Assembly: GCF_018128545.1 (NCBI RefSeq) | Contig: NZ_JAGSND010000006.1 | Location: 124,001 to 188,000, forward strand | Reading direction: 5' to 3' | Length of the DNA stretch: 64,000 bases | Origin: Sinanaerobacter chloroacetimidivorans | GTDB taxonomy: Bacteria; Bacillota; Clostridia; Peptostreptococcales; Anaerovoracaceae | In this document: positions 1 to 64,000 of the stretch, piece after piece | Layout: the number at the start of each line of letters is the position of its first letter | Position numbering within the stretch: the first letter of the stretch is position 1 | The notes under the pieces: generated by a model | The model's input: only the letters and a program-made list of their open reading frames with translations | What the model was told of the DNA's origin: nothing | Databases searched by the model: none | Program-made: the position numbers and the translations under genes

Positions 1-168
1 GATATAAAAAAATAAATATATAATTATCCCTAGAAATATAAATATAGTTATCATAATAAATTTAACAGTATAATTTTTTCTTTGCTTTTCTCTAGACATC
101 AAAAAAATAGCCAATCCCATAACAATAAAGCAAATAACTAAGACAAACAAAATAACAAAATTTATCAT
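1..168 (-). CDS. Partial small membrane protein, 3' end outside window
   Basis: The reading frame is open from an ATG at 168 to the left edge, giving 56 codons with no stop, so the gene runs off the window. An AAAGGAAG ribosome binding site lies 9 bases upstream. Two hydrophobic segments (about residues 3-24 and 38-56) are separated by a short basic loop (SREKQRKN), as in a small two-helix membrane protein or the start of a larger one. Codon use is very AT-rich, unlike the core genes further right. I do not recognise a family. Confidence 0.55.
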   Translation of the reverse strand, partial: MINFVILFVLVICFIVMGLAIFLMSREKQRKNYTVKFIMITIFIFLGIIIYLFFYI

Positions 169-239
169 ATTCTTTATCTTCCTTTGTTGAGTACTTATAT
201 ATTTAAAAACTTTTAACATTATTAGAAATTTAAAAGAAA

Positions 240-261
240 AGCCCAATTATAATATTGAGCT
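240..261 (-). terminator. Bidirectional intrinsic terminator
   Basis: AGCCCAAT and ATTGAGCT form a stem (one G-U pair) with a 6-base loop. It is followed by a T-rich run on the minus strand (TTTCTTTT) and by TTTTT on the plus strand. It lies just downstream of the degraded gene ending at 313. Confidence 0.6.
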
Positions 262-312
262 TTTTCTAGTTTAAACTTATATTTAGTCAAAAGCAATTGG
301 ATGATTAATTTA

Positions 313-635
313 TTATATGCTTACATCCCCACTCCCACATACAACTGCATCCTTTGTGAAGTATATTGTATTAAGATATGGAACAGATATATTATGAGAA
401 TATCCACTCACTTTCTTAATATTAGTAGCTAAAGTTTTTGGTGTAGAATAGTACCTGCACTTATTGTCGAACCCACTTTATTCCACATTGTAGAAGCAAA
501 GAAAGCACAATTTTTCCATACAGGTGAATAGTCATCGTAATATGAGTTTGTTAAAAATGTATTTAATGTACTAAGTTGACTAGCGGAAATGTCTACGGAA
601 ATTGAATACCGATCTATAGAAGTGTAAGAGATCTC
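313..635 (-). pseudogene. Frameshifted 3' remnant of a secreted or papain-like protein
   Basis: On the minus strand one frame reads from an in-frame stop near 636 through IDRYSISVDISASQL and YSPVWKNCAFFASTMWNKVG, then closes at a TAG. Shifting frame at about 445-455 restores coding (STPKTLATNIKKVSGYSHN) to a TAA at 313, giving about 105 residues in total. No start codon or ribosome binding site precedes it. The NC-x-x-FA-x-x-x-WN motif resembles the nucleophile region of permuted NlpC/P60-like or LRAT-type papain-fold proteins; that family link is inference. It is probably the decayed C-terminus of a larger gene. Confidence 0.55.
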
Positions 636-639
636 TTAC
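624..639. repeat. Perfect 16-bp palindrome
   Basis: GTAAGAGATCTCTTAC is its own reverse complement. It sits at the truncated 5' edge of the pseudogene, where a protein-binding site or a deletion endpoint are both possible. Confidence 0.7.
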
Positions 640-677
640 CTCTATCCTAACCTTCCAGATTATAATTCAATCCTTTA

Positions 678-750
678 TGCGCGAAACGGCAAATACGTGT
701 CCAAAACGTTATTTTTGTACGTTTCATGCACGTATTTGCCGTTTCGCGCA
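678..750. repeat. Long perfect inverted repeat, 22-bp arms
   Basis: Arms 678-699 and 729-750 are exact reverse complements (left arm begins TGCGCGAAACGGC) around a 29-base centre. The centre contains a shorter nested AAACGT/ACGTTT pair. The stem is much longer and more GC-rich than a normal terminator, and there is no T-run. It resembles a palindromic mobile repeat or a structured RNA element. The gap 636-873 around it contains no gene I can support. Confidence 0.85.
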
Positions 751-873
751 CGAATTATTACTTTTCTTCTCAATATCTGCTAAAATGAGTTGGCTTATGG
801 GGTATGGGGGTTCATCCTTCGGACATACATCCAATACCGACAAATTTAAAAAGGGGTTTTTCATAAAATAGAA

Positions 874-1605
874 TCATGGCAGGCTAAGAGCGAAAACAAG
901 CATATTTTCTTGAAGATAAACATCCAGGCTTCCATGGTATCTGTTTACAATTGTTTGTATATTGGAAACTCCATATCCCCGTTGCTTTCCCTTTGTTGAA
1001 TAGCCGATTTTACCAAAATTAATAATGGCAGCCTGGTCAAAATCTTCTGTTACAGCATTGATAACTTCAATGCTGTTCTTGCTTATCTTTAAGAAAACCT
1101 GCCGTTCCGGCACCGGCAATGCCGCTACTGCTTCAAAAGCGTTATTAATCATATTTACAATTAACTCGACCAGATCAAAAGGTGAAACGGAATACTGCGG
1201 GAATGGCTCTTCTATTAAACATTCGAATTGAATGCTCTCTTTGTCCGCCTGTAATTTCTTTCGGTATAGCATTGCTGCCACCATGCTGTCGTCACAAAGA
1301 AGAGGAGCATTCGTTCTCTTTTTCTCATCTAAGATTCTTTCTCCATAATCGATAATTGCCGCTGCAAGGTCCTCCATTTTTTTGGACTGAGCCAGTCCCA
1401 TCATGACATTGATTTGATTGGCAAATTCATGCTGTCTTGCTGAGAACTGATGTACCAAAGCTTCCAGATATTCTCCGTATTCCTGATGGATCTGCCTATT
1501 AGATTTCGCTTTTTTTCTGTAGAATAAGTTGAATAACAAAAGGAGATTGAAGACGATACTGAAAAAGAGAAACGACATAAGAAAAAAAGTCAGATACGTT
1601 GGCAT
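874..1605 (-). CDS. AgrC-type GHKL sensor histidine kinase with minimal sensor region
   Basis: This 243-residue kinase has one N-terminal membrane helix (about 5-28) and then goes straight into the dimerisation helix with phosphoacceptor His59 (RQHEFANQ), the Spo0B-like box of peptide-sensing kinases. The ATPase domain shows the N-box (INNAFEA, about 153-159) and the G-box (RGYGVSN, about 209-215). Typical AgrC proteins have five to seven membrane helices; this one has a single helix, so it either senses through a partner or relays. It follows the LytTR regulator by 14 bases in one operon. No AgrB or AgrD gene is visible nearby. Confidence 0.88.
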   Translation of the reverse strand: MPTYLTFFLMSFLFFSIVFNLLLLFNLFYRKKAKSNRQIHQEYGEYLEALVHQFSARQHEFANQINVMMGLAQSKKMEDLAAAIIDYGERILDEKKRTNAPLLCDDSMVAAMLYRKKLQADKESIQFECLIEEPFPQYSVSPFDLVELIVNMINNAFEAVAALPVPERQVFLKISKNSIEVINAVTEDFDQAAIINFGKIGYSTKGKQRGYGVSNIQTIVNRYHGSLDVYLQENMLVFALSLP

Positions 1606-1619
1606 GGCTTTTACCCCTT

Positions 1620-2369
1620 TTACTTCATAATCAACCGATAAATATTATCGTAATAAGTACTGCTGATCTGACAATATAGGTTTGATCTATAACCAAATCC
1701 AGCATACCACAACCGTCTGGTAATATTCGTGATAGATTTTACATTTTTTATATTAATTGCAAATGACTTATGGCAGCGTAAGAAGGAATGGCTGTTGGCA
1801 GCGCGTATAATATCGTCTATTGACATTTTAATATCTGTAAAGGTTTGTTGCTTTGTATGCAGCAGCAAACCTCTTCCTTGCCTTTCCGCATATAAAATAT
1901 CATCGAGATTCACAAGCATTAAATCCTCTTTTGTTTCCAGTAACACCATTTTCTTTCTCTCTCGAGTCTGCAGATGGTGGAATCGCTCTTTTTGAAGATT
2001 CAATTCCTGAAGCAAAGGCCCCACCGCATGTTTGAAAGATTCCAAGGTATAAGGTTTTTCAATATACTCATAATGATGATACTTTTTATGGATACTGAGT
2101 TGATTTGCCCGATACCCGGTGATAAATACAATAGGAGTCAGCTTGTAATTAGCGTTTTGTCTGATTTCCTGGGCAATTTGAAACCCATTGATACCAGGGA
2201 GATCAACATCTACAAAAAAACTATCAATGAACCTCTGATTCATCAGAACAAAGGCCTCTTCCCCGTTATATGCCTTCATAATATTACAATTTCCCAGAGT
2301 CTCATTGATTGCATTACAGCAATAGTCCGATTCATCAGGATGATCTTCAATTACTAAAATGTTCAGCAT
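1620..2369 (-). CDS. LytTR-family response regulator (AgrA-like)
   Basis: This 249-residue protein has an N-terminal receiver domain (about 1-120: acidic pair near residues 8-9, phosphoacceptor Asp54 in VDVDLPG, conserved Lys in IEKPY) and a C-terminal LytTR DNA-binding domain (about 140-245). The ATG at 2369 has GAAGGG 7 bases upstream and begins directly at the receiver fold. A TTG at 2384 with its own GGAAGGG is the alternative start. It pairs with the kinase immediately downstream. Likely targets are the small secreted and membrane proteins just upstream, by position only. Confidence 0.88.
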   Translation of the reverse strand: MLNILVIEDHPDESDYCCNAINETLGNCNIMKAYNGEEAFVLMNQRFIDSFFVDVDLPGINGFQIAQEIRQNANYKLTPIVFITGYRANQLSIHKKYHHYEYIEKPYTLESFKHAVGPLLQELNLQKERFHHLQTRERKKMVLLETKEDLMLVNLDDILYAERQGRGLLLHTKQQTFTDIKMSIDDIIRAANSHSFLRCHKSFAINIKNVKSITNITRRLWYAGFGYRSNLYCQISSTYYDNIYRLIMK

Positions 2370-2418
2370 CTTTTCGCCCTTCAATAAATTGACCCTTCCT
2401 GTAAATATATCTGGGTTC

Positions 2419-2754
2419 TTAACTAATTTGGTTTATTGCTCTCTCTACTACCGATACGAAGTCCTCTTCCGCACCCCAGGAGAAATTGAATAGGGTTCCG
2501 GTACTTCCTCCTGCACCGATTGCACAAACCATAACAGTAGATCCATGTCCGATGACGGAAACTGTGAGGCTTGCCCTATTGGAGGACCTCATATAATATT
2601 TATCGTAGACCATCACAATGGTCTTTACATCCTGAACATCATATTGACATTGGTCGATTAGCTGAATGCTCATAGCGGACTTCATAATAATATCATGCAG
2701 CCTGTTCACGACATCATCAAAATCTCCTGATATGATTCTTTGAAACATTGCCAT
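2419..2754 (-). CDS. Small DUF6054-like cytosolic protein
   Basis: A 111-residue protein with no signal peptide or membrane helix. The pattern ISGDFDDVV-x-RLHD at the N-terminus, a central V-x-V-YDKYYMRS stretch and a glycine-rich ICAIGAGGSTGT-like segment near the C-terminus resemble the DUF6054 family of Clostridia; I recall this rather than having searched it. Function is unknown. It is in the same transcriptional direction as the two-component system, 49 bases before it, suggesting co-expression. Confidence 0.6.
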   Translation of the reverse strand: MAMFQRIISGDFDDVVNRLHDIIMKSAMSIQLIDQCQYDVQDVKTIVMVYDKYYMRSSNRASLTVSVIGHGSTVMVCAIGAGGSTGTLFNFSWGAEEDFVSVVERAINQIS

Positions 2755-2793
2755 TTTCTTTACTCCTTTTCCTCAATTAGTGTGATGATTTGT

Positions 2794-3306
2794 TTAAAAC
2801 TGAGATTGCAGCCATTTCTGCTCCATTTCCTGATATTTTAAGGAAAGGGTTACCGCCTGCCCTCGAGACTTTGCCGGAAAAGCAAGGATGATCCCATACT
2901 CATCATCTCCTTGCGGGTCTGGTTTGTCCGGAGTTTGGATTATAATCTCACTCATGTCTTCCTTTGCAAAGATTCCGCCATAGTCATTTAGTTCTCCCTT
3001 TGTGTCCCGGGAGTATAAATTGGCATAATTTCTATCTTTTTCAAAAATCAGAGTAAAAGTTTCATCCTTTATAGTGAAAGAGGGACTTTCCAGATAAATT
3101 TTTCCTACATATCGCCTATTTCCATTATATAACTTATTTACCCATCCGTCGAATCGAAGAACGATTTCTTCGGCATAGGCCGAATCCTTCTGATTATATT
3201 CAATCCCTGTCAATTGCGTCTCTATTTTATGAGGCCACACATAATGAACGTAGCAAGCCAGCGCCAGGATGATGATGATACCAGCAACCTTAAACCCAAT
3301 ATTCAT
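2794..3306 (-). CDS. Membrane-anchored extracytoplasmic protein, unknown
   Basis: A 170-residue protein with an N-terminal hydrophobic anchor (about 5-25) and no lipobox cysteine, followed by a beta-rich domain with the segments GWVNKLYNGNRRYVGKIYLE and FTLIFEKDRNYANLYS. The protein is probably exported and tethered by its first helix. I do not recognise the family. It lies between the secreted 146-residue protein and the DUF6054-like gene in one direction, so all may form one operon with the LytTR system. Confidence 0.65.
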   Translation of the reverse strand: MNIGFKVAGIIIILALACYVHYVWPHKIETQLTGIEYNQKDSAYAEEIVLRFDGWVNKLYNGNRRYVGKIYLESPSFTIKDETFTLIFEKDRNYANLYSRDTKGELNDYGGIFAKEDMSEIIIQTPDKPDPQGDDEYGIILAFPAKSRGQAVTLSLKYQEMEQKWLQSQF

Positions 3307-3380
3307 TTTTGATTCTCCTGCATTGCTCTCTATTTATTTTTGTTCAGAAAGAGTCTACCGATATCCAAACAAACCGTTTT

Positions 3381-3821
3381 TTAATAAGTTAGATAGATTG
3401 TTCCGCTATTGATCGTATCCACCAGAGTGCTGCCGTTATAGCACTTGATCGTTGTGGTCATTTGATAAGTTCCTCTGGCCGGCAGAGTGCAAGATTTACT
3501 GAAGTAGATGCGCCCATCTCCGGATAGATATGCGGTACTTGACCAGCTTTTCACCAGGGTGCCGTTATCTTTCTTTACATTGACGGAAAACGTAGCCTTT
3601 GTAATTTTTCCTTGGTAGGGAACGACAGAAATGTCCGCATACGCAGTGCTTCCTTCATTATAAAAATTATAGTTTACCTGTGAAACGCCGATAAAGTAGG
3701 GAGTAATCCCTGTGTTGCCGATCTTTATGATGTTTGGTTCATCCATGGATGCAAATGCAGTGATTGGCAAAGATAATACCATAGCAATAGAAATAACGGC
3801 CGCAAAGAATTTTTTTGACAT
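3381..3821 (-). CDS. Small secreted beta-rich protein
   Basis: This 146-residue protein carries a clear Sec signal peptide (MSKKFFAAVISIAMVLSLP, predicted cleavage after AFA). The mature part has alternating polar strands (ATFSVNVKKDNGTLVKSW, YQMTTTIKCYNGSTL) like an immunoglobulin-like surface or secreted domain. The ATG at 3821 has AAGGAGG 7 bases upstream; an apparent earlier GTG at 3830 lies inside that ribosome binding site and is rejected. Family unknown. It is the first gene of the minus-strand run leading to the two-component system. Confidence 0.75.
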   Translation of the reverse strand: MSKKFFAAVISIAMVLSLPITAFASMDEPNIIKIGNTGITPYFIGVSQVNYNFYNEGSTAYADISVVPYQGKITKATFSVNVKKDNGTLVKSWSSTAYLSGDGRIYFSKSCTLPARGTYQMTTTIKCYNGSTLVDTINSGTIYLTY

Positions 3822-4023
3822 AAAAAACACCTCCTTATAATCTTATATATTAAGACCCTTCGGGGAGATATTTTGTGACCGTTATTTTAAAAAAATTTTA
3901 ATGAATTTTAAAAATTTTAAATCATTCTCCAGGGTATTATATTTTTCTATAATGCTCATTTTATACCTTGTATGATATATTCATAAGTTTATAATCATAC
4001 TTTTCCTTTCTTTTAAAGATTGT

Positions 4024-4785
4024 TTATGGATTCCGCTCTAGATAAACAATACTTTCCGCCACCTTTATGATTTCGTTCAGCTCCAGTTCGCCGGATAAAG
4101 TAAACACCATACCGTTCTGCTGCCAAAGCAAACTGGTAGTTCCATACCTGCTCCACCAATGCCCCTGATTATCATGAATCAGTATATCGCCGGATTCCTC
4201 TGCTTCATTGTCAACTTGTATGCTGGTGCCATTATCTCTAATAGAGATTTGATCGAGTCTTATCATTTTCCCTGACTCATCCGTGAAAACAAATGTTTTT
4301 GTACGGCCGAATTCACTTGTGGAGTTCAGAATATACCCTTCCGGCAAATATTCAGGATACCACAATGGATTCCAATCCTTGGGTATTTCAGCGGATTCCC
4401 CCGAGTTCACTTCAATAGGAGTAATTTCAATATATTCCGGTTCTTCGTGAAATAATAAATCAAATATCCGAAGCCTGATAGCATCGACATTATAGACCAG
4501 AGCAGTGCCTACCAGGACCAGCGCCAACAAAATGCAGGCGCAGATTTTGGCAGTTCTTTTCAGCAGGAGATTCCTTTTTCTCGTGTGATCCTTCTTTTCA
4601 AAATCCCTGATAACGCTTCTCAGACGTTGTTCCAATTCCTCCGGGATTTTTACATCCGCCATTTCTTTTTCTATACTATCAAATTCTTCTACAAATTCTT
4701 TTTCAATACAACTGCCCACGTAGGAAAGAAAAGCGGTGCTTCTGGCTTCAATCATCTTCCTGTATTCTTCACTGTTTTTATCCAT
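4024..4785 (-). CDS. Anti-sigma factor with DUF4367 domain
   Basis: A 253-residue membrane protein: cytoplasmic helical N-terminus (1-77), one membrane helix (about 79-98) and an extracytoplasmic DUF4367-type domain (about 130-250; PLWYPEYLPEGYILN, later WWSRYGTTSLLWQQNG). This architecture is usual for anti-sigma factors paired with ECF sigma factors in Clostridia. The ATG at 4785 has AAGGAGA 8 bases upstream and overlaps the end of the sigma gene by 8 bases, so the two are translationally coupled. The signal it senses is unknown. Confidence 0.85.
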   Translation of the reverse strand: MDKNSEEYRKMIEARSTAFLSYVGSCIEKEFVEEFDSIEKEMADVKIPEELEQRLRSVIRDFEKKDHTRKRNLLLKRTAKICACILLALVLVGTALVYNVDAIRLRIFDLLFHEEPEYIEITPIEVNSGESAEIPKDWNPLWYPEYLPEGYILNSTSEFGRTKTFVFTDESGKMIRLDQISIRDNGTSIQVDNEAEESGDILIHDNQGHWWSRYGTTSLLWQQNGMVFTLSGELELNEIIKVAESIVYLERNP

Positions 4786-5335
4786 TTGCTTTCTCTCCTT
4801 TCTCTTCACGACCCATTATCTGCTTCAGCTTTTTTCTGGTACGGGACAATCTTTTTCGTACCACTTCATTTGTCGTTTTCAATACCCCGGCAATCATATC
4901 GTTTGAGTAATCCTTATGATATTTCAAATATAGGATGAGTTGATCGTCATAATTCAGCTTTTTAATATAGTACTGCATATCCATATCGGTTCCGATATTC
5001 GCAAAATATTCATCCACGAAAAACCCATCTACTATATAAGACCTTTCTTCCAGGGAATTTGTGACCTGTTTTATTTTTTTTCTTTGATTATATAGATCTA
5101 ATGCTGTATTTTTTGTAATGATATACAAATAACTTTTTGTTTGATTGGATTCGACTATTTGAATTTCCTCCAAATTATTCAAGACTTTTACCAGGCTGAT
5201 CTGCACGGAATCCTCAGCCAAATAATGATCTTTTAGTACTTTATAAGAAAGCAAATACATGTTTTTATAATACAGGTTATGTATCTTTTCAATTTTTCTC
5301 TCCTCATCTGTTGTTAAGGCACCTAGTATCAGCAT
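4778..5335 (-). CDS. ECF-type RNA polymerase sigma factor
   Basis: A 185-residue sigma factor with region 2 (AEDSVQISLVKVLNNL, about 53-68; KNTALDLYNQRKK for promoter melting and recognition) and region 4 helix-turn-helix (SNDMIAGVLKTTNEVVRKRL) near the C-terminus. AAGGAG lies 6 bases before the ATG. It is co-transcribed with the DUF4367 anti-sigma factor. A candidate self-recognised promoter is found 40 bases upstream. Regulon unknown. Confidence 0.9.
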   Translation of the reverse strand: MLILGALTTDEERKIEKIHNLYYKNMYLLSYKVLKDHYLAEDSVQISLVKVLNNLEEIQIVESNQTKSYLYIITKNTALDLYNQRKKIKQVTNSLEERSYIVDGFFVDEYFANIGTDMDMQYYIKKLNYDDQLILYLKYHKDYSNDMIAGVLKTTNEVVRKRLSRTRKKLKQIMGREEKGEKANG

Positions 5336-5376
5336 TTTCTACTCCTTCCGCCAGAGAAAAACTCCGGTATCTATTA

Positions 5377-5403
5377 GAGGCGTTTTTTTCAAAAAATGTT
5401 GCA
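5377..5403 (-). promoter_or_regulatory. Candidate ECF-type autoregulatory promoter
   Basis: On the minus strand TGCAAC (5398-5403) is followed after 15 bases by CGCCTC (5377-5382), which fits the general ECF pattern of an AAC-containing -35 and a CG-containing -10. It lies 42 bases before the sigma factor start. Assignment rests on pattern and position only. Confidence 0.45.
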
Positions 5404-5412
5404 AAAAATTAA

Positions 5413-5442
5413 AAAAAGTTTAACTAAAAGTTTAAACTTTTT
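5413..5442. repeat. Inverted repeat with nested palindrome in divergent promoter region
   Basis: AAAAAGTTTA (5413-5422) and TAAACTTTTT (5433-5442) are reverse complements, and AAAAGTTTAAACTTTT (5426-5441) is itself a perfect palindrome. It lies between the sigma factor gene and the divergent subtilase, so it could act as an operator for either. Confidence 0.6.
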
Positions 5443-5500
5443 CTCCGCTCACTCTCCCAAGCACTGCTTCATATTATGAGAGCAAGGGAAGTGATTAACT

Positions 5501-6652
5501 ATGAATTTAAGTAATGGGGAACTAACCCCTGTGATTATATATTCAAAACGCACCATCGGAGAGATAAGGGACTGCATTGCTGAAAATTACGGGAAAATAA
5601 AGTATGAGCTCCCATTCATCAATGCGGTTTCCGTTGAGATTCCAAAAGAAAAATTAATAAAGTTGGCCCAAAACAAAGCGGTTGCTTCTATCAGTGAAGA
5701 TGCGATTGTCTCCAAGACACCCATCTATCCTTCTTCGAAAACCGTTAGCTCTGCAAGCTTCAGTCCTGCAGATTTTGAACCGGCCGCTTTCAATTGCGCG
5801 GAAAGAGGAAAAGGTGTAGGAGTCGCCGTAATCGATACCGGCGTGACGCCTCACTACGATTTAATAAAGCCGGAAAATAGAATTATTGCATTCAAGGATT
5901 TAATTGGAAATAAAGAGACCCCCTATGACGATGATGGGCACGGTACCCATGTATGTGGAATCATTGCAGGAAACGGATATACCTCATTGAAATTTATGGG
6001 AACAGCTCCATGTGCAAACATCATTGCTATCAAGGCGCTTGATGATAACGGAAACGGCACTGAGTCGGATATTCTTGCCGCTCTGCAATGGAGCATTAAT
6101 CACAGGCACATTTATAATATCAGGGTTATTAATCTGTCTTTAGGAATTAAAATTGAATCACCTTATGATGACGACCCTCTTGTCAGAGGTGCCAATGCTG
6201 CGGTACGGCATGGGATTTCCGTGATAACGGCTGCAGGAAACAATGGTCCGGGAAAATGCACCATAAATTCTCCGGGAGTCAGTCCCTACGTCATTACCGT
6301 TGGCGCTGCAGACCTTACCCAGGCCGATTCATTAGGAGGCATTAAGGTTGCTAATTTTTCAAGTCGCGGACCGACATTAGCTGGAGATATCAAGCCGGAT
6401 CTGATAGCACCGGGAGTTGAAATTCCTTCTCTGGACGGAAAAAATCCGAAGGGATATGCCGTTCAGTCCGGAACTTCCATGGCAGCTCCGGTGGTTAGCG
6501 GGGCTGCTGCCTGCCTGTATGCCATGAGGCCCCGATTGACACCTTCACAAGTCAAAAGGATATTAATACAGGATGCGTTACCTATAAAAAATGAAAACCG
6601 CAATGCACAAGGCCGCGGTCTTCTAAATTATAAAGTATTTTTAAACTTATAG
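5501..6652 (+). CDS. Intracellular subtilisin-like serine protease (S8)
   Basis: A 383-residue subtilase with catalytic triad Asp112 (VIDTGV), His147 (DGHGTHV) and Ser326 (SGTSMAAP), plus oxyanion Asn247 (AAGNNG). The first about 70 residues look like an I9-type propeptide or chaperone domain. There is no signal peptide, so it probably acts in the cytoplasm or in the sporulating cell, as do Bacillus IspA and AprX. GGGAAGTG precedes the ATG. Its stop codon overlaps the convergent peptidase gene by 6 bases. The divergent neighbour is the ECF sigma factor. Confidence 0.92.
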   Translation: MNLSNGELTPVIIYSKRTIGEIRDCIAENYGKIKYELPFINAVSVEIPKEKLIKLAQNKAVASISEDAIVSKTPIYPSSKTVSSASFSPADFEPAAFNCAERGKGVGVAVIDTGVTPHYDLIKPENRIIAFKDLIGNKETPYDDDGHGTHVCGIIAGNGYTSLKFMGTAPCANIIAIKALDDNGNGTESDILAALQWSINHRHIYNIRVINLSLGIKIESPYDDDPLVRGANAAVRHGISVITAAGNNGPGKCTINSPGVSPYVITVGAADLTQADSLGGIKVANFSSRGPTLAGDIKPDLIAPGVEIPSLDGKNPKGYAVQSGTSMAAPVVSGAAACLYAMRPRLTPSQVKRILIQDALPIKNENRNAQGRGLLNYKVFLNL

Positions 6653-9007
6653 ATAGTTTAACGGATTTTTTGTTTTGCCGTTAACATGTACTTCAAAGTG
6701 CAGATGTGGCCCGGTACTTCTGCCGGTATTCCCTACATTGGCAATATGCTGTCCCTGATACACCTTGTCACCAGTTTTTACAAATAACTTGCTGCAATGT
6801 CCATATACGGTTACTTTTCCTCCGCCATGGTCTATTTTTACACAATAGCCGAGAGCTCCGTTATAACCTGCCGCAATTACGGTTCCGCCATCTGCGGCTT
6901 TAATCTTGGTTCCCGTAGGCGCAGCCAGGTCGATTCCTGCATGGAGTCTCCCCCATCGGGTGCCGTATCTGGAGGTAAGGGTTCCTCTTATCGGATAGAT
7001 GAAGGTTCCTGTTCCAATGAGCGGCGGCGGATCTTTGGTACCTTGCAGTACCACCTGGGAAGCAGGCTGAGAAAGAATTGTGGAGTTTAGCTCCACTCTT
7101 TCCGTTTCAAGACCGTTACTTCGTATAATTTGAGCTACGACTTCTCTTTCGCCGTTAACACCTTTGGACTTGACCGTCTGCTCACCTTTATACAGATTAC
7201 TTGTACTTTCATAGGCTATTTCGAAAGGAATAGCCTCTTTATATGTAGCCACTTCCACGGTTTTTACCGTAGCTACCGGTACGGCCTGTGTCAGGCAGAT
7301 TTCCTGATCGATCTGGAGCTTTTCCGGTATTACATCCGGATTGGAAGCTCTGAGTTCGCTCTGCTTCATGCCGTATATCTTGGCGATTTCAGAAAAGGTT
7401 TCACCGGACTGAACCCGATGAATCTTCTTCTCTGTGGCACCGGTAAGCATATATTCTATTACATCATCTTTTCTTTGAATATTTCCAAGCTTCGTCTCAA
7501 TGTCTTCAACGACAACATTCTCAGCAAAGCCGACACTTTCGTATCGGATGCCTTCATCCTTTTTCACATAAAGGCTTTTGATTTCATCCAGGATCTCCCT
7601 GGCGCTTTTTACACTGTCAAGAACCGCTACCAGCTTGCCGTCTACATAGATACCATGCCCGTTGGCCTTCATATCCTTCATATAAGTCAGCCTGTTGAGA
7701 ATATCTTCCTTATCATCCAAATCCTGATGAAAAGCAATCACTTTATTAAAAGTAATATCCTTTTCTTTGTCTATGGTAATTTCCGCATCGTATTCATAAC
7801 TAAGCTTATCACCGATAATATCGATGGTCTTATATACATCTTCCTGATTTTTTACAACTCCAAGGGTCTTGCCGTTATAGACATACTCGTAAGCCGTCAT
7901 ATTCCCGACCACTAGCATAGCTATGGCTGAAACAGCGACGAAAGCTCCAAATTGCATCAGAACCTTCTTTTTGTTATGTTCTGCATAGTCTCTTACGCAG
8001 TCGAATCTGTAACACCCTGCTTTTGCCACGCTGCAGGTTTTACACAGGAATTTATCATTTTGGGCATCCAGGAAGGTAATAAAGCGGAACATCTTCTCCG
8101 AAGCCGCTTTTTCCTTTTCCGAAAGGGAAAGAAACAGGGGCTTTGTCTTTTTATCCAATTCCCATTTCCCTGCAATCTCTTTTGCTCCGGCTAGTATCAC
8201 TTTTCCTTTGCTTCTTCCTTTATCATATAAGATTGCCACTTTGGGCAGCAGGTTTAATTCCAAATAATTTGCTATGTTATGATAAAGAATCAGAATTTTT
8301 CTTCCTATTATCCCAAAAAATAGAAATACCTTGTCAATGGCAGAATCGATGGTTGTACTGACCACTTTTTCGTTTTTGCAAGGCTCTTCCGGTTGTACTG
8401 CCTCTATTGTTTCGTCTATTGTCAATTCCGTTTGTGCAACTTCACTATTTTCGTTTTTTATAAACTCGGTCGGGGCTTCCTCAGTCTTCAACTCCATCAT
8501 GGCGATTTGCCCTGCCAGGGGCTCCGTAATTGTTTCAATCTGCATCTGTTCCTCTTCCTCAAAGGGAAAGGATTCCGGCTGTATCATATCAAAAACGGAT
8601 CCGGTTTTGAAGCTTCCGAATACCCCCTGCTCTGTTATCAGGGTCTCTTCTTCTTTATGCAAAGATCTTTCCTTTCTTCTGGTCCTTCTCTCATTGATTC
8701 TCTCAGCTGCTTTCGCTCGCTGTCTTTCTCTTTCCTGAAGATCAAGTTTCAGTTCAGGCATCTGCAGTTGAGAAACCTTTTCAATTTTTTCATCTATGAG
8801 CTTCGCAAGCTCTGCTTTTGCTTGTTCCCTATTAAGTCCTGACAAGTTCAGGTGAGAAATAGGGCTATGAGCCTCGCCCATATCCCTGAGTTCCATACCA
8901 TCTTCGACAGTTGTTGCTTTCTTGGCTGCAATCTTTTTTACTTTTTCAAAGGTATCATTCCATATCGTAACCAGATGTTCTTTATTCCAGTTCGTGCTTT
9001 TCGTCAT
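6647..9007 (-). CDS. M23 peptidoglycan endopeptidase with LysM and G5 domains
   Basis: This 786-residue protein has a long cytosolic, charged N-terminal region (about 1-365), one membrane helix (about 370-390), an alpha/beta stalk, a LysM repeat (VQSGETFSEIAKIYGM), a G5 domain and a C-terminal M23 domain with the metal and catalytic motifs HAGIDLAAP, YGHCS and HLHFE. It probably cuts peptide cross-links in the wall from the outer membrane face. The intracellular part carries a Cys motif (CKTCSVAKAGCYRFDC). The ATG at 9007 has GGGAGG 6 bases upstream; an upstream ATG at 9025 lacks a site. A good promoter lies at 9080-9108. Confidence 0.9.
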   Translation of the reverse strand: MTKSTNWNKEHLVTIWNDTFEKVKKIAAKKATTVEDGMELRDMGEAHSPISHLNLSGLNREQAKAELAKLIDEKIEKVSQLQMPELKLDLQERERQRAKAAERINERRTRRKERSLHKEEETLITEQGVFGSFKTGSVFDMIQPESFPFEEEEQMQIETITEPLAGQIAMMELKTEEAPTEFIKNENSEVAQTELTIDETIEAVQPEEPCKNEKVVSTTIDSAIDKVFLFFGIIGRKILILYHNIANYLELNLLPKVAILYDKGRSKGKVILAGAKEIAGKWELDKKTKPLFLSLSEKEKAASEKMFRFITFLDAQNDKFLCKTCSVAKAGCYRFDCVRDYAEHNKKKVLMQFGAFVAVSAIAMLVVGNMTAYEYVYNGKTLGVVKNQEDVYKTIDIIGDKLSYEYDAEITIDKEKDITFNKVIAFHQDLDDKEDILNRLTYMKDMKANGHGIYVDGKLVAVLDSVKSAREILDEIKSLYVKKDEGIRYESVGFAENVVVEDIETKLGNIQRKDDVIEYMLTGATEKKIHRVQSGETFSEIAKIYGMKQSELRASNPDVIPEKLQIDQEICLTQAVPVATVKTVEVATYKEAIPFEIAYESTSNLYKGEQTVKSKGVNGEREVVAQIIRSNGLETERVELNSTILSQPASQVVLQGTKDPPPLIGTGTFIYPIRGTLTSRYGTRWGRLHAGIDLAAPTGTKIKAADGGTVIAAGYNGALGYCVKIDHGGGKVTVYGHCSKLFVKTGDKVYQGQHIANVGNTGRSTGPHLHFEVHVNGKTKNPLNYL

Positions 9008-9079
9008 ATGCGTCCTCCCGGCCATTTTGCAATGGGGTACTTTTCATATGTTGCCATGTTCTATACTGTTATCATATCA

Positions 9080-9108
9080 AGTATACTCTTTTTGGGGGCT
9101 GTTTTCAA
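9080..9108 (-). promoter_or_regulatory. SigA-type promoter for the M23 peptidase
   Basis: On the minus strand TTGAAA (9103-9108), a 17-base spacer and TATACT (9080-9085) fit the housekeeping consensus. It overlaps the last codons of the DnaD-like gene, so the peptidase can be transcribed separately from the replication gene upstream. Confidence 0.7.
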
Positions 9109-10373
9109 TCCATTTTTTGCATGTCCGACAGCTTGTCAACGAAGCAGCTGCACCGCTCCCCTGTATCTTGTATCCCCGTATCTTTACACAGGGGACAAGT
9201 ATACACCATATCCATATAATCGATTTTGAAATTATTTTCAGTCATTAAGAAGGCTTTTTCTTCATTCAGCCTATCCACTTTTACTTTCATGTCCCGAATT
9301 TTATTTTTTGCATCCCCGGCTCCCGAAAGCATGATACGGGAGATCTGTAATCCTATACCTCTGGCTTCCTCTTCAATTTCCTTTACTCTTGGTATTTTTT
9401 GATAAACCTCCGTACGTCTTGCTTCAGCCCGGGTTTCATTTTCTGCTCTTAATTCTTCATAATATTTCAATATATTTGCGATTTGGTTCGGTTTTCCGCT
9501 GCTGTCTGCCTTTACGGTCTTCTTATCCCCGCCGCTCCATGCTTTCAGTATGCTGTTTATGTAATTGATATTCGGATTGGAAATCCCGCTGGTTTTCTTG
9601 CAGGCATCCAGCACTTTATCAATGCCGAATCCCATCTCATCGAACCAGACATCCATAATCCTCTTTTCCTCTTCCGTAGCGTTTCGCATAAAGCCCAGCG
9701 CCCGCAGCACCCTCTTATACAAGTAGTGCCTGTTATCCGTTTCCTCCAGATAATCCTCTATTTGTTCAAGGGTCTTTAGGCCCTGATTTACCCATTCCTT
9801 TACGACTGCCGCGACATATTTATGATTGCTGCGATTTTTCTTTTTCACACAGTATGAGTATGCATAAATCACCATTTCCGGTGTGGCATTGTAATCCGTA
9901 ATCCAGGATAAAATCTCAGCAGGCTCTTTTCCTTCAAAGAGCCTACCGATGATTCTTTCTATTTCGCTGTACATATTTCTGATCACATCGTTATCCATTT
10001 GTTCTTTCAGGTGACTCGGAATTTTGCCTTCAGCTTTTTTTTCTTTTACCTTTTGGCCGTATACAAGCTCCTTCAGGTTAATAAATTCCACTTGGTATCG
10101 AAATTTATCTCCGGCTTTTTCATAATTCTTTCGGATAACACCCTTACTTTCCCAGTAGCTCCACGCCTTTAGCACATCTTCATCAGCCATGGATAGATGC
10201 TTTGCAATGGTATCATTGGACATAAGCATATCAAAATCAGCGTACATCAAAGCAAACAAATACACCTTGACATAATCCCCCGGAGCATCTGTCATGTATT
10301 CATTGATAAATATGTTTTCCACACTGGTATCTCTTAAATAATAATCCTTGATACGCTCTTTTCTAAAATTCAT
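9105..10373 (-). CDS. DnaD-domain replication protein fused to a DnaI/DnaC-type zinc-binding tail
   Basis: This 422-residue protein has an N-terminal winged-helix DnaD domain (about 10-110), two DnaB_2/DDBH2-like segments (about 130-205 and 215-280) and a C-terminal region (about 295-422) that resembles the N-terminal part of Clostridial DnaC/DnaI loaders. That region includes a helical linker, then Cys393, Cys396, Cys408 and Cys410 (YTCPLCKDTG, ERCSCF). In separate DnaI/DnaC proteins an AAA+ domain follows; here a stop follows 12 residues after the last Cys and the next gene is a wall hydrolase. The role is likely primosome assembly. Downstream of purA in the same direction. Confidence 0.82.
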   Translation of the reverse strand: MNFRKERIKDYYLRDTSVENIFINEYMTDAPGDYVKVYLFALMYADFDMLMSNDTIAKHLSMADEDVLKAWSYWESKGVIRKNYEKAGDKFRYQVEFINLKELVYGQKVKEKKAEGKIPSHLKEQMDNDVIRNMYSEIERIIGRLFEGKEPAEILSWITDYNATPEMVIYAYSYCVKKKNRSNHKYVAAVVKEWVNQGLKTLEQIEDYLEETDNRHYLYKRVLRALGFMRNATEEEKRIMDVWFDEMGFGIDKVLDACKKTSGISNPNINYINSILKAWSGGDKKTVKADSSGKPNQIANILKYYEELRAENETRAEARRTEVYQKIPRVKEIEEEARGIGLQISRIMLSGAGDAKNKIRDMKVKVDRLNEEKAFLMTENNFKIDYMDMVYTCPLCKDTGIQDTGERCSCFVDKLSDMQKMD

Positions 10374-10430
10374 CTTACATCCTTTAATTCTGTTTTATTC
10401 AATCAAATGAAGCTATGTTCATTTGCAACA

Positions 10431-11714
10431 TTAAAATAACTGTTCTCTGATAATGGTCTGATCTCTTCTTGGGCCTACCGATACGATTTTAACAGGAACC
10501 CCTGTGGTATCTTCGATGGCCTTGATATAAGCCTTTGTTTCTTCCGGCAGCTCTTCATAGGTTTTGCAGCTTGAAATATCACTCTTCCAGCCGGCAAGTT
10601 CCCTGTAAACAGGTTTGCATTCTTCAAGCAGTTCCAGTCTGGCCGGGAAGTGATCCACTCTTTCTCCATTATAGTCATAATGGGTGCAAAGCTTAATGGT
10701 ATCGAAGTCTCCAAGCACATCCAGCAGCATCAGGGCAATACCCGTCATACCGTTAATCCTTGCAGAGTATTTCACCACCACCGCGTCAAACCAACCGCAA
10801 CGTCTTGGTCTTCCTGTGGTTACCCCATACTCATGTCCCAGTTCCCGTATTTTATTTCCTGTTTCATTATCCTCTTCCGTTACAAAGGGCCCCTTGCCTA
10901 CTCGTGTTGTATAAGCCTTGGTGATCCCAAGAACCTCTTGGATGGTTCCTGCCCCGATTCCCGATCCGGTGGTAAAGCCGCCTGAAGTAGGATGGGAACT
11001 TGTAACATAAGGATAGGTTCCAAGATCTACGTCAAGAAGTGAGCCCTGGGCCCCTTCAAAGAGAACCTTCTGCCCTTTCTGCAGGCTTTCATAAACCATA
11101 ACGCCGGTATCCCTGATGTATGGCTTTAAGCGATTGGCATACGCTACATATTTTTCGATCATCGCTTCTTTATCCATTGGTTCTTCATTAAAAAGCTTTA
11201 TGATAATTTCATTTTTCTTATCGATCTGAGCGGATAATTTTTCTCTGAAGACTTTCTCGTCCAGCATATCGCAGGTACGGATTCCGCTTCTTTCAATCTT
11301 GTCCATGTAGCATGGTCCAATACCTTTTTTGGTTGTCCCGATATCATCCTTCCCTCTGGCCGCTTCATAAAGGCCATCCAGAATTTTGTGATAGGGGAAA
11401 ACCAGATGAGCCCTGTCACTGACAAAAATACTCTCCGTATCGACACCGTCTTTTTTCAGTTCTTCAATTTCATTGAAAAAGCCTTCCACGTCAAAGACTA
11501 CACCGTTGCCGACAATATTCACGGCTCCTTTATTCAGCACTCCTGACGGAATCAAATGAAGGGCGTATTTTTTATCGTCAATAACTACCGTATGGCCGGC
11601 ATTATTTCCTCCCTGGCCTCTGACTACCATATCTGCTTTCTCTGCTAGATAGTCAATTATTTTGCCTTTTCCTTCGTCTCCCCATTGAGAGCCAACGATT
11701 GCTAAACCTGGCAT
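10431..11714 (-). CDS. purA: Adenylosuccinate synthetase
   Basis: This 427-residue enzyme links IMP and aspartate using GTP in the AMP branch of purine synthesis. Signatures seen: the N-terminal GTP loop QWGDEGKGK, GNNAGHTV, and TTKKGIGPCYMDK, with full family length. The ATG at 11714 has AAAGGAG 8 bases upstream; an upstream ATG at 11741 would add nine non-homologous residues and is rejected. It lies between dnaB and the DnaD-like gene, a common neighbourhood in Firmicutes near the replication origin. Confidence 0.97.
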   Translation of the reverse strand: MPGLAIVGSQWGDEGKGKIIDYLAEKADMVVRGQGGNNAGHTVVIDDKKYALHLIPSGVLNKGAVNIVGNGVVFDVEGFFNEIEELKKDGVDTESIFVSDRAHLVFPYHKILDGLYEAARGKDDIGTTKKGIGPCYMDKIERSGIRTCDMLDEKVFREKLSAQIDKKNEIIIKLFNEEPMDKEAMIEKYVAYANRLKPYIRDTGVMVYESLQKGQKVLFEGAQGSLLDVDLGTYPYVTSSHPTSGGFTTGSGIGAGTIQEVLGITKAYTTRVGKGPFVTEEDNETGNKIRELGHEYGVTTGRPRRCGWFDAVVVKYSARINGMTGIALMLLDVLGDFDTIKLCTHYDYNGERVDHFPARLELLEECKPVYRELAGWKSDISSCKTYEELPEETKAYIKAIEDTTGVPVKIVSVGPRRDQTIIREQLF

Positions 11715-11822
11715 GTGATCACTCCTTTTTTCAGACAGCATATATTGCCTGTACTACTAAAATAAACTTACCATTATTTATTCTTTAGCTTGCCCAATTT
11801 GCTAGGGAAATTGTCGGCAAAC

Positions 11823-12029
11823 TTACAGATTTCTACCGCTTAAATAGTCATTTAAATCCGAAATTAATTTTTGAAGGTCGATGCCATGTCCTTCTGCAGC
11901 TTCCTTCAGGCTTTCATTTCGAGCACCGGGACAACCCTGACAGTACAATCCATGAAAGAGCAAGACCTCAGAAATTTCGGGGTCCATATCCAGGATATCG
12001 TTTAGCAGCATGGCTTCCGTAATCTTCAT
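11823..12029 (-). CDS. DUF1858 / hybrid-cluster-associated redox disulfide protein
   Basis: A 68-residue protein beginning MKITEAMLLNDILD with the CQGC motif (GLYCQGCPGARNESL) typical of the DUF1858 family, often annotated as hybrid cluster protein-associated redox disulfide domain. It probably carries a reactive dithiol; its partner is unknown. The ATG at 12029 has AGGAGGG 6 bases upstream. A longer frame starting at 12107 would overlap dnaB deeply and is rejected. It lies 10 bases after the dnaB stop, so it is in the same operon. Confidence 0.85.
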   Translation of the reverse strand: MKITEAMLLNDILDMDPEISEVLLFHGLYCQGCPGARNESLKEAAEGHGIDLQKLISDLNDYLSGRNL

Positions 12030-12039
12030 AACAACCCTC

Positions 12040-13377
12040 CTATCGGTCACTGATACGGCTTTTATCAACAAATCTGGTATATTTGCCAAGCCAGGTGAGT
12101 TCAACATTTCCTGTGGGTCCGCTTCTCTGCTTTGCTATGATTACTTCGCAAATATTCGGCTTTTCTGTAGTCTCCGGGTTATAATATTCATCTCTGTATA
12201 AAAACATGACAATATCCGCATCCTGCTCAATGGAACCGGATTCCCTCAAGTCCGACAGGATCGGCCTGTGGTCCGTTCTTTGCTCCACCGCGCGGGAAAG
12301 CTGGGATAATACGATAACCGGACAGTCCATCTCTCTTGCAAGCAGCTTTAAAAATCTCGAAAGGGATGAAATTTCCTGCTGTCTGCTCTCTGACCTTCCT
12401 TCGTAAGACATCAGCTGAAGATAATCTATCACAACAAGGTCGAGGCCATGTTCCGCCTTCAGCCTTCTGCATTTGTTTTTAATTTCCATGGCTGTAATGC
12501 CAGGCGTGTCATCTATGTAAATACTGGTTTTAGAAAGGGTATCAAGGGCAATGTGAATCTGATCCCAGTCCTGTCTTTCTAGGCTTCCTGTTTTGAGCTT
12601 CTGCATCTCTATTCTGGATTCCATGCTCAAAAGCCTTTGGCCCAATTGTTCCTTGGACATCTCGAGGCTGAAAATCAGAACCTTTGCTTTTCCTTTGATA
12701 GCCGCCTGCTGTGCGATATTCAACGCAAAGGCAGTCTTCCCCATAGCGGGCCTTGCAGCCAGCATGATCAAATCCGACTTTTGCAGCCCTGAAGTTTTTG
12801 CATCCAAATCGATAAAACCGGTGGTCAGTCCTGTAATGTTACCCTCCAGCTTTGACATTTCATCAATCTTTGCAATATTGCTCCAGAGAACGTCCTTAAG
12901 GATCTGAAAATCCTTGGTCTGCTTTGACTGAGCAATCTCAAAAATACCTCTTTCCGCATAGTCCAAAACCTCTTCGGATTGCATCTTTTCCTGGTAGCCC
13001 TTTTCGATAATATCTGATGCCGTATTGATCAGCCGTCTCAGTACCGCCTTTTCCCCGATAATTTTCGCATATTGCACCGCATTTGAGGTGGAAGGAACGA
13101 TGGTGGAAAGCAAGGCAATATAGGCCCTTCCCCCTACCATTTCCAGTGTTTTTCTCTTCTTCAGTTCTTCCGACACCGTGAGGGTATCAACGGGTTCGTT
13201 TTTTCTGTACAGTTCTATAATTGCCTGATAGATTTCTTTATGCATATCGTTATAGAACTCTTCTGCTTTCAAAATTTCCAGAACATCATACAGAGCATCC
13301 TTGTCCAGCAGGATAGAACCTAACACCGATTTTTCCGCATCGTCATTATGTGGCGGAATTCTTTCATATTGGCTCAT
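12040..13377 (-). CDS. dnaB: Replicative DNA helicase DnaB
   Basis: This 445-residue hexameric helicase has an N-terminal helical domain (about 5-110), a linker, and a RecA-like ATPase domain with Walker A (ARPAMGKT, 208-215), Walker B (LDLVVIDYLQLM) and the DnaB motif around SQLSRAVEQR. It unwinds the parental duplex at the fork. Family-typical length. It follows rplI by 31 bases in the conserved rpsF-ssb-rpsR...gdpP-rplI-dnaB order of Firmicutes. Confidence 0.97.
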   Translation of the reverse strand: MSQYERIPPHNDDAEKSVLGSILLDKDALYDVLEILKAEEFYNDMHKEIYQAIIELYRKNEPVDTLTVSEELKKRKTLEMVGGRAYIALLSTIVPSTSNAVQYAKIIGEKAVLRRLINTASDIIEKGYQEKMQSEEVLDYAERGIFEIAQSKQTKDFQILKDVLWSNIAKIDEMSKLEGNITGLTTGFIDLDAKTSGLQKSDLIMLAARPAMGKTAFALNIAQQAAIKGKAKVLIFSLEMSKEQLGQRLLSMESRIEMQKLKTGSLERQDWDQIHIALDTLSKTSIYIDDTPGITAMEIKNKCRRLKAEHGLDLVVIDYLQLMSYEGRSESRQQEISSLSRFLKLLAREMDCPVIVLSQLSRAVEQRTDHRPILSDLRESGSIEQDADIVMFLYRDEYYNPETTEKPNICEVIIAKQRSGPTGNVELTWLGKYTRFVDKSRISDR

Positions 13378-13408
13378 TTTTCTGTCCTCTCAGATCATTT
13401 ACTCCATT

Positions 13409-13852
13409 CTAAACAGAGACGGTTACCTTAAGCTTTGCCGTAACTTCAGGATAAATTTTGATTTCCACTTCAAAATCCCCGGTATGCTTAATGGGATTAT
13501 CCAGGACGAACTTTCTTTTATCTATGCTGATCTGATGCTGTTTTTCCAGAGCTTCCGAAATATCCTTGGAGGTGATAGATCCGAATAATTTTCCTCCTTC
13601 TCCGGATTTTGTCTGAATGGTCACCTTCTTATCACCTATTTTTTCCGCTAAAGCTTTTGCTTCAGCCAATTCCTGTTGTCGTTTTTCTTCTTTTAATGCC
13701 TTCTGTTTTTCAAGGTTTCTGACATTTCCTTCTGTTGCTTCCGTAGCAAGTCCTTTCGGCAGCAGTAAATTTCGGGCATACCCGTCGCTGACTTTTACAA
13801 CGTCACCAGCTTTACCCACGCCTTTTACATCTTTTACCAATATCACTATCAT
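13409..13852 (-). CDS. rplI: Ribosomal protein bL9
   Basis: A 147-residue large-subunit protein with the L9 N-terminal RNA-binding domain (VILVKDVKGVGKAGDVVKVS, GYARNLLLPKGLA), the long charged connecting helix (about 45-80) and the C-terminal domain (GGKLFGSITSKDI). The start is only 12 bases from the gdpP stop, indicating translational coupling. Confidence 0.97.
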   Translation of the reverse strand: MIVILVKDVKGVGKAGDVVKVSDGYARNLLLPKGLATEATEGNVRNLEKQKALKEEKRQQELAEAKALAEKIGDKKVTIQTKSGEGGKLFGSITSKDISEALEKQHQISIDKRKFVLDNPIKHTGDFEVEIKIYPEVTAKLKVTVSV

Positions 13853-13864
13853 GAAACGTACCTC

Positions 13865-15724
13865 CTATTTATGATCCAGCTCTTCGATCATCTCCACGAT
13901 TTTTTGTATAGCCTCTTCAACAGAGATTTCTACCTGGGCACCAGCTTTGGACAGATTTCCTCCGCCTCCCAGCTTCTCCATAATTGTTTGAACGTTCATC
14001 TCTCCTAAAGACCTTGCACTAATTACCGTCGTGCCCTCTTCGTTCTGTCCCAGCACAAAACTAGCCTTTACCCCTTTGATGCCCAGCATTTCATCTGCAG
14101 CCCGGGAATTGATCACTTGGACATCCACATGCTTGCCTTCACATACTGCTATAGCAACGCCGGGATATGGCATGACGGAATTGGAAATAATCTTGGCTTT
14201 CTGCTTGATAGATTCAATATCTGTTTGGAAAAATTGCCTTACATTCGCGGTGTCCGCCCCCATTCGCCGCAGCCAGGACGCTGCTTCAAAGGTTCGGACT
14301 CCCGTCTTGATGGAGAAACGGTTTGTATCCACCGTTATCCCCGCAAGCAGAATTTCTGCCTCCAGTTTGTCGATATCTTTCTTATCACCGGTATACTGCA
14401 GAATTTCTGTAACCAGCTCTGAAGTGGATGAAGCATAAGCCTCCATATATGTCAATGTGGCATTTTCAATAAAGTCTTCTGTTTTTCGATGGTGATCGAT
14501 CACCACGAGTTTATCCGTTTTGGTAAGAAGCTCAGGGCACTCTACCAATGTGGTTCTATGGGTATCCACGATCACCACCAGAGTGTCTTTATCCACCAAC
14601 TCTAATGCGTCTTCGTTCTTAATAAATTTATAATTCCCGGTGTCATAGGCCCGGTTATACATTTCCGTAAGTGTTTCATTAAACGAATTAATGATCACAA
14701 AAACTTCTTTATTTCGGTTTTTCGCGAATCTGCAAATTCCCAAAGCAGCCCCAAAGGAGTCCATGTCGGGTTTTTTGTGACCCATAATAATGACCTGGCT
14801 GGACTGATCAATAAGCTGTCTTAAAGCATGGGCCATAATTCTTGATTTGCCCTTATTGCGCTTTTCTACCGTTTGCAGCCTGCCGCCATAGTATTCCACT
14901 TTATTCACTTTTTTTACGACAGCCTGATCCCCTCCGCGGCCTAATGCCAGATCCAGTGCGGCGGTTGCATATTCATCCATTTGCTGCGGTGTTTTTCCGC
15001 CTACACCGATACCGATGCTTAATGACGCCGGGAAATCCGCATCTGTCTCTATTTCTCGAACCTCGTCCAAAATGGAAAATTTACCGGCCTCCAGTTTCTC
15101 AAAATGTTTGTATTCAAAGACTATAAAATACTGATAGCTGCGAAATCTTGTAACAGAAGCGGATATTTTTGTCGCCCACTGTCTTATGGTCCTTTCTATT
15201 TCAGCAGCTATTATGGATTTTCTTTCGTCTGGAGAACTTGCAATCAGTTCATCATAATTATCTACACTGACGTAGGCAAAGCAGTTTTTTTCATCCTTAT
15301 AAAGTGATTTTAAGAGTTCGTAGTTTGTAATATCAATCCAGTAAAGGACCGCATTATTTGCTTTATCCTCATCTACAAAGGAGGATACTACCCGATAGGT
15401 CTTTCCATTGTGAGAAACAACAATGGGTTTCTCCAAATCCTCAGTGAAAAAATCCGAGGGTTTTAATCCGGTTATTTTATAAATCCCTGCGTTAGCAGCT
15501 TCTGCATCTTGATAAATATCCGAAAACTTCTTGTTAAACCAAAGAAACATTCCGTCGGAATCAATCAGGCAAAGGGGAAGAGGGTGATTGGCAACGGAAT
15601 AGCTCATGGTTTTGTCAACGGCCTTCACAATATGCTCTGTGTACGCCCGCATCGATTCTTTTTTCTTATTTACACCAATATTGAAATAAGATTCGATACG
15701 GCTCTTTAATGTTTTCTCGCCCAT
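13865..15724 (-). CDS. gdpP: GdpP-type cyclic di-AMP phosphodiesterase lacking the usual membrane helices
   Basis: This 619-residue protein has a PAS-like region (about 40-120), a degenerate GGDEF domain (about 145-290), a DHH domain (MGHKKPDMDSFGAA, VIVDTHR, VIDHHRK) and a DHHA1 domain (LGGGGNLSKAGAQ). It hydrolyses c-di-AMP in other Firmicutes. Family members usually start with two membrane helices; here the N-terminus is charged (KSRIESYFNIGVNKKKES) and no hydrophobic segment precedes the PAS. AGGAG lies before the ATG, so the start seems right. It should therefore be cytosolic. It has a candidate promoter of its own. Confidence 0.93.
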   Translation of the reverse strand: MGEKTLKSRIESYFNIGVNKKKESMRAYTEHIVKAVDKTMSYSVANHPLPLCLIDSDGMFLWFNKKFSDIYQDAEAANAGIYKITGLKPSDFFTEDLEKPIVVSHNGKTYRVVSSFVDEDKANNAVLYWIDITNYELLKSLYKDEKNCFAYVSVDNYDELIASSPDERKSIIAAEIERTIRQWATKISASVTRFRSYQYFIVFEYKHFEKLEAGKFSILDEVREIETDADFPASLSIGIGVGGKTPQQMDEYATAALDLALGRGGDQAVVKKVNKVEYYGGRLQTVEKRNKGKSRIMAHALRQLIDQSSQVIIMGHKKPDMDSFGAALGICRFAKNRNKEVFVIINSFNETLTEMYNRAYDTGNYKFIKNEDALELVDKDTLVVIVDTHRTTLVECPELLTKTDKLVVIDHHRKTEDFIENATLTYMEAYASSTSELVTEILQYTGDKKDIDKLEAEILLAGITVDTNRFSIKTGVRTFEAASWLRRMGADTANVRQFFQTDIESIKQKAKIISNSVMPYPGVAIAVCEGKHVDVQVINSRAADEMLGIKGVKASFVLGQNEEGTTVISARSLGEMNVQTIMEKLGGGGNLSKAGAQVEISVEEAIQKIVEMIEELDHK

Positions 15725-15811
15725 TCTAACTCCTATTTTCTCTACTCCTCATGTGAATAACGTTATAAATTCCCGCAGGTCGCCATAGTAAATAAGAATT
15801 GCAAGAATTTC

Positions 15812-15830
15812 AATGCAGCAGCGCTGCATT
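15812..15830 (-). other. Leader hairpin upstream of gdpP
   Basis: AATGCAGC and GCTGCATT form an 8-bp stem with a 3-base loop in the transcribed leader between a candidate promoter and the gdpP start. No T-run follows in either direction, so it is not a simple terminator. It may influence gdpP mRNA stability. Confidence 0.55.
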
Positions 15831-15833
15831 CCA

Positions 15834-15862
15834 ATTATAACATAATTTTCACATTATTTTAA
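15834..15862 (-). promoter_or_regulatory. Candidate SigA-type promoter for gdpP-rplI-dnaB
   Basis: On the minus strand TTAAAA (15857-15862), 17 bases, then TATAAT (15834-15839). It overlaps the end of the DUF2232 gene, about 110 bases before gdpP. Confidence 0.5.
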
Positions 15863-16609
15863 GTTGGTTTGCGAAAATCTTTTTCTGATGTCCAATGCAA
15901 TATCACTAAGTCCTAACAGGAACAGGAAGGTTTGCCCAATCCATGTTACAATAAAAATTACCGATATAATCCAGACCAGCAACCGGGGTGTTCGTTTCAA
16001 ATAGCCATAATAAAAGACCACCGCCAACCCCTGTACGGAAAAAATAAAAATAAACAGCATTTGCATATTGTACATGATTATGTTTTTATCAATAATTCCC
16101 GCACCGGCTGCCAGGTAAGACAGAAGGTAAATTAAAATAGAACCTAACATAATACTTTTGGGTAATGAAAATGCCCAAAACGGAGGCAGCATCGCTGCCC
16201 TTTTTCCTGATTTCCGTAAAATCCAGGAAATGATCTTATAGTTTATATAAGCGAATACGGAAGCACAAAGGATGATGGACCCCGGCACCGCCAGCATCAT
16301 GGTTTCCTTGACATTGTCCAGCGTCGTTTGCAGCTCAGCAGGATCAACATTTGTAATTCCAAGCATTTCATACCTTTGCATCAAATTCATGTCGGAAACA
16401 CTGATCTGGTTTAAAATCGTCTCCATAGCATGAAATATAGTCTGCCCGGTTATGGCCCAGAAAAGCAAAAATACCATGGATACCGCTATCATCGCACTCA
16501 GAATTCCTTCCAGGACACCCCGATAAGCACTTTTGCCCGCAAGCATATACTTGATCATAACGGGAATCGGAACGATCAGAATGGCGACTAATATGATTAA
16601 TGTGTACAT
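15854..16609 (-). CDS. DUF2232 polytopic membrane protein (YybS-like)
   Basis: A 251-residue protein with about seven hydrophobic helices and a central loop (VDPAELQTTLDNVKETM). Position between rpsR and gdpP and the helix pattern match the DUF2232/YybS family, which resembles S-components of transporters; function is not established. GGGGGATCT precedes the ATG. A terminator at 16668-16693 separates it from rpsR, so it is likely read from its own start site or by read-through. Confidence 0.8.
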   Translation of the reverse strand: MYTLIILVAILIVPIPVMIKYMLAGKSAYRGVLEGILSAMIAVSMVFLLFWAITGQTIFHAMETILNQISVSDMNLMQRYEMLGITNVDPAELQTTLDNVKETMMLAVPGSIILCASVFAYINYKIISWILRKSGKRAAMLPPFWAFSLPKSIMLGSILIYLLSYLAAGAGIIDKNIIMYNMQMLFIFIFSVQGLAVVFYYGYLKRTPRLLVWIISVIFIVTWIGQTFLFLLGLSDIALDIRKRFSQTNLK

Positions 16610-16667
16610 AGATCCCCCTTTTGAGAGTTTTACGATATTTTCTATTTTACGATATTTCCTATCAGAT

Positions 16668-16693
16668 AAAAAAGAAGCGATTACTCGCTTCTT
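16668..16693 (-). terminator. Intrinsic terminator after rpsR
   Basis: On the minus strand GAAGCGA-GTAA-TCGCTTC forms a 7-bp stem followed by TTTTTT. It ends the rpsF-ssb-rpsR transcript. Just beyond (16625-16655) the 12-mer TTTACGATATTT occurs twice, spaced 17 bases, before the DUF2232 start. Confidence 0.85.
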
Positions 16694-16722
16694 CCCTTTT
16701 CCTCATTGTGTCTGTACCGAAC

Positions 16723-16953
16723 TTAATCAGCTGTGTAAGGCAGTAAAGCCACGATTCTTGCTCTTTTGATGGCTTTTGTAACTTCTCTCTGATGAATAGC
16801 ACATGTACCTGTTATTCTCTTAGGAAGAATCTTCCCTCTGTCTGTTACATATTTTCTAAGCTTATCAACTTCTTTATAATCAATGGTTTCAGCTTTGTCT
16901 GCACAGAATTGGCATACTTTTTTTCTTCTCATGCCACGTTTTTTGTCCATCAT
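16723..16953 (-). CDS. rpsR: Ribosomal protein bS18
   Basis: A 76-residue small-subunit protein that partners S6 on 16S rRNA. It shows the zinc-ribbon form (CQFC near the N-terminus with a later Cys in GTCAIHQ) and the conserved [20 protein letters not shown] stretch. AGGAGG precedes two consecutive ATGs. Third gene of the rpsF-ssb-rpsR operon. Confidence 0.97.
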
Positions 16954-16969
16954 GATATTTTACCTCCTG

Positions 16970-17392
16970 TTAAAATGGTATATCATCATCATCTTCCAGG
17001 GCCTGGAAGCCTTCTGGAATTCCAAGGCTGCCCTTAGGATCTTCTCTATCAAATCCGGAGCCGGATCCACCGGATCCTTTTTCGCCCCATTCTAAAAATT
17101 CAACTCGTTCAGCAATAACATCTGTGGTATATACCGTAGCCCCATCTTTGTTTTTATAGCTTCCGGTCTGAATTCTACCCTGAACGCCTACCAATTTCCC
17201 TTTTGCTAAAAAACGTTCGCAATTTTCCGCAGGTTTCCCAAACACGGTAACTCTGATGAAGTCTGCCTGCTTATCCTTCGAGAACGGTCTATCCACAGCA
17301 ACGGTAAAGGTAGCCACAGCGTTCTGACTTTCCGGAATGTACCGTAACTCAGGGTCTTTTGTTAATCTTCCGATTAATACTACATGATTCAT
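16970..17392 (-). CDS. ssb: Single-stranded DNA-binding protein
   Basis: A 140-residue OB-fold protein (NHVVLIGRLTKDPELRY start, about 1-105), a glycine/serine-rich linker (GSGGSGSGF) and the acidic C-terminal tip DDDIPF that recruits replication and repair partners. AAGAAGGG precedes the ATG. Lies between rpsF and rpsR in the conserved operon. Confidence 0.97.
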   Translation of the reverse strand: MNHVVLIGRLTKDPELRYIPESQNAVATFTVAVDRPFSKDKQADFIRVTVFGKPAENCERFLAKGKLVGVQGRIQTGSYKNKDGATVYTTDVIAERVEFLEWGEKGSGGSGSGFDREDPKGSLGIPEGFQALEDDDDIPF

Positions 17393-17445
17393 ATAACTAC
17401 CACCCTTCTTGCTTCTTCTTTTGTTTAATACCCTATATGCAACTG

Positions 17446-17733
17446 TTATTTTTCGTCTTTGTTGATAATGATATGTCTGATGACCGCATCAGAAATTCTG
17501 AGTCTTCTATCAAGCTCTTTCGGAAGTTCGGCGTTTCCTGTAAACTCGATTACCACATAGTATCCTTCGTTTTTCTTCTGGATTGGGTATGCGAGCTTTT
17601 TTGTTCCCCAAACATTCACTTTTCCGACTTCACCGCCTGCTGAAATGACTTCTTTTACCATTCCGACTGCAGCTTCTTTTTTGTCGTCTTCTAAAGCAGC
17701 TTCAATGATGAACATAACCTCGTAATTAATCAT
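17446..17733 (-). CDS. rpsF: Ribosomal protein bS6
   Basis: A 95-residue small-subunit protein (INYEVMFIIEAALEDD, VNVWGTKKLAYPIQKKNEG). The ATG at 17733 has GGGAGG 7 bases upstream; a longer frame from 17784 has no homology and is rejected. First gene of rpsF-ssb-rpsR. The leader contains a GAAA-tetraloop hairpin (17760-17775) that may take part in S6/S18 feedback, which I cannot confirm. Confidence 0.96.
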   Translation of the reverse strand: MINYEVMFIIEAALEDDKKEAAVGMVKEVISAGGEVGKVNVWGTKKLAYPIQKKNEGYYVVIEFTGNAELPKELDRRLRISDAVIRHIIINKDEK

Positions 17734-17759
17734 TCTTTCACCTCCCTGTGGACTAAATG

Positions 17760-17775
17760 GCTCTTTTTCAAGAGC
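17760..17775 (-). other. rpsF leader hairpin with GAAA loop
   Basis: On the minus strand GCTCTT-GAAA-AAGAGC forms a 6-bp stem with a GAAA tetraloop 27 bases before the rpsF start. A second weak stem (CATTT/AAATG) lies just upstream. An S6:S18 leader is known in many bacteria; the diagnostic bulge was not recognised here. Confidence 0.4.
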
Positions 17776-17816
17776 AGAGAGCATTCATTTGTCTAAATGC
17801 AAAATTCAATGCTTTT

Positions 17817-19127
17817 CTAGTATACCATAAAATGTGGATTTTGCAAGTAAAAATTATGTTGTCCCTTTTTCAGCCTTATTAACACACGTACCATTTCATC
17901 AATTTCTTCCTTCGTGTTATAAAATGCAAGAGAGGGTCTTACCGAAGTCTCCATGCCAAATCGTCTCAAAACAGGCTGCGCACAATGGTGGCCGGTGCGG
18001 ACGGCGATGCCTTCCTTGCTCAAAGCGTTTCCAATTTTGTCGTTTGATAAACCATCTATAATAAAGGATATCACACTGGTTTTGTCTTCAGCAGTGCCTA
18101 AAAAAGTTAATCCTTGTATCTTATGCAAGGCTTCCATCGAATGTTCCAACAGGGAATGTTCGTATCGGCAGATATGCTCCATGCCGATACTTTCTACATA
18201 GTCAATTGCAGCACCCAGTCCGACAGCATCTGCGATATTTCCGGTTCCCGCTTCGAAACGATCTGGTGCAACTTTATACTGTGTACTTTCAAAGGTAACA
18301 TCCTGAATCATATTTCCGCCGCCCTGGTAAGGCGGCATTTCCTTTAAAAGATTTTCTTTGGCATATAAAACGCCGATCCCTGTGGGGCCATACAATTTAT
18401 GACCGGAAAATACATAAAAATCATAATCACAATCCGTAACATCAACTGCCAAATGAGATACTGCCTGGGCACCGTCTACCAGAATCTTTGCTCCGTGAGC
18501 ATGTGCCATCTTCGTCATTTGGGCAATCGGAGTGATGGTTCCCAGCACATTGGAAACGTGAGCTACACAGACCAATTTTGTCTTTGGATTCAACATCTTT
18601 TCATACTCATCCAGTTGTATCTGGCCATGGTCATCGATAGGAATCACCCTGAGTTTTGCATCGGTTTCCTCACTTATCATCTGCCAGGGAACAATGTTGG
18701 CGTGATGCTCCAGACAGGATACTAAAATCTCATCCTCAGGTTGGAGCGTTTGTTTTCCATAAGTATTTGCAACCAGATTAATGGCCTCCGTGGTTCCTCT
18801 TACGAAGACAATTTCCCTGGGAGACGATGCGTGAATAAATTTGCAAACCTTGCTTCTGGCCTCCTCATAGGCATCGGTGGCTCTCGCAGCCAAGGTATGC
18901 GCGCCCCTGTGAATATTTGAATTCTCGTGCAGGTAATATTGTGAAATGCGGTTTATTACAGCTGCCGGTTTCTGTGTAGTTGCTGCGTTATCCAGCCAGA
19001 TCAAGTCTTTTCCGTTTACTTTTTCGGATAAAATAGGAAAGTCTCTGCGCACTGCATGAACGGGGAATGGCTTCCCGCATGAATTTTTCAGGATACCGGG
19101 AACGGGAAGAAACTCATTTATAATCAT
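17817..19127 (-). CDS. SufS-type cysteine desulfurase, encapsulin cargo
   Basis: This 436-residue PLP enzyme removes sulfur from cysteine. Seen: the SufS/NifS class II core, PLP lysine (SGHKLYGPTG) and active-site Cys (RTGHHCAQP). Compared with free SufS proteins it has about 22 extra N-terminal residues (INEFLPVPGILKNSCGKPF) and a short C-terminal tail. It directly follows a Family 2A encapsulin gene, overlapping it by 14 bases; in that family the cysteine desulfurase is the cargo and is loaded through its N-terminal extension. ATG at 19127; a TTG at 19139 with a distant GGAG is the alternative. No SufU or SufBCD gene is adjacent. Confidence 0.9.
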   Translation of the reverse strand: MIINEFLPVPGILKNSCGKPFPVHAVRRDFPILSEKVNGKDLIWLDNAATTQKPAAVINRISQYYLHENSNIHRGAHTLAARATDAYEEARSKVCKFIHASSPREIVFVRGTTEAINLVANTYGKQTLQPEDEILVSCLEHHANIVPWQMISEETDAKLRVIPIDDHGQIQLDEYEKMLNPKTKLVCVAHVSNVLGTITPIAQMTKMAHAHGAKILVDGAQAVSHLAVDVTDCDYDFYVFSGHKLYGPTGIGVLYAKENLLKEMPPYQGGGNMIQDVTFESTQYKVAPDRFEAGTGNIADAVGLGAAIDYVESIGMEHICRYEHSLLEHSMEALHKIQGLTFLGTAEDKTSVISFIIDGLSNDKIGNALSKEGIAVRTGHHCAQPVLRRFGMETSVRPSLAFYNTKEEIDEMVRVLIRLKKGQHNFYLQNPHFMVY

Positions 19128-20088
19128 AGTAGTGCCCAATTTCTACATTCTCCAGCACTGCTGCCGCGTCAGAGGATAAGATGCAAGCCGAGCTGTAAAG
19201 CATGAGAAGATACATGCCAATCCCGCGATTGTCAATTCCCATAAATCGTACCGATAATCCTTCCGATTGTTCTCCCGGCAGATTGGCCTGATAGAGGCCG
19301 ATAACCCCCTGCTTTTCTTCTCCGGTACGAATTAACAAGATATTGGTAGATCCTGTCTGACCTTTTGGATTCTGCTCCCCATCCACTAAAAGCTTGTTGG
19401 TGGGAAGAATGGGGATTCCTCTCCAGGTCAAGACGCTGGATCCGTGAATCTGAATGGAAACCGGCGGAACTCCTCTTCTGGTGCATTCTCTGCCAAAGGC
19501 GGCGATGGCTTTTGGATGGGCAAGAAAAAAGGAAGGTTCTTTCCATACCTTTGCAATGAGTTCATCTAAATCATCCGGCGTAGGATACCCATTGCGGGTT
19601 CGAATTCTCTGAGATTCCGATATATTCTTTAACAGGCCGTAATCCTCACTGTTTATCAGCAGGTTCTCCTGTTTTTCTCTCAGGCATTCCACACTCAGCC
19701 GCAGTTGTTCCTCACTTTGGCTATAAGGGCTGCTGTATATATCCGAAACACGCGTACTGATTTTGACAATGGAGGAAATGGGATTAAGCAGGTATTCTCT
19801 TGGCTTGGTTTCGTATTCTATATAGCCTTCGGGAATGTTTTCAAAGCCTACTTCAGAGTTCATCATATCTAAAGGAAAATCTCCTTCAATTACTTTATTC
19901 AATCGAAAAATACCCGTTTCCAAAGGCTTCCACTCCAGCATTCTGGAAAGCCATCTGGGCGTAATAGATTCAAGCTGGGGAACTGTTTTTACCACATCTG
20001 CCAACTGATAAGCAGCATCGGAAGTCAAAAAATCTTTTTTGACTTTCTGATAGGTCTCCGTATTTTGATAATTATTTTGTTCTTCCAT
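19114..20088 (-). CDS. Family 2A encapsulin shell protein (SrpI-like)
   Basis: A 324-residue HK97-fold shell protein of the Family 2A encapsulins. Recognisable segments are the extended N-terminal arm with ITPRWLSRMLEWKPLETGIFRLNK, the E-loop-like GFENIPEGYIEYETKPREYLLNPIS, ISTRVSDIYSSPYSQSEEQLR, and IHGSSVLTWRGIPILPTNKL. No cyclic-nucleotide-binding insertion is present, which separates it from Family 2B. The ATG at 20088 has AAGGAGG 7 bases upstream. It is followed by the cysteine desulfurase cargo in one operon. Expected to form a closed cytosolic shell; in other species such shells handle or store sulfur. Confidence 0.9.
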   Translation of the reverse strand: MEEQNNYQNTETYQKVKKDFLTSDAAYQLADVVKTVPQLESITPRWLSRMLEWKPLETGIFRLNKVIEGDFPLDMMNSEVGFENIPEGYIEYETKPREYLLNPISSIVKISTRVSDIYSSPYSQSEEQLRLSVECLREKQENLLINSEDYGLLKNISESQRIRTRNGYPTPDDLDELIAKVWKEPSFFLAHPKAIAAFGRECTRRGVPPVSIQIHGSSVLTWRGIPILPTNKLLVDGEQNPKGQTGSTNILLIRTGEEKQGVIGLYQANLPGEQSEGLSVRFMGIDNRGIGMYLLMLYSSACILSSDAAAVLENVEIGHYYDYK

Positions 20089-20110
20089 AAAATCGCCTCC
20101 TTCTGTTACA

Positions 20111-20148
20111 TAGTTCGCCAACCATCAATTTTCAAATTAGGCGAGCTA
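20111..20148. promoter_or_regulatory. Inverted repeat upstream of encapsulin
   Basis: TAGTTCGCC (20111-20119) and GGCGAGCTA (20140-20148) are reverse complements with one mismatch, spaced by 20 bases. They lie 23-60 bases before the encapsulin start, where a repressor or activator site is plausible. No known operator is recognised. Confidence 0.45.
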
Positions 20149-20224
20149 AAAGTAGTATGCTGATTTTTATGGATTTCTAAACATTTTCTGTAGGATTTTA
20201 ACCCATATTTTCCCGAAGCCTGGC

Positions 20225-20250
20225 ACAAAATTTATCCAATTTCATAAAAT
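20225..20250 (+). promoter_or_regulatory. Candidate mother-cell sporulation promoter for cotJ
   Basis: AC (20225-20226), 16 bases, then CATAAAATG (20243-20251) approximates the SigK pattern AC-N16-CATANNNTA, and CATAAAAT also fits the SigE -10. It lies about 35 bases before cotJA. In Bacillus the cotJ operon is SigE-dependent; the sigma here cannot be decided from sequence. Confidence 0.4.
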
Positions 20251-20284
20251 GATTAAAGAAATATAGGAAAGGAGACAATATATT

Positions 20285-20527
20285 TTGAATAGTTCTGGAT
20301 CTAAACCAAATAATGAATTTGAAGAACCTTACGTTGGTATGCCCATAGCCAATATGAATCGTTCCGTTCAAAAGAAGTCCTATTGTACCGCTGTTAACAG
20401 CTGTCCTCTAGCCATGGCCTATGTACCCTGGCAGTGCTGGGAACAACCTTATGAGCCAAATGTAGCATTAAAGCGGGGAACCATTTTCCCCTGTCTGGAT
20501 TTACCGTGGGAGGGGTGGAGATATTAA
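20285..20527 (+). CDS. cotJA: Spore coat protein CotJA
   Basis: An 80-residue protein with the CotJA core: CPLAMAYVPWQCWEQPYEPN-like aromatic segment, GTIFPCLDLPWEGW end. It starts at a TTG with AAAGGAG 10 bases upstream. First gene of the cotJABC spore coat operon, expressed in the mother cell during sporulation in Bacillus. It is one base from cotJB. Confidence 0.92.
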   Translation: MNSSGSKPNNEFEEPYVGMPIANMNRSVQKKSYCTAVNSCPLAMAYVPWQCWEQPYEPNVALKRGTIFPCLDLPWEGWRY

Positions 20528-20528
20528 A

Positions 20529-20804
20529 ATGATGGATCGTCGAAGTGAACTGTTTCAAAAAATTCAGATGGTCAGTTTTGTACTGGTTGACACCAATCTT
20601 TATCTCGATACGCACCCAGATGACAGAGCGGCTCTGAATTATTATCATAAATACCGAACATTAATGGATCAAATGGTACAGGAGTATACGGATAATTATG
20701 GGCCCTTAACTCCCTATACTGTAAAATCAGCAGATATGTGGACCTGGATTGATCAGCCATGGCCATGGGAAAAGGAGGCAAATAGCTATGTGGAGTTACG
20801 ATAA
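20529..20804 (+). CDS. cotJB: Spore coat protein CotJB
   Basis: A 91-residue protein with the CotJB pattern (FQKIQMVSFVLVDTNLYLDTHP, ALNYYHKYRTLMDQ, YGPLTPYTV, WPWEKEANSYVE). It overlaps the start of cotJC by 17 bases. Second gene of the operon; small coat component needed with CotJA and CotJC. Confidence 0.93.
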   Translation: MMDRRSELFQKIQMVSFVLVDTNLYLDTHPDDRAALNYYHKYRTLMDQMVQEYTDNYGPLTPYTVKSADMWTWIDQPWPWEKEANSYVELR

Positions 20805-20898
20805 AAAATTGCAGTACCCCGTCAAAATTGCATGTCCCAATCCTGCAATAGCTAAGATTATCATTACACAATATGGAGGACCAAATGGCTTTCAGTGA
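20788..20898 (+). pseudogene. cotJC: 5' fragment of split cotJC
   Basis: The ATG at 20788 (AGGAGG 9 bases upstream) begins MWSYDKKLQYPVKIACPNP and continues to QYGGP at the recombination core, then runs into element sequence and stops at a TGA (36 codons). The first 29-31 residues match the N-terminus of CotJC; the rest of the protein is found 3.6 kb away. This is an interrupted gene rather than a decayed one: both halves are intact and in matching frame. Confidence 0.93.
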
Positions 20899-20926
20899 TG
20901 ATTTTCAGAAATTATCCGATAGGATT

Positions 20927-21328
20927 CTATTCTTTCCCCGGCAGCTTTTCGCCGCATTTGTTACAATAAACAAAACTTTCTTCTACTTCCGTTCCGCAAT
21001 AGGGACAGAAAGCACTGTTATGTAATTGCCTTGAGATCGTAACCTCAGATTTATTGCTTTTTCTAAATGTTTCATTGAGTGGATCCGGTTCTTCTTCCCC
21101 ATCTGTAATGTCATAAACGGAATAGCGATTTTCACCGGTGGCATTTCTAAAATGATAAACCGCCTGGACGATACCCATTACGATAAAAATGATACCAAAT
21201 AATGCAAAAAATATAGGCGCCCCCATGGACATTGCAAAAAACGTCCATATGATTCCAAAAATCGCGGCGGCAATGGATCCGATCCCCCCCATCATGGACG
21301 GTGCTCTTCCCGGCTTAATGCTTTTCAT
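20927..21328 (-). CDS. Zinc-ribbon membrane protein, element-borne
   Basis: A 133-residue protein with an N-terminal KPGRAPSMMGG motif, two membrane helices (about 15-55), a polar linker and a C-terminal zinc ribbon (CPYCGTEVEESFVYCNKCG: two CxxC pairs). Proteins of this layout are common in Clostridia; function unknown. It lies 45 bases inside the left junction of the cotJC element, on the strand opposite to cotJC. Confidence 0.75.
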   Translation of the reverse strand: MKSIKPGRAPSMMGGIGSIAAAIFGIIWTFFAMSMGAPIFFALFGIIFIVMGIVQAVYHFRNATGENRYSVYDITDGEEEPDPLNETFRKSNKSEVTISRQLHNSAFCPYCGTEVEESFVYCNKCGEKLPGKE

Positions 21329-21509
21329 AAATGATCCCCCTGTGTTTTTTATTCTTTTCCATTATATCAGGTGCATCAAAAAAAAGTCACCCTTTTATGA
21401 AGCGGTAAAATGTTCTTTTTGCGCTGAACATTTTACCGCTTATATGGATAACTCTTTCTTTTGCATTCTCTTAATTTTCATAATCTGGTGCCGGAAAGCA
21501 GTATCTGGA

Positions 21510-21917
21510 TCACCTTTTGGAACAGCTTAAGAAGAAACTGTTTACTAAGGATATCAGAGAAACCAACGTGCCCATCGCAATCATTGCCGGGGCTCGCAAT
21601 GAACTGCAGGTACACTCCGTACTGCAGCTGCCGTCACAGAACCCAATTATAATTGTAGCCATTAAGGCTGTCAGAATTCCCAGCATAACCATTCCGACAC
21701 TGATTCCCCATCTTGCTTGATTTGATTCCGAGGCGATGAAAAAAACAGCCATCAACAGAATCATAACTCCGATAATAAACTCTGCTTTCGCTGCCGTCGG
21801 GCATTTCATACCCATGTCCATACAATGTTCGCAGGTTCTAAGTATAAAATTAGGAACCACGGAGATCATTGCACCTAGAATTCCCAGGATAACACCCCAA
21901 ATTATTTTACCAGTCAA
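21510..21917 (-). CDS. DUF4418 family membrane protein
   Basis: A 135-residue protein with four hydrophobic helices and the conserved Cys-containing segment TCEHCMDMGMKCPTAA between helices 1 and 2, plus CDGSCSTECTC later, as in DUF4418. The start is a TTG at 21917 with AGGAGG 7 bases upstream; an ATG at 21947 has no site. Function unknown; the paired cysteines suggest redox or metal binding. It lies in the cotJC element. Confidence 0.8.
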   Translation of the reverse strand: MTGKIIWGVILGILGAMISVVPNFILRTCEHCMDMGMKCPTAAKAEFIIGVMILLMAVFFIASESNQARWGISVGMVMLGILTALMATIIIGFCDGSCSTECTCSSLRAPAMIAMGTLVSLISLVNSFFLSCSKR

Positions 21918-22010
21918 TGATAACCCTCCTATCAAATAGTTTTTCATTTACAAACGCTACTTCATTTTATGCGGACAAAGGTATGGATATGAACATGTTG
22001 TCCATGGTAT

Positions 22011-22211
22011 TTATTCAATCCCGTATTTTTTTTTCGTTTCGAAAATTCTTCGGGACTTATACTCGTTGTATGTACGTTCCTGACTTCTGATAGCCCTGAT
22101 CAGCGCTCTTTCCTCTTCAAGGCTTTTTGAGTAAGCTTTGCCAATTTCACACGTGCTGTGACAGGCAGGATACCTATTCTTGCAGTCTAAACAGGGTGAC
22201 TTACTTTTCAT
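22011..22211 (-). CDS. Small Cys-rich charged protein, element-borne
   Basis: A 66-residue protein: an N-terminal four-Cys cluster (CLDCKNRYPACHSTC) that could bind zinc, then a charged helix (SLEEERALIRAIRSQERTY). Similar small proteins occur in phages and integrative elements. AAAGGAG lies 8 bases before the ATG at 22211. Its size and position in a serine-recombinase element make it a possible recombination directionality factor, which is inference only. Confidence 0.65.
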   Translation of the reverse strand: MKSKSPCLDCKNRYPACHSTCEIGKAYSKSLEEERALIRAIRSQERTYNEYKSRRIFETKKKYGIE

Positions 22212-22315
22212 TGTCATCTCTCCTTTGTGTTTAAAATATTATGTAAACCATCGATTGCCTCTATAAAAAATTTTTCAACAGACTTCAGATATTATAATTT
22301 TAAGGATTTCGATAT

Positions 22316-22509
22316 TTTTCCACAAATTTTTCAAAATCGCATACAATTTTATCCAAGGCTCTGTGTGGATAACTTTACCCCTCATAAGAGGTGAAATTTC
22401 AACATATTTTTTAAATACAAAATGATTTTTCCAACACTTATCCACAGGCAAATGCATTTTACGCAGAAACCTTCCCTATACTTTCCACATTTCAACTGTT
22501 TTTTCCACA
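22316..22509. promoter_or_regulatory. Cluster of DnaA-box-like 9-mers
   Basis: Perfect TTATCCACA at 22438-22446 (plus) and 22364-22372 (minus, read as TGTGGATAA). Near matches: TTTTCCACA 22316-22324 and 22501-22509, CTTTCCACA 22481-22489, TTATCCAAG 22349-22357. The surrounding 200 bases are very AT-rich. Six sites in under 200 bases is origin-like density, yet the cluster lies in the cotJC element and no dnaA gene is in the window. Confidence 0.7.
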
Positions 22510-22640
22510 TTGGGTTTTATGAAATGCACCCATCGGCAAATGCCGCATATTATATAGTAAAATCACCTAATCGATCAACTCCAACAGAACTTCAGAAATG
22601 AAGTGATAACCTTAATCGTAACGATTCATTAGTTTTCGAT

Positions 22641-22665
22641 GCGCCCGCTGTAGCGGGCGCTTTTT
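22641..22665 (+). terminator. Strong intrinsic terminator
   Basis: GCGCCCGC and GCGGGCGC form an 8-bp GC stem (loop TGTA) followed by TTTTT. No coding sequence on the plus strand lies upstream for more than 1.7 kb, so the transcript it ends is likely a small non-coding RNA or a leader. Confidence 0.88.
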
Positions 22666-22998
22666 GATTCCAAAATTGGATCCAAATTTTAAGGCTGCTC
22701 CTGCTGCTGTGTGCTGACGTAACCTGCCGCAGTCATAAATTTATCTGTGAGGTTTTGGGATACCCGATCTTTCTCCTTGTCACACAGCTGATCCCACCTT
22801 TTCTCTGCTCTTTTTTCTTCCGAAACTGTTACAAAAAAAACCTCAGCAGATACCTCCTTTTTTTTCATCCCTCCGCCTCCTTTCTAAATCCTATGAAGGG
22901 AAACGGATTTCTATTACAGGTCTTTTCTTTTACATTTCTCAGTAAAATATTAGGAGCATCTCAAAGCGCATATTGAAAAATCTTGAAAGGGGGTCAAC

Positions 22999-24438
22999 AT
23001 GAGGCAAGCAGCTGTTTATATTCGTGTTTCTACGGAAGAACAGACAGAGTACTCTCCTGACGCCCAGTTAAAGGCCGTTAGGGAATACGCTGAGAAGAAC
23101 GACTTACAGATCCTGCCGGAGCATATCTATATAGACGAGGGCATTAGCGGAAAAAGTACGAAAAACCGGGCTGCTTTCAACCAAATGATCGGAAAGGCAA
23201 AGGAGAAGCCAAAGCCCTTTGACGCGATTCTGTTATGGAAATTTTCCCGTTTTGCAAGAAACCGGGAGGACAGCATCGTTTATAAGTCCATGCTTCGCAG
23301 ACAGCTAGATATTGAAGTTATTTCCGTTACCGAAAAGATCGGTGATGACAAAATATCGGTACTGATAGAAGCCTTTATCGAGGCCATGGATGAATACTAC
23401 AGCATCAATCTTGCCGAAGAGGTAAAGAAGGGAATGACAGAAAAAGCATCCAGAGGCGAATTTCAAGCCGCGCCGCCCTTCGGATACCGGAAGCCGGCAG
23501 GCTGTCCCCTTCAAGTGGCTCCGGAGGAGGCTCCTTATGTGCGTTATATATTTGAGCGATTCTTAAGCGGAACGAGTTGTTTTGTCATTGCCAAAAATCT
23601 GAATTCCATGGGAATTCGGACGAAACGAGGAAACAAATTTGAAAGACGAAATATCGAATACATTTTAAATAATCCCGTATATACAGGTTATGTAAGATGG
23701 ACGCCAGGCGGAAAAACGTTAAGCAAACGGATTTTTAACAGTCCTGAAACCTTAGTCATAAAATCAGATCATATGCCGATTATAGAGGAGCCTTTGTTTC
23801 ATGCAGTGGAGGAAAAGCTGAAAAAAAGAACACGCTCGCAAGGGACAAAAGGAAGGCCCGAGGACAGGAAACATTATTTATCGGGTTTTATCAAGTGCGG
23901 AGCCTGTGGTTCTACTCTGGCGTACAGCCGCTCCCACGACGGCTTTCAATGTACCGGCTATTCACGAGGCTTATGCAGTATCTCACACTATATCCAAAGA
24001 CAAAGAATAGAAAATGCTGTCCTGCAGGTTCTCGACGGTATTTCCTATACCGGAAATTATAGAAGAAAAGACCACGGCAGCAGCTGCAGTGCAAGCGAAA
24101 AAAAAGAGCTCATGGAGAAAGAAATCACAGCTTTGGAAAAAATGCTGGAGCGTGCAAGAGAAGCATATTTATCGGAGATCGACTCCCTCATGGAATATGA
24201 AAAAATAAAAGAGACCCTTCACAGAAAAATTCAGAAGATAAAAACTGCTCAGGCGGAACTTGGGCTCCAACCTTTCCAGCCCTGCTCCGATCCATCCATA
24301 TCCGAGTCTTCAAAAATGAGCACCATTCTTACCGGTGCAGATTCTGATGACACAAAGGCAGCCGCCCTTGCTGAAATTGTGGAAAAGATCATCTATCAGC
24401 GAGCAAAGGATAAAATCATGGTTTACTTGTACCTGTAA
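22999..24438 (+). CDS. Large serine site-specific recombinase
   Basis: A 479-residue integrase with an N-terminal resolvase domain (catalytic Ser in YIRVSTEEQ, Arg residues in LLWKFSRFARN), a recombinase domain (FGYRKPAG, NPVYTGYVRW), a zinc ribbon (CGACG...CTGY...C) and a coiled-coil tail (about 365-440). AAAGGGGGT lies before the ATG. It is the same type as SpoIVCA and SprA, which excise sporulation elements. It ends 34 bases from the right core, in the same direction as cotJC. It presumably excises the element in the mother cell. Confidence 0.94.
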   Translation: MRQAAVYIRVSTEEQTEYSPDAQLKAVREYAEKNDLQILPEHIYIDEGISGKSTKNRAAFNQMIGKAKEKPKPFDAILLWKFSRFARNREDSIVYKSMLRRQLDIEVISVTEKIGDDKISVLIEAFIEAMDEYYSINLAEEVKKGMTEKASRGEFQAAPPFGYRKPAGCPLQVAPEEAPYVRYIFERFLSGTSCFVIAKNLNSMGIRTKRGNKFERRNIEYILNNPVYTGYVRWTPGGKTLSKRIFNSPETLVIKSDHMPIIEEPLFHAVEEKLKKRTRSQGTKGRPEDRKHYLSGFIKCGACGSTLAYSRSHDGFQCTGYSRGLCSISHYIQRQRIENAVLQVLDGISYTGNYRRKDHGSSCSASEKKELMEKEITALEKMLERAREAYLSEIDSLMEYEKIKETLHRKIQKIKTAQAELGLQPFQPCSDPSISESSKMSTILTGADSDDTKAAALAEIVEKIIYQRAKDKIMVYLYL

Positions 24439-24472
24439 TACCACAGTTCCTTATCATAGGATATTGCCATTT

Positions 24473-24979
24473 GGAGGACCGGATGGTGAATTGGCCGCAT
24501 CTATGCGTTATTTATCCCAGCGATATGCGATGCCTTACAAAGAGGCCGTAGGCGTACTGAACGATGTTGGCACAGAAGAGCTTGCTCATTTCGAAATGAT
24601 TGGAGCAATCGTACATCAATTGACAAGAGATATGACCATGGAACAAATCAAAGAATCAGGCTTTGATACCTATTTTGTGGATCATACCGCAGGAATATGG
24701 CCACAGGCTGCTTCCGGCATGCCGTTTTCTTCAACATTCTTCCAATCCAAAGGCGACCCTATTACCGACTTGGTTGAAGATATGGCTGCAGAGCAAAAAG
24801 CAAGAACAACTTATGATAACATCCTTCGTCTTGTAGACGATCCGGATGTCAGAGATCCCATCAAATTCCTGCGTGAACGCGAGGTCGTTCATTTCCAGAG
24901 GTTCGGCGAAGCCTTAAGGGTTGTCCAGGATCATCTGGATTCCAGGAATTTCTATGCTTTCAATCCGGCTTTTAAATAA
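24473..24979 (+). pseudogene. cotJC: 3' fragment of split cotJC
   Basis: From the right core the frame GGPDGELAASMRYLSQRYAMP runs 168 codons to a TAA with the full remaining CotJC sequence, a manganese-catalase-like ferritin fold (GTEELAHFEMIGAIVHQLT, GMPFSSTFFQSKGDP, DMAAEQKARTTYDNI, REREVVHFQRFGEAL, each with likely metal-binding Glu/His). It has no start codon of its own that would give a complete protein. After excision it joins the 29-codon 5' part in frame. Spore coat function, perhaps peroxide detoxification. Confidence 0.92.
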
Positions 24980-25103
24980 AGCTGCTGCCGTAAAAAGAAA
25001 AAATATGAAAGGGGGCATTTCAAAATGATGAATCATCATAGAGAGCTGTCCCCTCTTTTTCTTAAGCCGTTCTAATCTATTAAGACTTGATAAATTTAAA
25101 TCT

Positions 25104-25177
25104 CATTACAGAAGAGCATTCTCAATGACTTTTTTAATATCATTGCAGAAGAGCATTCTCTACAGCTTTTTTAATCA
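25104..25177 (-). repeat. Imperfect 37-bp tandem duplication at the end of an FMN-binding gene
   Basis: 25104-25140 repeats 25141-25177 with about 30 of 37 identical bases. The second copy encodes the last codons of the FMN-binding gene; the first would encode almost the same tail (IKKVIENALL, stop). It looks like the remnant of a duplicated gene. Confidence 0.75.
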
Positions 25178-25538
25178 CCTTACTTGAATTGGTAGCTCCG
25201 GCAACGGCATCTACGTCCACTTTCTGCTCTTCAACGATTTTATCCGTAATGGTCTCCGCCTCGGCCCCGCGCTCATTTCGATGCTCCAAAAGTGTGATAT
25301 CTTGGATCCTTCCTCCCGAAACGGTTACTTTCACTTTTGCATAGATAAACTGAACATCACATTCTCCGATATACTGACCATCCGGTATTTTGGTAATATC
25401 GATATTGGAAAATGTAATGTTTTCAACAGTATTTTGATACTCTTTTACTTGCTGCAAATAGTTGAAACCGATCCCGCTAAGAATTACGATAATCACGCCC
25501 AATAAAATCAGCATATTTCTCTTTTTTAACCTACTCAA
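25140..25538 (-). CDS. Membrane-anchored FMN-binding domain protein
   Basis: A 132-residue protein with one N-terminal membrane helix and a C-terminal FMN-binding domain as in NqrC/RnfG: GQYIGECDVQF, VTVSGGRIQDITLLEH, and the flavinylation-type motif AGATNSS, whose Thr is normally covalently linked to FMN. Probable extracytoplasmic electron carrier. Start is a TTG at 25538 with GGAGG 8 bases upstream; a TTG at 25553 would place the ribosome binding site inside the gene. No ApbE or Rnf gene is adjacent. Confidence 0.85.
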   Translation of the reverse strand: MSRLKKRNMLILLGVIIVILSGIGFNYLQQVKEYQNTVENITFSNIDITKIPDGQYIGECDVQFIYAKVKVTVSGGRIQDITLLEHRNERGAEAETITDKIVEEQKVDVDAVAGATNSSKVIKKAVENALLQ

Positions 25539-25709
25539 CGCTTTGTCCTCCAATCCCGGAATAACTTCTTATTTCTATTAAAAAGAATACCACAGGATGG
25601 GTAATAATTACAGCCTGTACGAATAAAATGAAAAGAGATCGTTTTTAAAAGTGGTCAAGTTGAACAAAAGAGATGTTTTGGCTGGCCGGGTTGGCCTGGA
25701 GGAGGTACA

Positions 25710-27089
25710 ATGAAAAAGGAGATCAGAGAAATCGTGTGGGTTGTAATAATTGCTTTCCTCATGTGTTTTATTATTCGTGATATCTTTTTTGAGACTCGGT
25801 ATCATAGCGTTTCCCTGGACGAAAACCAGACTGCGGAAAGAGCTGTGATTCTGGAAATAGTACCGGGCCAAGGCGGCGAAAGCGGTCAAGGCGGCGAAAG
25901 CGGTCGAGGCGGCGAAAGCGGCAAAAGTGGCCAAAACGGCGAAAGCCTTTTGATTAAAGTATTAACCGGAGAATATAAAGGCAAAAGCTTTTCCATCAAT
26001 AATTCCTATTATCATTCCGATTATTATGTAAAACCCTTCCATGAGAAAAATAAAATCATCATAAAAATAGATTCCTCGCAAAATTCTGAGACGCCTGTTA
26101 TATCCATTCTTGATTTTGCAAGAGATACTTACAGTTTTTATCTTGTCATCATTTTTTTGTTCCTGCTGATTTTAATTGGAAAGAAGCAAGGTGTAAAATC
26201 AGCTCTATCGCTGATTATTACAATCTTTATCATAATCAAAGCGATGATTCCGCTCATTTTGCGGGGCTATGATCCCATTCTGGCCTCCGTTGGCTGCTGC
26301 GTTGTTATCACAATTCTGAATCTCCTCATTATCACGGGAGTCAGTACAAAGTCTTTATCTACATTACTCGGCACCAGTTTTGGTGTAATCGCCGCAGGCC
26401 TTCTTGCTTATCTTGTCAGTATCGTGTCCCATTTCTCCGGTTTAAGTGATGAAGATTCCCTTCTGTTGATGCTGGTAAATCACGATGCCCCATTCGACCT
26501 TACCGGAATTTTATTTGCAGGTATTATTATTGGAACCTTAGGGGCTGTTATGGACGTCAGTATGTCCATCGCATCCTCTATGAATGAAATCCATGTAAGC
26601 AATCCGGCCGCCAGCTGGTTGGATCTGGTAAAATCGGGCATGAGTATCGGCAAGGATGTGATGGGCACAATGGCCGACACTTTAATCCTTGCCTATGTCG
26701 GTACCGCTATCCCGTTAATTATGTTCAGTATGGTAAAAGAAACACCACTGCTTATATTATTGAATTCAGAAATGATTTCAGCGGAAATCCTGAGAGCCCT
26801 TTCGGGAAGCATCGGTATCATACTTTCTATTCCCGCCACTTCTGTATGCGCTGCCCTTTTGTTAAAATACAGCAGGGAAAAAATCGGTATGGCGAAGACG
26901 GACGTAAATTTCAGATCTCTGCCAGAACTCTCAGATGACAATATAATAGGACGGTTGATTCCAAATGAAAAACTAAGGATCGTAAGCAGTTCCGACGAAT
27001 GGTATGAGGTTCTTCGGAACGGTGAAGAAAGGGGCTGGGTCCGAAAAGACGGAATTACGTTAACTCGATTCCATTTCAGAAAATCATGA
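25710..27089 (+). CDS. YibE/F family membrane protein with C-terminal SH3-like domain
   Basis: A 459-residue protein: N-terminal helix (about 8-27), an extracytoplasmic beta domain interrupted by GQGGES-type hexapeptide repeats (about 53-79), seven or so membrane helices with the YibE/F signature (GTLGAVMDVSMSIASSM, GKDVMGTMADTLILAYVG), and a C-terminal SH3_3-like tail (RIVSSSDEWYEVL, GWVRKDG). Transport or membrane assembly role unknown. GGAGGAGG precedes the ATG. Convergent with two more YibE/F genes. Confidence 0.85.
   Translation: MKKEIREIVWVVIIAFLMCFIIRDIFFETRYHSVSLDENQTAERAVILEIVPGQGGESGQGGESGRGGESGKSGQNGESLLIKVLTGEYKGKSFSINNSYYHSDYYVKPFHEKNKIIIKIDSSQNSETPVISILDFARDTYSFYLVIIFLFLLILIGKKQGVKSALSLIITIFIIIKAMIPLILRGYDPILASVGCCVVITILNLLIITGVSTKSLSTLLGTSFGVIAAGLLAYLVSIVSHFSGLSDEDSLLLMLVNHDAPFDLTGILFAGIIIGTLGAVMDVSMSIASSMNEIHVSNPAASWLDLVKSGMSIGKDVMGTMADTLILAYVGTAIPLIMFSMVKETPLLILLNSEMISAEILRALSGSIGIILSIPATSVCAALLLKYSREKIGMAKTDVNFRSLPELSDDNIIGRLIPNEKLRIVSSSDEWYEVLRNGEERGWVRKDGITLTRFHFRKS
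25866..25946 (+). repeat. 18-bp coding microrepeat (GQGGES)
   Basis: Three 18-base units encoding GQGGES or GRGGES (25866-25919) are followed by a degenerate 27-base copy. Repeat number is likely variable between strains by slippage without breaking the frame. Confidence 0.8.
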
Positions 27090-27117
27090 CCGCCCGGCTC
27101 AGCCGGCAGCTGCAAAA

Positions 27118-27915
27118 TCAATGATTTGAAAACAACTCATCTTCATTCAAAAGTTTTTGAAACCTGCCTGGATTTTTCAGCAAATAGGAGATGATCGACG
27201 AAGTAAGGGGTATCATCATGACACACCCAATACCGCTGAGAAGAATGGCGGCAACCTCCTGAAAAAAAGCTTTTGAGTTGATGACATCCAAGACGGAGTA
27301 ATGGAAATTTTTGAACAGAAGAAACAGCATCATGGATTCTCCCAAGTAAGCAAAATACAAGGTGTTTATTGTGGTTCCCAAAATGTCCCTGCCAATTGCC
27401 ATTCCCGATCGAAAGAGCTCCGTAACGCTTAGATGTCTATTATTTTTATAAACTTCATAAACCGCTGATGATACAGCAATGGAAGTATCCATCACGGCCC
27501 CCATCAACCCGATAAGAATCATGGAGACGGCTATCTGGGCCATACTGACCTGAATATCTGCAGACAGTCCAAAGACTTCATCCTCCCGTTGGAGAATTTC
27601 GCTGAGTCCCCGCAGCTTTGCATCATACCCTATTTCATAGGTAAGGAAAAATAAAATCAGAATCCCAATCAATAATGCTGCGAAGGAGGCAATCGTCTTT
27701 GCATTTTTCCCGTTTTGATAAAATAATGTGATATAACTGATTAAAAGACAGGATATAAAAGTCACCAGTATAGGGCTTATGCCCCATGACATGGCCAGTA
27801 TGGAAATCGTAAGGACAAGCAGATTCCAACCAAGAGAAAAAAAGGTGATTGCGCCCCGCTCGCCGCCTATTACAACCAAAAGTATGACAAGAACGGCTCC
27901 TAATAAGAAAATCAT
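27118..27915 (-). CDS. YibE/F family membrane protein
   Basis: A 265-residue protein consisting only of the membrane core of YibE/F: about seven helices with GLMGAVMDTSIAVSSAVYEV and GRDILGTTINTLYFAYLG. It lacks the N-terminal extracytoplasmic domain of its neighbour. The ATG at 27915 overlaps the stop of the preceding gene (ATGA) and has GGAGG 8 bases upstream, so translation is coupled; longer upstream frames lie inside the neighbour and are rejected. The two probably form a heteromeric complex. Confidence 0.85.
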   Translation of the reverse strand: MIFLLGAVLVILLVVIGGERGAITFFSLGWNLLVLTISILAMSWGISPILVTFISCLLISYITLFYQNGKNAKTIASFAALLIGILILFFLTYEIGYDAKLRGLSEILQREDEVFGLSADIQVSMAQIAVSMILIGLMGAVMDTSIAVSSAVYEVYKNNRHLSVTELFRSGMAIGRDILGTTINTLYFAYLGESMMLFLLFKNFHYSVLDVINSKAFFQEVAAILLSGIGCVMMIPLTSSIISYLLKNPGRFQKLLNEDELFSNH

Positions 27916-29096
27916 CTGCTGAACCTCCAATTCCTCCAGCTTGTTGTTCTCCGGAACAGTATCATTGCAACGAACAGGGAGATGGGAATGCACAGAAGGA
28001 TCCCGATACTGCCGATCAAAAACCGATACCATTCCATAGGCATATGCTGAGAGACGATGGTGAATAATCTGACGTCGTTCTTCATCTTAAGAATGATCAG
28101 AGGAATGCTTCCGCTTAAATACGTAAAGAGCAGAACATTAATCATGGTTCCCATAATATCATGTCCTACTTCTCTTCCGGACTGCAACAAGCTCCGATAA
28201 GAAATCTTCGGGTCTCTGGATATCAATTCACTGATTGTAGAGGACATGGTGATAGATACGTCCATAATAGCTCCCAAGCCGCCAAGAAGAATTTGGGACA
28301 TAAAAATCTCATAAAGATCGTTGGGGTTCACCAGATATTCCATAAACGCATAATCTACGCCATCCGTAACGGACATCGAAACTTGAAACAACGTCATGGT
28401 AATCCATACCGTCAGAATTGCCGAAAAGATCGCCGAAAAAGTCTTTCTTTGAAATCCGCTTACCAATAAGAGGGATATGGAAGAAAAAAATATCACCAGG
28501 CCATTGCTGAGGGCCAATATATTGATACCATCGGCATACCGGTCAAGAGCAAACCAGAATACAACAATATTAATCATTAGAGAAAGCATCGTCAAAAGTC
28601 CTTTTCTTCCTGCAGCTACCGCAATAAGCAAGAATAGCAAAGCTACAAGTATACTCAGATATTTATCACGTTTCAGACCTGAAATGGATCCTGTCAGCTG
28701 CTGCTGATTTTCATCCTTTATCTTGACAAAGACCTCGTCCCCGGCTTTATATTCATCATCATAGACACCGGAGGAAGAAAACACATTATTAATCTTTATC
28801 TCCTTCCCTTTTAGGGAGCCATTCTTGATCATACCGGTCAGAGTCTGCTTATAATAAGTCTCCGTTTCTCCATGTCCGCCGGATTCTATATGGTCAAAAG
28901 AAGTTTCCTCATGGAGGATCTTTACGATGGCGTCGTCATACCAGCTGTAATTCTGTGAAACAACCAGAAAAACAGCAACAAAAAATACCAGCATAGCAAA
29001 ACAAAATGCCGTATATTTTTTATGTGCTTTCATTTTATTTTTTATTTTGGAAGACCCCGTATCTATCAGAATTGAAGTCCAATTCTTCTTGCTCAT
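27912..29096 (-). CDS. YibE/F family membrane protein with extracytoplasmic domain
   Basis: A 394-residue protein: N-terminal helix (about 29-48), extracytoplasmic beta domain (about 50-140, including VFVKIKDENQQQL) and a polytopic YibE/F core (GGLGAIMDVSITMSSTISEL, GHDIMGTMINVLLFTYLSG). It is coupled to the shorter YibE/F gene by an ATGA overlap. The first ATG has only a weak AAAGGG site. Function unknown; the family is widespread in Firmicutes and Actinobacteria. Confidence 0.83.
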   Translation of the reverse strand: MSKKNWTSILIDTGSSKIKNKMKAHKKYTAFCFAMLVFFVAVFLVVSQNYSWYDDAIVKILHEETSFDHIESGGHGETETYYKQTLTGMIKNGSLKGKEIKINNVFSSSGVYDDEYKAGDEVFVKIKDENQQQLTGSISGLKRDKYLSILVALLFLLIAVAAGRKGLLTMLSLMINIVVFWFALDRYADGINILALSNGLVIFFSSISLLLVSGFQRKTFSAIFSAILTVWITMTLFQVSMSVTDGVDYAFMEYLVNPNDLYEIFMSQILLGGLGAIMDVSITMSSTISELISRDPKISYRSLLQSGREVGHDIMGTMINVLLFTYLSGSIPLIILKMKNDVRLFTIVSQHMPMEWYRFLIGSIGILLCIPISLFVAMILFRRTTSWRNWRFSR

Positions 29097-29180
29097 AATC
29101 TTTCTGCCCTTTTTTCATTTGGTATTCCCTTCAATCATATCAACAAACAGGAATTCGTCAAATGAAAATTTATCATTTCT

Positions 29181-30419
29181 TCAGGACTTGTTGGAAAAAA
29201 TTACGGTAAAGGTGGTTCCCGCAGCCTGATTGCTTTCTACGGAAATTCTTCCGTGATGATTGTCAACGATAGCCTTCGCGATAGCCAGACCCAATCCAAA
29301 ACCTCCATGTTCCCTTGCCCTGGCACTGTCTGAACGATAAAAGCGTTCAAAAATATGATCCAGATGTTTTTGTGAAATAGGTACTCCGGTGTTATTTACC
29401 GATAGCCGTATCTGATCATTTTTACGTTCCAGAGAAAAGGTCACCGTTCCCTGTGCACCGGCATACTTACAGGCGTTATCCAGCAAAATCACCACCAGTT
29501 GCTTCAGCTGTCCTTCGTCGCCCTGCAGTGTAATGTCAGGGGCAATATTGCTTTCAATGCTGATTCCCTGTTCGTACGCATAGGACTCAAAAGGAAGAAG
29601 GCAGCTCCATACCGCATCGGTAAAATTTACATTAGTTTGCACCAAAGCCGGTGCGCGGTATGCATCCGATTTCGCGAGAAAGAGTAAATCATCCACCAGT
29701 TTTTTCATTCGATTCGCTTCTGCTTGAGTATATTCTACCCATTTTTTTTGATCGGAAATGGTATCATGGGGATGGGACAAAAGAATACCCGTATTGGCCA
29801 GAATAACCGTTAAGGGGGTTTTCAGTTCATGGGAAGCATCTGCAACAAACTGGCGCTGTTGTTCCCATGCTTTTTCAACCGGCCGCAGGGCCCAACCCGA
29901 AAGATAAAGATTAATAAAAAAGAACGCAGCAAGACCGCCAATGCCTGCGAACACCAGCATAGTAACCATATTGGTCATGGACTCAATTTCTCTGCCCATA
30001 TCAGCAAATACAATTTTAAAGCCCTCCGGTGTCTGCCTGGTCAGAAAACGAAGCTGAAAATCCAGAAGAGTGCCATCTATTTTGCCGGATGCGAGTACCA
30101 ATTGTGTCACTTCTTCAATGCTTTCGTCCGATATGGAAACACGATCCTTCCCTACCGTTTGGATCTCATGATTGCTATCCAGCAATACGGTAAAAGTAGG
30201 AATAAAGGCCTCTGGATTCCGCGGGCCCCTCCCTCCGATTTCAAAAACGCGAGGTTCCATACCTCCCTTCATGCTGATGACTTTGTCCATTACTTCATAG
30301 GTCTCCGCCTTGGACCACTGATAATAAAACATGCAGATCGCGAGAAATACGATTACCATAACCACACTGATTAAGGTCATATTAATAAGAATGAATTTTT
30401 TTCGTAATTTTTTAATCAT
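29181..30419 (-). CDS. Sensor histidine kinase (OmpR/EnvZ class)
   Basis: A 412-residue kinase with two membrane helices (about 12-33 and 150-173) flanking an extracellular sensor region, then the dimerisation helix with phosphoacceptor His197 (DASHELKTPLT), and HATPase motifs (LLDNACKYA, GGFGLGLAIAKAI). Its ATG overlaps the stop of the response regulator (ATGA). The next plus-strand operon (polyphosphate polymerase) is divergent from this pair and is a plausible target. Confidence 0.94.
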   Translation of the reverse strand: MIKKLRKKFILINMTLISVVMVIVFLAICMFYYQWSKAETYEVMDKVISMKGGMEPRVFEIGGRGPRNPEAFIPTFTVLLDSNHEIQTVGKDRVSISDESIEEVTQLVLASGKIDGTLLDFQLRFLTRQTPEGFKIVFADMGREIESMTNMVTMLVFAGIGGLAAFFFINLYLSGWALRPVEKAWEQQRQFVADASHELKTPLTVILANTGILLSHPHDTISDQKKWVEYTQAEANRMKKLVDDLLFLAKSDAYRAPALVQTNVNFTDAVWSCLLPFESYAYEQGISIESNIAPDITLQGDEGQLKQLVVILLDNACKYAGAQGTVTFSLERKNDQIRLSVNNTGVPISQKHLDHIFERFYRSDSARAREHGGFGLGLAIAKAIVDNHHGRISVESNQAAGTTFTVIFSNKS

Positions 30420-31090
30420 TCTTCCTCCTCCAATCGATAACCTACTTTTCGTAAGGTTCCTATGGTTACTTTAGAACCCAGAAAAAAGAATTTTTTTCGC
30501 AGGAAGGAAATATAAGCCTCTACATTGTTGTCTTCCGCTCCTGATTCAACTCCCCAGATCTTCATGATCATATCCTCCTTGGGAATTACCATTTTGGGAT
30601 TTGACATAAGAAGCTTCAATACTTCAAATTCTTTAAATCCAAGGTGAACAGATTTCATCCCTCGATTTAGGCTATAGGTGGAAAGGTTCAGTGTAAGGTC
30701 GGAAAAGGTGAGTTCCTCCAGAACCACATCTCCCTGCCTTCTTGAAAGAGCCCGTATTCTGGCCATAAGTTCTTCCGGTGAAAAGGGCTTTGTCATATAA
30801 TCGTCCGCCCCGCAGTCCAATCCCGTAACTTTATCACCTATTTCATCCTTTGCGGTCAGGAGCAGCACCGGCACCGTACTTTTTTGGGATCTAAGCTCTT
30901 TTACTACTTCAAAGCCGTTTTTTTTCGGCAGCATGACATCCAGAATCACAACATCATAAAGACCGCTCATGGCATAATCCAATCCCGAATCTCCGTCATG
31001 CACAATATCTACCGAATATTTTTGCTCCAGCATGATCTGCCCCAATGCTTCAGACAGACGGACTTCATCCTCTACGATTAAAATACGCAT
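30416..31090 (-). CDS. OmpR-family response regulator
   Basis: A 224-residue regulator with a receiver domain (acidic pair Glu7/Asp8, phosphoacceptor Asp51 in VVILDVMLP, Lys in MTKPFSPEEL) and a winged-helix DNA-binding domain (about 130-222; FKEFEVLKLLMSNP, VEAYISFLRKK). First gene of a two-gene operon with the kinase. A large inverted repeat containing 11-base-spaced TTCAG half-sites lies in the divergent region in front of it. Confidence 0.94.
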   Translation of the reverse strand: MRILIVEDEVRLSEALGQIMLEQKYSVDIVHDGDSGLDYAMSGLYDVVILDVMLPKKNGFEVVKELRSQKSTVPVLLLTAKDEIGDKVTGLDCGADDYMTKPFSPEELMARIRALSRRQGDVVLEELTFSDLTLNLSTYSLNRGMKSVHLGFKEFEVLKLLMSNPKMVIPKEDMIMKIWGVESGAEDNNVEAYISFLRKKFFFLGSKVTIGTLRKVGYRLEEEE

Positions 31091-31230
31091 AACCCCTACC
31101 TTTCTAATGCTCGTCTCTACTACTCGTCCAATAGAATCTTTCTGACTGTATCATAACACAGCCATGAATATTTGAAAATCTTATCTGAATGGGCATTTTT
31201 CTTTTCTCAGGGATAGTGTAACAGAAAAAG

Positions 31231-31270
31231 CTGAAATTAGTCTGAAGTGATTTTTTCAGACTAATTTCAG
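31231..31270. promoter_or_regulatory. Perfect 16-bp inverted repeat, possible response-regulator operator
   Basis: CTGAAATTAGTCTGAA (31231-31246) and TTCAGACTAATTTCAG (31255-31270) are exact reverse complements around 8 bases. Each arm also contains TTCAG (or CTGAA) twice, 11 bases apart, the spacing of OmpR-type binding sites. TATGAT (31281-31286) just downstream may be a -10 for the polyphosphate polymerase operon. Confidence 0.65.
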
Positions 31271-31327
31271 GAACTCATTGTATGATAGGTCCATCAGATA
31301 ACCGATTCGAGATAGGAGGAGAAGAGA

Positions 31328-32053
31328 ATGAAACAATATCAAGATAACTTTCAGAGATATGAAAAGAAATATATGTTAAGCAAAGAGCAGCATCAAGACT
31401 TCATGACTCAATTGAAAGGGGCCGTCACGAAAGATGACTACGGTCTGCACACCATCGGCAATATCTATTTCGACACCGAGAATTACGACTTGATTCGTAC
31501 CTCTATCGAAAAACCCATTTACAAAGAGAAGTTGAGATTACGGAGCTACGGAGTTCCAAAGCGGGAAGATAAAGTTTTTGTGGAAATAAAAAAGAAGTTT
31601 AAAGGTGTTGTTTACAAACGAAGAGCAGCACTTTCATTAGGGGCGGCCCATCGCTACCTTTTGCTGGGGGAAAAGCCGGAAAAATCAAATCAAATTCTTC
31701 AGGAAATCGACTGGTTCATGAAAATGTATCAGCCCGATCCCAAAGTATTTATTGCTTATGACAGAACCGCTTTCTTTGGCAATGATGATCCAAATCTGCG
31801 GATTACCTTTGATGAAAATATCCGATTTCGGGAATCCTGCCTGGATCTCTCAAAAGGGAACTGGGGCGAACCCCTGTTGAATTCAGGAAAAACCCTGATG
31901 GAGATTAAAATTCCCGGTGTCATGCCGCTCTGGCTGAGCCATATACTGGCAGACTTGGAGATTTTCCCGACGTCTTATTCAAAATACGGAACCTGTTATA
32001 AAGAGCATCTCTTTCGTCAGATGCTGGCAAAAGGAGGAATGAACTGTGCTTAA
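31328..32053 (+). CDS. VTC-domain polyphosphate polymerase
   Basis: A 241-residue protein with the VTC catalytic tunnel fold: RYEKKYMLSKEQ at the start, paired basic and acidic strands (EKLRLRSYG, VFVEIKKKF, VYKRRA), RITFDENIRF and TLMEIKIPG. In yeast this fold makes polyphosphate from ATP. It has no SPX domain, as usual in bacteria. AGGAGGAG precedes the ATG. It overlaps the DUF4956 membrane protein by 8 bases, a common pairing. Confidence 0.9.
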   Translation: MKQYQDNFQRYEKKYMLSKEQHQDFMTQLKGAVTKDDYGLHTIGNIYFDTENYDLIRTSIEKPIYKEKLRLRSYGVPKREDKVFVEIKKKFKGVVYKRRAALSLGAAHRYLLLGEKPEKSNQILQEIDWFMKMYQPDPKVFIAYDRTAFFGNDDPNLRITFDENIRFRESCLDLSKGNWGEPLLNSGKTLMEIKIPGVMPLWLSHILADLEIFPTSYSKYGTCYKEHLFRQMLAKGGMNCA

Positions 32054-32723
32054 TAGTCTAACGAATGTAACGGCATCCGGCTCCGTAACACTGGAAAGTC
32101 TGCTGATTTGTACCTTGGCTTCCTTGATTCTGGGACTGGGAGTGGCTTTGATCTATATGTACCGAAATCTATACAGTAAAAGTTTTGTAGTAACTCTGGC
32201 ATTGCTGCCCGCCATGGTGCAAATCGTCATTATGCTTGTAAACGGAAATCTTGGCGCAGGTGTCGCCGTGATGGGCGCCTTCAGTCTGGTCCGGTTTCGA
32301 TCCATACCCGGCAGCGCAAGAGAAATCAGCAGCATCTTCTTCGCAATGGCAATAGGTCTTGCCACGGGCATGGGCTATGTGGCAATAGCAGTGCTCTTTC
32401 TGATTCTGATAGGCATTATGAATCTCCTGCTGAACACCCTTCGGTTTGGAGAGCAAAAGGAAGCAGAAAAAGAATTGAAAATAACCATACCCGAAAATCT
32501 TGATTACACCGGGATCTTTGATGATCTCTTTGATAAGTATACAAAAAAAGCTGAGCTGATTCGGGTGAAAACTACGAATATGGGCAGTCTGTATGAACTG
32601 CATTACCATGTCGTAACGAGAAATTCCGACATAGAAAAAAGCTTCCTGGACGAACTTCGGTGCCGGAATGGGAACTTAAACATCATCTGCGGAAGAATTC
32701 CTCTCCGACGTGATGAACTATAA
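32046..32723 (+). CDS. DUF4956 membrane protein
   Basis: A 225-residue protein with about four membrane helices in the first 135 residues (LGLGVALIYMYRNLYSK, MGAFSLVRFRSIPGSAREIS, a DUF4956 hallmark) and a cytosolic C-terminal ferredoxin-like part (about 140-225). Partner of VTC-domain polymerases; suggested to help export or use of polyphosphate, which is not proven. The start overlaps the upstream gene. Confidence 0.87.
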   Translation: MLNSLTNVTASGSVTLESLLICTLASLILGLGVALIYMYRNLYSKSFVVTLALLPAMVQIVIMLVNGNLGAGVAVMGAFSLVRFRSIPGSAREISSIFFAMAIGLATGMGYVAIAVLFLILIGIMNLLLNTLRFGEQKEAEKELKITIPENLDYTGIFDDLFDKYTKKAELIRVKTTNMGSLYELHYHVVTRNSDIEKSFLDELRCRNGNLNIICGRIPLRRDEL

Positions 32724-32787
32724 AAAAAGTAAAGGGATTATTCCATCAAATACATGATGGATTGTAAAGAGAAGGAGAAATAGGAAG

Positions 32788-34851
32788 ATGAAAGAAGATA
32801 GAAAACATCCATTTATTGAAAAAAGGCAGCTGATTTCTTTTCTGTTGGCATTGGCAATGGTGCTCAGCATTTTTACAGGATGTAAAGCGGATGCAGATGC
32901 AGGAACCGTTACAGGAGCAGCCTTGGACACCCTGACAGGAATTGAGGTTGAATACAGTGAGGAAGATATGGATGGCAGCTGGGATCCTGCAGACGCAACT
33001 TTGATTACTATGGATGGCAGCACTTTTACCGTTGATGGCAGCGGAACATCTGTTGACGGCAGCAAGCTTACCATAACGGCGGCAGGGACTTACGCCTTCA
33101 GCGGTACCTTAACAGATGGACAGATCTTGGTAGATGCCGGAAAAAAAGACACCGTACGAATCGTTCTAAACGGTGCGGAAATCTCTTGCTCTGACAACGC
33201 AGGAATCTACTCAATGCAATCGAAAAAAACCATCATTACACTGGCAGAAGGAACTGTCAATTCAGTATCTGACGGAAGTGCCTATACCTATGAAAATGGT
33301 GCTGATGAACCGGATGCTGCCATTTTTGGCAAAGATGATCTTACCGTAAACGGATCCGGGGCACTGACGGTTCACGGGAATTATAACAATGGTATCACTT
33401 CAAAAGATGATTTGGTGATCACTGGAGGTGAAATAAACCTTACGGCATTCAATGACGGCTTACGGGGCAGAGATTCCGTAGCGATTAACGGAGGAGCCTT
33501 TACCATAACGGCAAATGGGGACGGCATACAATCCAACAATGACGAAGATCCCAGCAAGGGTTGGATTTCTCTGGATGGAGGAGCCTTTACGATCATTGCA
33601 GGAAATGACGGGGTCCAGGCAGAAACATTGCTCCAGGTTACGGACGGGACCTTCGGCATCACCACCGGAGGAGGGAGCGCAAATGCCAGCACCGATAAAA
33701 ATAAAAACCCGCGTCCTCAATGGGGCCAGTGGGATACACAAACAACGGCTACTGCTGTAACGGAAGAAGATACTGCTTCCGCAAAGGGGCTTAAATCAAG
33801 TGTCGGAATATTGCTAAAGGGCGGTGACTTTTCCATAGATTCCTCAGATGATTCTATTCATTCAAACGGGGATGTTCTTATCAAAGCGGGAACCCTTACC
33901 CTGACTTCAGGCGATGACGGTATCCATGCAGATGCTGCCCTGACCCTGGACGGCGGAACCCTGGACATCACCAAATCCTACGAAGGGTTGGAAGGCGCCT
34001 CAATCACCGTAAACGGCGGAACCCTGCATCTAATAGCTTCAGATGATGGATTGAATGCCGCAGGCGGAGCGGACAGCTCCTCCCAGGGCGAAAGACCGGG
34101 AGAAAACAGCTTTGCTGCTGACGCAGCTTGCTTTATCCGTATCACGGGCGGTAATTTATCCATTGATGCAGCGGGCGACGGAATCGACTCCAACGGATCT
34201 CTTTATATCGACGGCGGTACCATACAGGTAAGCGGTCCTACGGATAACGGCAACGGGCCTATAGATTACACGGATACCTTTGAGATAACAGGAGGAATCC
34301 TGGCAATTGCGGGAAGCTCCGGGATGGCCCAATCCCCCAGTGATACCTCCGCACAAAACTCCATACTGGTTTATTATACGTCGGTTCAAGCAGCAGGAAC
34401 CATGGTGACACTGGCAGACGAAAGCGGAAATTCAATCTTTTCCTTTACCCCCTTAAAGGAATATCAGTCCATTCTCATTAGTTCTCCGGACCTGGCAGAA
34501 GAAAAAACCTACAGCCTTTATACCGGAGGAACCAACACCGGCGAGAAATCGGACGGCCTCATCATCGGGGGAAGCTTTTCAGGCGGAACAAAGCTTACGG
34601 AAATTACTATAACGGATACAGCAACCCGAATTTCACAGGACGGAACCGCGGTAACCGGCGGCATGGGTGGGGCCGGCGGAATGAACGGAGGGCCCGGCGG
34701 TCAGCGGTCCTTCGAGCAGAGCGGACAACAGCCGCCCTTGGGAGAAGACGGCGGGCAGGCACCCTCAGGAACAGGACGTCCCCAACGTCCTTCCGGAGAA
34801 AACGGCCAGATGCCTCCTTCCGCCGGTGCAGACTCAACTCAACAAAACTAA
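32788..34851 (+). CDS. Cthe_2159-like beta-helix lipoprotein
   Basis: A 687-residue protein with a lipoprotein signal peptide (lipobox IFTGC, lipid Cys32), many short Gly/Asp turns typical of a right-handed parallel beta-helix (repeats of the form DGIQSNND, DGIHADAALTLDGG, GNLSIDAAGDGIDSNG), and a Gly/Gln/Pro-rich disordered tail of about 60 residues. This matches the Cthe_2159 carbohydrate-binding domain family, which binds acidic polysaccharides and calcium. It is the last gene of the VTC-DUF4956 operon, so it is surface-exposed and likely co-regulated. Confidence 0.85.
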   Translation: MKEDRKHPFIEKRQLISFLLALAMVLSIFTGCKADADAGTVTGAALDTLTGIEVEYSEEDMDGSWDPADATLITMDGSTFTVDGSGTSVDGSKLTITAAGTYAFSGTLTDGQILVDAGKKDTVRIVLNGAEISCSDNAGIYSMQSKKTIITLAEGTVNSVSDGSAYTYENGADEPDAAIFGKDDLTVNGSGALTVHGNYNNGITSKDDLVITGGEINLTAFNDGLRGRDSVAINGGAFTITANGDGIQSNNDEDPSKGWISLDGGAFTIIAGNDGVQAETLLQVTDGTFGITTGGGSANASTDKNKNPRPQWGQWDTQTTATAVTEEDTASAKGLKSSVGILLKGGDFSIDSSDDSIHSNGDVLIKAGTLTLTSGDDGIHADAALTLDGGTLDITKSYEGLEGASITVNGGTLHLIASDDGLNAAGGADSSSQGERPGENSFAADAACFIRITGGNLSIDAAGDGIDSNGSLYIDGGTIQVSGPTDNGNGPIDYTDTFEITGGILAIAGSSGMAQSPSDTSAQNSILVYYTSVQAAGTMVTLADESGNSIFSFTPLKEYQSILISSPDLAEEKTYSLYTGGTNTGEKSDGLIIGGSFSGGTKLTEITITDTATRISQDGTAVTGGMGGAGGMNGGPGGQRSFEQSGQQPPLGEDGGQAPSGTGRPQRPSGENGQMPPSAGADSTQQN

Positions 34852-34880
34852 CAAAAAAGTAGATTTTATTTAAAATAAGA

Positions 34881-34917
34881 AATGAGTAGGATGAAACTGT
34901 ATCTCCTACTCATTTTT
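34881..34917 (+). terminator. Intrinsic terminator overlapping a convergent gene end
   Basis: AATGAGTAGGA (34881-34891) and TCCTACTCATT (34904-34914) form an 11-bp stem with a 12-base loop followed by TTT on the plus strand. The stop codon of the convergent amidohydrolase (34906-34908) is inside the stem, so one structure may serve both genes. Confidence 0.85.
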
Positions 34918-36114
34918 AGGATCGTCAACCTGATCCCTTTTCTTTTCTTTATTTTTATGATTATAGACGATTTCTCCGTCAATAATCGTATACAAAGTTT
35001 TTGTGAAAGTCTCCATGGGGTTTCCGTCAAAGATTGCGATATCGGCGTCTTTTCCGGACTCCAGGCTGCCAACACGATGTCCTACCTGACAGATTTCCGC
35101 GGCATTGATCGTAATGGCTTTTAAACCTTCTTCAATACCCAGTCCTTCCTTGGCCGCAAAACCTGCACAAATTGGTAGATATTGAATGCGCGATACGGGA
35201 TGGTCTGTAGTGATCGCAACTTTCACCCCGGCCTTATGCAAAATTCCTGCCGTTTTGAAGTCCATATTCTGTACTTCTATTTTACTTCTTGAGGCAATGG
35301 CAGGGCCTAAAATTGCCGGAAAACCGGAATTTTTAATATGTTCCGGAATTAAATGTCCTTCCGTACAGTGATCCAGCGTTAAATTTACGTCAAATTCCTT
35401 TGCAATTCGAATCACTGTCAGAATATCATCCGTTCTATGAACATGGGCCTTTAGCGGAATTTCTTTATTTAATACGGGGATCCAGCACTCCTTTCTGAAT
35501 TCCTCCTCAAAGTCCTTCCCTTTTTCTTGTGCCTGCTTTTTTTTCTTTAAGTACTGCTTCGCCTCAAATAATTCTTCCCTCAGCATGGCGCTGATGGTCA
35601 TTCTTGTTGTTGGCATTTTATCCATATCGTTATAGTTTGTTTTTGGATTTTCTCCCAGAGCAATCTTCATGGCCGCCGGCTCCAGGACTACCATTTCATC
35701 AATGCAGCGTCCATTTGTTTTTAGAAAGGTAAATTGTCCTCCTACGACATTGGAGCTGCCCGGCCCAACCATCACAGATGTTATCCCGGAGCAAATTGCA
35801 TTATGAAAAGCCGAATCCATCGGGTTGATAGCATCAACACCTCTGATGTAAGGTGTAATGGGTTCTTTCATCTCATTGCAATCATCTCCCTCAAAGCCCT
35901 TTTTCTCTTCGGTGATCCCAATATGACAATGCGCTTCTATCAATCCCGGCATCACCCAACTTCCGGCAGCATCAATGGTTTCTGTTATCTCCTGCTCATC
36001 TGCAACGATCTGCTCCCCCACTTCAATAATTTTTTTATCCTTGATCAGCACACTTCCGGTTTCATAGTTGCACCCTGACATGGTTAATATTTTCCCGTTT
36101 TTTATCAATAACAT
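34906..36114 (-). CDS. Amidohydrolase (imidazolonepropionase-like)
   Basis: A 402-residue metal-dependent hydrolase. It has the small N-terminal beta-domain (LLIKNGKILTMSG), the metal-binding HxH (GLIEAHCHIG), later metal-ligand His residues (LKAHVHRTDD, LTLDHCTEGH) and a catalytic Asp (TTDHPV). It probably hydrolyses a cyclic amide or imide; substrate unknown. No histidine-degradation genes are nearby. It looks monocistronic. Confidence 0.88.
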   Translation of the reverse strand: MLLIKNGKILTMSGCNYETGSVLIKDKKIIEVGEQIVADEQEITETIDAAGSWVMPGLIEAHCHIGITEEKKGFEGDDCNEMKEPITPYIRGVDAINPMDSAFHNAICSGITSVMVGPGSSNVVGGQFTFLKTNGRCIDEMVVLEPAAMKIALGENPKTNYNDMDKMPTTRMTISAMLREELFEAKQYLKKKKQAQEKGKDFEEEFRKECWIPVLNKEIPLKAHVHRTDDILTVIRIAKEFDVNLTLDHCTEGHLIPEHIKNSGFPAILGPAIASRSKIEVQNMDFKTAGILHKAGVKVAITTDHPVSRIQYLPICAGFAAKEGLGIEEGLKAITINAAEICQVGHRVGSLESGKDADIAIFDGNPMETFTKTLYTIIDGEIVYNHKNKEKKRDQVDDPKNE

Positions 36115-36199
36115 AGAAAAACCTCTTATATCGTACTTCTTTTAACGTTTCTAACATAGCTAGTATAACCAGTTTCCAAAGAACTAAAGTCTTATTTTT

Positions 36200-36232
36200 T
36201 TCAAAAAAACAAGAAGTAGTTTTCACTACTTC
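36200..36232 (-). terminator. Intrinsic terminator of the Asn-rich gene
   Basis: On the minus strand AGAAGTAGT and ACTACTTCT form a 9-bp stem with a 4-base loop, followed by TGTTTTTTT. Confidence 0.85.
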
Positions 36233-36255
36233 TGCTCCTGTTATTCAATTGCTTT

Positions 36256-36441
36256 TTATCGGTTGTTTTTGAAGTTATCGTTGTTAGTATTTTGAGCATT
36301 TCTTACATTCTGAGCATTTCTAACGTTCTTTTCATTAGCATTTCTGAAATTCTGTTCATTATTATTTTGAGAATTTCTGAAATTCTGCTCATTATTGTTT
36401 TGAGTATTTCTCAAATTGTTGTTGTTATTTCTGTTGTCCAT
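36256..36441 (-). CDS. Small Asn-rich repetitive protein
   Basis: A 61-residue protein with an internal repeat of the type QNNNEQNFRN (twice) and N-VRNAQ (twice); about 40 percent of residues are Asn. A strong GGGAGGTG site before the ATG and a dedicated terminator after it argue that it is real. No signal peptide or membrane helix. Such low-complexity proteins in spore-formers are often spore or coat components; that is inference from the neighbouring spore protein gene. Confidence 0.7.
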   Translation of the reverse strand: MDNRNNNNNLRNTQNNNEQNFRNSQNNNEQNFRNANEKNVRNAQNVRNAQNTNNDNFKNNR

Positions 36442-36636
36442 TTTTCAATCACCTCCCATCTAAAAGTATTTGCAGAATTAAGTTTATTATTCATTCTATT
36501 TCTCCTATCTTTTCCAAAAAATATGGGATTATAGAAATAGTTTTGCTAATGAAATCCGCGAAATCTGTCAATAGAATAAACGATAAAATAAAGCAAATAC
36601 TAATTACAAACAAGTGAAAAGGAGTGTTTTGTTTTA

Positions 36637-36804
36637 ATGGCACAGAATAGATATAAAGAAACGCATATGTCCATGCCGGTAGAAAACCATGATACGGCAG
36701 CTTGGGCAAATATCAATGCAATGAAAGAAGTCTCCAACGTTCCAATACCAGATGAAATTCAAGTAAACAATGCAAAGGAATACGTGGATACAAACCAAAA
36801 ATAA
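36637..36804 (+). CDS. Small spore surface protein (DUF3787 / CDIF630_02480 family)
   Basis: A 55-residue protein not visible as a long frame: MAQNRYKETHMSMPVENHDT, then AAWANINAMKEVSNVPIPDE and NAKEYVDTNQK. The HDTAAWANI and VPIP motifs match the small spore surface protein family known from Clostridioides. GGAG lies 12 bases before the ATG, slightly long. A bidirectional terminator follows immediately. The stretch 36442-36636 upstream is AT-rich and holds its promoter; no consensus is certain. Confidence 0.85.
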   Translation: MAQNRYKETHMSMPVENHDTAAWANINAMKEVSNVPIPDEIQVNNAKEYVDTNQK

Positions 36805-36833
36805 AGGAAGGTCTTTAATAACCTTCCTTTTTA
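36804..36833. terminator. Bidirectional intrinsic terminator
   Basis: AAGGAAGGT and ACCTTCCTT form a 9-bp stem with an 8-base loop; TT-rich sequence follows on the plus strand and TATTTTT on the minus strand. It ends both the small spore gene and the convergent pyruvate oxidoreductase gene. Confidence 0.85.
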
Positions 36834-36846
36834 AATTTTATTTTTA

Positions 36847-39800
36847 TTATAAAATTTGATGCTCAGCCAGACTCTTGTTTCTTTTTAACCTGATCTCTGC
36901 ATGTTCTTCGGCCAAATCAAACATCTTATCCGCGATTTCCGGAAATACATTTTTGAGCTGTGAATACCGTACCTCTCCATGAATAAATTCCTTAAAGTCA
37001 GCTTTAGGGTCTTTAGAATCAAGGGTAAATGGATTTTTCCCTTCTTTCCTTAGATCCGGGTTAAATCGGTAAAGCTGCCAATAGCCTGCTTCAACTGCCC
37101 TCTTTTCCTCCATGATGCTGGTTCCCATCCCGGATTTGATTCCATGACTTACACATGGAGAATACGCGATGATTAGTGACGGTCCTTTGTAGTTCTCTGC
37201 TTCTGATATCGCTTTCAGTGTTTGGTTCATGTCGGCTCCCATTGCAATTTGGGCTACATAGACATAACCATAGGTCATTGCAATCAGCCCCAGATCTTTT
37301 TTCCTGATCTTCTTTCCGGCTGCCGCCAGCTTTGCAACCGAAGCGGTAGGTGTAGACTTTGAGCATTGTCCTCCGGTATTGGAATAAACCTCCGTATCCA
37401 TGACGAAGAGGTTAATATCATTCCCCATGGCCAATACATGGTCAAGACCTCCAAAGTCAATGTCATAGGACCAGCCGTCTCCGCCGATTGCCCAGACAGA
37501 CTTCTTGATGAGAAAATCTTTTCGTTTCAGGACTTCATCAATTAAATGGTGATCATTAAAGTTTTTGCCTTTTATGACATTTAAAATTTTTGCGGCTGCC
37601 CTCTTGGATTCCTCCCCGTCATCCTTTACTGCCAGCCAATTGGAAAATGCCTCTTTTAACGTAGGATCAAAGGGTGCCTTCGCGGCTTTCTCTATTATTT
37701 CCGTTAGTTTTTCCCTTATTTGCTCTACTCCCAGGCACATTCCCAGCCCGAATTCAGCAGCATCTTCAAACAACGGATTGATCCAGGCAGGCCCTTTCCC
37801 CTCAGCATTGGTTGTATAGGCAATGGACGGAGCATAGGCTCCCCAAATGGAAGAACACCCGGTGGCATTGGAGATCATCATTCTATCTCCGAAAAGCTGA
37901 GTCAGTAATCTGATATAAGGTGTCTCCCCGCAGCCTGGGCAAGCTCCGTTAAACTCCAGCAACGGTCTTACAAACTGGCTTCCGATCAATGTCTTTTTGT
38001 CCATTAAATCGTCCTTGGCAGTTACTGTCATAGCGAACTCCCAATTATCAGCTTCCATTTCGATTTCCTGCTCCGCCGGCTTCATAATCAGCGCTTTTCC
38101 CTTTGCCGGACAAATATCGGCACAGTTACCGCATCCGGTACAATCCAACGGCGCCACCTGTATGCGGTATTCCAGATGTTCCAACCCCTTACCTGCTGCT
38201 TTTTTGGTTTTGAAAGTATCGGGTTTTTGTTTGTTTTCATTATCATCCAAAAGGAAAGGACGTATGGTGGCATGCGGACAGATATAGGAGCAGCGATTGC
38301 ATTGGATACATTTATCAATCTGCCATTCCGGTATCATAGGGGCAATTCCTCTCTTTTCATAGGCGGTCGTACCAAGAGGATAGGTTCCGTCCTCCATTCC
38401 CTTGAAGGTGCTTACCGGCAAATCATCACCTTCCAGTTTTGCCATGGGTCTTTGAATACTCTTTACAAATGCCGGCTCATCCTTTTGCGTCAGGTCATCG
38501 CCATCTTCCGCATTGATCCAGGAGGAAGGAACTTCTACCTTTTTTAAAGCTGCTATGGAGTGATCCACGGCGGCTTTATTGATTGCTACAATGTCACTGC
38601 CCTTTCTCCCGTACATCTTCTCAATAGAGTCTTTTAGGTAATTCAATGCCTCTTCCACGGGAAGCACCTTTGAGAGCTTAAAGAAAGTCGCCTGCATAAC
38701 CATATTGATTCTATTTCCAAGTCCCAGTTCAGAAGCTATGGCCAGTGCATCGATGATATAAAAATGAATATCATTTTCAGCGATATAGTTTCTAATGCAG
38801 GCAGGTATCTTCTCTTCTAATTCATCTTCGGTCCAAGGGCAATTCAATACAAAAGTGCCGCCTTTTTTCAACCCTTTTAACAAATCATACTGATAAACGA
38901 AAGCCTTGTTATGGCAGGCAATATAATCTGCATTGAAAACCAGATACGGAGATCTCAGCGGACTTGGCCCAAACCGCAGATGAGATACCGTAGTTCCTCC
39001 TGATTTTTTGCTGTCATAGGAAAAATAGGCTTGTACATGCAGGTTTGTATTGTCGCCGATGATTTTAATGGCTGTTTTATTTGCGCCTACCGTTCCGTCC
39101 GAACCAAGTCCCCAGATTCTGCAGCTGATGGTTCCTTCCGGTGTTGTATCAACCACTTCACCCTCCGGAAGCGATGTGTCCGTAACATCGTCTACGATAC
39201 CGATGGTAAAGCGATCCTTGGGTTTTTCCTGTTTTAAGTTTTCTATCACAGAAATGATTTGTGACGGTCTTGTATCTTTCGAAGAAAGCCCATATCTGCC
39301 GCCTACGATAACAGGCGGATTTTCCATATCCTTGTAAGCCTTCAGAACATCCAGGTACAGGGGTTCTCCCGGTGATCCCGGTTCTTTGGTTCTGTCCAGT
39401 ACAGCGATTCTCTTTACCGTCTTCGGCATTGCTTCCAGCAAATGTTTCTCGGAAAACGGTCGATATAAGTGAACTCGGATTGCTCCGGTTTTTTCTCCTT
39501 TATTGTTTAAATAATCAATGGTTTCATCAATGGTATCACTGGCTGAGCCCATGGCTACAATTACATATTCCGCATCCGCCGCACCATAGTAATCGAATAA
39601 TTTATACTTTCTGCCCGTAATTGCACCCAATTTGTCCATATAACCCTGTACGATATCCGGTAGTGCATCATAATAAGGATTTGCACTTTCTCTTTGCTGA
39701 AAATAGATGTCCGGATTCTGTGTGGTTCCTCTTGCTACAGGGTGCTCGGGATTCAGGGCACGATTTCTAAATGCATCTATCGCTTGATGATTTACTATAC

Positions 39801-40374
39801 TTTTAATATCCTCATAGTCAATAACCTGTATCTTCTGATATTCGTGAGATGTTCGGAATCCATCAAAAAAGTGTAAAAAAGGGATTCTTGACTCAATGGC
39901 CGACAAGTGGGCGATTACGCCTAAATCCATAACTTCCTGCACATTGGTGGAAGCCAGCAGAGCAACACCGGTCTGACGGCAGGCCATGACATCCTGATGA
40001 TCACCATAAATGGATAAAGCATGAGTGGCTATGGATCTTGCCGTTACGTGAAGGACGCCGGGCAAAAGCTCTCCTGCCATCTTATATAGATTCGGGATCA
40101 TCATCAAAAGCCCCTGCGATGCCGTGTAGGTAGCTGCCAACGATCCGGATTGAAGCGCACCTCTCATAGCCGCTACGGCACCTGCCTCCGATTGCATTTC
40201 AATTACTTTAACTTCCTGATCGAAGATATTTTTCTTTCCATGAGCGGACCACTCGTCTACGCCTTCCGCCATTGGTGTGGAAGGTGTGATTGGAAAAATG
40301 GAGGCTACTTCCGTCAACGCATAGGATGCATACGCAGCAGCCTGATTTCCATCCATTGTTTCTAGTCTTTTCAT
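36847..40374 (-). CDS. nifJ: Pyruvate:ferredoxin (flavodoxin) oxidoreductase
   Basis: A 1175-residue single-chain enzyme that converts pyruvate and CoA to acetyl-CoA, CO2 and reduced ferredoxin, a central anaerobic step. Seen in order: pyrimidine-binding N-terminal domain (ASYALTEVASIFPITPSTPM), transketolase-C-like and gamma domains, two 4Fe-4S motifs (CIQCNRCSYICP and CTGCGNCADICP), a further Cys pair (GACPGCGE), and the TPP diphosphate region (GNDINLFVMDTEVYSNTGG). Full family length. GGGAG precedes the ATG. Monocistronic, ended by a bidirectional terminator. Confidence 0.97.
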   Translation of the reverse strand: MKRLETMDGNQAAAYASYALTEVASIFPITPSTPMAEGVDEWSAHGKKNIFDQEVKVIEMQSEAGAVAAMRGALQSGSLAATYTASQGLLMMIPNLYKMAGELLPGVLHVTARSIATHALSIYGDHQDVMACRQTGVALLASTNVQEVMDLGVIAHLSAIESRIPFLHFFDGFRTSHEYQKIQVIDYEDIKSIVNHQAIDAFRNRALNPEHPVARGTTQNPDIYFQQRESANPYYDALPDIVQGYMDKLGAITGRKYKLFDYYGAADAEYVIVAMGSASDTIDETIDYLNNKGEKTGAIRVHLYRPFSEKHLLEAMPKTVKRIAVLDRTKEPGSPGEPLYLDVLKAYKDMENPPVIVGGRYGLSSKDTRPSQIISVIENLKQEKPKDRFTIGIVDDVTDTSLPEGEVVDTTPEGTISCRIWGLGSDGTVGANKTAIKIIGDNTNLHVQAYFSYDSKKSGGTTVSHLRFGPSPLRSPYLVFNADYIACHNKAFVYQYDLLKGLKKGGTFVLNCPWTEDELEEKIPACIRNYIAENDIHFYIIDALAIASELGLGNRINMVMQATFFKLSKVLPVEEALNYLKDSIEKMYGRKGSDIVAINKAAVDHSIAALKKVEVPSSWINAEDGDDLTQKDEPAFVKSIQRPMAKLEGDDLPVSTFKGMEDGTYPLGTTAYEKRGIAPMIPEWQIDKCIQCNRCSYICPHATIRPFLLDDNENKQKPDTFKTKKAAGKGLEHLEYRIQVAPLDCTGCGNCADICPAKGKALIMKPAEQEIEMEADNWEFAMTVTAKDDLMDKKTLIGSQFVRPLLEFNGACPGCGETPYIRLLTQLFGDRMMISNATGCSSIWGAYAPSIAYTTNAEGKGPAWINPLFEDAAEFGLGMCLGVEQIREKLTEIIEKAAKAPFDPTLKEAFSNWLAVKDDGEESKRAAAKILNVIKGKNFNDHHLIDEVLKRKDFLIKKSVWAIGGDGWSYDIDFGGLDHVLAMGNDINLFVMDTEVYSNTGGQCSKSTPTASVAKLAAAGKKIRKKDLGLIAMTYGYVYVAQIAMGADMNQTLKAISEAENYKGPSLIIAYSPCVSHGIKSGMGTSIMEEKRAVEAGYWQLYRFNPDLRKEGKNPFTLDSKDPKADFKEFIHGEVRYSQLKNVFPEIADKMFDLAEEHAEIRLKRNKSLAEHQIL

Positions 40375-40421
40375 TGTCTCTACTCCCTATATTTAATTTT
40401 TTATGGTCTTAAAACGACTTT

Positions 40422-40440
40422 GATACAGTTGTCCTGTATC
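40422..40440. promoter_or_regulatory. Inverted repeat upstream of nifJ
   Basis: GATACAG (40422-40428) and CTGTATC (40434-40440) are exact reverse complements around TTGTC, 48-66 bases before the nifJ start. It does not match the Rex consensus. A candidate operator only. Confidence 0.45.
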
Positions 40441-40502
40441 TATCATGTTTATCTTTTCCATCAAATATAGAAATATGCAATTGTGCTGATGGGTCTTGCC
40501 CC

Positions 40503-40967
40503 TTAGTGCTTTTCCGCCTTCTTGAGAATCCGATTGGTAGTTGTTAACCTGGATTTCGTGAAATCTCGCCGCAGCAGCTTTAAGGCCATTTTTTCCTGAT
40601 TAATTTCCTCTGCAGTACGGACTCCCATCCTTCTTATGATCGGAACCGGCGGGCACCATCCTTGAAGCGCATGCTGAAGAAGAAATGCACCTGCTGTAAG
40701 AGACAGCAGGGACCAGTATTTGCTTTTCGTAAGAGCCGCAAAAGAAGTCGCCACTACCAAGGTGGCCGCATTCGCTTCCAGAAAACGTTCCGTATCCCAT
40801 TCTGAATCAAGCTTATGGATTTGCTCCGTTATTACATCCTTATCTGCATGTTTAAAAAGGCTTAACCTTTCTACCGTATGCTCTCTAATTTTCTTATTGA
40901 TCTCCGGATCCGTACTCCGGTCAACGCGCCAGGATGTAGGCGGCAATTTCATATTGGTATGAATCAT
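40503..40967 (-). CDS. YgaP-like DUF2892 membrane protein
   Basis: A 154-residue protein with a cytosolic N-terminal part that includes IHKLDSEWDTERFLEANAATL, two membrane helices (about 69-102, ALTKSKYWSLLSLTAGAFLLQ) ending at CPPVP, and a basic C-terminus. This matches the DUF2892 transmembrane domain of YgaP-type proteins, without a rhodanese domain. The C-PP motif after the helices is typical. Function unknown. Confidence 0.78.
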   Translation of the reverse strand: MIHTNMKLPPTSWRVDRSTDPEINKKIREHTVERLSLFKHADKDVITEQIHKLDSEWDTERFLEANAATLVVATSFAALTKSKYWSLLSLTAGAFLLQHALQGWCPPVPIIRRMGVRTAEEINQEKMALKLLRRDFTKSRLTTTNRILKKAEKH

Positions 40968-41051
40968 AGAGTTATTCTCCTATCAGTAAACTAAAATCAA
41001 ATCTTAACGATTGACAGACTTAGTTTGCCATCAAGGATGTTTCCTTATACC

Positions 41052-42482
41052 TTACCAATTTTCTTCTATTGCTGTTCCGTTCTTGATCCCCTCACAACCG
41101 TCCAATACCCTTTCAAGATAGGAAGACTTCATGGTAAATTCCAGCTTTCCGTTCACTTCTACCAAAACCTTTCTGGAATCAGCTTCATAAATCTTCATGG
41201 TATCCTTTGGTTTTTCTTTGTCCTTATAAACGTACTCGACGGTGAGAACAGGGCTGCCGTCAGCAATCATCTTCGTTCTCGGTTCTCCATCGTTGCAGGC
41301 GCTGGTTATCAGCCGGAAATAGGACCGGAACAGTTCCATATTCAGATTTCGTCCATAAAGGGTAACCGACAGATCTTTGTTGGTTTCACCGAAAAACGCA
41401 AACTCCAACGTTTCTGCCGGTGTGGTGACCTTCATCTTATCCAGATCAGTAATAAAGGGAGTCAAAAACCAACGCATGACAAAGTCTTCATACGTAATTT
41501 TTGTAAATGCCACATCCAAAATTTTATAAATTACTGCATTATCGTTACAGGTCATGATCAAACTGCCGTCATCCTGTTTCACAACTTTGAGATGATATTC
41601 CTCCGATTTGGCATCTTCCCCGTTCTGTATGGTAAAATCAGCGGTAAGATAGGGATGATCAAAACCATAGGAAGAAAGGGTATTTTCGTCACAATTATAA
41701 GCCGCAATCCCTTCTGAAACAATTCCGAGCATGGACTGGAATACCTCCGCACCTTTCGTCTGATCCAGTTCGTGAAATCCAGGAGACCGGATCAAGTGCG
41801 TGGCCACGCCGAAGGAAGCTGCTTCTCTCATCTCCTGCTTATCGTGTTCATCCACCCATTCAATAACGATGGGTTCCGGCAGCAGGGAACCTCCAAAAGT
41901 AACATCTCTGACCACCGACAGAGCGGAGGGCATTTTTCGGGTAGGTGTGATCTGGTATTGTATAAATTTTTCCACTGCCATGGTGAAACGAATGGTATAA
42001 GACCTTGGCATTAAATAAACTGCGGGATCACCCGCCATCTGCACGTAAACACCATCCGAAAGCTTTTCCTCCTGCCCGATCAACAGTTGGGCAGCGGACC
42101 CGTCCGTATATTCAATTTCCACGGAAGCTCTTGGCGCTTCCAGTCCATATTGACTCAGATCCTCCGGCTGATCGGATACTTTTTCACTCACTGCAATCAT
42201 ACTGCATTCATCCAGCAAGAGCTGCAGATAATCGGTGTTTACAAGCTCAGCAGGAATATCATGGACGGTAAATCCGCCGCCTTCCTGAATCACCTCATAA
42301 AATCCCTCTTCGTTGTTTACGGAAACATGAGCCACGTCCATCATGTCATGTTCAAGAAGATAGAAAACGTCCTGTTCTTCTTTCTTCACTTCAACTGGAG
42401 AAAAAAGCAAAAACACCAGTACTACGGCCAGTACCCCGGCAAATACAAGCATCCCTATCAGCAGTTTTTTTGGATTACCCAT
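41052..42482 (-). CDS. DUF4340 membrane-anchored protein
   Basis: A 476-residue protein with one N-terminal helix (about 8-28) and extracytoplasmic repeats of the DUF4340 type (LSQYGLEAPRASVEIEYTDG, LIGQEEKLSDGVYVQM). It overlaps the GldG-like gene by one base (TAATG). In many bacteria DUF4340 proteins follow GldF/GldG-type ABC permease genes, as here. Likely an accessory subunit of that transporter. Confidence 0.87.
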   Translation of the reverse strand: MGNPKKLLIGMLVFAGVLAVVLVFLLFSPVEVKKEEQDVFYLLEHDMMDVAHVSVNNEEGFYEVIQEGGGFTVHDIPAELVNTDYLQLLLDECSMIAVSEKVSDQPEDLSQYGLEAPRASVEIEYTDGSAAQLLIGQEEKLSDGVYVQMAGDPAVYLMPRSYTIRFTMAVEKFIQYQITPTRKMPSALSVVRDVTFGGSLLPEPIVIEWVDEHDKQEMREAASFGVATHLIRSPGFHELDQTKGAEVFQSMLGIVSEGIAAYNCDENTLSSYGFDHPYLTADFTIQNGEDAKSEEYHLKVVKQDDGSLIMTCNDNAVIYKILDVAFTKITYEDFVMRWFLTPFITDLDKMKVTTPAETLEFAFFGETNKDLSVTLYGRNLNMELFRSYFRLITSACNDGEPRTKMIADGSPVLTVEYVYKDKEKPKDTMKIYEADSRKVLVEVNGKLEFTMKSSYLERVLDGCEGIKNGTAIEENW

Positions 42483-43945
42483 TATTTATGCCTCCTGTAA
42501 AGCCATACCGCGATACCTACTGCGAAAATCGCCAGCGGAATCAGCAATGCAAAGACCAATCCAAGCCAGTTTGCCTGCGAAGTAGAAATGTTCAATTCTC
42601 TCCCGGTTATGGTTTTCGACTGTATTTTAACAGAATCCTTCTTCTCGGAAAGGGTATTGAATAAATTTAATAAATATTCACTATTTGATAAAGAGTCATT
42701 TTCAATGGAATAGCCGTCCAGCATTCCCGAAGAGCCGGATACGATAATATTAGACTGCTTCTCCACCTTTCCTGTGGATTTATCTTTGATAGCGTAGCTG
42801 GCCAGTACCAATGCCGGAAACGGTCCCCTCACCGAAGCGTCTTTCTGTGTAAAACTTTCCGGTGCGTCGGAAGGTCTTACCGCCGCAGTTTTCCCAAACT
42901 CCAACAGTACTTTTACCGAATTATTATTGCGGTATTCGTATAGCGTTTCCAACGGCCTGGAAATGGGCATCAGCATTGGCGAATTCCTGTCCCGCAGCAT
43001 GTCTCTGTATTCTTCCTCGGCATAATCCGCTGCCGCGTAGAAAGGATGATAGTTATAAACGCGTTTCTCATCTGTCTCGAAAACAGCACCGTCTTCTATT
43101 TGGATCCCCCATTCCCGCAAAAATGCTTCCAGATTCGGAAGGGGTTTCTGTTCCGCATCAGCGGTATAAAGAAGTGTCTTTCCGTAATTACCGTTATTGT
43201 ATAAGAATTCATCCAATTTCTTTATGACATCCTGGCTCAGATCCGTATGCGGAGCAATCAGTACAGCAAATTTACATTCTGGATCTAAGTCCTCCGTAAT
43301 CAAATTTGCCGTCACTACTTCAAAATTATTATTTTTTAACAGAGTGGCAAAGGATGACATGGTATATTCCCCGCTTCCCGTAAGTATGGTAACCAAAGTC
43401 GGATCGTCGCTGATAACGTTCAAAATGGCAGATGCCAGTACCTGATCCGCCTTGGAAGAAGCAATGGCAGACCTTCCATTGCTGTCATAGGTATAATTGA
43501 ACAGCTCCTTTGTTGTGATAACCCTATGTTTGCCGTTGCTGGAGATAAGAATATCTCCGTGCGACATGATCACATCGGGATATTGGGAAGAAAAGGTTGG
43601 ATCCGCCACGTAATTAACGTAGTTTAGAGAAATATTCTTTCCGTATTTTTCGTATTGACGAATGATTTCGTTCGCCTGGGCCATGTATGTAGAATCGCCT
43701 ACAAAATCATTTTCCTTTGCAAGCACATGAATCTCCACCGGATTTTGAAGATCGGCAATGAAAGCTTTGCTTTCCGGGCTGATCTCATAAAGTCCATCCT
43801 TGGTCAAATCGACGCTTATGGGATATCTCTCATGTAAAACTCCCATTATGGCATTGAGTAAGAAGACGATGATAACCAAAAGCAGAAGGAACGCCCAGAA
43901 ATAAAACTTGGTCTGCCCGGTTTTATGGATGGAATTTTGCTTCAT
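42482..43945 (-). CDS. GldG-family ABC transporter auxiliary component
   Basis: A 487-residue protein with an N-terminal helix (about 15-35), a large extracytoplasmic domain of the ABC-type_uncharacterised/GldG family (RYPISVDLTKDGLYEISPES, EIHVLAKENDF, YNYTYDSNGRS) and a C-terminal membrane helix (about 460-482). It sits between the permease and the DUF4340 protein. Role: substrate handling for the GldAFG-type ABC system; substrate not known outside gliding bacteria. Confidence 0.88.
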   Translation of the reverse strand: MKQNSIHKTGQTKFYFWAFLLLLVIIVFLLNAIMGVLHERYPISVDLTKDGLYEISPESKAFIADLQNPVEIHVLAKENDFVGDSTYMAQANEIIRQYEKYGKNISLNYVNYVADPTFSSQYPDVIMSHGDILISSNGKHRVITTKELFNYTYDSNGRSAIASSKADQVLASAILNVISDDPTLVTILTGSGEYTMSSFATLLKNNNFEVVTANLITEDLDPECKFAVLIAPHTDLSQDVIKKLDEFLYNNGNYGKTLLYTADAEQKPLPNLEAFLREWGIQIEDGAVFETDEKRVYNYHPFYAAADYAEEEYRDMLRDRNSPMLMPISRPLETLYEYRNNNSVKVLLEFGKTAAVRPSDAPESFTQKDASVRGPFPALVLASYAIKDKSTGKVEKQSNIIVSGSSGMLDGYSIENDSLSNSEYLLNLFNTLSEKKDSVKIQSKTITGRELNISTSQANWLGLVFALLIPLAIFAVGIAVWLYRRHK

Positions 43946-43956
43946 CTCGTAACCCC

Positions 43957-44661
43957 CTAACTCCAGCGTCTTTTCTCAAGAGCACCAACGGCTAAACATA
44001 AAAACAAAAAAGTGATGCTTAGAAAAAAAATAATATCCGTTACATTCAAAATGCCCAGTGTAAAAGAGGTATACCTGTTCTGAAAGGATAGGCCTTCAAG
44101 AATCTTCTTTACAAAAGGAAGGGAGATCACCGGGGAAAGGGTATCAATGAGCATTAGAAAAAAACTGGCAGCAAAACCGCATATAGCTGCAATTACCTGG
44201 CTTTCCGTCAAAGACGACAGGAACAGGCAAATAGCGATTAACGTGATGCCTAAAAGAAACAATCCGATAAAATGGCTGAAAATCACCGGCCACTCCGGTT
44301 CTGCAAGTCTGGAAATCACCACCGCTGCCACCATGGTACTCATGATGGAAAGAAGATAAACGCATACAGCAGAAAGATATTTCCCAAGCACAAGACTAGC
44401 CCTGCTGACAGGTGCCGTTAAGAGAAGCTGATCTGTTTTCAGCTTCTTATCCTCACTCATCAGGCGCATGGTCAGGATAGGGATCAGAAATAAAACTACG
44501 GTAAACAATGTGCTGAAAATACCGCGCATGTCCGTAGTATTTCCATAGAGGTTATAGGCGAAAAAAAAGTATCCGGTAAATAGAAACATAACCCCCACGA
44601 ATACATAGCCAAGGGGAGACTGAAAATAAGCTTTAATTTCCCGGTCTAATATTGCCAGCAT
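43957..44661 (-). CDS. ABC transporter permease (GldF/ABC-2 type)
   Basis: A 234-residue six-helix permease (LAILDREIKAYFQSPLGYVF start, then GRLAEPEWP-like loops between helices). The ATG at 44661 has AAGGAGG 8 bases upstream and lies 29 bases inside the ATPase gene, so translation is coupled. It forms an ABC complex with the neighbouring ATPase and GldG-like protein. Confidence 0.9.
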   Translation of the reverse strand: MLAILDREIKAYFQSPLGYVFVGVMFLFTGYFFFAYNLYGNTTDMRGIFSTLFTVVLFLIPILTMRLMSEDKKLKTDQLLLTAPVSRASLVLGKYLSAVCVYLLSIMSTMVAAVVISRLAEPEWPVIFSHFIGLFLLGITLIAICLFLSSLTESQVIAAICGFAASFFLMLIDTLSPVISLPFVKKILEGLSFQNRYTSFTLGILNVTDIIFFLSITFLFLCLAVGALEKRRWS

Positions 44662-45610
44662 CCTTGCCACCTCCTTTTTCCGGGCTTTGATGAATCAGCT
44701 TAAGGAAAATTTCTTCAAGCGTAAAGTCATTTCCCTTCATTGAAAGGATCGGCAAATCCGCTTTCGCAAAGGTTCGAAATACAGCCTCGCGGATATCCTG
44801 GTCTTCCGGTCCAGTTAACTCGTATTCATATACATCCGTTTCTTTTTCCGCCAGCAGCTTCACATGGCATGGTACAGCCATAGCGGACACGGCCTGGATT
44901 ACGGCCTCCGAACTGCCTTTGATCCAGGCCGTGACCTGATGAGGAGAGGTGATGGTACGGGATAAATTCTCGGGGGTATCATCCGCAATCAGTTTTCCCT
45001 GATGAAGAACGACCACCCGGCTGCACATTTCCTTGATTTCAGGGAGAATGTGAGAAGATACAATAATGGTTCTTTCTTTTCCAAGTTCCTTGATAAGGGT
45101 TCTGATTTCAATAATCTGAGACGGATCCAAACCTGCTGTAGGTTCATCCAGAATCAATACTTTCGGGTTTCCTGCCAGAGCCTGGGCTAAACCGACTCGT
45201 TGTTTATACCCTTTTGATAAGTTTTTTATAAGCCGATTGGAAACTGCCGTAATCCCTACTTGCCGGCAAATTTCCTCAATATGTACATCCTTATTTCTAA
45301 CTTTCTTTAAGCTGCAGACAAATTCCAGATATTCTCTTACCTTCATATCCAAATAGAGCGGGGGCTGTTCCGGCAGATATCCGATGGTGCTCTTCGCTTT
45401 CATGGGCTCCAGCATGATATCATACCCATTTACGGTTACCGTACCTTCCGTAGCGCCGATATATCCGGTCAGAATATTCATGGTGGTTGATTTTCCGGCA
45501 CCGTTCAAACCCAGCAGCCCCAAAACTTCCCCGTCCTTTACGGAGAAGCTTACCCGATCCAGTGCCATTTTTTTCCCATAGTACTTCGTTAGATTCTTAA
45601 CTTCAATCAA
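44633..45610 (-). CDS. ABC transporter ATP-binding protein (GldA type)
   Basis: A 325-residue ATPase with Walker A (GLNGAGKST), Q-loop, signature (LSKGYKQRVGLAQ) and Walker B (VLILDEPTAGLDP), followed by a C-terminal regulatory extension (about 220-325). The start is TTG at 45610 with GGGGGGAAGG 3 bases upstream; the longer upstream frame overlaps the ROK kinase gene and has no ABC homology. First gene of the four-gene ATPase-permease-GldG-DUF4340 operon. Confidence 0.92.
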   Translation of the reverse strand: MIEVKNLTKYYGKKMALDRVSFSVKDGEVLGLLGLNGAGKSTTMNILTGYIGATEGTVTVNGYDIMLEPMKAKSTIGYLPEQPPLYLDMKVREYLEFVCSLKKVRNKDVHIEEICRQVGITAVSNRLIKNLSKGYKQRVGLAQALAGNPKVLILDEPTAGLDPSQIIEIRTLIKELGKERTIIVSSHILPEIKEMCSRVVVLHQGKLIADDTPENLSRTITSPHQVTAWIKGSSEAVIQAVSAMAVPCHVKLLAEKETDVYEYELTGPEDQDIREAVFRTFAKADLPILSMKGNDFTLEEIFLKLIHQSPEKGGGKDAGNIRPGN

Positions 45611-45653
45611 TGCCTTCCCCCCTAAAGTTATCAGATGAAAAGATGACGTCTGT

Positions 45654-46613
45654 TCAGACTGACCCTTCCTCGTTTCTTGCAAGCATGGCTGCACCGATAA
45701 TACCGGCAGTATTTCCCAGCTGTGCAGGGACAACCTCGTGATATACTTTAAAGAAGGATTTTTGCTTCACCATCTCTCTCACAGGTGCAAAGAGGAAATC
45801 TCCCGCCAGGCTGACTCCTCCTCCGAGGGCTACCACCTCCGGATCAAGCAGGGCAACCACAGAAGTAATGGCGGAGCTCAGAGAATCCACATAGGTATTG
45901 AAAATATCCAAAGCAATGGTATCTCCCTCTTTTGCGCTGTCGATCACGATTTTGGCTGTAACTTTATTCATATCGCCCTCAGCTTTTTCATAAATCATGC
46001 TGATGGGGTACTCTACGATCACTTTTCTACCCTGTTGGATCAGCCAGGTGGCGGTGCAAAGAGATTCGATACACCCCCTGTTTCCGCAGGTGCAAATGGG
46101 TCCGCCATGCTGTACGATCATATGTCCAAGCTCATTTCCGTGGCCCATGCCGCCCTTGAACATTTTACCGCCAAGAATGATGCCTCCGCCGACTCCCGTG
46201 CCCAGTGTAAACAGAACTGCTGTCTTCTTTCCCCGAAATGCTCCCGCATGAAGTTCCGCCAAAGCCGCCGCATCCGCATCATTTGCCAAATAAACCGGTA
46301 TTTTCGGAAAATGCTTATGCATTTCATCAATCATAGGGACATCATGAAATCCCAGGTTATGGGCATGAATAATAATCGAGCCGCTGGCATCGATGGAGCC
46401 CGCCGTTGCAATTCCGATTGATTTGAAATCTGTTACCGGAATATTCATATCTTTGGCTAATGCAACAACCTGCTCAGCCATGAGCGCTGCCACTTTTTCA
46501 TAAGTTTCTCCCTTAGGAAACGCAACATTTCTGCTGGCGACGATTTCCAAATTGTCGTGGACCACACCCACCTTTAAATTCGTACCGCCTACATCAAATC
46601 CTACTTGATACAT
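45654..46613 (-). CDS. ROK-family sugar kinase (glucokinase-like)
   Basis: A 319-residue kinase with the ATP loop (GFDVGGTNLKVG), sugar-binding ELGHMIV with the ROK zinc motif (CTCGNRGCIESLC), and catalytic Asp (ANDADAAALAE). It probably phosphorylates the sugar brought in by the upstream ABC importer. Last gene in the sugar operon; 13 bases after the Gfo/Idh gene. Confidence 0.93.
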   Translation of the reverse strand: MYQVGFDVGGTNLKVGVVHDNLEIVASRNVAFPKGETYEKVAALMAEQVVALAKDMNIPVTDFKSIGIATAGSIDASGSIIIHAHNLGFHDVPMIDEMHKHFPKIPVYLANDADAAALAELHAGAFRGKKTAVLFTLGTGVGGGIILGGKMFKGGMGHGNELGHMIVQHGGPICTCGNRGCIESLCTATWLIQQGRKVIVEYPISMIYEKAEGDMNKVTAKIVIDSAKEGDTIALDIFNTYVDSLSSAITSVVALLDPEVVALGGGVSLAGDFLFAPVREMVKQKSFFKVYHEVVPAQLGNTAGIIGAAMLARNEEGSV

Positions 46614-46626
46614 TCCTTTTCTCCTA

Positions 46627-47598
46627 TTATTCTTTAGAAATTTGCTCTAAAATCTCAATGACTGTCATAATCTCGTCTTCCTTTATTCTTTCGGAAGGAC
46701 GACAATTTCTGATACATTCTGTGAAATGTTCCAATTCTTCTAAATATACCCCGGTTGGAGGTACGTTAATACCTGTGGGGATTTTGATTCTTTCTTCCGT
46801 GTCAAAAACCAGAGGTTCCCGATCGAATTGATAGGCCACCAGTCTGGTTCCGTCGTTGATTACCACTGCATGTTCAAAATAGACTCTCCACCTTGCTGTG
46901 AATGGAATATCCGCGTTAAACCATGCGGCCTCTGCTACAACATGAAAGTCTTGATACCGATAAAAGAATCGGTATTGTTCTCTGTAATCCTTGTTATTAT
47001 TTCCGCAGCTGGTAAACTGAAATTCTTCAGGTTTTCCGAACAGGCTTACCATCAGATCCAAGTCATGGATATGCAGATCAAAGGGCAAATGACCGCTTTT
47101 TGACTTGTCAAAAAGCCAGCCCCCCTGCGCCCACCGCGGACAGGCTGATAATCGCTCAAAGGTGGCGTCAAGTACCTTGCCATATCGCTGATCCTCCACC
47201 AGTTGCTTCAAAATTTGACTTTCTCTGTAAAACCGTAAAACCTGACCGACAAGTAATTGTACACCTTTTTCCCTTGCCAGATCAAACATTTCTTTGGCAT
47301 CCGATGCACTTAGCGCAATGGGTTTTTCCGTAATGACATGTTTTCCCCTTGAGAGCGATTTTATTACATGCTCTTTATGCAAAAATGTAGGGGTACAGAC
47401 GTCCACCACATCGATTTCTTCCTGGTTCAGCATGGAGTCTATGTCGTCATATAAAGGCAGCCCCCATTCCGCTGCCCGCTCTTCATCCTGCTTTGTACGG
47501 CCTACGACGGCCATTACCTGGCAATCCTTCATATAGGCATAGTTGCTCCTGTGCACGGTTCCCATACCGCCAGCTCCTACAATACCAATTCGTAACAT
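46627..47598 (-). CDS. Gfo/Idh/MocA-family oxidoreductase
   Basis: A 323-residue NAD(P)-dependent dehydrogenase with Rossmann motif (IGIVGAGGMGTVH), catalytic Lys in the EKPIAL motif and the DLHIHDLDLM segment with conserved His/Asp. Part of the sugar operon; likely oxidises or epimerises the imported sugar through a keto intermediate together with the TIM-barrel isomerases. Confidence 0.92.
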   Translation of the reverse strand: MLRIGIVGAGGMGTVHRSNYAYMKDCQVMAVVGRTKQDEERAAEWGLPLYDDIDSMLNQEEIDVVDVCTPTFLHKEHVIKSLSRGKHVITEKPIALSASDAKEMFDLAREKGVQLLVGQVLRFYRESQILKQLVEDQRYGKVLDATFERLSACPRWAQGGWLFDKSKSGHLPFDLHIHDLDLMVSLFGKPEEFQFTSCGNNNKDYREQYRFFYRYQDFHVVAEAAWFNADIPFTARWRVYFEHAVVINDGTRLVAYQFDREPLVFDTEERIKIPTGINVPPTGVYLEELEHFTECIRNCRPSERIKEDEIMTVIEILEQISKE

Positions 47599-47650
47599 AT
47601 CGCGATCCCTTTCCTGTTTATCTTTTTACATTTCATAAACTGCAGACCAT

Positions 47651-48565
47651 TTATTTTCCAAGAAACTGGGACATGTATCGGCAGCTCTGCTCAATGCCGT
47701 ATTTCACATCTTCAATACTTCCTTCAAAAGCCTTATCCTCTACCTCGATGCAGGCACAGCCTTGATATCGGATGTCGTTTAACGCACTGACAAATCCTGC
47801 AAAATCAACGCCTCCCAAACCGGGCAACTTCGGCGAATGCCAAAGGGAGGGATAGGAAAACAAACCATATTCATCCAATTTGTCCTGATTGATTTTAATA
47901 TCTTTAAAATGAACATGGAAAATACGATCCGAAAATTCGTATAAGGGCTTTGTGATATTCATTCCAAGCAGATAAGGATGGGAAGGATCATAGTTCAATC
48001 CAAGGTTGGGGCTCAACTCAAACATCTGCCGCCAAACGTAAGGTGTTGATGCAAGATTGTTGCCACCCGGCCATTCATCCTTTGTATAAAGCATGGGGCA
48101 ATTTTCAATAGCAACCTTTACACCTTTATCCTCTGCCACTTTCATAATAGGAGTCCAGATTTTCCGGAACAGATCCAGATTCTCTTCCACGGTTTTATTT
48201 TTATCTTTTCCCAAAAATGTGGTTACCATATGAATCCCCATCTTTGCAGACGCGTCAATTAGCTTTATGATATGGTCCTGTGCGGCCTTTGCCGTTTCGG
48301 GATCAGGATCCATGGGATTCGGGTAATAGCCCAGTGACGAAATCTCAACACCGCATGACTTTGCGTAATTGTTATAATACTCCATTCGGTCTTCATCCAT
48401 ATTGTTGATGTCGATATGCGTGACTCCCGCGTATCTTCGAACCGCTTTCCCTACAGGCCAGCAGCAAATTTCAACACAGCCAAAACCCGTTTCCGCTGCG
48501 TAATCCATAAGCTCTTCAAAGGTAAAGCCAGGCAGGATTGCCGATACCAAACCTAATTTCATCAT
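47651..48565 (-). CDS. Sugar phosphate isomerase/epimerase (TIM barrel)
   Basis: A 304-residue xylose isomerase-like TIM-barrel protein. Metal-site residues appear in VAIENCPM, NYDPSHPYLLG, FHVHFKD and IEVEDKAFEG. Usual partners are Gfo/Idh dehydrogenases, as on both sides here. The exact substrate is unknown. Two ATGs begin the frame (48565 or 48562). Confidence 0.92.
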   Translation of the reverse strand: MMKLGLVSAILPGFTFEELMDYAAETGFGCVEICCWPVGKAVRRYAGVTHIDINNMDEDRMEYYNNYAKSCGVEISSLGYYPNPMDPDPETAKAAQDHIIKLIDASAKMGIHMVTTFLGKDKNKTVEENLDLFRKIWTPIMKVAEDKGVKVAIENCPMLYTKDEWPGGNNLASTPYVWRQMFELSPNLGLNYDPSHPYLLGMNITKPLYEFSDRIFHVHFKDIKINQDKLDEYGLFSYPSLWHSPKLPGLGGVDFAGFVSALNDIRYQGCACIEVEDKAFEGSIEDVKYGIEQSCRYMSQFLGK

Positions 48566-48619
48566 AACCCTATCCTCCTAATATTTCTGTACTTGACTGC
48601 TTACGAATAAATCTGATTC

Positions 48620-49780
48620 TTATGAATTTGACGACGCTTCCTCTATTTTCACCCATTGTCTTGTTCTTGCACTTTCACATACCTTCTGGCATAAAAGCAT
48701 TTCCCGATAGCCCGCTTCAAAGGTAGCAAAATCTCGAACTTTTACGTCTCTATCTTCGATAGCCTGATATATTTTTAAGAAGTTTTGTTTAAAAGTATCC
48801 GCAAAACCTTCGGCATGGCCGCCGGGATAGCTGATCACGGCTTTTGTTTCGGGGTATAAAATAGAGGGCTCCTTTACGATTACTTGATTATAGGTCTCCC
48901 TTCTGCCGATCCACAATTCATTGGCTGTCTCACTGTCCCAGTGCAGGGAGCATTTACTGCCCGCAACGGATATAATGGTTTGATTCTTTCTGCCTGCGTA
49001 AACCTGGCTGATATTGCAGCTTCCCTTTGCACCACCGTCAAAATGGAACAAAACAGAGCAGTAATCTTCCGTCCCGATCTCTACTTCCTGATAGTCTTCA
49101 GGCCGAAGCGCCATACCGGAATACGTCTCGATAGCCTTCAGCGGCTTTTTTCTGGTTTTATGGAAGGTTTCAAAATCGGCAAAAACCTCCGTGACTTTTT
49201 GACCGATAATCGTTTCCACCATATCAATCCAATGAGAACCGATATCAGCAAATGCCCGGGACTCTCCGGAAAGCTCCGGCTCCAATCTCCAGCTGTAATC
49301 CGTATCATAATACAGCCAATCCTGAAGGTAAGATCCATGAACCGTGTAAATGCTGCCTGCATCACCAGCCTTCACCATTTCTTTCATCTGTACAATCTGA
49401 GGATTGAAACGAAGACTAAAGTTTACACCCGTCACGATACCGTGAGCCAATGCGTATTCTTTTAAGATTTTTGCCTGCTCTACCGTTACGGAAAGAGGTT
49501 TTTCACAAATGACGTTCACACCTCTTTCCATGGCGTACATGGCCATTTCAAAATGCATACTATTTGGAGTACAAATATGTACGGCATCCAGACTTTCCAA
49601 ATCTATCATCTTCTTATAATCAGCATATCCGGCCGGTACATGCAGAGCCGCTGCTTTTTTCTCTGCGTCAGCAGTATCCGCAAGGGCTACAACATCCACA
49701 TATCCAAGCCTTCTTAATGCTTCAACGTGCACCGCACCGATAAATCCGACTCCGATAATTCCCGCTCTCATTTGCCTCAT
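48620..49780 (-). CDS. Gfo/Idh/MocA-family oxidoreductase
   Basis: A 386-residue dehydrogenase with Rossmann motif (AGIIGVGFIGAVH), the CEKPLSV motif and DIGSHWIDMVE with the catalytic His/Asp. It is longer than the other Gfo/Idh enzyme in the operon, with an insertion near residues 200-230, so the two likely act on different steps. The ATG at 49780 has AAGGAGG 8 bases upstream; the ATG at 49801 does not. Confidence 0.92.
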   Translation of the reverse strand: MRQMRAGIIGVGFIGAVHVEALRRLGYVDVVALADTADAEKKAAALHVPAGYADYKKMIDLESLDAVHICTPNSMHFEMAMYAMERGVNVICEKPLSVTVEQAKILKEYALAHGIVTGVNFSLRFNPQIVQMKEMVKAGDAGSIYTVHGSYLQDWLYYDTDYSWRLEPELSGESRAFADIGSHWIDMVETIIGQKVTEVFADFETFHKTRKKPLKAIETYSGMALRPEDYQEVEIGTEDYCSVLFHFDGGAKGSCNISQVYAGRKNQTIISVAGSKCSLHWDSETANELWIGRRETYNQVIVKEPSILYPETKAVISYPGGHAEGFADTFKQNFLKIYQAIEDRDVKVRDFATFEAGYREMLLCQKVCESARTRQWVKIEEASSNS

Positions 49781-49835
49781 GTTCAATTCCTCCTTTTTCA
49801 CATTGAAGGTCCGGTATTTTCCGGTCCTGCTTTTT

Positions 49836-50795
49836 TTATTGTCTGATTGGTTTTTCTTTATTGTAAAGGGCCAGCAGCAAAATCAGGACACCTCCCATGA
49901 TAATGCTTCGCACTGAATCTGAAGAATTTAAAACCGACAGGCAATTGCCAAGCACAATGATCAGCAACGCCCCCGCAGCGGTACCCAGATAGGACCCCTT
50001 ACCGCCTATCAGCAGGGTTCCTCCCACCACTACTGCCACAATGGACATCATAGTATAGGAATCCAATGACTGGCAAATGACAAAGTTCATGTAGCCGGCA
50101 CCGATAATGCCGGCAACTCCTGCCAGAAGACTGCCGATTACGTAGGCTAATATCTCAACGGTATCTTTCCTGATTCCTGCAAGATACGCCGCATTTTTAT
50201 TGTTCCCTGTAAGGAAAAGCTGCTGCCCGAACCGGGAACGGTTTAGCAAATACAGCACCGCAATAAAAATCACTACGGCATACAGACTCATAGCCGGAAT
50301 GAAGCCAAAGAACCGGTGCTGCAGCGTCTGGGTAAAGAATTTGGAGGTAGTCCCCGTTGGCAGACCCTGGGTGTATACATATTGAAGTCTCGTTACTACG
50401 TTGGACACGCACATGGTAATGACCATCGCAGGGAGCTTCAGCTTTACAACACCAACCCCGTTAATGAGGCCGACAATCAATGCCATAGGGATTACCTGAA
50501 CCAGCACCAAGGGCATCATGCCTTCCTGCCCTGCCATAGTATTTGCGGTAAAAATAGCAGCCATTGACATGACAGCACCGACGGAAAGGTCTATTCCTCC
50601 GGTGATCATAATCATCGTCTGGCCTGCCGAGGCAAAGCTTAACAGGAGGGTCAGCGCAATAATCGAGCCAAAGGTATTCGCATTTAACGATGCCGGGTTA
50701 ATGGCGATATTGACTGTGAAAAGGGCCGCAGATATGATCAAGGCCATTCCTATTTGATTATCCCTGACAAATTGCTTCAGTTTGTTGTTATTCAC
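49836..50795 (-). CDS. Sugar ABC transporter permease (RbsC/YtfT type) 2
   Basis: A polytopic permease of about 319 residues (BPD_transp_2), with ITGGIDLSVGAVMS and the GLINGVGV loop that contacts the ATPase. The start is ambiguous: GTG at 50795 or TTG at 50798, both behind AAGGGTGG; a GTG at 50810 is too close to that site. It overlaps the previous permease slightly. The two permeases likely form a heterodimer. Confidence 0.9.
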   Translation of the reverse strand: MNNNKLKQFVRDNQIGMALIISAALFTVNIAINPASLNANTFGSIIALTLLLSFASAGQTMIMITGGIDLSVGAVMSMAAIFTANTMAGQEGMMPLVLVQVIPMALIVGLINGVGVVKLKLPAMVITMCVSNVVTRLQYVYTQGLPTGTTSKFFTQTLQHRFFGFIPAMSLYAVVIFIAVLYLLNRSRFGQQLFLTGNNKNAAYLAGIRKDTVEILAYVIGSLLAGVAGIIGAGYMNFVICQSLDSYTMMSIVAVVVGGTLLIGGKGSYLGTAAGALLIIVLGNCLSVLNSSDSVRSIIMGGVLILLLALYNKEKPIRQ

Positions 50796-51852
50796 CAAGG
50801 CGCTCACCACCCTTCAGCTGTTTTTTGATTCCGTTCTTAAAGGCTGCCCGTTGAGTCTGAGCCGTAAAGATGGTAGCAACCAGCCCCAATAAAATGATAC
50901 TGTCGGATACGAGGTTCTGCCAGTAGGTAGTGACCTGAAATCCTGGGATCAGAACGTATAATTGCTTAAACAGATAATATACGCTGCTTTGTATCAATAC
51001 TAAAAATCCGGATCCAAACAAGGCACAGCTCATGGTGCCCCAGCCTCCTGAGAGAGCAATACCGCCCAGAATACAGGCAGCGATGCTCTTCAGCCCGTAA
51101 GCTTCCCCCATGAGCGGATTTCCCGAAGCACTCATGGCTGTCAGGCACAGACCTGCAATTCCCGTGATAAAACCGGCGATCAAAAAAGCTTTCATTTTGA
51201 CTCTGGCCGGATTGATTCCGGAGGCATAAGCATTTCTTTCATTACCTCCTACCGCGTAGACATGCTTCATATAATCTGTCTTCTTCAGGTAGATCCAGAA
51301 TAGGAAAATAATCAATACGATTACGAAAGTAATGGGAATCATACCACCGATTTCCTTGCTGTAGGTTCTCCAGACCACCTCGGGCACTGTCCCCTGAGGT
51401 TTTGACATGATGATAACATTGATCCCTTTTACAATATAAATCATAGCAAAACTTGACAAGAGTGAAGGGATCCTCATATATGCTACGAAAAATCCGTTAA
51501 TAGCGGCTATTGCCATAACTGCAAGAATTCCAAGTGCCCATGCCACAGGCCAGGGCACTCCCAGTTCCTGGGGCAGCATGATAGCGATGACATTCACCAA
51601 AGATAGTTGAACGCCAATAGAGATATCGATCATGCCCAGAAGCATCAGCATTGCCTGCGCCATAGTGACCAGAATCAGCGGTGTATTCTTCTCCAGCAGC
51701 AGTCCAAAGTTGCTTGCGGTAAAGAAATTTTGCGGACCCTGCAATCCAATATTTAATAACAGGACAAGAGAAAAGAGAACAAATCCGGTAAAAGCCGGCG
51801 CACGTCGGAAGGATTCGAATCTCTCAATCATTTTTTGGTCTACTCTATCCAC
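50788..51852 (-). CDS. Sugar ABC transporter permease (RbsC type) 1
   Basis: A 354-residue polytopic permease with MLLGMIDISIGVQLSLVN and AAINGFFVAYMRIPSLL, the ATPase-contact loop of ribose-type importers. The start is probably GTG at 51852 with AAGGAGG upstream, overlapping the ATPase stop. Works with the second permease and the double ATPase. Confidence 0.9.
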   Translation of the reverse strand: MDRVDQKMIERFESFRRAPAFTGFVLFSLVLLLNIGLQGPQNFFTASNFGLLLEKNTPLILVTMAQAMLMLLGMIDISIGVQLSLVNVIAIMLPQELGVPWPVAWALGILAVMAIAAINGFFVAYMRIPSLLSSFAMIYIVKGINVIIMSKPQGTVPEVVWRTYSKEIGGMIPITFVIVLIIFLFWIYLKKTDYMKHVYAVGGNERNAYASGINPARVKMKAFLIAGFITGIAGLCLTAMSASGNPLMGEAYGLKSIAACILGGIALSGGWGTMSCALFGSGFLVLIQSSVYYLFKQLYVLIPGFQVTTYWQNLVSDSIILLGLVATIFTAQTQRAAFKNGIKKQLKGGERLGE

Positions 51853-53371
51853 TGATTTCAGCACCTCCTTCACAGCTGGTAAGCCCCATCATGGCAGCAA
51901 CTAATTTTTCTTCGGTGCGGTTTTCCCCTGCAAGCATGGCACTGACTCTACCCTCGTAAAAGATATAGATACGGTCGGCAATTTCCAATAGTTCCGCATT
52001 ATCGCTGGAGGAAATCATGACTGTCATTCCCTCTTCCGTGCATTTCTTTAGAATTTTATGTATTTCTCTTCGAGAGTTGATGTCTACGCCTTTCGTCGGG
52101 TCATCCAGCAGCAGAAGCTTCGGTGCCAATGCGATCCATCGCCCAACTACAAGTTTTTGCTGGTTTCCGCCGGACAGGGAATTTGCAGGATGTTTCAAAG
52201 ACCCCACCTTGATATTGAATTCTTCCACCGTTTCCTTCGCAAACCGGTTGATTTCTTTTGGCCCCAGATAACCGAACATTCTCCCCTTTGTGGTTTTCCC
52301 TGCAAAGATGTTTTCCGCAACGGAACGAATGGGAAAGACTGCCTCTTTATTTCTGTCACCAGATACAAAGCCCATTTCCTTTTTTATGGCCTGAGCCGGT
52401 GATTTGAATTTTTCAGATACTCCTTTATAGATAATTTCACCGCTGGAAGGTTTATGAGCACCCAGCAAAGTTCGAATGAATTCCGACTGACCCTGGCCTT
52501 CCAATCCCCCGATTCCTATGATTTCCCCTTTATGGCCCGTTACGGAAATATCTTTTACCTTCGGAAGCAGGACCAGATTTTTTACTTCCAGAACCGGTTC
52601 TCCCTGGTCCATGTTTTCGTTCTGATCGGAGCAAACTCCCCTGGCATCTGCGTCGGGACGTTTTCCTGTCATATGATAGACAATTTCATTTAAGTCCATT
52701 TCTGACATCTTGCCCCGGGCAACGGTCTCTCCGCCCTTTAAAATGGTACAGTTGTCACAGATTTTAAAGATTTCTTCCATTCTATGGGTTACAATGACAA
52801 TAGCTGCCCCTTCTTTTTTTAGCTCTTTCAGTGTTTCAAACAGGATATCTACTTCATCATGATGCAGAGAGGCTGTCACTTCGTCCAGAAGCAGTAATCT
52901 TGGTTTCTGAGAAATGGCCTTTGCCACTTCTATCATACTCTGTAAAGACGGAGCAAGATTTTGTACCAGATCTTCAGGCCTGCAATCTATTTTAAGTCGT
53001 GCAAGAATCTCTTTTGCCTGCACGTAAGCTTGTTTTCGATTTATGATACCGAGCGCACCCTTCGGTTCCATTCCAAGAACAATGTTATCCATGACGCTCA
53101 TGCTTTGAATTAAACTCAAATCCTGATAGGCAACAGCAATACCCAACTTTCTTGAATCCTGTGCATTATGAATTTGCACAGGCATATCATCAAACTCTAT
53201 TTTCCCGGCATTAGGGTTGACAAGGCCGGAAAGAACCTTTACCAAAGTGGATTTTCCGGAACCGTTGGAGCCCAGCAATGCCCTGATTTCTCCCGGCTCT
53301 ACTTCAAAGGAAGCTTCATTCAGGGCTACCACCGCGTCAAATCTTTTTGTGATTCCATGCATTTTAAACAA
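51845..53371 (-). CDS. Sugar ABC transporter double ATPase (RbsA/MglA type)
   Basis: A 508-residue protein with two fused ATPase domains: the first has Walker A GSNGSGKST, the second has LSGGNQQKLVVGRW and LLLDDPTKGVD, as in ribose and galactose importers. The first signature is replaced by NLAPSLQSMIEVAKAI, typical for this class. Starts at TTG 53371 with AAGGAGG 9 bases upstream. Drives the two permeases downstream. Confidence 0.93.
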   Translation of the reverse strand: MFKMHGITKRFDAVVALNEASFEVEPGEIRALLGSNGSGKSTLVKVLSGLVNPNAGKIEFDDMPVQIHNAQDSRKLGIAVAYQDLSLIQSMSVMDNIVLGMEPKGALGIINRKQAYVQAKEILARLKIDCRPEDLVQNLAPSLQSMIEVAKAISQKPRLLLLDEVTASLHHDEVDILFETLKELKKEGAAIVIVTHRMEEIFKICDNCTILKGGETVARGKMSEMDLNEIVYHMTGKRPDADARGVCSDQNENMDQGEPVLEVKNLVLLPKVKDISVTGHKGEIIGIGGLEGQGQSEFIRTLLGAHKPSSGEIIYKGVSEKFKSPAQAIKKEMGFVSGDRNKEAVFPIRSVAENIFAGKTTKGRMFGYLGPKEINRFAKETVEEFNIKVGSLKHPANSLSGGNQQKLVVGRWIALAPKLLLLDDPTKGVDINSRREIHKILKKCTEEGMTVMISSSDNAELLEIADRIYIFYEGRVSAMLAGENRTEEKLVAAMMGLTSCEGGAEISG

Positions 53372-53412
53372 TAGCGGATACCTCCTTCCAATTACCTATG
53401 GCTTTGCTGATA

Positions 53413-53436
53413 TGGCCGACGGAAACCCGTCGGCCA
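53413..53436. other. Intercistronic hairpin between binding protein and ATPase genes
   Basis: TGGCCGACGG and CCGTCGGCCA form a perfect 10-bp GC-rich stem with an AAAC loop in the 99-base gap. No T-run follows on the transcribed strand, so it is better explained as an mRNA-stabilising or attenuating element than as a full terminator. Confidence 0.8.
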
Positions 53437-53470
53437 ACATAAAAATTTGTTCCATCAATCTATTTTTCTT

Positions 53471-54544
53471 TTAATCTACGAAATAAGCCGCTCTGGCTTC
53501 ATCTAAAGACATATAGCTTGATACGGAAGTGGAATCCGGAAGATCTTTAATGCTGTCCAGTTTTTCACCCATATTGTCATAAGTCATGATCCAGGATGGG
53601 GTATATTTAATATTATTCCATTCGGCAAGCTTGGAATCATCAAGCTTATGGCCCTGTAACAGATTCAGCCCTACAGCCAAAGCCGTTGCACCGATTCCCG
53701 GAGGATTTTCAACGATAATAAATGGCATAACCAGTTCCTTTTCATTGATTGCGGCTGCTTTTCTGATCCAGCGAACCTCTTCAGAGGAAGTGATGCATCC
53801 GGGATAAGGAATTTTCGCTTCTTCGATGGCATTCATGATGCCGTTTGCACCTTCCTGGTTCACGATACCATCAAATTTTACACCGGAGCTGATGATCTGT
53901 GCCATCTGCTGCTGAGCCTGCGTGTCATCCCAGCCATGCGCAAATTCCTTTACAATTTCTACGTTATTTTTGTCGCAGACTTCATGGTAAACGGCTTTAC
54001 GAAGTTCTGAAGCAGAATTTCCGTCAATACCGTTAAACAGCACGATCTTAGATCCTGAGCCCAGCGTTTCAACTGCCCATTCAACATTGATGCGCGCCCA
54101 GGCTTCCTGGTCAACGGTCACATTGATGATGTCATTGGAATTGTAAACACAGTCAGCGTTGATATAAGTAATACCTGCTTCTTTTGCCTTCGCAATCACA
54201 GGATCCAGACCAGTTGCAGCGATTGGGTTGATCATAATGAGATCATAACCGTCGTTGATGGTCTGCTCTACTTGCTGCGATTCTACAGCAGAGTCATTGT
54301 TGGAAGTGAAGGATGCAAATTCGCTTACAATCCCATCTGCCTTATACCCTTCAATTGCTTCCAACAGCTGATTTTCATAAACAACTCGATACGGGTTGCC
54401 TTCGATTTCAGCGTTATGAGAAGCAACTTTGAATCCCTGGGCAGGTGCCTGATCACCTTTATCGGCACTTTCACTGCCGCCGCAGCTAGCAAATAATGCA
54501 AGTACCATGGAAAGCACTAACATAATAGCTAAAAACTTTTTCAT
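53471..54544 (-). CDS. Sugar ABC transporter substrate-binding lipoprotein
   Basis: A 357-residue Peripla_BP_4-type protein with a lipoprotein signal peptide (lipobox LFASC, lipid Cys20) followed by Gly/Ser/Asp linker, then two Rossmann-like lobes (FKVASHNAEIEGNPY, DLIMINPIAATGLDP, GSKIVLFNGIDGNSAS). The ligand is presumably a monosaccharide. AAGGAGG precedes the ATG. A hairpin after the gene may favour its higher expression over the ATPase. Confidence 0.94.
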   Translation of the reverse strand: MKKFLAIMLVLSMVLALFASCGGSESADKGDQAPAQGFKVASHNAEIEGNPYRVVYENQLLEAIEGYKADGIVSEFASFTSNNDSAVESQQVEQTINDGYDLIMINPIAATGLDPVIAKAKEAGITYINADCVYNSNDIINVTVDQEAWARINVEWAVETLGSGSKIVLFNGIDGNSASELRKAVYHEVCDKNNVEIVKEFAHGWDDTQAQQQMAQIISSGVKFDGIVNQEGANGIMNAIEEAKIPYPGCITSSEEVRWIRKAAAINEKELVMPFIIVENPPGIGATALAVGLNLLQGHKLDDSKLAEWNNIKYTPSWIMTYDNMGEKLDSIKDLPDSTSVSSYMSLDEARAAYFVD

Positions 54545-54603
54545 TGTTTACCCTCCTTATAAAATGTGCTTTTATCATCAAAGCAAAAATGCTTCGATTT
54601 CTT

Positions 54604-55416
54604 TTAGAGTTCAAATCCGTATTCTTTTAAATAATCATAGGAAGTTTGTACTGCATCATTGATTTCTTTCAGATCTTTTGGTCCGGCCTGCGTAAACTCA
54701 ATTTCAATGCTGAAGGGACAAGGATTTTTTCCTTGCTCCAGTTTTTGAAAAAGCATGGCGAAATCTACATAACCTTTTCCCAGAGCAGGGAAATTCCACT
54801 CCTTTTTCCCTCCTGCTTTCTCTTTTAGGTGAATAAACCCGATCTTTTCCAGGCAGGCGTCAAGATCATTTTCCATCTCTACATCTCCGTAGTAAATGGC
54901 ATTTGCCGTGTCATAGTTGATGGATACCAAGTCCGAATCCACCCGGTCAACGATATCTTTCAGAATTACCCCTGTACCGTGATCTCCGTGCACTTCCAGG
55001 ACGAGCTTTAAGCCATCCTCTTTCAGGTAAGGAATCAGCTCTTTCACATGACCGGCCACTTCTTCGTTGGAGACCACTGCCTTATCCGCAAGATGTGCCT
55101 CACCAATAGAAGATACGATATATTCGCAGCCAAAAAAAGCAGCCAGTTTCATGTTGGAAATGAAATCGTCAATACGATCCCGATCCATCAGATTGCAATG
55201 GCCGCTCATAGCAAAGGGAATCAGCTTCGCTTCCCTCAGCTTCTTTTTTACACTATTTAAATATGTAAAACTCATGGTTGGAAAAACATGCTCGGTCCAA
55301 CCCTTGGTTGCAGTAAGTTCTATATAATGAAAACCCGCCTTACCAATTCCCTCAATTGCCTCTTCAATGGCATATCCATGATAGCAATTCGAATTAACAC
55401 CAATGATTCTTTCCAT
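54604..55416 (-). CDS. Sugar phosphate isomerase/epimerase (TIM barrel)
   Basis: A 270-residue TIM-barrel protein with metal ligands in LVLEVHGDHG, SINYDTAN, FIHLKEKAGG and SIEIEFT. First gene of the long sugar operon, with GGGGAGG before the ATG and a strong promoter about 180 bases upstream. It likely interconverts keto-sugar intermediates of the pathway with the Gfo/Idh enzymes. Confidence 0.92.
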   Translation of the reverse strand: MERIIGVNSNCYHGYAIEEAIEGIGKAGFHYIELTATKGWTEHVFPTMSFTYLNSVKKKLREAKLIPFAMSGHCNLMDRDRIDDFISNMKLAAFFGCEYIVSSIGEAHLADKAVVSNEEVAGHVKELIPYLKEDGLKLVLEVHGDHGTGVILKDIVDRVDSDLVSINYDTANAIYYGDVEMENDLDACLEKIGFIHLKEKAGGKKEWNFPALGKGYVDFAMLFQKLEQGKNPCPFSIEIEFTQAGPKDLKEINDAVQTSYDYLKEYGFEL

Positions 55417-55593
55417 TTGAATATCCTCCCCTTATTGGAATCTTATCCGAATAATTATGCGGTATTTAACCGTTTCATTCCACTCTGCATGAAATATTAC
55501 AAGGAACCCCGTTTAATTGATTTTTGTTGTTTACTAGATTGAAATTCCCATCTAAGCATACCTTACCAAGTCCGAACCATCTTTGTTGAGTGC

Positions 55594-55623
55594 ATTATAA
55601 CTTAAATTTTGCGAGCATGTCAA
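55594..55623 (-). promoter_or_regulatory. Strong SigA-type promoter of the sugar operon
   Basis: On the minus strand TTGACA (55618-55623), an 18-base spacer and TATAAT (55594-55599): both hexamers are perfect. Confidence 0.85.
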
Positions 55624-55757
55624 CAGATGGGCCGTCCCAAATCTAGGCCTTTATCCGTAAAATCGAACTCTGAAAAATTGTCAAGCAACCCCTATATTTC
55701 AACATTTTATGCCATTTTATCATAAATAATAATCGCTTCTTATTAACCCCTGGTTTT

Positions 55758-55834
55758 GATAATTTTTATTATCCGTAATTATTATCTTGACTCAAACTCA
55801 GATTGTTATTATCATATTTACTAGGTTGATAATA
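55758..55834. promoter_or_regulatory. GATAAT inverted repeats, candidate ROK operator
   Basis: GATAAT-TTTT-ATTATC at 55758-55773 is a perfect palindrome. A second pair, TATTATCA (55807-55814) and TGATAATA (55827-55834), spaced 12 bases, overlaps the possible -35 of the ROK gene. A single ATTATC lies between them (55781-55786). Repeated half-sites are expected for a dimeric repressor. Confidence 0.55.
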
Positions 55835-55880
55835 TATGATTACTTATTTAATGTTTATGATTTGATACGGGAGGGATCTT

Positions 55881-57101
55881 ATGTCAGAGGACAGAAAAAA
55901 TCAAGAAAACGTCTCAGGAAGTGTGAATCGTTCCATTGGCAATGCCACGCTTCGATCCATAAACCAGAGAGTAATTCTGGATGCCATTTTTGAAAAAAAT
56001 ATTACCTCCCGGACCGAATTGTCCCGGGAACTGATGATCAGCAAACCTGCTATTGCCGACAATCTGGATGATCTTTTATCCGTTGGCATTGTACAGGAAT
56101 GCGGTGAGGGAGAAGTCGCCAAGAGCGGCGGCCGAAAACCAAGATTGATTCGTTTTAATAAAAATCATAAAAATATTATCGCCATTGAGCTGAATTTCAA
56201 GGATCCTATCTTTGTCCTGGGTAATTTGAAGGGGGATATTTTTAATGAATTTTCTGTAAAGATAACGGAGAATGCAAACGCCGAGGTCCGTATGCGCCTC
56301 ATAAAAAATGCTATTTATATTCTATTAAACTCCAAGGATTTAAATACGGAAAGTCTGGCATGCATAGCAATTTCCTCTCCAGGGGTATTCCCGGACAAAA
56401 AGGAATTATCCTTTGCCAATCCGCAGTTTAAAGAATGGTTCGATCTTGATCTTCCAAGGCTGATCTCTGAAGAATTCAACGTCAATGTTTTGGTGAAAAA
56501 CGATGTGAATATGGCCGCTTTTGGAGAATCCAGATACGGGGCAGGCAAAAATTCGCAAAATATGCTGTATGTCAGCTGCGGCATCGGGTTGGGAGCCGGT
56601 TTGATCCTGAATTCCAAACTTTATGAGGGCCGGTTTAATTCCGCCGGAGAAATTTTCAATCATATAGACCCTGGAAAGCTAAGCATCGGAACAAACTTAG
56701 AAAAAATCATTTATCTTGACACCCTGATCAAAAAAGCCCAGGATAGCATGAAAAGAAAATCCTCGTCTTACGGCGAGGATGTATCGGACTTTCATAGTGT
56801 AGTGAAAGCTTATAAAGACAGTAATCCTTATATTTTAAAGCATTTAGAAGACATTGGAGTTGAACTGGGCTGTACAGTATCCAACACGGTCAATCTTCTT
56901 TCGATCGACACCGTTATCCTGGGCGGGGAATACGTAGCCTTCCAGGAAATTTTTATCGAGCAGATCAGGAAAATTGTAAACAAACACTGTCTGTTTACTC
57001 CAGCCATTCTGCCCTCTGAGTTGGGCCATTATGCCGGAATTATGGGCCTCTTTGCGATTTCCAGAGAGAAATATTTTGACTCTCTTATCAACTCTATATA
57101 A
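55881..57101 (+). CDS. ROK-family transcriptional regulator (NagC/XylR type)
   Basis: A 406-residue regulator with an N-terminal winged helix (about 25-85; ITSRTELSRELMISKPAIADNLDDL) and a ROK domain (VKNDVNMAAFGESRYG, YVSCGIGLGAGLILN). The usual Cys-rich zinc site is absent: after GEIFNHI the expected CxCGxxGC is replaced by DPGKLSIGTNLEKI, which occurs in some ROK repressors. It is divergent from the sugar operon and likely represses it until sugar binds. GGGAGGG precedes the ATG. Confidence 0.9.
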   Translation: MSEDRKNQENVSGSVNRSIGNATLRSINQRVILDAIFEKNITSRTELSRELMISKPAIADNLDDLLSVGIVQECGEGEVAKSGGRKPRLIRFNKNHKNIIAIELNFKDPIFVLGNLKGDIFNEFSVKITENANAEVRMRLIKNAIYILLNSKDLNTESLACIAISSPGVFPDKKELSFANPQFKEWFDLDLPRLISEEFNVNVLVKNDVNMAAFGESRYGAGKNSQNMLYVSCGIGLGAGLILNSKLYEGRFNSAGEIFNHIDPGKLSIGTNLEKIIYLDTLIKKAQDSMKRKSSSYGEDVSDFHSVVKAYKDSNPYILKHLEDIGVELGCTVSNTVNLLSIDTVILGGEYVAFQEIFIEQIRKIVNKHCLFTPAILPSELGHYAGIMGLFAISREKYFDSLINSI

Positions 57102-57118
57102 CAGATATTCGGGTACTG

Positions 57119-58243
57119 TCAGGATACAAGGGTTCCTCCGATATAGCACTCCCTAAGCCGGAATTCTTTATCACAGATAAGGAAATCCGCCTGTTTCCCT
57201 GAGGAAATACTGCCTACCCGATCCTGAACGCCCAAGGCCCTGGCCGGATTTATCGTAGCGGCTCTAATTGCATCCTCCGGCCTGATTCCAAAGGAGACAG
57301 CCATTTGCATACATTCGAAAAGATCCTTTGTCGATCCCGCAAAAGTAATTCCGTCCTCCAATACGGCGGCACCATTTTTCATGTAGATTTTCTGACCGCC
57401 GGATTCATAGACGCCCTCAGGCATTCCGCAGGCCGACAGAGAATCGCTTACAAGGATAATCCTGTGCGCCGTAAACATTGCAAAGGCAGCGCGTATCACG
57501 CTTTCATGAAGATGCGCACCATCACAGATCAATTCCACCGACACCTGTTCTGCATCCCTTGCCGCACCTACAATACCAGGCGCTCTATGTAAGAACGGAG
57601 GCATTGCATTAAACAGATGTGTCACCTGAGTCGCTCCTGCCTCAAATCCCTTCTTTGCCGTTTCGTAATCTGCTGTGGAATGAGCCAGAGATACCGTGCA
57701 AATATCTTTGGCTTTCTTGATAAACTCCAATGCTCCCGAAAGCTCCGGTGCGATGCATACAACTTTTATCAATCCGTCAGCTGCCTGATTTAACCGTAGA
57801 AACATATCATAGTCGGGAAGTATTAAATGTTCCTCGGCCTGAGCACCCTTTTTTTCATGAGAGAAAAACGGCCCTTCCATGTTGATGCCCATCAGCCTTG
57901 CCAGCCCTTCCGGCTGCCGGTTTCTGAATTGAACAGCATGTTCGTAGGCCTTTTTCAAGGTCTCCTCGGGCAAGGTCATGGATGCCGGCGCGAAGGACGT
58001 GATTCCATGTTCAGCAAGATAGCTTGCTATCCTGTGAAGCCCTTCCAAACCTCCGGTAGAAAAATCAAAACCGGAATTGCCATGAAAATGAATATCGATC
58101 AATCCGGGGATCACATAGCTTTCATGTAAATCGACAGCGTCATCCTTTTCTTCCATAGACGTAAATATCCCGTTGGCGACGGTAAATCCGCCTTTATGAA
58201 AAGTAAAATCCTCCCCATAGATCCATGCATTTTTATAATTCAT
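57119..58243 (-). CDS. nagA: N-acetylglucosamine-6-phosphate deacetylase
   Basis: A 374-residue amidohydrolase with the motif DIHFHGNSGFDF, catalytic/metal residues in MEGPFF, SLAHSTA and THLFNAMPP, the catalytic Asp in LVSDSL, and SSGKQADFLIC at the end. It deacetylates GlcNAc-6-P. No NagB gene is seen in the window. Convergent with the ROK regulator (17-base gap), and 20 bases downstream of the nucleotidyltransferase, so likely co-transcribed with it. Confidence 0.94.
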   Translation of the reverse strand: MNYKNAWIYGEDFTFHKGGFTVANGIFTSMEEKDDAVDLHESYVIPGLIDIHFHGNSGFDFSTGGLEGLHRIASYLAEHGITSFAPASMTLPEETLKKAYEHAVQFRNRQPEGLARLMGINMEGPFFSHEKKGAQAEEHLILPDYDMFLRLNQAADGLIKVVCIAPELSGALEFIKKAKDICTVSLAHSTADYETAKKGFEAGATQVTHLFNAMPPFLHRAPGIVGAARDAEQVSVELICDGAHLHESVIRAAFAMFTAHRIILVSDSLSACGMPEGVYESGGQKIYMKNGAAVLEDGITFAGSTKDLFECMQMAVSFGIRPEDAIRAATINPARALGVQDRVGSISSGKQADFLICDKEFRLRECYIGGTLVS

Positions 58244-58262
58244 ATGCTTACCCCCACGCCCA

Positions 58263-59180
58263 TTATCCCCAAAGTTTTTCCGGGTAAAACCCTTTGTCCT
58301 TCATAGACTGCAGCGCTGCAATTACCGATTCCTTATCATCCCGGTAAGTCACGCCATACCAACGGTCGGCGGATTCCAGTACCTTAATGTCTGCTTTGTT
58401 TTCCTTCAAAAGCTGATCCACTGCAAGCGGCAGAAAATATTCCGCTTTTAAAGGGTTTTCTTTCATAGCCTTTTCTAGAAAAGCGGGAAATCTTTCTTCC
58501 ATTTCCGTCATCATACTAGGCGTAAATCCCCAGAAATTCATGGATACCGTAGTTCCTTGCGCAACCGTTACCCAGTCAGTATCATTTTCCGTGTATTGTA
58601 TCTTGCCGTCTCTCCACATGATCTTGGTTCTCTCGGTAATTCCCGTAAGATAGCCTTCCGGGGAAGTTTCACAAACGCCGCGGGCCACATGGCCGTTTTC
58701 CGTCAAGGTATTCTCCAACCGATAGCCTACCATAGCGTAGCAATAACGCTCCTTGTCCTCTGCCTTTTCCAGAAATTCATACATAGACTGGAAGGCTCCT
58801 GCACCATAGTAATCATCTGCATTTATTACAGCGAAGGGGCCTGAGATCTTATCCTTGCAGCTCAGCACCGCATGGCAAGTACCCCAGGGCTTTACTCTTC
58901 CTTCTGGTACCGTAAAGCCGTCCGGTAAATCATTGATATCCTGAAAAGCGTATTCTATTTCGATAAATTTTCCTGCTTTATCATCCACTAAGGCTCTGAA
59001 GTCCTCTTCCATTTCCTTCTTTATGATGAATATCACTTTTTTGAATCCGGCCATAACCGCATCGTAGAGCGAAAAGTCAATAATCAACTCTCCTGCAGAG
59101 CCTACAGGATCCATTTGTTTCAGTCCGCCGTATCTGCTGCCCATTCCGGCCGCCATAACGATTAACACAGGTTCTTTCAT
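58263..59180 (-). CDS. Sugar nucleotidyltransferase
   Basis: A 305-residue NTP-transferase with the nucleotide-binding signature (MAAGMGSRYGGLKQMDPVG) and metal Asp in AVINADDYYGA. It makes an NDP-sugar from a sugar phosphate; which sugar is unclear, but adjacency to nagA suggests an amino sugar. Full-length for the family. Confidence 0.88.
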   Translation of the reverse strand: MKEPVLIVMAAGMGSRYGGLKQMDPVGSAGELIIDFSLYDAVMAGFKKVIFIIKKEMEEDFRALVDDKAGKFIEIEYAFQDINDLPDGFTVPEGRVKPWGTCHAVLSCKDKISGPFAVINADDYYGAGAFQSMYEFLEKAEDKERYCYAMVGYRLENTLTENGHVARGVCETSPEGYLTGITERTKIMWRDGKIQYTENDTDWVTVAQGTTVSMNFWGFTPSMMTEMEERFPAFLEKAMKENPLKAEYFLPLAVDQLLKENKADIKVLESADRWYGVTYRDDKESVIAALQSMKDKGFYPEKLWG

Positions 59181-59486
59181 ATTTCCACCTCATATCTTAT
59201 TTTCATAATCTCCAGGATTCTCCCAAAATAAAATCTATAATTATTATGCACAATATTACACAAATAATTTTGGTTACATCCTTATCCCGACTTTTATTCT
59301 ATACTAACGGGTATGGCTTTACAACTTAAAATTGCTGTTGTCACCATCACGGACTACCGTATATAATAAATAGATAGAGATAAAGTGGTTACAATCTAAT
59401 TACAACCGTCAAATTACATCTGTAAGATTACGTCTGTCAAATTACTTGGTAATGGGCGGCGATCTTAAGCGAATACAGGAGTGAAC
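59181..59486. other. Gap with 14-bp direct repeats
   Basis: The 306-base region between the divergent nucleotidyltransferase and shikimate kinase genes is AT-rich and contains no gene. It contains three imperfect 14-base repeats: GTCAAATTACATCT (59408-59421), GTAAGATTACGTCT (59422-59435) and GTCAAATTACTTGG (59436-59449), just upstream of the kinase start. Confidence 0.65.
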
Positions 59487-60110
59487 ATGAAAGCAGAAAA
59501 CAATCGTATATTTTTAATAGGCTATATGGGTTCCGGAAAAACAACGGTTTCCAAAATATTAAGTGAAAGGACGGGCTTTCAGCTTGTGGATATGGACACT
59601 GAAATAGAACGGGCTGAAAAGATGCCGATCCGTACCATGTTTATCAAATACGGGGAACATGAATTCAGGAATAAAGAATCGGAGCTGCTGGACAAGCTTT
59701 GTCAGGTGTCCAGCGCCGCTGATCTCATGGCAGGCGAGAATACGAATACCCCCAGGGTCCTGGATAAGAAAAGTAAATATGAATCTTTTGCGGGGCTTCA
59801 AGGCGGTGTTGTCATATCCTGCGGAGGCGGCATCATTCTGGACGATTTGAATCGTATGATTTTAAAAAAGCAAAAAACTGTGTTTCTGGAGGGAAATCCA
59901 AGGCTTTTGTTTGAACGAGTAAACGGTGACACCGGAAGACCCTTTGCCTTTATGGATGTGGCCGACGAGAAAGAACGCTTCCAGAAGTTCCTGGATCTTT
60001 ACAAAAAAAGAGAAACACTCTATCAGGAGGCAGCTTCCTTTACGGTGAAAATTGATGGGAAAAGACCCGAGGCGATCGCCGATGAAATTCTGGCGGTTCT
60101 TATTTTATAG
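59487..60110 (+). CDS. aroK: Shikimate kinase with internal insertion
   Basis: A 207-residue kinase for the aromatic amino acid pathway: Walker A (GYMGSGKTT), shikimate-binding DMDTEIE, EFRNKESELL, CGGG (ISCGGGIILDD) and the adenine/lid region (RPFAFMD). Normal length is about 165-175; here about 30 extra residues lie between EFRNKESELL and the CGGG motif. ATG 59487 has CAGGAG 5 bases upstream. No other aro genes are nearby. Confidence 0.9.
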   Translation: MKAENNRIFLIGYMGSGKTTVSKILSERTGFQLVDMDTEIERAEKMPIRTMFIKYGEHEFRNKESELLDKLCQVSSAADLMAGENTNTPRVLDKKSKYESFAGLQGGVVISCGGGIILDDLNRMILKKQKTVFLEGNPRLLFERVNGDTGRPFAFMDVADEKERFQKFLDLYKKRETLYQEAASFTVKIDGKRPEAIADEILAVLIL

Positions 60111-60114
60111 GTCA

Positions 60115-60297
60115 TCAATTCAGGAAGAAATTTTTTCGTATCGTATCCTTGAGAAAGATAAGTACGATCAAAGTCTGACCAAGGATAGCGCCGCCTCCGG
60201 AACATAAGGTCCAAAGCAGATAACACATGAGAGCATAAGCGGGATCACAACGATCTGCATCAAACCGGCATAAATGAAGAAAGAGGAACTTGTATGC
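60115..60297 (-). pseudogene. Possible membrane-protein fragment without start
   Basis: After the TGA of the following gene the same minus-strand frame stays open for about 60 codons to a TGA at 60115-60117, with a hydrophobic stretch (GGGAILGQTLIVLIFLKDTI). It has no start codon or ribosome binding site. Base composition is closer to core genes than to its AT-rich neighbour. Could be a decayed gene end. Confidence 0.3.
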
Positions 60298-60639
60298 TCA
60301 TTTTATTAATAAATATATAATGAATTGAGATAAGAAAACTCCTCCGGCAACAATAAAAGCGCTTCTAAGAAATATTTTCTTATTGTTGCCTTCTGTGAAA
60401 AAAACTTTGTTGACTTTTAAATGGGTAACATACAAACAAAATAAAAAGAAAACTAGGGGAACATAAATTAATTCAAAAAGAAACGCATCTTTGGAAGGAT
60501 AATAGACATCAATAAAAGGGACGTAGCTTAAAATAAGCATTTTTACTACAGTAACAAGTAACACATATATGGTTAATATATGCAAAGGTATTTTAACGTC
60601 TTTGATAAACAAATTAAAATTAATTTTAAAAATTTTCAT
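60298..60639 (-). CDS. Small three-helix membrane protein
   Basis: A 113-residue protein with three hydrophobic helices (about 17-40, 55-72 and 88-110) and basic ends. The ATG at 60639 has AGAAGGTG upstream. AT-rich, like the secreted protein gene next to it. Family not recognised. By position it could be an immunity or accessory protein for that secreted protein. Confidence 0.6.
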   Translation of the reverse strand: MKIFKINFNLFIKDVKIPLHILTIYVLLVTVVKMLILSYVPFIDVYYPSKDAFLFELIYVPLVFFLFCLYVTHLKVNKVFFTEGNNKKIFLRSAFIVAGGVFLSQFIIYLLIK

Positions 60640-60712
60640 AAATTGCACCTTCTTATTTAGATAAAATTCAGCACGGCCTGATAAAAAAATAACATAGTCT
60701 ATAATTTAGGAA

Positions 60713-60757
60713 AGAACGCTATCCTAAACTATATAATATAATTTATCATAGCGTTCT
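60713..60757. terminator. Inverted repeat after the secreted-protein gene
   Basis: AGAACGCTAT (60713-60722) and ATAGCGTTCT (60748-60757) form a perfect 10-bp stem with a 25-base AT-rich loop, between the secreted-protein gene and the small membrane protein gene. A few Ts follow on the minus strand. It may attenuate the downstream gene. Confidence 0.55.
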
Positions 60758-60788
60758 CACAAATTAAAGTATCATTATTAATCCATGT

Positions 60789-61592
60789 TTAGTAAGTCCA
60801 AATTCTATAGTATATAGAATCATCTATTAAACCAGTAAAATTCTGATAGGCGTAATAGTACATAAAATGTTTTTCAGCTGATGTACCTGGACTGCAATTA
60901 AATCCATTATAATGCCAATAAGTGTAATCTTTAATAGAAAGAGCGTTTGCTGTAGGATTCATTGCCACCATAGAGGCATAAATGGCTCCCGCAACCATAA
61001 CTCCTATTGTTACACCCATTCCGCCATAAGCGCCTATTATAATACCCAAAGCACCTATTGTTAGTTGAGTTATTAATTTGTCTCCAAAGGATACCACTGT
61101 TGAATTCAATCCCCTATAATCACTGAATTGCTGAGACGTAGTGCCACTAGGAGGATTTGTTGAAGAATGTACTTGTTGTGCATTTGGTACAATAATATTT
61201 GGTTGATTTATGTCTAACATATCTGTTTTAGTTTCACCGTTACTAACCTTTGTAAATGTAACAGGAACACCATCTAGGTAAAGAGAACCGTCTTGTTTTA
61301 TTGTAACTTCATCTTGCTTTTCGCCTTCCACTATCTTGTAGATGATATCGCCATTATTTTGATTAGTTTGTGTAAAATAAGATGTAACGTCAGCAGCTTC
61401 ATTATATGTAGTGAATGACTTTGAGCCATCTTTATTTAGAGTCTCATTACTAATTGATAATCCTATATTCATAGCTAATGTTCTGTTAAATAAACCTAAT
61501 TGATTAGTGTTGGCAAATGATAATGTTACACTTGACATCAACATTATAGCCACAAGTAAAAATATCGCTGATTTTCTCATTAGTTTTTTCAT
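60789..61592 (-). CDS. Secreted protein with glycine-zipper segment
   Basis: A 267-residue protein with a clear signal peptide (FLLVAIMLMSSVTLSFA, cleavage near residue 27), a polar beta-rich middle, a Ser/Thr/Pro linker (SSTNPPSGTTSQQ), a Gly-zipper membrane-insertion-like stretch (TIGALGIIIGAYGGMGVTIG) and an aromatic, Tyr-rich C-terminus (YTYWHYNGFNC). AGGAAGG-type site upstream. Family not recognised. The Gly-zipper and aromatic end recall pore-forming or bacteriocin-like proteins, which is speculative. Confidence 0.7.
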   Translation of the reverse strand: MKKLMRKSAIFLLVAIMLMSSVTLSFANTNQLGLFNRTLAMNIGLSISNETLNKDGSKSFTTYNEAADVTSYFTQTNQNNGDIIYKIVEGEKQDEVTIKQDGSLYLDGVPVTFTKVSNGETKTDMLDINQPNIIVPNAQQVHSSTNPPSGTTSQQFSDYRGLNSTVVSFGDKLITQLTIGALGIIIGAYGGMGVTIGVMVAGAIYASMVAMNPTANALSIKDYTYWHYNGFNCSPGTSAEKHFMYYYAYQNFTGLIDDSIYYRIWTY

Positions 61593-61956
61593 TTTTTCCT
61601 TCCTTTCTTAATAAAACGCATAGTGCACCTTTAAAAAATTATAATAAAAGAGTTACAATCATATGCATTCACCCCTTCCTAAAAAATAGACTGTTCTATA
61701 GCAGTATATTTATTAGGGGAAGATTTTAAGGGGAATGTTTCAAAATTTTAAAAAAAATTTAATTTATTTTGGTGAACACAGATTCACAATTTGGAATTTC
61801 GGATTGGTGGGAAATTATAGCCTTTTAATTCATCTTCCCATTTAAAAACCTCCTGGTCAATGCTATACTACATCATCCAAGAGGTATAAACAAACTTTGA
61901 AACAGTCTCAAAATTTCTTTTTGTACCGATCCCGTTCCTATTTTTCATCTTATGAT
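61593..61956. other. AT-rich gap
   Basis: The 364 bases between the secreted-protein gene and plsC contain no supported gene. A short open minus-strand tail near 61785-61865 (ending VFKWEDELKGYNF...) lacks a start and may be a gene remnant. The part next to the secreted gene holds its promoter, not confidently placed. Confidence 0.5.
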
Positions 61957-62700
61957 TTATTGTTGGCTGTTCATTTCAGTCAATTTAGTCTTAATAATCT
62001 CCTCTACTTTTTCGGCAAGATTATTGGCTTCCGTTTTAGGCATATCCTTTGTCTCTATGGCCGGATGAATATAAAATTCTACGGAGGCACCGGGATGTAC
62101 ATACCCTTTGTCCTCATATACGTGGTAGGTACCATTCAGGGTAACCGGCACCACCGGAACTCCCGGCTTAGTTGCCAATCTAAGGCTTCCCTTTTTAAAC
62201 TCGCCCATTTCAGGCCCTCTGCTTCTGGTACCCTCGGGAAAGATTACCAGGGAGAAACCCTGTTTCAAAAGTTCGATTCCCTCTTCTATGGTTTTCAAAG
62301 AAGCCCGGGGATCATCCCTTTGGATGAATACGCTTCTGATATCCCGGATCCATTCACCGAAAACCGGAATCTGGCCCAAACTGATCCTTGCCACAAATCC
62401 GATTTGCTTCGTTGTTATGGCTGCACCATATACGGGAATATCCGCATAGCCTTGATGATTCGATACAAACACAACCGGTCCTTCCGGAACATTTTCAAGG
62501 CCTGTAACCGTAAGCTTTATTTTGTACTTTTTCATAATTCCTTTGCCCCAGGTTGTGGTGGCATTTAGGATTTGTTCTCTTTCCTTTACTGCATCACCGG
62601 CTTCCCTGAAATGTTTTATCTTATAATGAAAACCCCTGAGATGTCTTAAATTGAAATACATCCAGATTGCAAAGCATATAGTTTTATATAGTTTCTTCAT
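61957..62700 (-). CDS. plsC: 1-acyl-sn-glycerol-3-phosphate acyltransferase
   Basis: A 247-residue membrane acyltransferase for phosphatidic acid synthesis. Motifs: NHQGYAD (HX4D catalytic), VFIQRDDP, FPEGTRSR and VPVVPVTL. One N-terminal membrane helix. The ATG at 62700 has GGAGGAG 4 bases upstream. Monocistronic by spacing. Confidence 0.93.
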   Translation of the reverse strand: MKKLYKTICFAIWMYFNLRHLRGFHYKIKHFREAGDAVKEREQILNATTTWGKGIMKKYKIKLTVTGLENVPEGPVVFVSNHQGYADIPVYGAAITTKQIGFVARISLGQIPVFGEWIRDIRSVFIQRDDPRASLKTIEEGIELLKQGFSLVIFPEGTRSRGPEMGEFKKGSLRLATKPGVPVVPVTLNGTYHVYEDKGYVHPGASVEFYIHPAIETKDMPKTEANNLAEKVEEIIKTKLTEMNSQQ

Positions 62701-62840
62701 AATCTCCTCCAAAACGTAATGTTTACCAGCCATTTTATCATATCATAAAGCAGATGGTTTTTTCTACTAAAAACTATTATAATATATAGATAGGCTGTAC
62801 ACGGTCAATTGTACGGTCGAAGAAAGGTTCGTAAACGAAA

Positions 62841-63452
62841 ATGTTCGATTATAGAAAGTCAGCCACTTTACTCAGCTTTATTATTTTTTCCGTTATCACC
62901 TTTATCGTGATGGCAAATGATACGTTGTTATTCGATACGGTGGTACGGGAGCAAATTTATGAGATGCGAAATGATGGGCTTACCTTTGTGCTGAGAACCA
63001 TCACCTACATGGGAAATAAGCAGACTATTTCCGTGATATGCATCCTGCTCCTGCTATTTTTCCCAAAACGAAAGCTGATAGCAATACCTTTGACCATTTC
63101 CGCAATTATTTCCTCAACTCTTCAGACTGCATTGAAAATAACCTTTCACAGGGCGCGGCCTGATTTGGCCCTGCATTTGATTGATCAGGGAGGCTTCAGT
63201 TATCCAAGCGGACATTCCATGACAGTACTGGTATTCTATGGCATGATGATTCTGCTTTGCCGGCGATATATAAAAGACAGGACAAAGGCGAATATTGCCA
63301 CTGTCCTGCTGTCTTGCATGATCTTTCTCATTGGTTTCAGTCGTATTTATCTGGGCGTTCATTATCCTACCGACGTCCTTGGCGGCTGGTCTATTGGTTT
63401 TTGCCTTTTGCTGATATTAAAATCGGCTATTGGTACTTTGCATAGCAAATAA
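62841..63452 (+). CDS. PAP2-family membrane phosphatase
   Basis: A 203-residue protein with about six membrane helices and the three PAP2 motifs: [18 protein letters not shown] and [16 protein letters not shown]. Likely dephosphorylates a lipid phosphate such as phosphatidic acid or undecaprenyl pyrophosphate. Divergent from plsC, its possible lipid-pathway partner. Its 3' end overlaps the convergent chemotaxis gene by 36 bases. Confidence 0.92.
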
Positions 63453-64000
63453 TAAAGTCTCCGGTTGATTTTCCTTAAGCTTAAATTCACTAATCTGACT
63501 TTTTAACAACTCTGCCTGTCCGGCCATTTCTTCGCTGGCCGCTGCATTTTCCTCTGCTGTTGCAGTATTTGCCTGTGTAACTTTTGAAACCTGATTGATA
63601 CCCGTATAAATCTGTTCAATGGCTTCGGCCTGCTGTAAGGATGCTTCCGCTATTGTTCCAACAATTTCAACTGTATCTGTTACATCGTTGACGATTTTAT
63701 TCAGTGATTCTGCAGTTTGGATGACCATTTGATTTCCGATTTCAACCTTATGGATGGAATTTTCAATCATATTGGCGGTTTCTTTTACAGCCTCTGAACT
63801 TCTTGAAGCTAAGTTACGTACTTCTTCAGCTACTACGGCGAAGCCTTTTCCATATTGACCTGCTCTTGCCGCTTCAACTGCAGCATTCAGAGCCAATAGA
63901 TTTGTTTGAAAGGCAATATCGTCTATTACCTTTATAATATTTCCTATATTTTTCGAGGATTCTTTGATTTCATTCATCGCAGTAAGCATTTCTTGCATCT
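63417..64000 (-). CDS. Methyl-accepting chemotaxis protein, C-terminal part
   Basis: The frame is open to the right edge, so this is the 3' part (about 194 codons) of a larger receptor. It contains the signalling hairpin ([38 protein letters not shown]) that contacts CheA/CheW, and methylation-type helices. The sensor part lies outside the window. Confidence 0.93.

Follow-up and report, generated by a model that had tools for sequence, protein, structure and literature searches.

A large serine recombinase element splits cotJC in Sinanaerobacter chloroacetimidivorans, within a gene recurrently used as a docking site across the class

The interrupted cotJ operon

The window analysed here, a 64,000-nucleotide stretch of the genome of Sinanaerobacter chloroacetimidivorans (hereafter G000), contains a cotJA-cotJB-cotJC operon in which, as read directly from the sequence, a 3,598-bp unit carrying a large serine recombinase (LSR) interrupts the last gene behind codon 32. 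The genes cotJA (20285-20527, + strand, TTG start; PF11007, E=1e-19) and cotJB (20529-20804, +; PF12652, E=1e-31) are followed by the 5' exon of cotJC (20788-20882, +; MWSYDKKLQYPVKIACPNPAIAKIIITQYGGP), which holds codons 1-32 and stops where the attL core ends, and, on the far side of the element, by the 3' exon (24472-24979, +; GGPDGELAASMRYL...FNPAFK), which extends from the attR core to the stop codon. Both parts of the coding region are intact (no stop, no frameshift) and match PF05067 (Mn_catalase) at neighbouring profile positions (1-34 and 30-197, respectively). Once joined, they give an in-frame CotJC of 197 aa that keeps all family-invariant residues (no departure from the invariant set in alignment A1), in the arrangement seen in intact relatives (e.g., G123, 88% identical). 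The original prediction, that a 3.6-kb serine-recombinase element splits cotJC into intact halves that have a common core and join in frame to 197 codons, was thus borne out in every detail by the sequence and the profile matches. A second intact cotJC elsewhere, which it had named as evidence against itself, was searched for in the genome of G000 and not found. The G000 protein is slightly more diverged from outgroups than those of its relatives (0.75-0.78 vs 0.77-0.84).

The same genome carries two further genes split in this manner: a GH18 cortex-hydrolase-like gene and a PRK06851 ATPase gene.

Attachment sites and recombinase

The attL (20874-20882, +) and attR (24472-24480, +) cores, both TGGAGGACC, were matched to each other and lie 3,598 bp apart. 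Considered on its own, the 18-nt repeat around them (83% identity) is unremarkable, as several comparable pairs were listed and about 2 sites of such quality are expected. We judged it to be non-random because it falls in homologous in-frame codons, yields a full CotJC on joining and a symmetric attP, and because intact relatives are joined alike. The attachment sites combine a short common core that restores the reading frame with an attP built as an inverted repeat around the core (GCCATTTGG-AGGA-CCAAATGGC). Over 30 junctions, attP showed dyad symmetry about the core (combined p 3e-30), whereas attB was not symmetric (p 0.5). The exact attP string had no match in IMG/VR, and therefore no free circle was seen there.

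The recombinase (22999-24438, +; 479 aa; clade A1) is complete, with its three domains (PF00239, PF07508 and PF13408) and a match to the PHROG 95 integrase (E=4e-104), and its C-terminus ends about 40 nt from attR. Its placement at the right end of the element, in the direction of cotJC, is as originally predicted, but the orientation had to be rejected as a diagnostic feature: among relatives the LSR occupies either end, with its C-terminus adjoining and facing the exon in nearly all. LSRs cluster by target site and not by host. A peptide-pattern search of IMG/VR recovered no relative of the window's enzyme.

Element cargo and a candidate directionality factor

Between the cores, the element (20883-24471; 3,598 bp core to core) was found to hold no phage structural, lysis or replication genes, and is thus not a complete prophage; in a PHROGs search only the integrase matched well, the remaining ORFs having no match or weak ones to families without known function. 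All the other genes described lie on the - strand. The first encodes a 133-aa membrane protein with a zinc ribbon (20927-21328), homologues of which are present in G123 and G128, where they are situated upstream of cotJ and outside any element. It is followed by a gene for a DUF4418 membrane protein (21510-21947; PF14387, E=7e-15), which perhaps starts at a TTG at 21917 (after AGGAGGG) and is preceded by a sigma-E-like promoter (21964-21992, -; TCATATC-N14-CATAAAAT), and by a gene for a 68-aa Cys-rich small protein (22011-22217) for which no family was found.

Divergent from the recombinase lies the gene for p59 (22689-22868, -), a 59-aa protein that we regard as the candidate recombination directionality factor of the window's LSR. 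Its family (n=14) is confined to loci of the same LSR clade, being present in 12 of 27 clade-A1 loci vs none of the 85 loci with other LSRs (Fisher p 4e-9). The sigma-E-like promoter ahead of p59 (22888-22916, -; TAATAGA-N14-CATAGGAT) is weak as a single site (p 0.01), whereas the p59 promoters taken as a set are significant (combined p 3e-10, with motif weights chosen by us); ahead of the LSR genes the corresponding value was 0.07. SpoIIID-like boxes overlapped the -35 element in just 3 of 13 p59 promoters and were set aside. Searches with p59 returned no phage match, no PHROG, no Pfam family and no solved structure by sequence, every match in the fold search had E > 2, and known directionality factors were matched neither by sequence nor by fold.

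Recurrence of split cotJC

Across about 900 surveyed genomes, a search of relatives (proposed together with the original prediction) recovered uninterrupted cotJC, as in G123, and also the LSR-split signature in at least 80 genomes of the class, at four recurring places in the gene. The 53 junctions examined (in 43 genomes) fall at recurrent positions, up to three elements reside within one cotJC (G047), and joining the parts restores a full protein in nearly all split genes that were examined. Automatic junction calling mis-set the cuts in G466, G518, G634, G773, G680 B, G727 B and G558 B, which were therefore left out as evidence of exact joining, and the apparent splits in G598, G717, G771, G789 and G837 proved to be contiguous genes and were removed from the count. 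Fragmented assemblies were rejected as the source of partial cotJC matches, because many of the splits occur in genomes that consist of a single contig (G120, G121, G206, G558, G570, G719 and G727 carry the signature) and because 41 of 42 genomes from the same set have a full-length rpsB, the ribosomal control gene. The same observations bear on the window itself: although G000 scored 8.1% contaminated, an assembly artefact or contamination is a very improbable origin of its split gene, as cotJA, cotJB and both cotJC exons lie on one contig in operon order and the att geometry is exact.

Many IMG/VR prophages also end within cotJC; in the attP of phage PQ006094.1 the GGAGGNCC core was not found. 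cotJC is a recurrent LSR docking gene, and its status as a class-wide target constitutes a larger finding than the single locus from which the analysis departed. We found no report of it as a target of such elements in the open literature.

Selection on the split exons

Split cotJC genes have dN/dS values of 0.02-0.08, indicative of purifying selection, including those of G665, G727 and G883, which have two insertions in common. Because dS is saturated when G000 is compared with the intact relatives closest to it, such selection following insertion is demonstrated for the relatives with common insertions and not for G000 itself.

These values weigh on the view that the element is an ordinary prophage remnant that lost its cargo, leaving a cotJC that is dead in this strain and a coat that functions independently of it. 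Such a view draws on the many prophages that dock in cotJC and on the literature, since CotJC is reportedly dispensable in Bacillus subtilis and C. difficile cotCB/cotD mutants had no significant coat defect (both as cited in PMC11222575 and PMC12122855). We nevertheless consider it unlikely: exons, att cores and LSR are all intact, p59 and the LSR were retained while other cargo was lost, nearly all examined split genes rejoin to a full protein, and selection on the split exons of relatives persisted long after insertion.

A proposed model for excision in the mother cell

Everything that can be tested by sequence favours, and thus supports, a skin-like, excisable gene-intervening element in cotJC. 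From this we infer that the element is excised, and in the mother cell only, and place at roughly 0.8 the probability that it is removed from the mother-cell chromosome during sporulation, precisely rebuilding cotJC, on skin-like wiring. In the mother cell, the element would be cut out and cotJC rejoined exactly at TGGAGGACC, allowing the coat protein to be made, and the forespore would retain the element. The LSR would most likely be present without being sporulation-specific, as in C. difficile skin, and p59, made under sigma-E, would turn it from an integrating into an excising enzyme, in the mother cell alone.

Excision and re-entry might instead occur at low frequency in any cell (as active lysogeny or a phase switch) with no sporulation signal, cotJC being a neutral harbour that matters only in a doomed cell. 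The LSR genes, which have no sigma-E-like promoter, are compatible with this, as are the related elements that are full prophages (expected to excise at induction) and the growth-phase-dependent mixture that yin gives in Clostridium botulinum yabG (PMC10747680). It fits poorly with the sigma-E-like motifs ahead of the p59 family and with insertion sites concentrated in a sporulation gene, and in G047 three elements would have to be absent simultaneously for any product to be made; we hold it to be quite improbable.

Returning to mother-cell excision, we reason that cotJC may be favoured as a site because it is needed only in the terminal cell and because its metal-site codons are conserved at the DNA level. 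With some reserve, we also favour a wider reading in which cotJC would be a class-wide, multi-site split gene served by several unrelated LSR lineages, each of which has specialised on a single short target at conserved codons, with at least four such targets in all. In the window's lineage, the p59 proteins, as a new directionality-factor family under sigma-E, would provide the trigger, and a single genome could hold several split genes (here cotJC, the GH18 cortex-hydrolase-like gene and that of the PRK06851 ATPase). If this holds true, some species must remove two or three elements in the mother cell for one coat protein.

Developmental gene reconstruction has so far been known from a small number of genes, in most cases from no more than one or a few strains per gene, whereas cotJC alone is split across the class at four positions, by LSRs grouped by target. 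This suggests a testable rule, namely that a gene of the terminal cell serves mobile elements and prophages as a safe dock, from which the mother cell would remove them like DNA introns, and it predicts a family of directionality factors. The survey further provides many serine integrases for which attB/attP pairs were deduced, and carries a warning for annotation: a cotJC labelled as missing, broken or phage-encoded is often a split host gene.

Comparison with known systems

Elements of this kind are already known from skin, SPbeta/spsM, gin, vfbin and yin; the cotJC target appears to be new. The attR of phage phi027 in C. difficile R20291 adjoins a CotJC-like gene (cotG, CDR20291_1465), but the 678-bp cotG is whole, unsplit and downstream of attR (PMC11222575, PMC12122855). 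Both yin (yabG, C. botulinum) and vfbin (spoVFB, B. weihenstephanensis) likewise interrupt single sporulation genes and are excisable, as the cotJC element probably is, yet they are prophage-like, single reported cases, with no multi-site use of one gene. The gin element (gerE, Bacillus cereus ATCC 10987) resembles the cotJC element as a non-phage element in a small sporulation gene, with an LSR and a directionality factor (GirC/GirX; in the cotJC element p59 is the candidate for the latter), and differs in its size (28.6 kb), its three recombinases and its one target site. SPbeta of B. subtilis parallels the model proposed here in combining a serine integrase with a small directionality protein (SprA/SprB) and a spore-surface gene (spsM) rebuilt in the mother cell, but is a full active phage with another target in another organism group.

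The skin element of C. difficile (sigK; CD1231 recombinase, CD1234 directionality factor) is alike in being an LSR element in a mother-cell sporulation gene with in-frame rejoining, a small directionality factor (for which p59 is only a candidate) and, as proposed here, sigma-E-type control. Unlike it, the cotJC element is 3.6 kb long and carries no phage-like gene set; as sigK is uninterrupted in G000 (G000:C5:82629-83279), it also lies outside the strict definition of skin (insertion in sigK). The pairing of an LSR with a small, sigma-E-controlled directionality factor has a precedent (PMC5025042), and it is in small size, LSR partner and sigma-E-like promoter, rather than in sequence or fold, that p59 may be likened to CD1234.

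A single cotJC, split by a minimal element

Within the cotJA-cotJB-cotJC operon of the window, cotJC is broken after codon 32 into a 5' exon (20788-20882) and a 3' exon (24472-24979), both of which contain the core TGGAGGACC (core-to-core unit of 3,598 bp). Joined at this core, the exons yield a reading frame of 197 codons that shows no gap when aligned with the uninterrupted CotJC of the nearest relatives (88% identity in genome G123) and retains all residues invariant in an alignment of eight CotJC sequences (alignment A1). The intact halves, common core and in-frame join of the original prediction were thus recovered, as were the uninterrupted homologues it had called for, and a search of the genome (G000) found no second cotJC that could serve the coat. 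Joining the two element ends gives the circle junction GCCATTTGG-AGGA-CCAAATGGC, an almost perfect inverted repeat with the G^G of the core at its centre.

The large serine recombinase (LSR) of the element (479 aa; resolvase, recombinase and zinc-ribbon domains) matches the PHROG 95 integrase, and the remaining genes encode a DUF4418 membrane protein, a zinc-ribbon membrane protein (20927-21328, minus strand) and small proteins of 68 and 59 aa (the latter termed p59). Since a PHROG comparison of the element ORFs found no phage-like gene besides the LSR, we regard it as a minimal intervening element. In related genomes, homologues of the zinc-ribbon membrane protein gene (52-62%) lie upstream of cotJ and not within an element (loci L086, 7790-8194, and L079, 12379-12837); the element may have captured this gene from a host.

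Recurrence of split cotJC

The joined CotJC was used to query about 900 distinct genomes (family, order and class draws), and a genome was counted as split only if its exons lay on separate contigs or at a clear distance from each other on one contig. Split genes were found in at least 14 of the 84 family genomes with a match, in about 15 genomes of the order and, in the class draw, in at least 54 of the 253 genomes with a match, which (counted from the three tables) sets a lower bound of at least 80 genomes; a second pass over 80 candidates recovered complementary exons in most. The 53 junctions read at base level (43 genomes) fall at four recurring places: site A, that of the window (codons 28-35, GGNGGNCC), site B (codons 57-68, GGNACNGAAGAA), site C (codons 134-136, GCAGCAGA) and site D (about codons 106-113). 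Sites B and C coincide with two motifs, GTEELAH and AAEQKAR, which (judging from ferritin-like folds) we take to hold metal ligands. Some genomes carry two elements within one cotJC (G206, G558, G665, G883, G693 and G849), and G047 carries three, its four exons joining into a protein of 199 aa.

Assembly breaks do not account for the splits, because these are also present in genomes that consist of one contig, and rpsB, taken as a control, has its full length in 41 of 42 split-cotJC genomes; an artefact is hardly conceivable.

In two genomes the exons lie far apart and on opposite strands (G706, C1:225389 minus and 452986 plus, loci L113 and L112; G069, C1:2091090 minus and 1011468 plus, loci L060 and L059), so that either recombination between att sites would flip a long stretch of the chromosome and not remove it, or the chromosome was rearranged once insertion had taken place. 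Fragments of the cotJC 3' end were also seen elsewhere, some nearby, in genomes with an intact cotJC (L097, G122 C1:964000-983500; L066, G078; L103, G124), and are perhaps scars of elements that supplied or restored such an end.

Recombinases and prophages

At nearly all junctions an LSR C-terminus abuts one cotJC exon and faces it, the LSR gene lying either on the 3' side in the cotJC direction or on the 5' side in the opposite one. In a tree of 74 LSRs the grouping follows target site and not host: the window's clade (A1) unites its LSR with those of G131, G047, G120, G357, G706, G453, G680, G775, G693, G804 and G767, and of a MAG from the Oscillospiraceae (JAGAUA010000065.1) that has a cotJC 3' exon at this same codon. 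The other groups are one more clade at site A, two or more clades at site B, a single clade at site C and two lineages at site D. Dyad symmetry was found in the rebuilt attP sites (combined p 3e-30 over 30 junctions) but not in the attB sites (p 0.5), which is the pattern expected when a serine integrase acts on a coding sequence of the host.

A CotJC piece is present on 61 viral contigs of IMG/VR (loci L145-L205); 54 of them start at a junction site (A 18, B 33, C 2, D 1) and in 39 an LSR directly adjoins the piece. Hence, cotJC is an attachment gene of many prophages, and its pieces, easily misread as phage-encoded catalases, mark prophage ends. The window element may be a reduced descendant of a cotJC-docking prophage. 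The phage integrase closest to its LSR (42%) belongs to the complete phage genome PQ006094.1.

Constraint and the proposed excision

We consider it probable (roughly 0.82) that, as originally proposed, the element is excised in the mother cell, where the LSR and a sigma-E-driven directionality factor would rebuild cotJC. A dead cotJC left with a prophage remnant appears unlikely: split genes are under strong purifying selection (dN/dS 0.02-0.08), of the same order as intact pairs (0.002-0.03). The exons of G665, G727 and G883 (dS 0.4-0.7) probably diverged while already split, since both insertions are common to the three and their site-A LSRs are closely related; their dN/dS is still 0.05-0.08, a constraint that a gene never rejoined would not show. 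For G000 the argument is by analogy with these relatives, as dS to its own is saturated.

The p59 gene is divergent from the recombinase gene, and its family (n=14) is confined to clade-A1 loci (12 of 27, many of the 27 being truncated, versus 0 of 85 with other LSRs; p 4e-9). Scored with weights based on the general sigma-E consensus, sigma-E-type promoter motifs precede p59 genes at similar distances from the start codon (combined p 3e-10 versus shuffles, 5e-6 versus control small ORFs); before LSR genes the same scan was not significant (p 0.07). Excision unconnected with sporulation seems very unlikely to us. The AlphaFold model of p59 (pLDDT 82) is a beta-hairpin plus helix, for which a fold search of the PDB found no relatives. 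In the skin element of C. difficile all cells make the recombinase, and excision is limited to the mother cell by CD1234, a factor of 72 aa controlled by sigma-E and SpoIIID (PMC5025042); p59 is the natural candidate for an equivalent directionality factor.

Other split genes and sigK

Two further genes of G000 are split by LSR elements. On contig C12 an element of 5.4 kb that also encodes a chemotaxis receptor interrupts, at GGACCCC, a GH18 gene that we read as YaaH/SleL-like (loci L033, L214; 5' exon 68697-69308, 3' exon 62887-63387, LSR 63403-64977, all minus); the gene rejoins in frame (...MTYEWGYTYGP|PMAVAP...). On contig C14 the gene of a P-loop ATPase of the PRK06851 family is interrupted by an element of 5.5 kb (loci L044, L217, L218; 5' exon ending near 31783 and 3' exon from 37340, plus; LSR 31805-33448, minus), and its parts (..IDGTAPH / GTASHVVDPINPGAVDSI..) likewise rejoin in frame. 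The sigK gene of G000 is uninterrupted; as a positive control, the method found skin-type sigK splits in about 14 of the 39 genomes to which it was applied. In the genus of G558, G665 and G883, cotJC and sigK adjoin (G558 C1:3114389-3115742; loci L104-L110) and in several species each of the two is split by an element of its own, although sigK is whole in G558.

Comparison with known elements

Elements of the same kind comprise skin, SPbeta/spsM, vfbin, gin and yin (PMC5595907, PMC4191935, PMC10747680), and in carrying no phage-like genes besides the LSR that of the window is closer to gin of Bacillus cereus (PMC5595907) than to a prophage. No report of a split cotJC was found in open-access papers; the nearest case is phi027, whose attR adjoins a CotJC-like gene that is unsplit. 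What the present data add to these systems is cotJC as a target, the class-wide use of several sites in one gene (with up to three elements per gene), LSR clades dedicated to their targets, and the p59 family.

Follow-up and report, generated by a model that had tools for sequence, protein, structure and literature searches.

The stretch of DNA analysed here (64,000 nucleotides from Sinanaerobacter chloroacetimidivorans, hereafter the window) contains cotJC, a spore coat gene of the manganese-catalase type (20803-24979), which is split by a 3.6-kb element. The N-terminal half of cotJC ends in ...ITQYGGP near 20882 and the C-terminal half restarts with GGPDGELAASMRYL... from about 24474, both halves matching the respective ends of a normal CotJC, and a recombinase gene adjoins the right junction. 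At 17817-20121, a gene for the shell of a type 2A encapsulin (SrpI-like) adjoins a class-V aminotransferase gene (cysteine desulfurase-like). A cluster of DnaA boxes had been predicted to lie inside an excisable element, and this location is borne out by the split cotJC and by the 9-bp core found at both junctions. The features are listed below.

20874-24480, no strand: cotJC-splitting excisable element with the window array; 9-bp core TGGAGGACC at 20874-20882 and 24472-24480, serine recombinase at 22999-24438
22237-22471, + strand: the conserved array in full, present five times in this genome (match to model R1, five-copy alignment)
22239-22249, + strand: motif A, TTATGTAAACC; family consensus TTATGTNAACY
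22272-22280, + strand: motif B, TTTTCAACA, almost invariant and a weak variant of the DnaA box; one copy from another family of the order (f9) reads TTATCAACA
22316-22324, + strand: DnaA box C, TTTTCCACA
22331-22348, no strand: TCAAAATCGCATACAATT, degenerate version of the conserved palindrome AAATTGTATACAATTT (five-copy alignment)
22349-22357, + strand: DnaA-like box E, TTATCCAAG; family consensus TTaTcCaca
22364-22372, - strand: DnaA box F, perfect, reverse, reading TGTGGATAA on the + strand
22391-22404, no strand: motif G, GTGAAATTTCAACA; family form TTGAAATTTCAAC, an inverted repeat
22438-22446, + strand: DnaA box H, perfect, ACTTATCCACAGG
22466-22471, + strand: GAAACC, right end of the genome's five copies, weak in relatives
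22481-22509, + strand: two extra weak boxes, CTTTCCACA and TTTTCCACA, beyond the conserved unit

To the right of the array, at 22641-22667, a GC-rich inverted repeat (GCGCCCGCT/AGCGGGCGC) is followed by a run of T and is likely a terminator.

Extent and copies of the array

The stretch 22237-22471 is a conserved intergenic unit of about 235 bp, in which DnaA boxes and further motifs follow one another in a set order and at near-fixed spacing. Within the window, perfect TTATCCACA boxes occur at 22364-22372 (- strand) and 22438-22446 (+ strand), TTTTCCACA boxes at 22316 and 22501, and weaker boxes with two mismatches at 22272, 22349 and 22481. The window maximum, four boxes with at most one mismatch per 200 bp, is reached at the cluster, and Markov control sequences (order 2, n = 40, window length) never held more than two such boxes per 200 bp. 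With two perfect boxes in opposite orientation, and a density above that of all 40 controls, the cluster is real and beyond chance. The span originally assigned to it, 22316-22509, holds up for the boxes between 22316 and the end of the unit; those at 22481 and 22501 lie outside 22237-22471, and the left part of the unit, 22237-22315, had been missed.

A DNA search with the region led to three other, diverged places in the same genome, and a pattern search to one more. The genome thus carries five full-length copies of 232-235 bp, whose alignment shows motifs kept and spacers diverged. All five score 147-157 bits with a sequence-only model (R1), of which the window copy covers positions 1-235 at 152 bits, and the next distinct place in the same genome scores 14 bits. 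The motif order common to the five copies is TTATGTAAACC, TTTTCAACA, TTTTCCACA, AAATTGTATACAATTT followed by TATCCA, TGTGGATAA, TTTCAAY, TTATCCACAG and GAAACC. The palindrome AAATTGTATACAATTT is perfect in the four other copies and degenerate (ATCGCATACAATTT) in the window copy. An SOS box or an operator of the GntR type was considered as a conceivable reading of the inverted repeats of the array. In the 414 kb sampled of this genome, the perfect box TTATCCACA occurs 12 times: nine times within array copies, twice flanking dnaA and once elsewhere.

The four other copies of this genome lie in ordinary chromosomal gaps, one of them (on contig C43) at the cwlD locus, and the copies of relatives are placed likewise, most often beside cwlD. 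The simplest view of the window copy is that the cotJC element carries, or has captured, a chromosomal copy of the array. The other copies show that the main role of the array is chromosomal. Service to an excised circle, a possibility raised in the original prediction, thus finds no support as the purpose of the cluster, and its closeness to dnaB and ssb looks incidental, the usual place in relatives being beside cwlD.

Conservation among relatives

Using a broader model and a threshold of E of 1e-6 or better, the array was detected in 176 of 197 sampled genomes of the family, taken as Anaerovoracaceae, including 104 of the 109 of good quality, and in 85 of 92 genera. A scan of named genomes gave 88 stretches matching the pattern, with carriers named Emergencia, Anaerovorax, Aminicella, [Clostridium] aminobutyricum, [Eubacterium] infirmum, Family XIII and Bacillota; the matches in Saprospiraceae and Lewinella look like chance or bin contamination. 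In a few good-quality or large genomes of the family the array was not detected (G099, G158 and G193, all of genus g86, and G008), and these are possibly losses, useful for comparison. Three genomes of family f9 hold diverged homologs (54, 46 and 43 bits) that keep the DnaA boxes and lack motif A and the GTATAC palindrome; therefore, of all parts of the array the DnaA boxes are shared most widely. One of these homologs lies near cwlD, whose side and strand are those seen in Anaerovoracaceae. Further families of the order gave weaker matches, of about 1e-5 to 1e-8.

Across about 90 sequences, motifs A and B are 33-35 bp apart, B and C 43-45 bp, and F and H 73-75 bp; the distance from C to F is 48 or 49 in all but one sequence, and that from GTATAC to F is 25 in 70 of 71. 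In boxes C and H the third base is only A or T, a restriction that for box C stems in part from the search pattern, and the CCACA part is fixed. An A or T at the third base with a fixed CCACA is as expected for DnaA boxes.

Two readings that rest on base pairing were considered and rejected. A hairpin formed by the two inverted DnaA boxes has its third-base pairing broken in 31 of 80 sequences (24 T/T, 7 A/A), with no clear covariation. A structured RNA finds neither an Rfam match over the array at five loci nor a conserved fold, the consensus fold energies being -1.4 and -4.6 kcal/mol with a single helix of 5-6 bp.

Copy number ranges from 1 to about 11, with one copy in most small genomes and often more in larger ones: about 11 in A. 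odorimutans, 5 in S. chloroacetimidivorans and 7 in another genome, of 4.2 Mb, although some genomes of 3.4 Mb have one. Pairs of arrays in the same orientation were seen at G067:C11:69611 and 70354 (0.7 kb apart) and at G227:C1:4605869 and 4607884 (2 kb apart). It is conceivable that the array is a selfish or mobile repeat that serves no function for its host, as the multiple copies in larger genomes, the copy inside a recombinase element and neighbouring pairs of like orientation, 0.7-2 kb apart in two species, would allow. We regard this as hardly probable at all, however, given a locus that is the same family-wide, spacers that have diverged around fixed motifs, a strong polarity (below) and the lack of any match to the pattern of the named-genome scan in 2.9 million viral contigs. 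A phage origin was rejected on the same absence of viral matches.

Position and polarity on the chromosome

As the original prediction had it, the window holds no dnaA; the gene is located about 81 kb further right on the contig that carries the window array. GC skew (20-kb scale) is negative for tens of kb on both sides of the array, and its sign flips at dnaA rather than at the cluster. In E. timonensis, an array (on contig C8) lies 856 kb from dnaA, where the skew flips. With both the skew switch and dnaA elsewhere, identity with oriC was rejected despite the cluster of DnaA boxes, in agreement with the claim that the cluster is not the main origin. The array could still be an origin, either a second one for the chromosome or that of an excised cotJC circle, considering its multiple DnaA boxes, its AT-rich gap and the place of the window copy on a circle that excision could produce. 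This is very unlikely in our judgement: no skew switch was found at arrays in the genomes sampled, relatives mostly have a single copy far from dnaA, and none of this genome's other copies was seen in an element of the cotJC type.

The terminus was likewise considered. In [Eubacterium] infirmum the array is almost exactly opposite dnaA, yet no skew flip occurs there, and in other genomes arrays lie elsewhere on the chromosome arms, so that a terminus or dif site was rejected. No canonical Firmicutes dif was found in nine genomes of the family by consensus pattern, nor by score around the places where the skew of E. timonensis and of G120 flips; the dif of Anaerovoracaceae may be divergent. Distance from oriC varies between 0.17 and 0.94 of the half-chromosome. 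Five complete genomes (2.8-4.9 Mb) have one copy at 0.17-0.22, smaller genomes have theirs at 0.25-0.55, and extra copies fall at 0.36-0.94.

In most relatives examined, an AraC-type or DUF3881-like gene lies on one side of the array, while on the other cwlD adjoins with its 3' end or a gene of the alanyl-tRNA-editing type with its start (names assigned by eye, except for the cwlD amidase and AraC). Beside the array of Emergencia sp. 1XD21-10 (L255, 6317-8649), cwlD, the second sporulation-linked gene found split, is interrupted near codon 56 by the gene of a serine recombinase, possibly a further excisable element. The flanking genes are convergent, co-directional or divergent depending on the species, and this variation indicates that the array does not belong to any one promoter. 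A DnaA-responsive control region for the transcription of neighbours (the AraC-type gene, cwlD or others) would be in keeping with the role of DnaA as transcription factor at several promoters of B. subtilis (PMC4447404) and with the left end of the array abutting the start of the AraC-type gene in many species. Nevertheless, the locus lies between convergent 3' ends in many species and the other copies of this genome have unrelated neighbours, and we consider such a role very improbable.

The orientation of the array closely follows the direction of replication. In all five copies of S. chloroacetimidivorans the array + strand is the C-rich strand, and a replication fork should therefore meet box H first and motif A last. 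Six other genomes show this orientation in all 21 of their copies and E. timonensis in all three; among complete or near-complete genomes 17 of 19 copies have it, and in a set of 93 loci 86 do. These sets overlap, and copies of the same genome may be related by duplication, so that they are not fully independent. Among the copies apparently outside the cwlD locus, about 31, polarity is kept with one exception. Other exceptions are one copy in G345, the inverted pairs of L115 and L148, and a few loci whose skew is close to zero. The clearest of these are L115 (4006-6191) and L148 (2118-4344), where two hydrolase-like genes lie between opposite arrays spaced about 1.8 kb from each other. From gene-strand bias by itself, an effect weaker than the polarity seen would probably be expected. 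To our knowledge, the polarity question is not raised by known DnaA control loci.

Such polarity could mean that the array is a polar site of chromosome organisation or one related to the fork, where DnaA or other proteins on the array act on the fork, on condensin (SMC) or on DNA translocases moving from origin to terminus, and where motif A is occupied by XerD alone. An orientation that nearly always tracks the direction of replication, including all but one of the about 31 copies apparently outside the cwlD locus, speaks for it, as do the presence of copies along both arms and the resemblance of motif A to the XerD arm of dif. Against it, the XerC arm and a conserved left flank are absent, the f9 homologs lack motif A, it is the DnaA boxes that are shared most widely, and no canonical dif was found for comparison. 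All things considered, this explanation is rather unlikely. A mixed form, in which the array is an element that reads direction, with DnaA and one or more other proteins forming a polar complex that, by sensing the passing fork or condensin or by acting on it, would couple it to initiation control, is an equally tentative idea.

A candidate site of DnaA control

The explanation that we favour, with some reserve, is that the cluster is a copy of a conserved chromosomal DnaA-control array outside oriC, probably working like datA, DARS or the clusters of B. subtilis. We infer binding of DnaA from the sequence of the boxes, the A or T at position 3 and the normal DNA-binding domain at the C-terminus of this genome's DnaA (Bac_DnaA_C, 3.5e-32). 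A second protein is presumably involved, and control of initiation would be the output. Several DnaA molecules would sit at fixed spacing on boxes C, E, F and H, and possibly on B, and another protein would probably occupy the GTATAC palindrome and the TTGAAATTTCAAC repeat, giving an ordered nucleoprotein complex. Passage of the fork doubles each copy, and the complex would then reduce, or set anew, the supply of DnaA for the following initiation, either by holding DnaA or by altering its bound nucleotide. Some observations speak against this DnaA-control reading: the strong polarity is unexpected and unexplained for a simple sink, copy number runs from 1 to about 11, a few good-quality genomes have no array, and the distance from oriC is variable. 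The DnaA-titrating or regulatory site of the original prediction fits a multi-box array of DnaA type kept outside oriC across the family; that earlier reading is partly supported, since its statements on oriC and regulation fit, its link to a circle finds no support as a purpose and that to dnaB and ssb looks incidental.

DnaA of E. coli is regulated by datA, DARS1 and DARS2 (PMC4585315), and in B. subtilis, deletion of all six DnaA-box clusters outside oriC leads to early initiation (PMC5295017). According to a 2026 review, datA, DARS1 and DARS2 are absent from B. subtilis, and it is unknown whether regulators balancing DnaA-ATP against DnaA-ADP exist in this species (PMC13220808). DnaA control away from the origin is poorly understood in Gram-positive bacteria, and an array with defined borders, single-copy in many species, offers a concrete locus that can be deleted. 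No description of it was found in the open-licence papers searched; it looks like an undescribed replication control site, and its polarity raises a further question.

Compared with known systems, the array shares its 9-mers with the DnaA-box regions of oriC that flank dnaA, including AGTTATCCACAGG at about C48:228138, but it has no GC-skew switch, lies away from dnaA and has another motif order. With dif/XerD sites it has in common that motif A resembles the XerD arm; it differs in having no XerC arm, no recombination core and no place at the skew-defined terminus. Where a dif site has XerC and XerD arms around a 6-bp centre, neither a conserved XerC arm nor a conserved left flank was found beside motif A. 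Like the DnaA-box clusters of B. subtilis, it lies outside oriC in a Gram-positive lineage (PMC5295017), but those are described as separate clusters, several of them at promoters, whereas the array is one ordered unit, repeated and orthologous family-wide. In form it is also like datA, DARS1 and DARS2 of Escherichia coli, which are non-coding, lie outside oriC and have 3-6 DnaA boxes at conserved spacing (PMC4585315, PMC5295017); the array, too, is a non-coding set of DnaA boxes outside oriC with conserved spacing. It differs from them in being multi-copy in some species, in its near-fixed polarity and in the additional GTATAC and TTGAAATTTCAAC motifs, and the likeness would be one of function rather than of sequence kinship.
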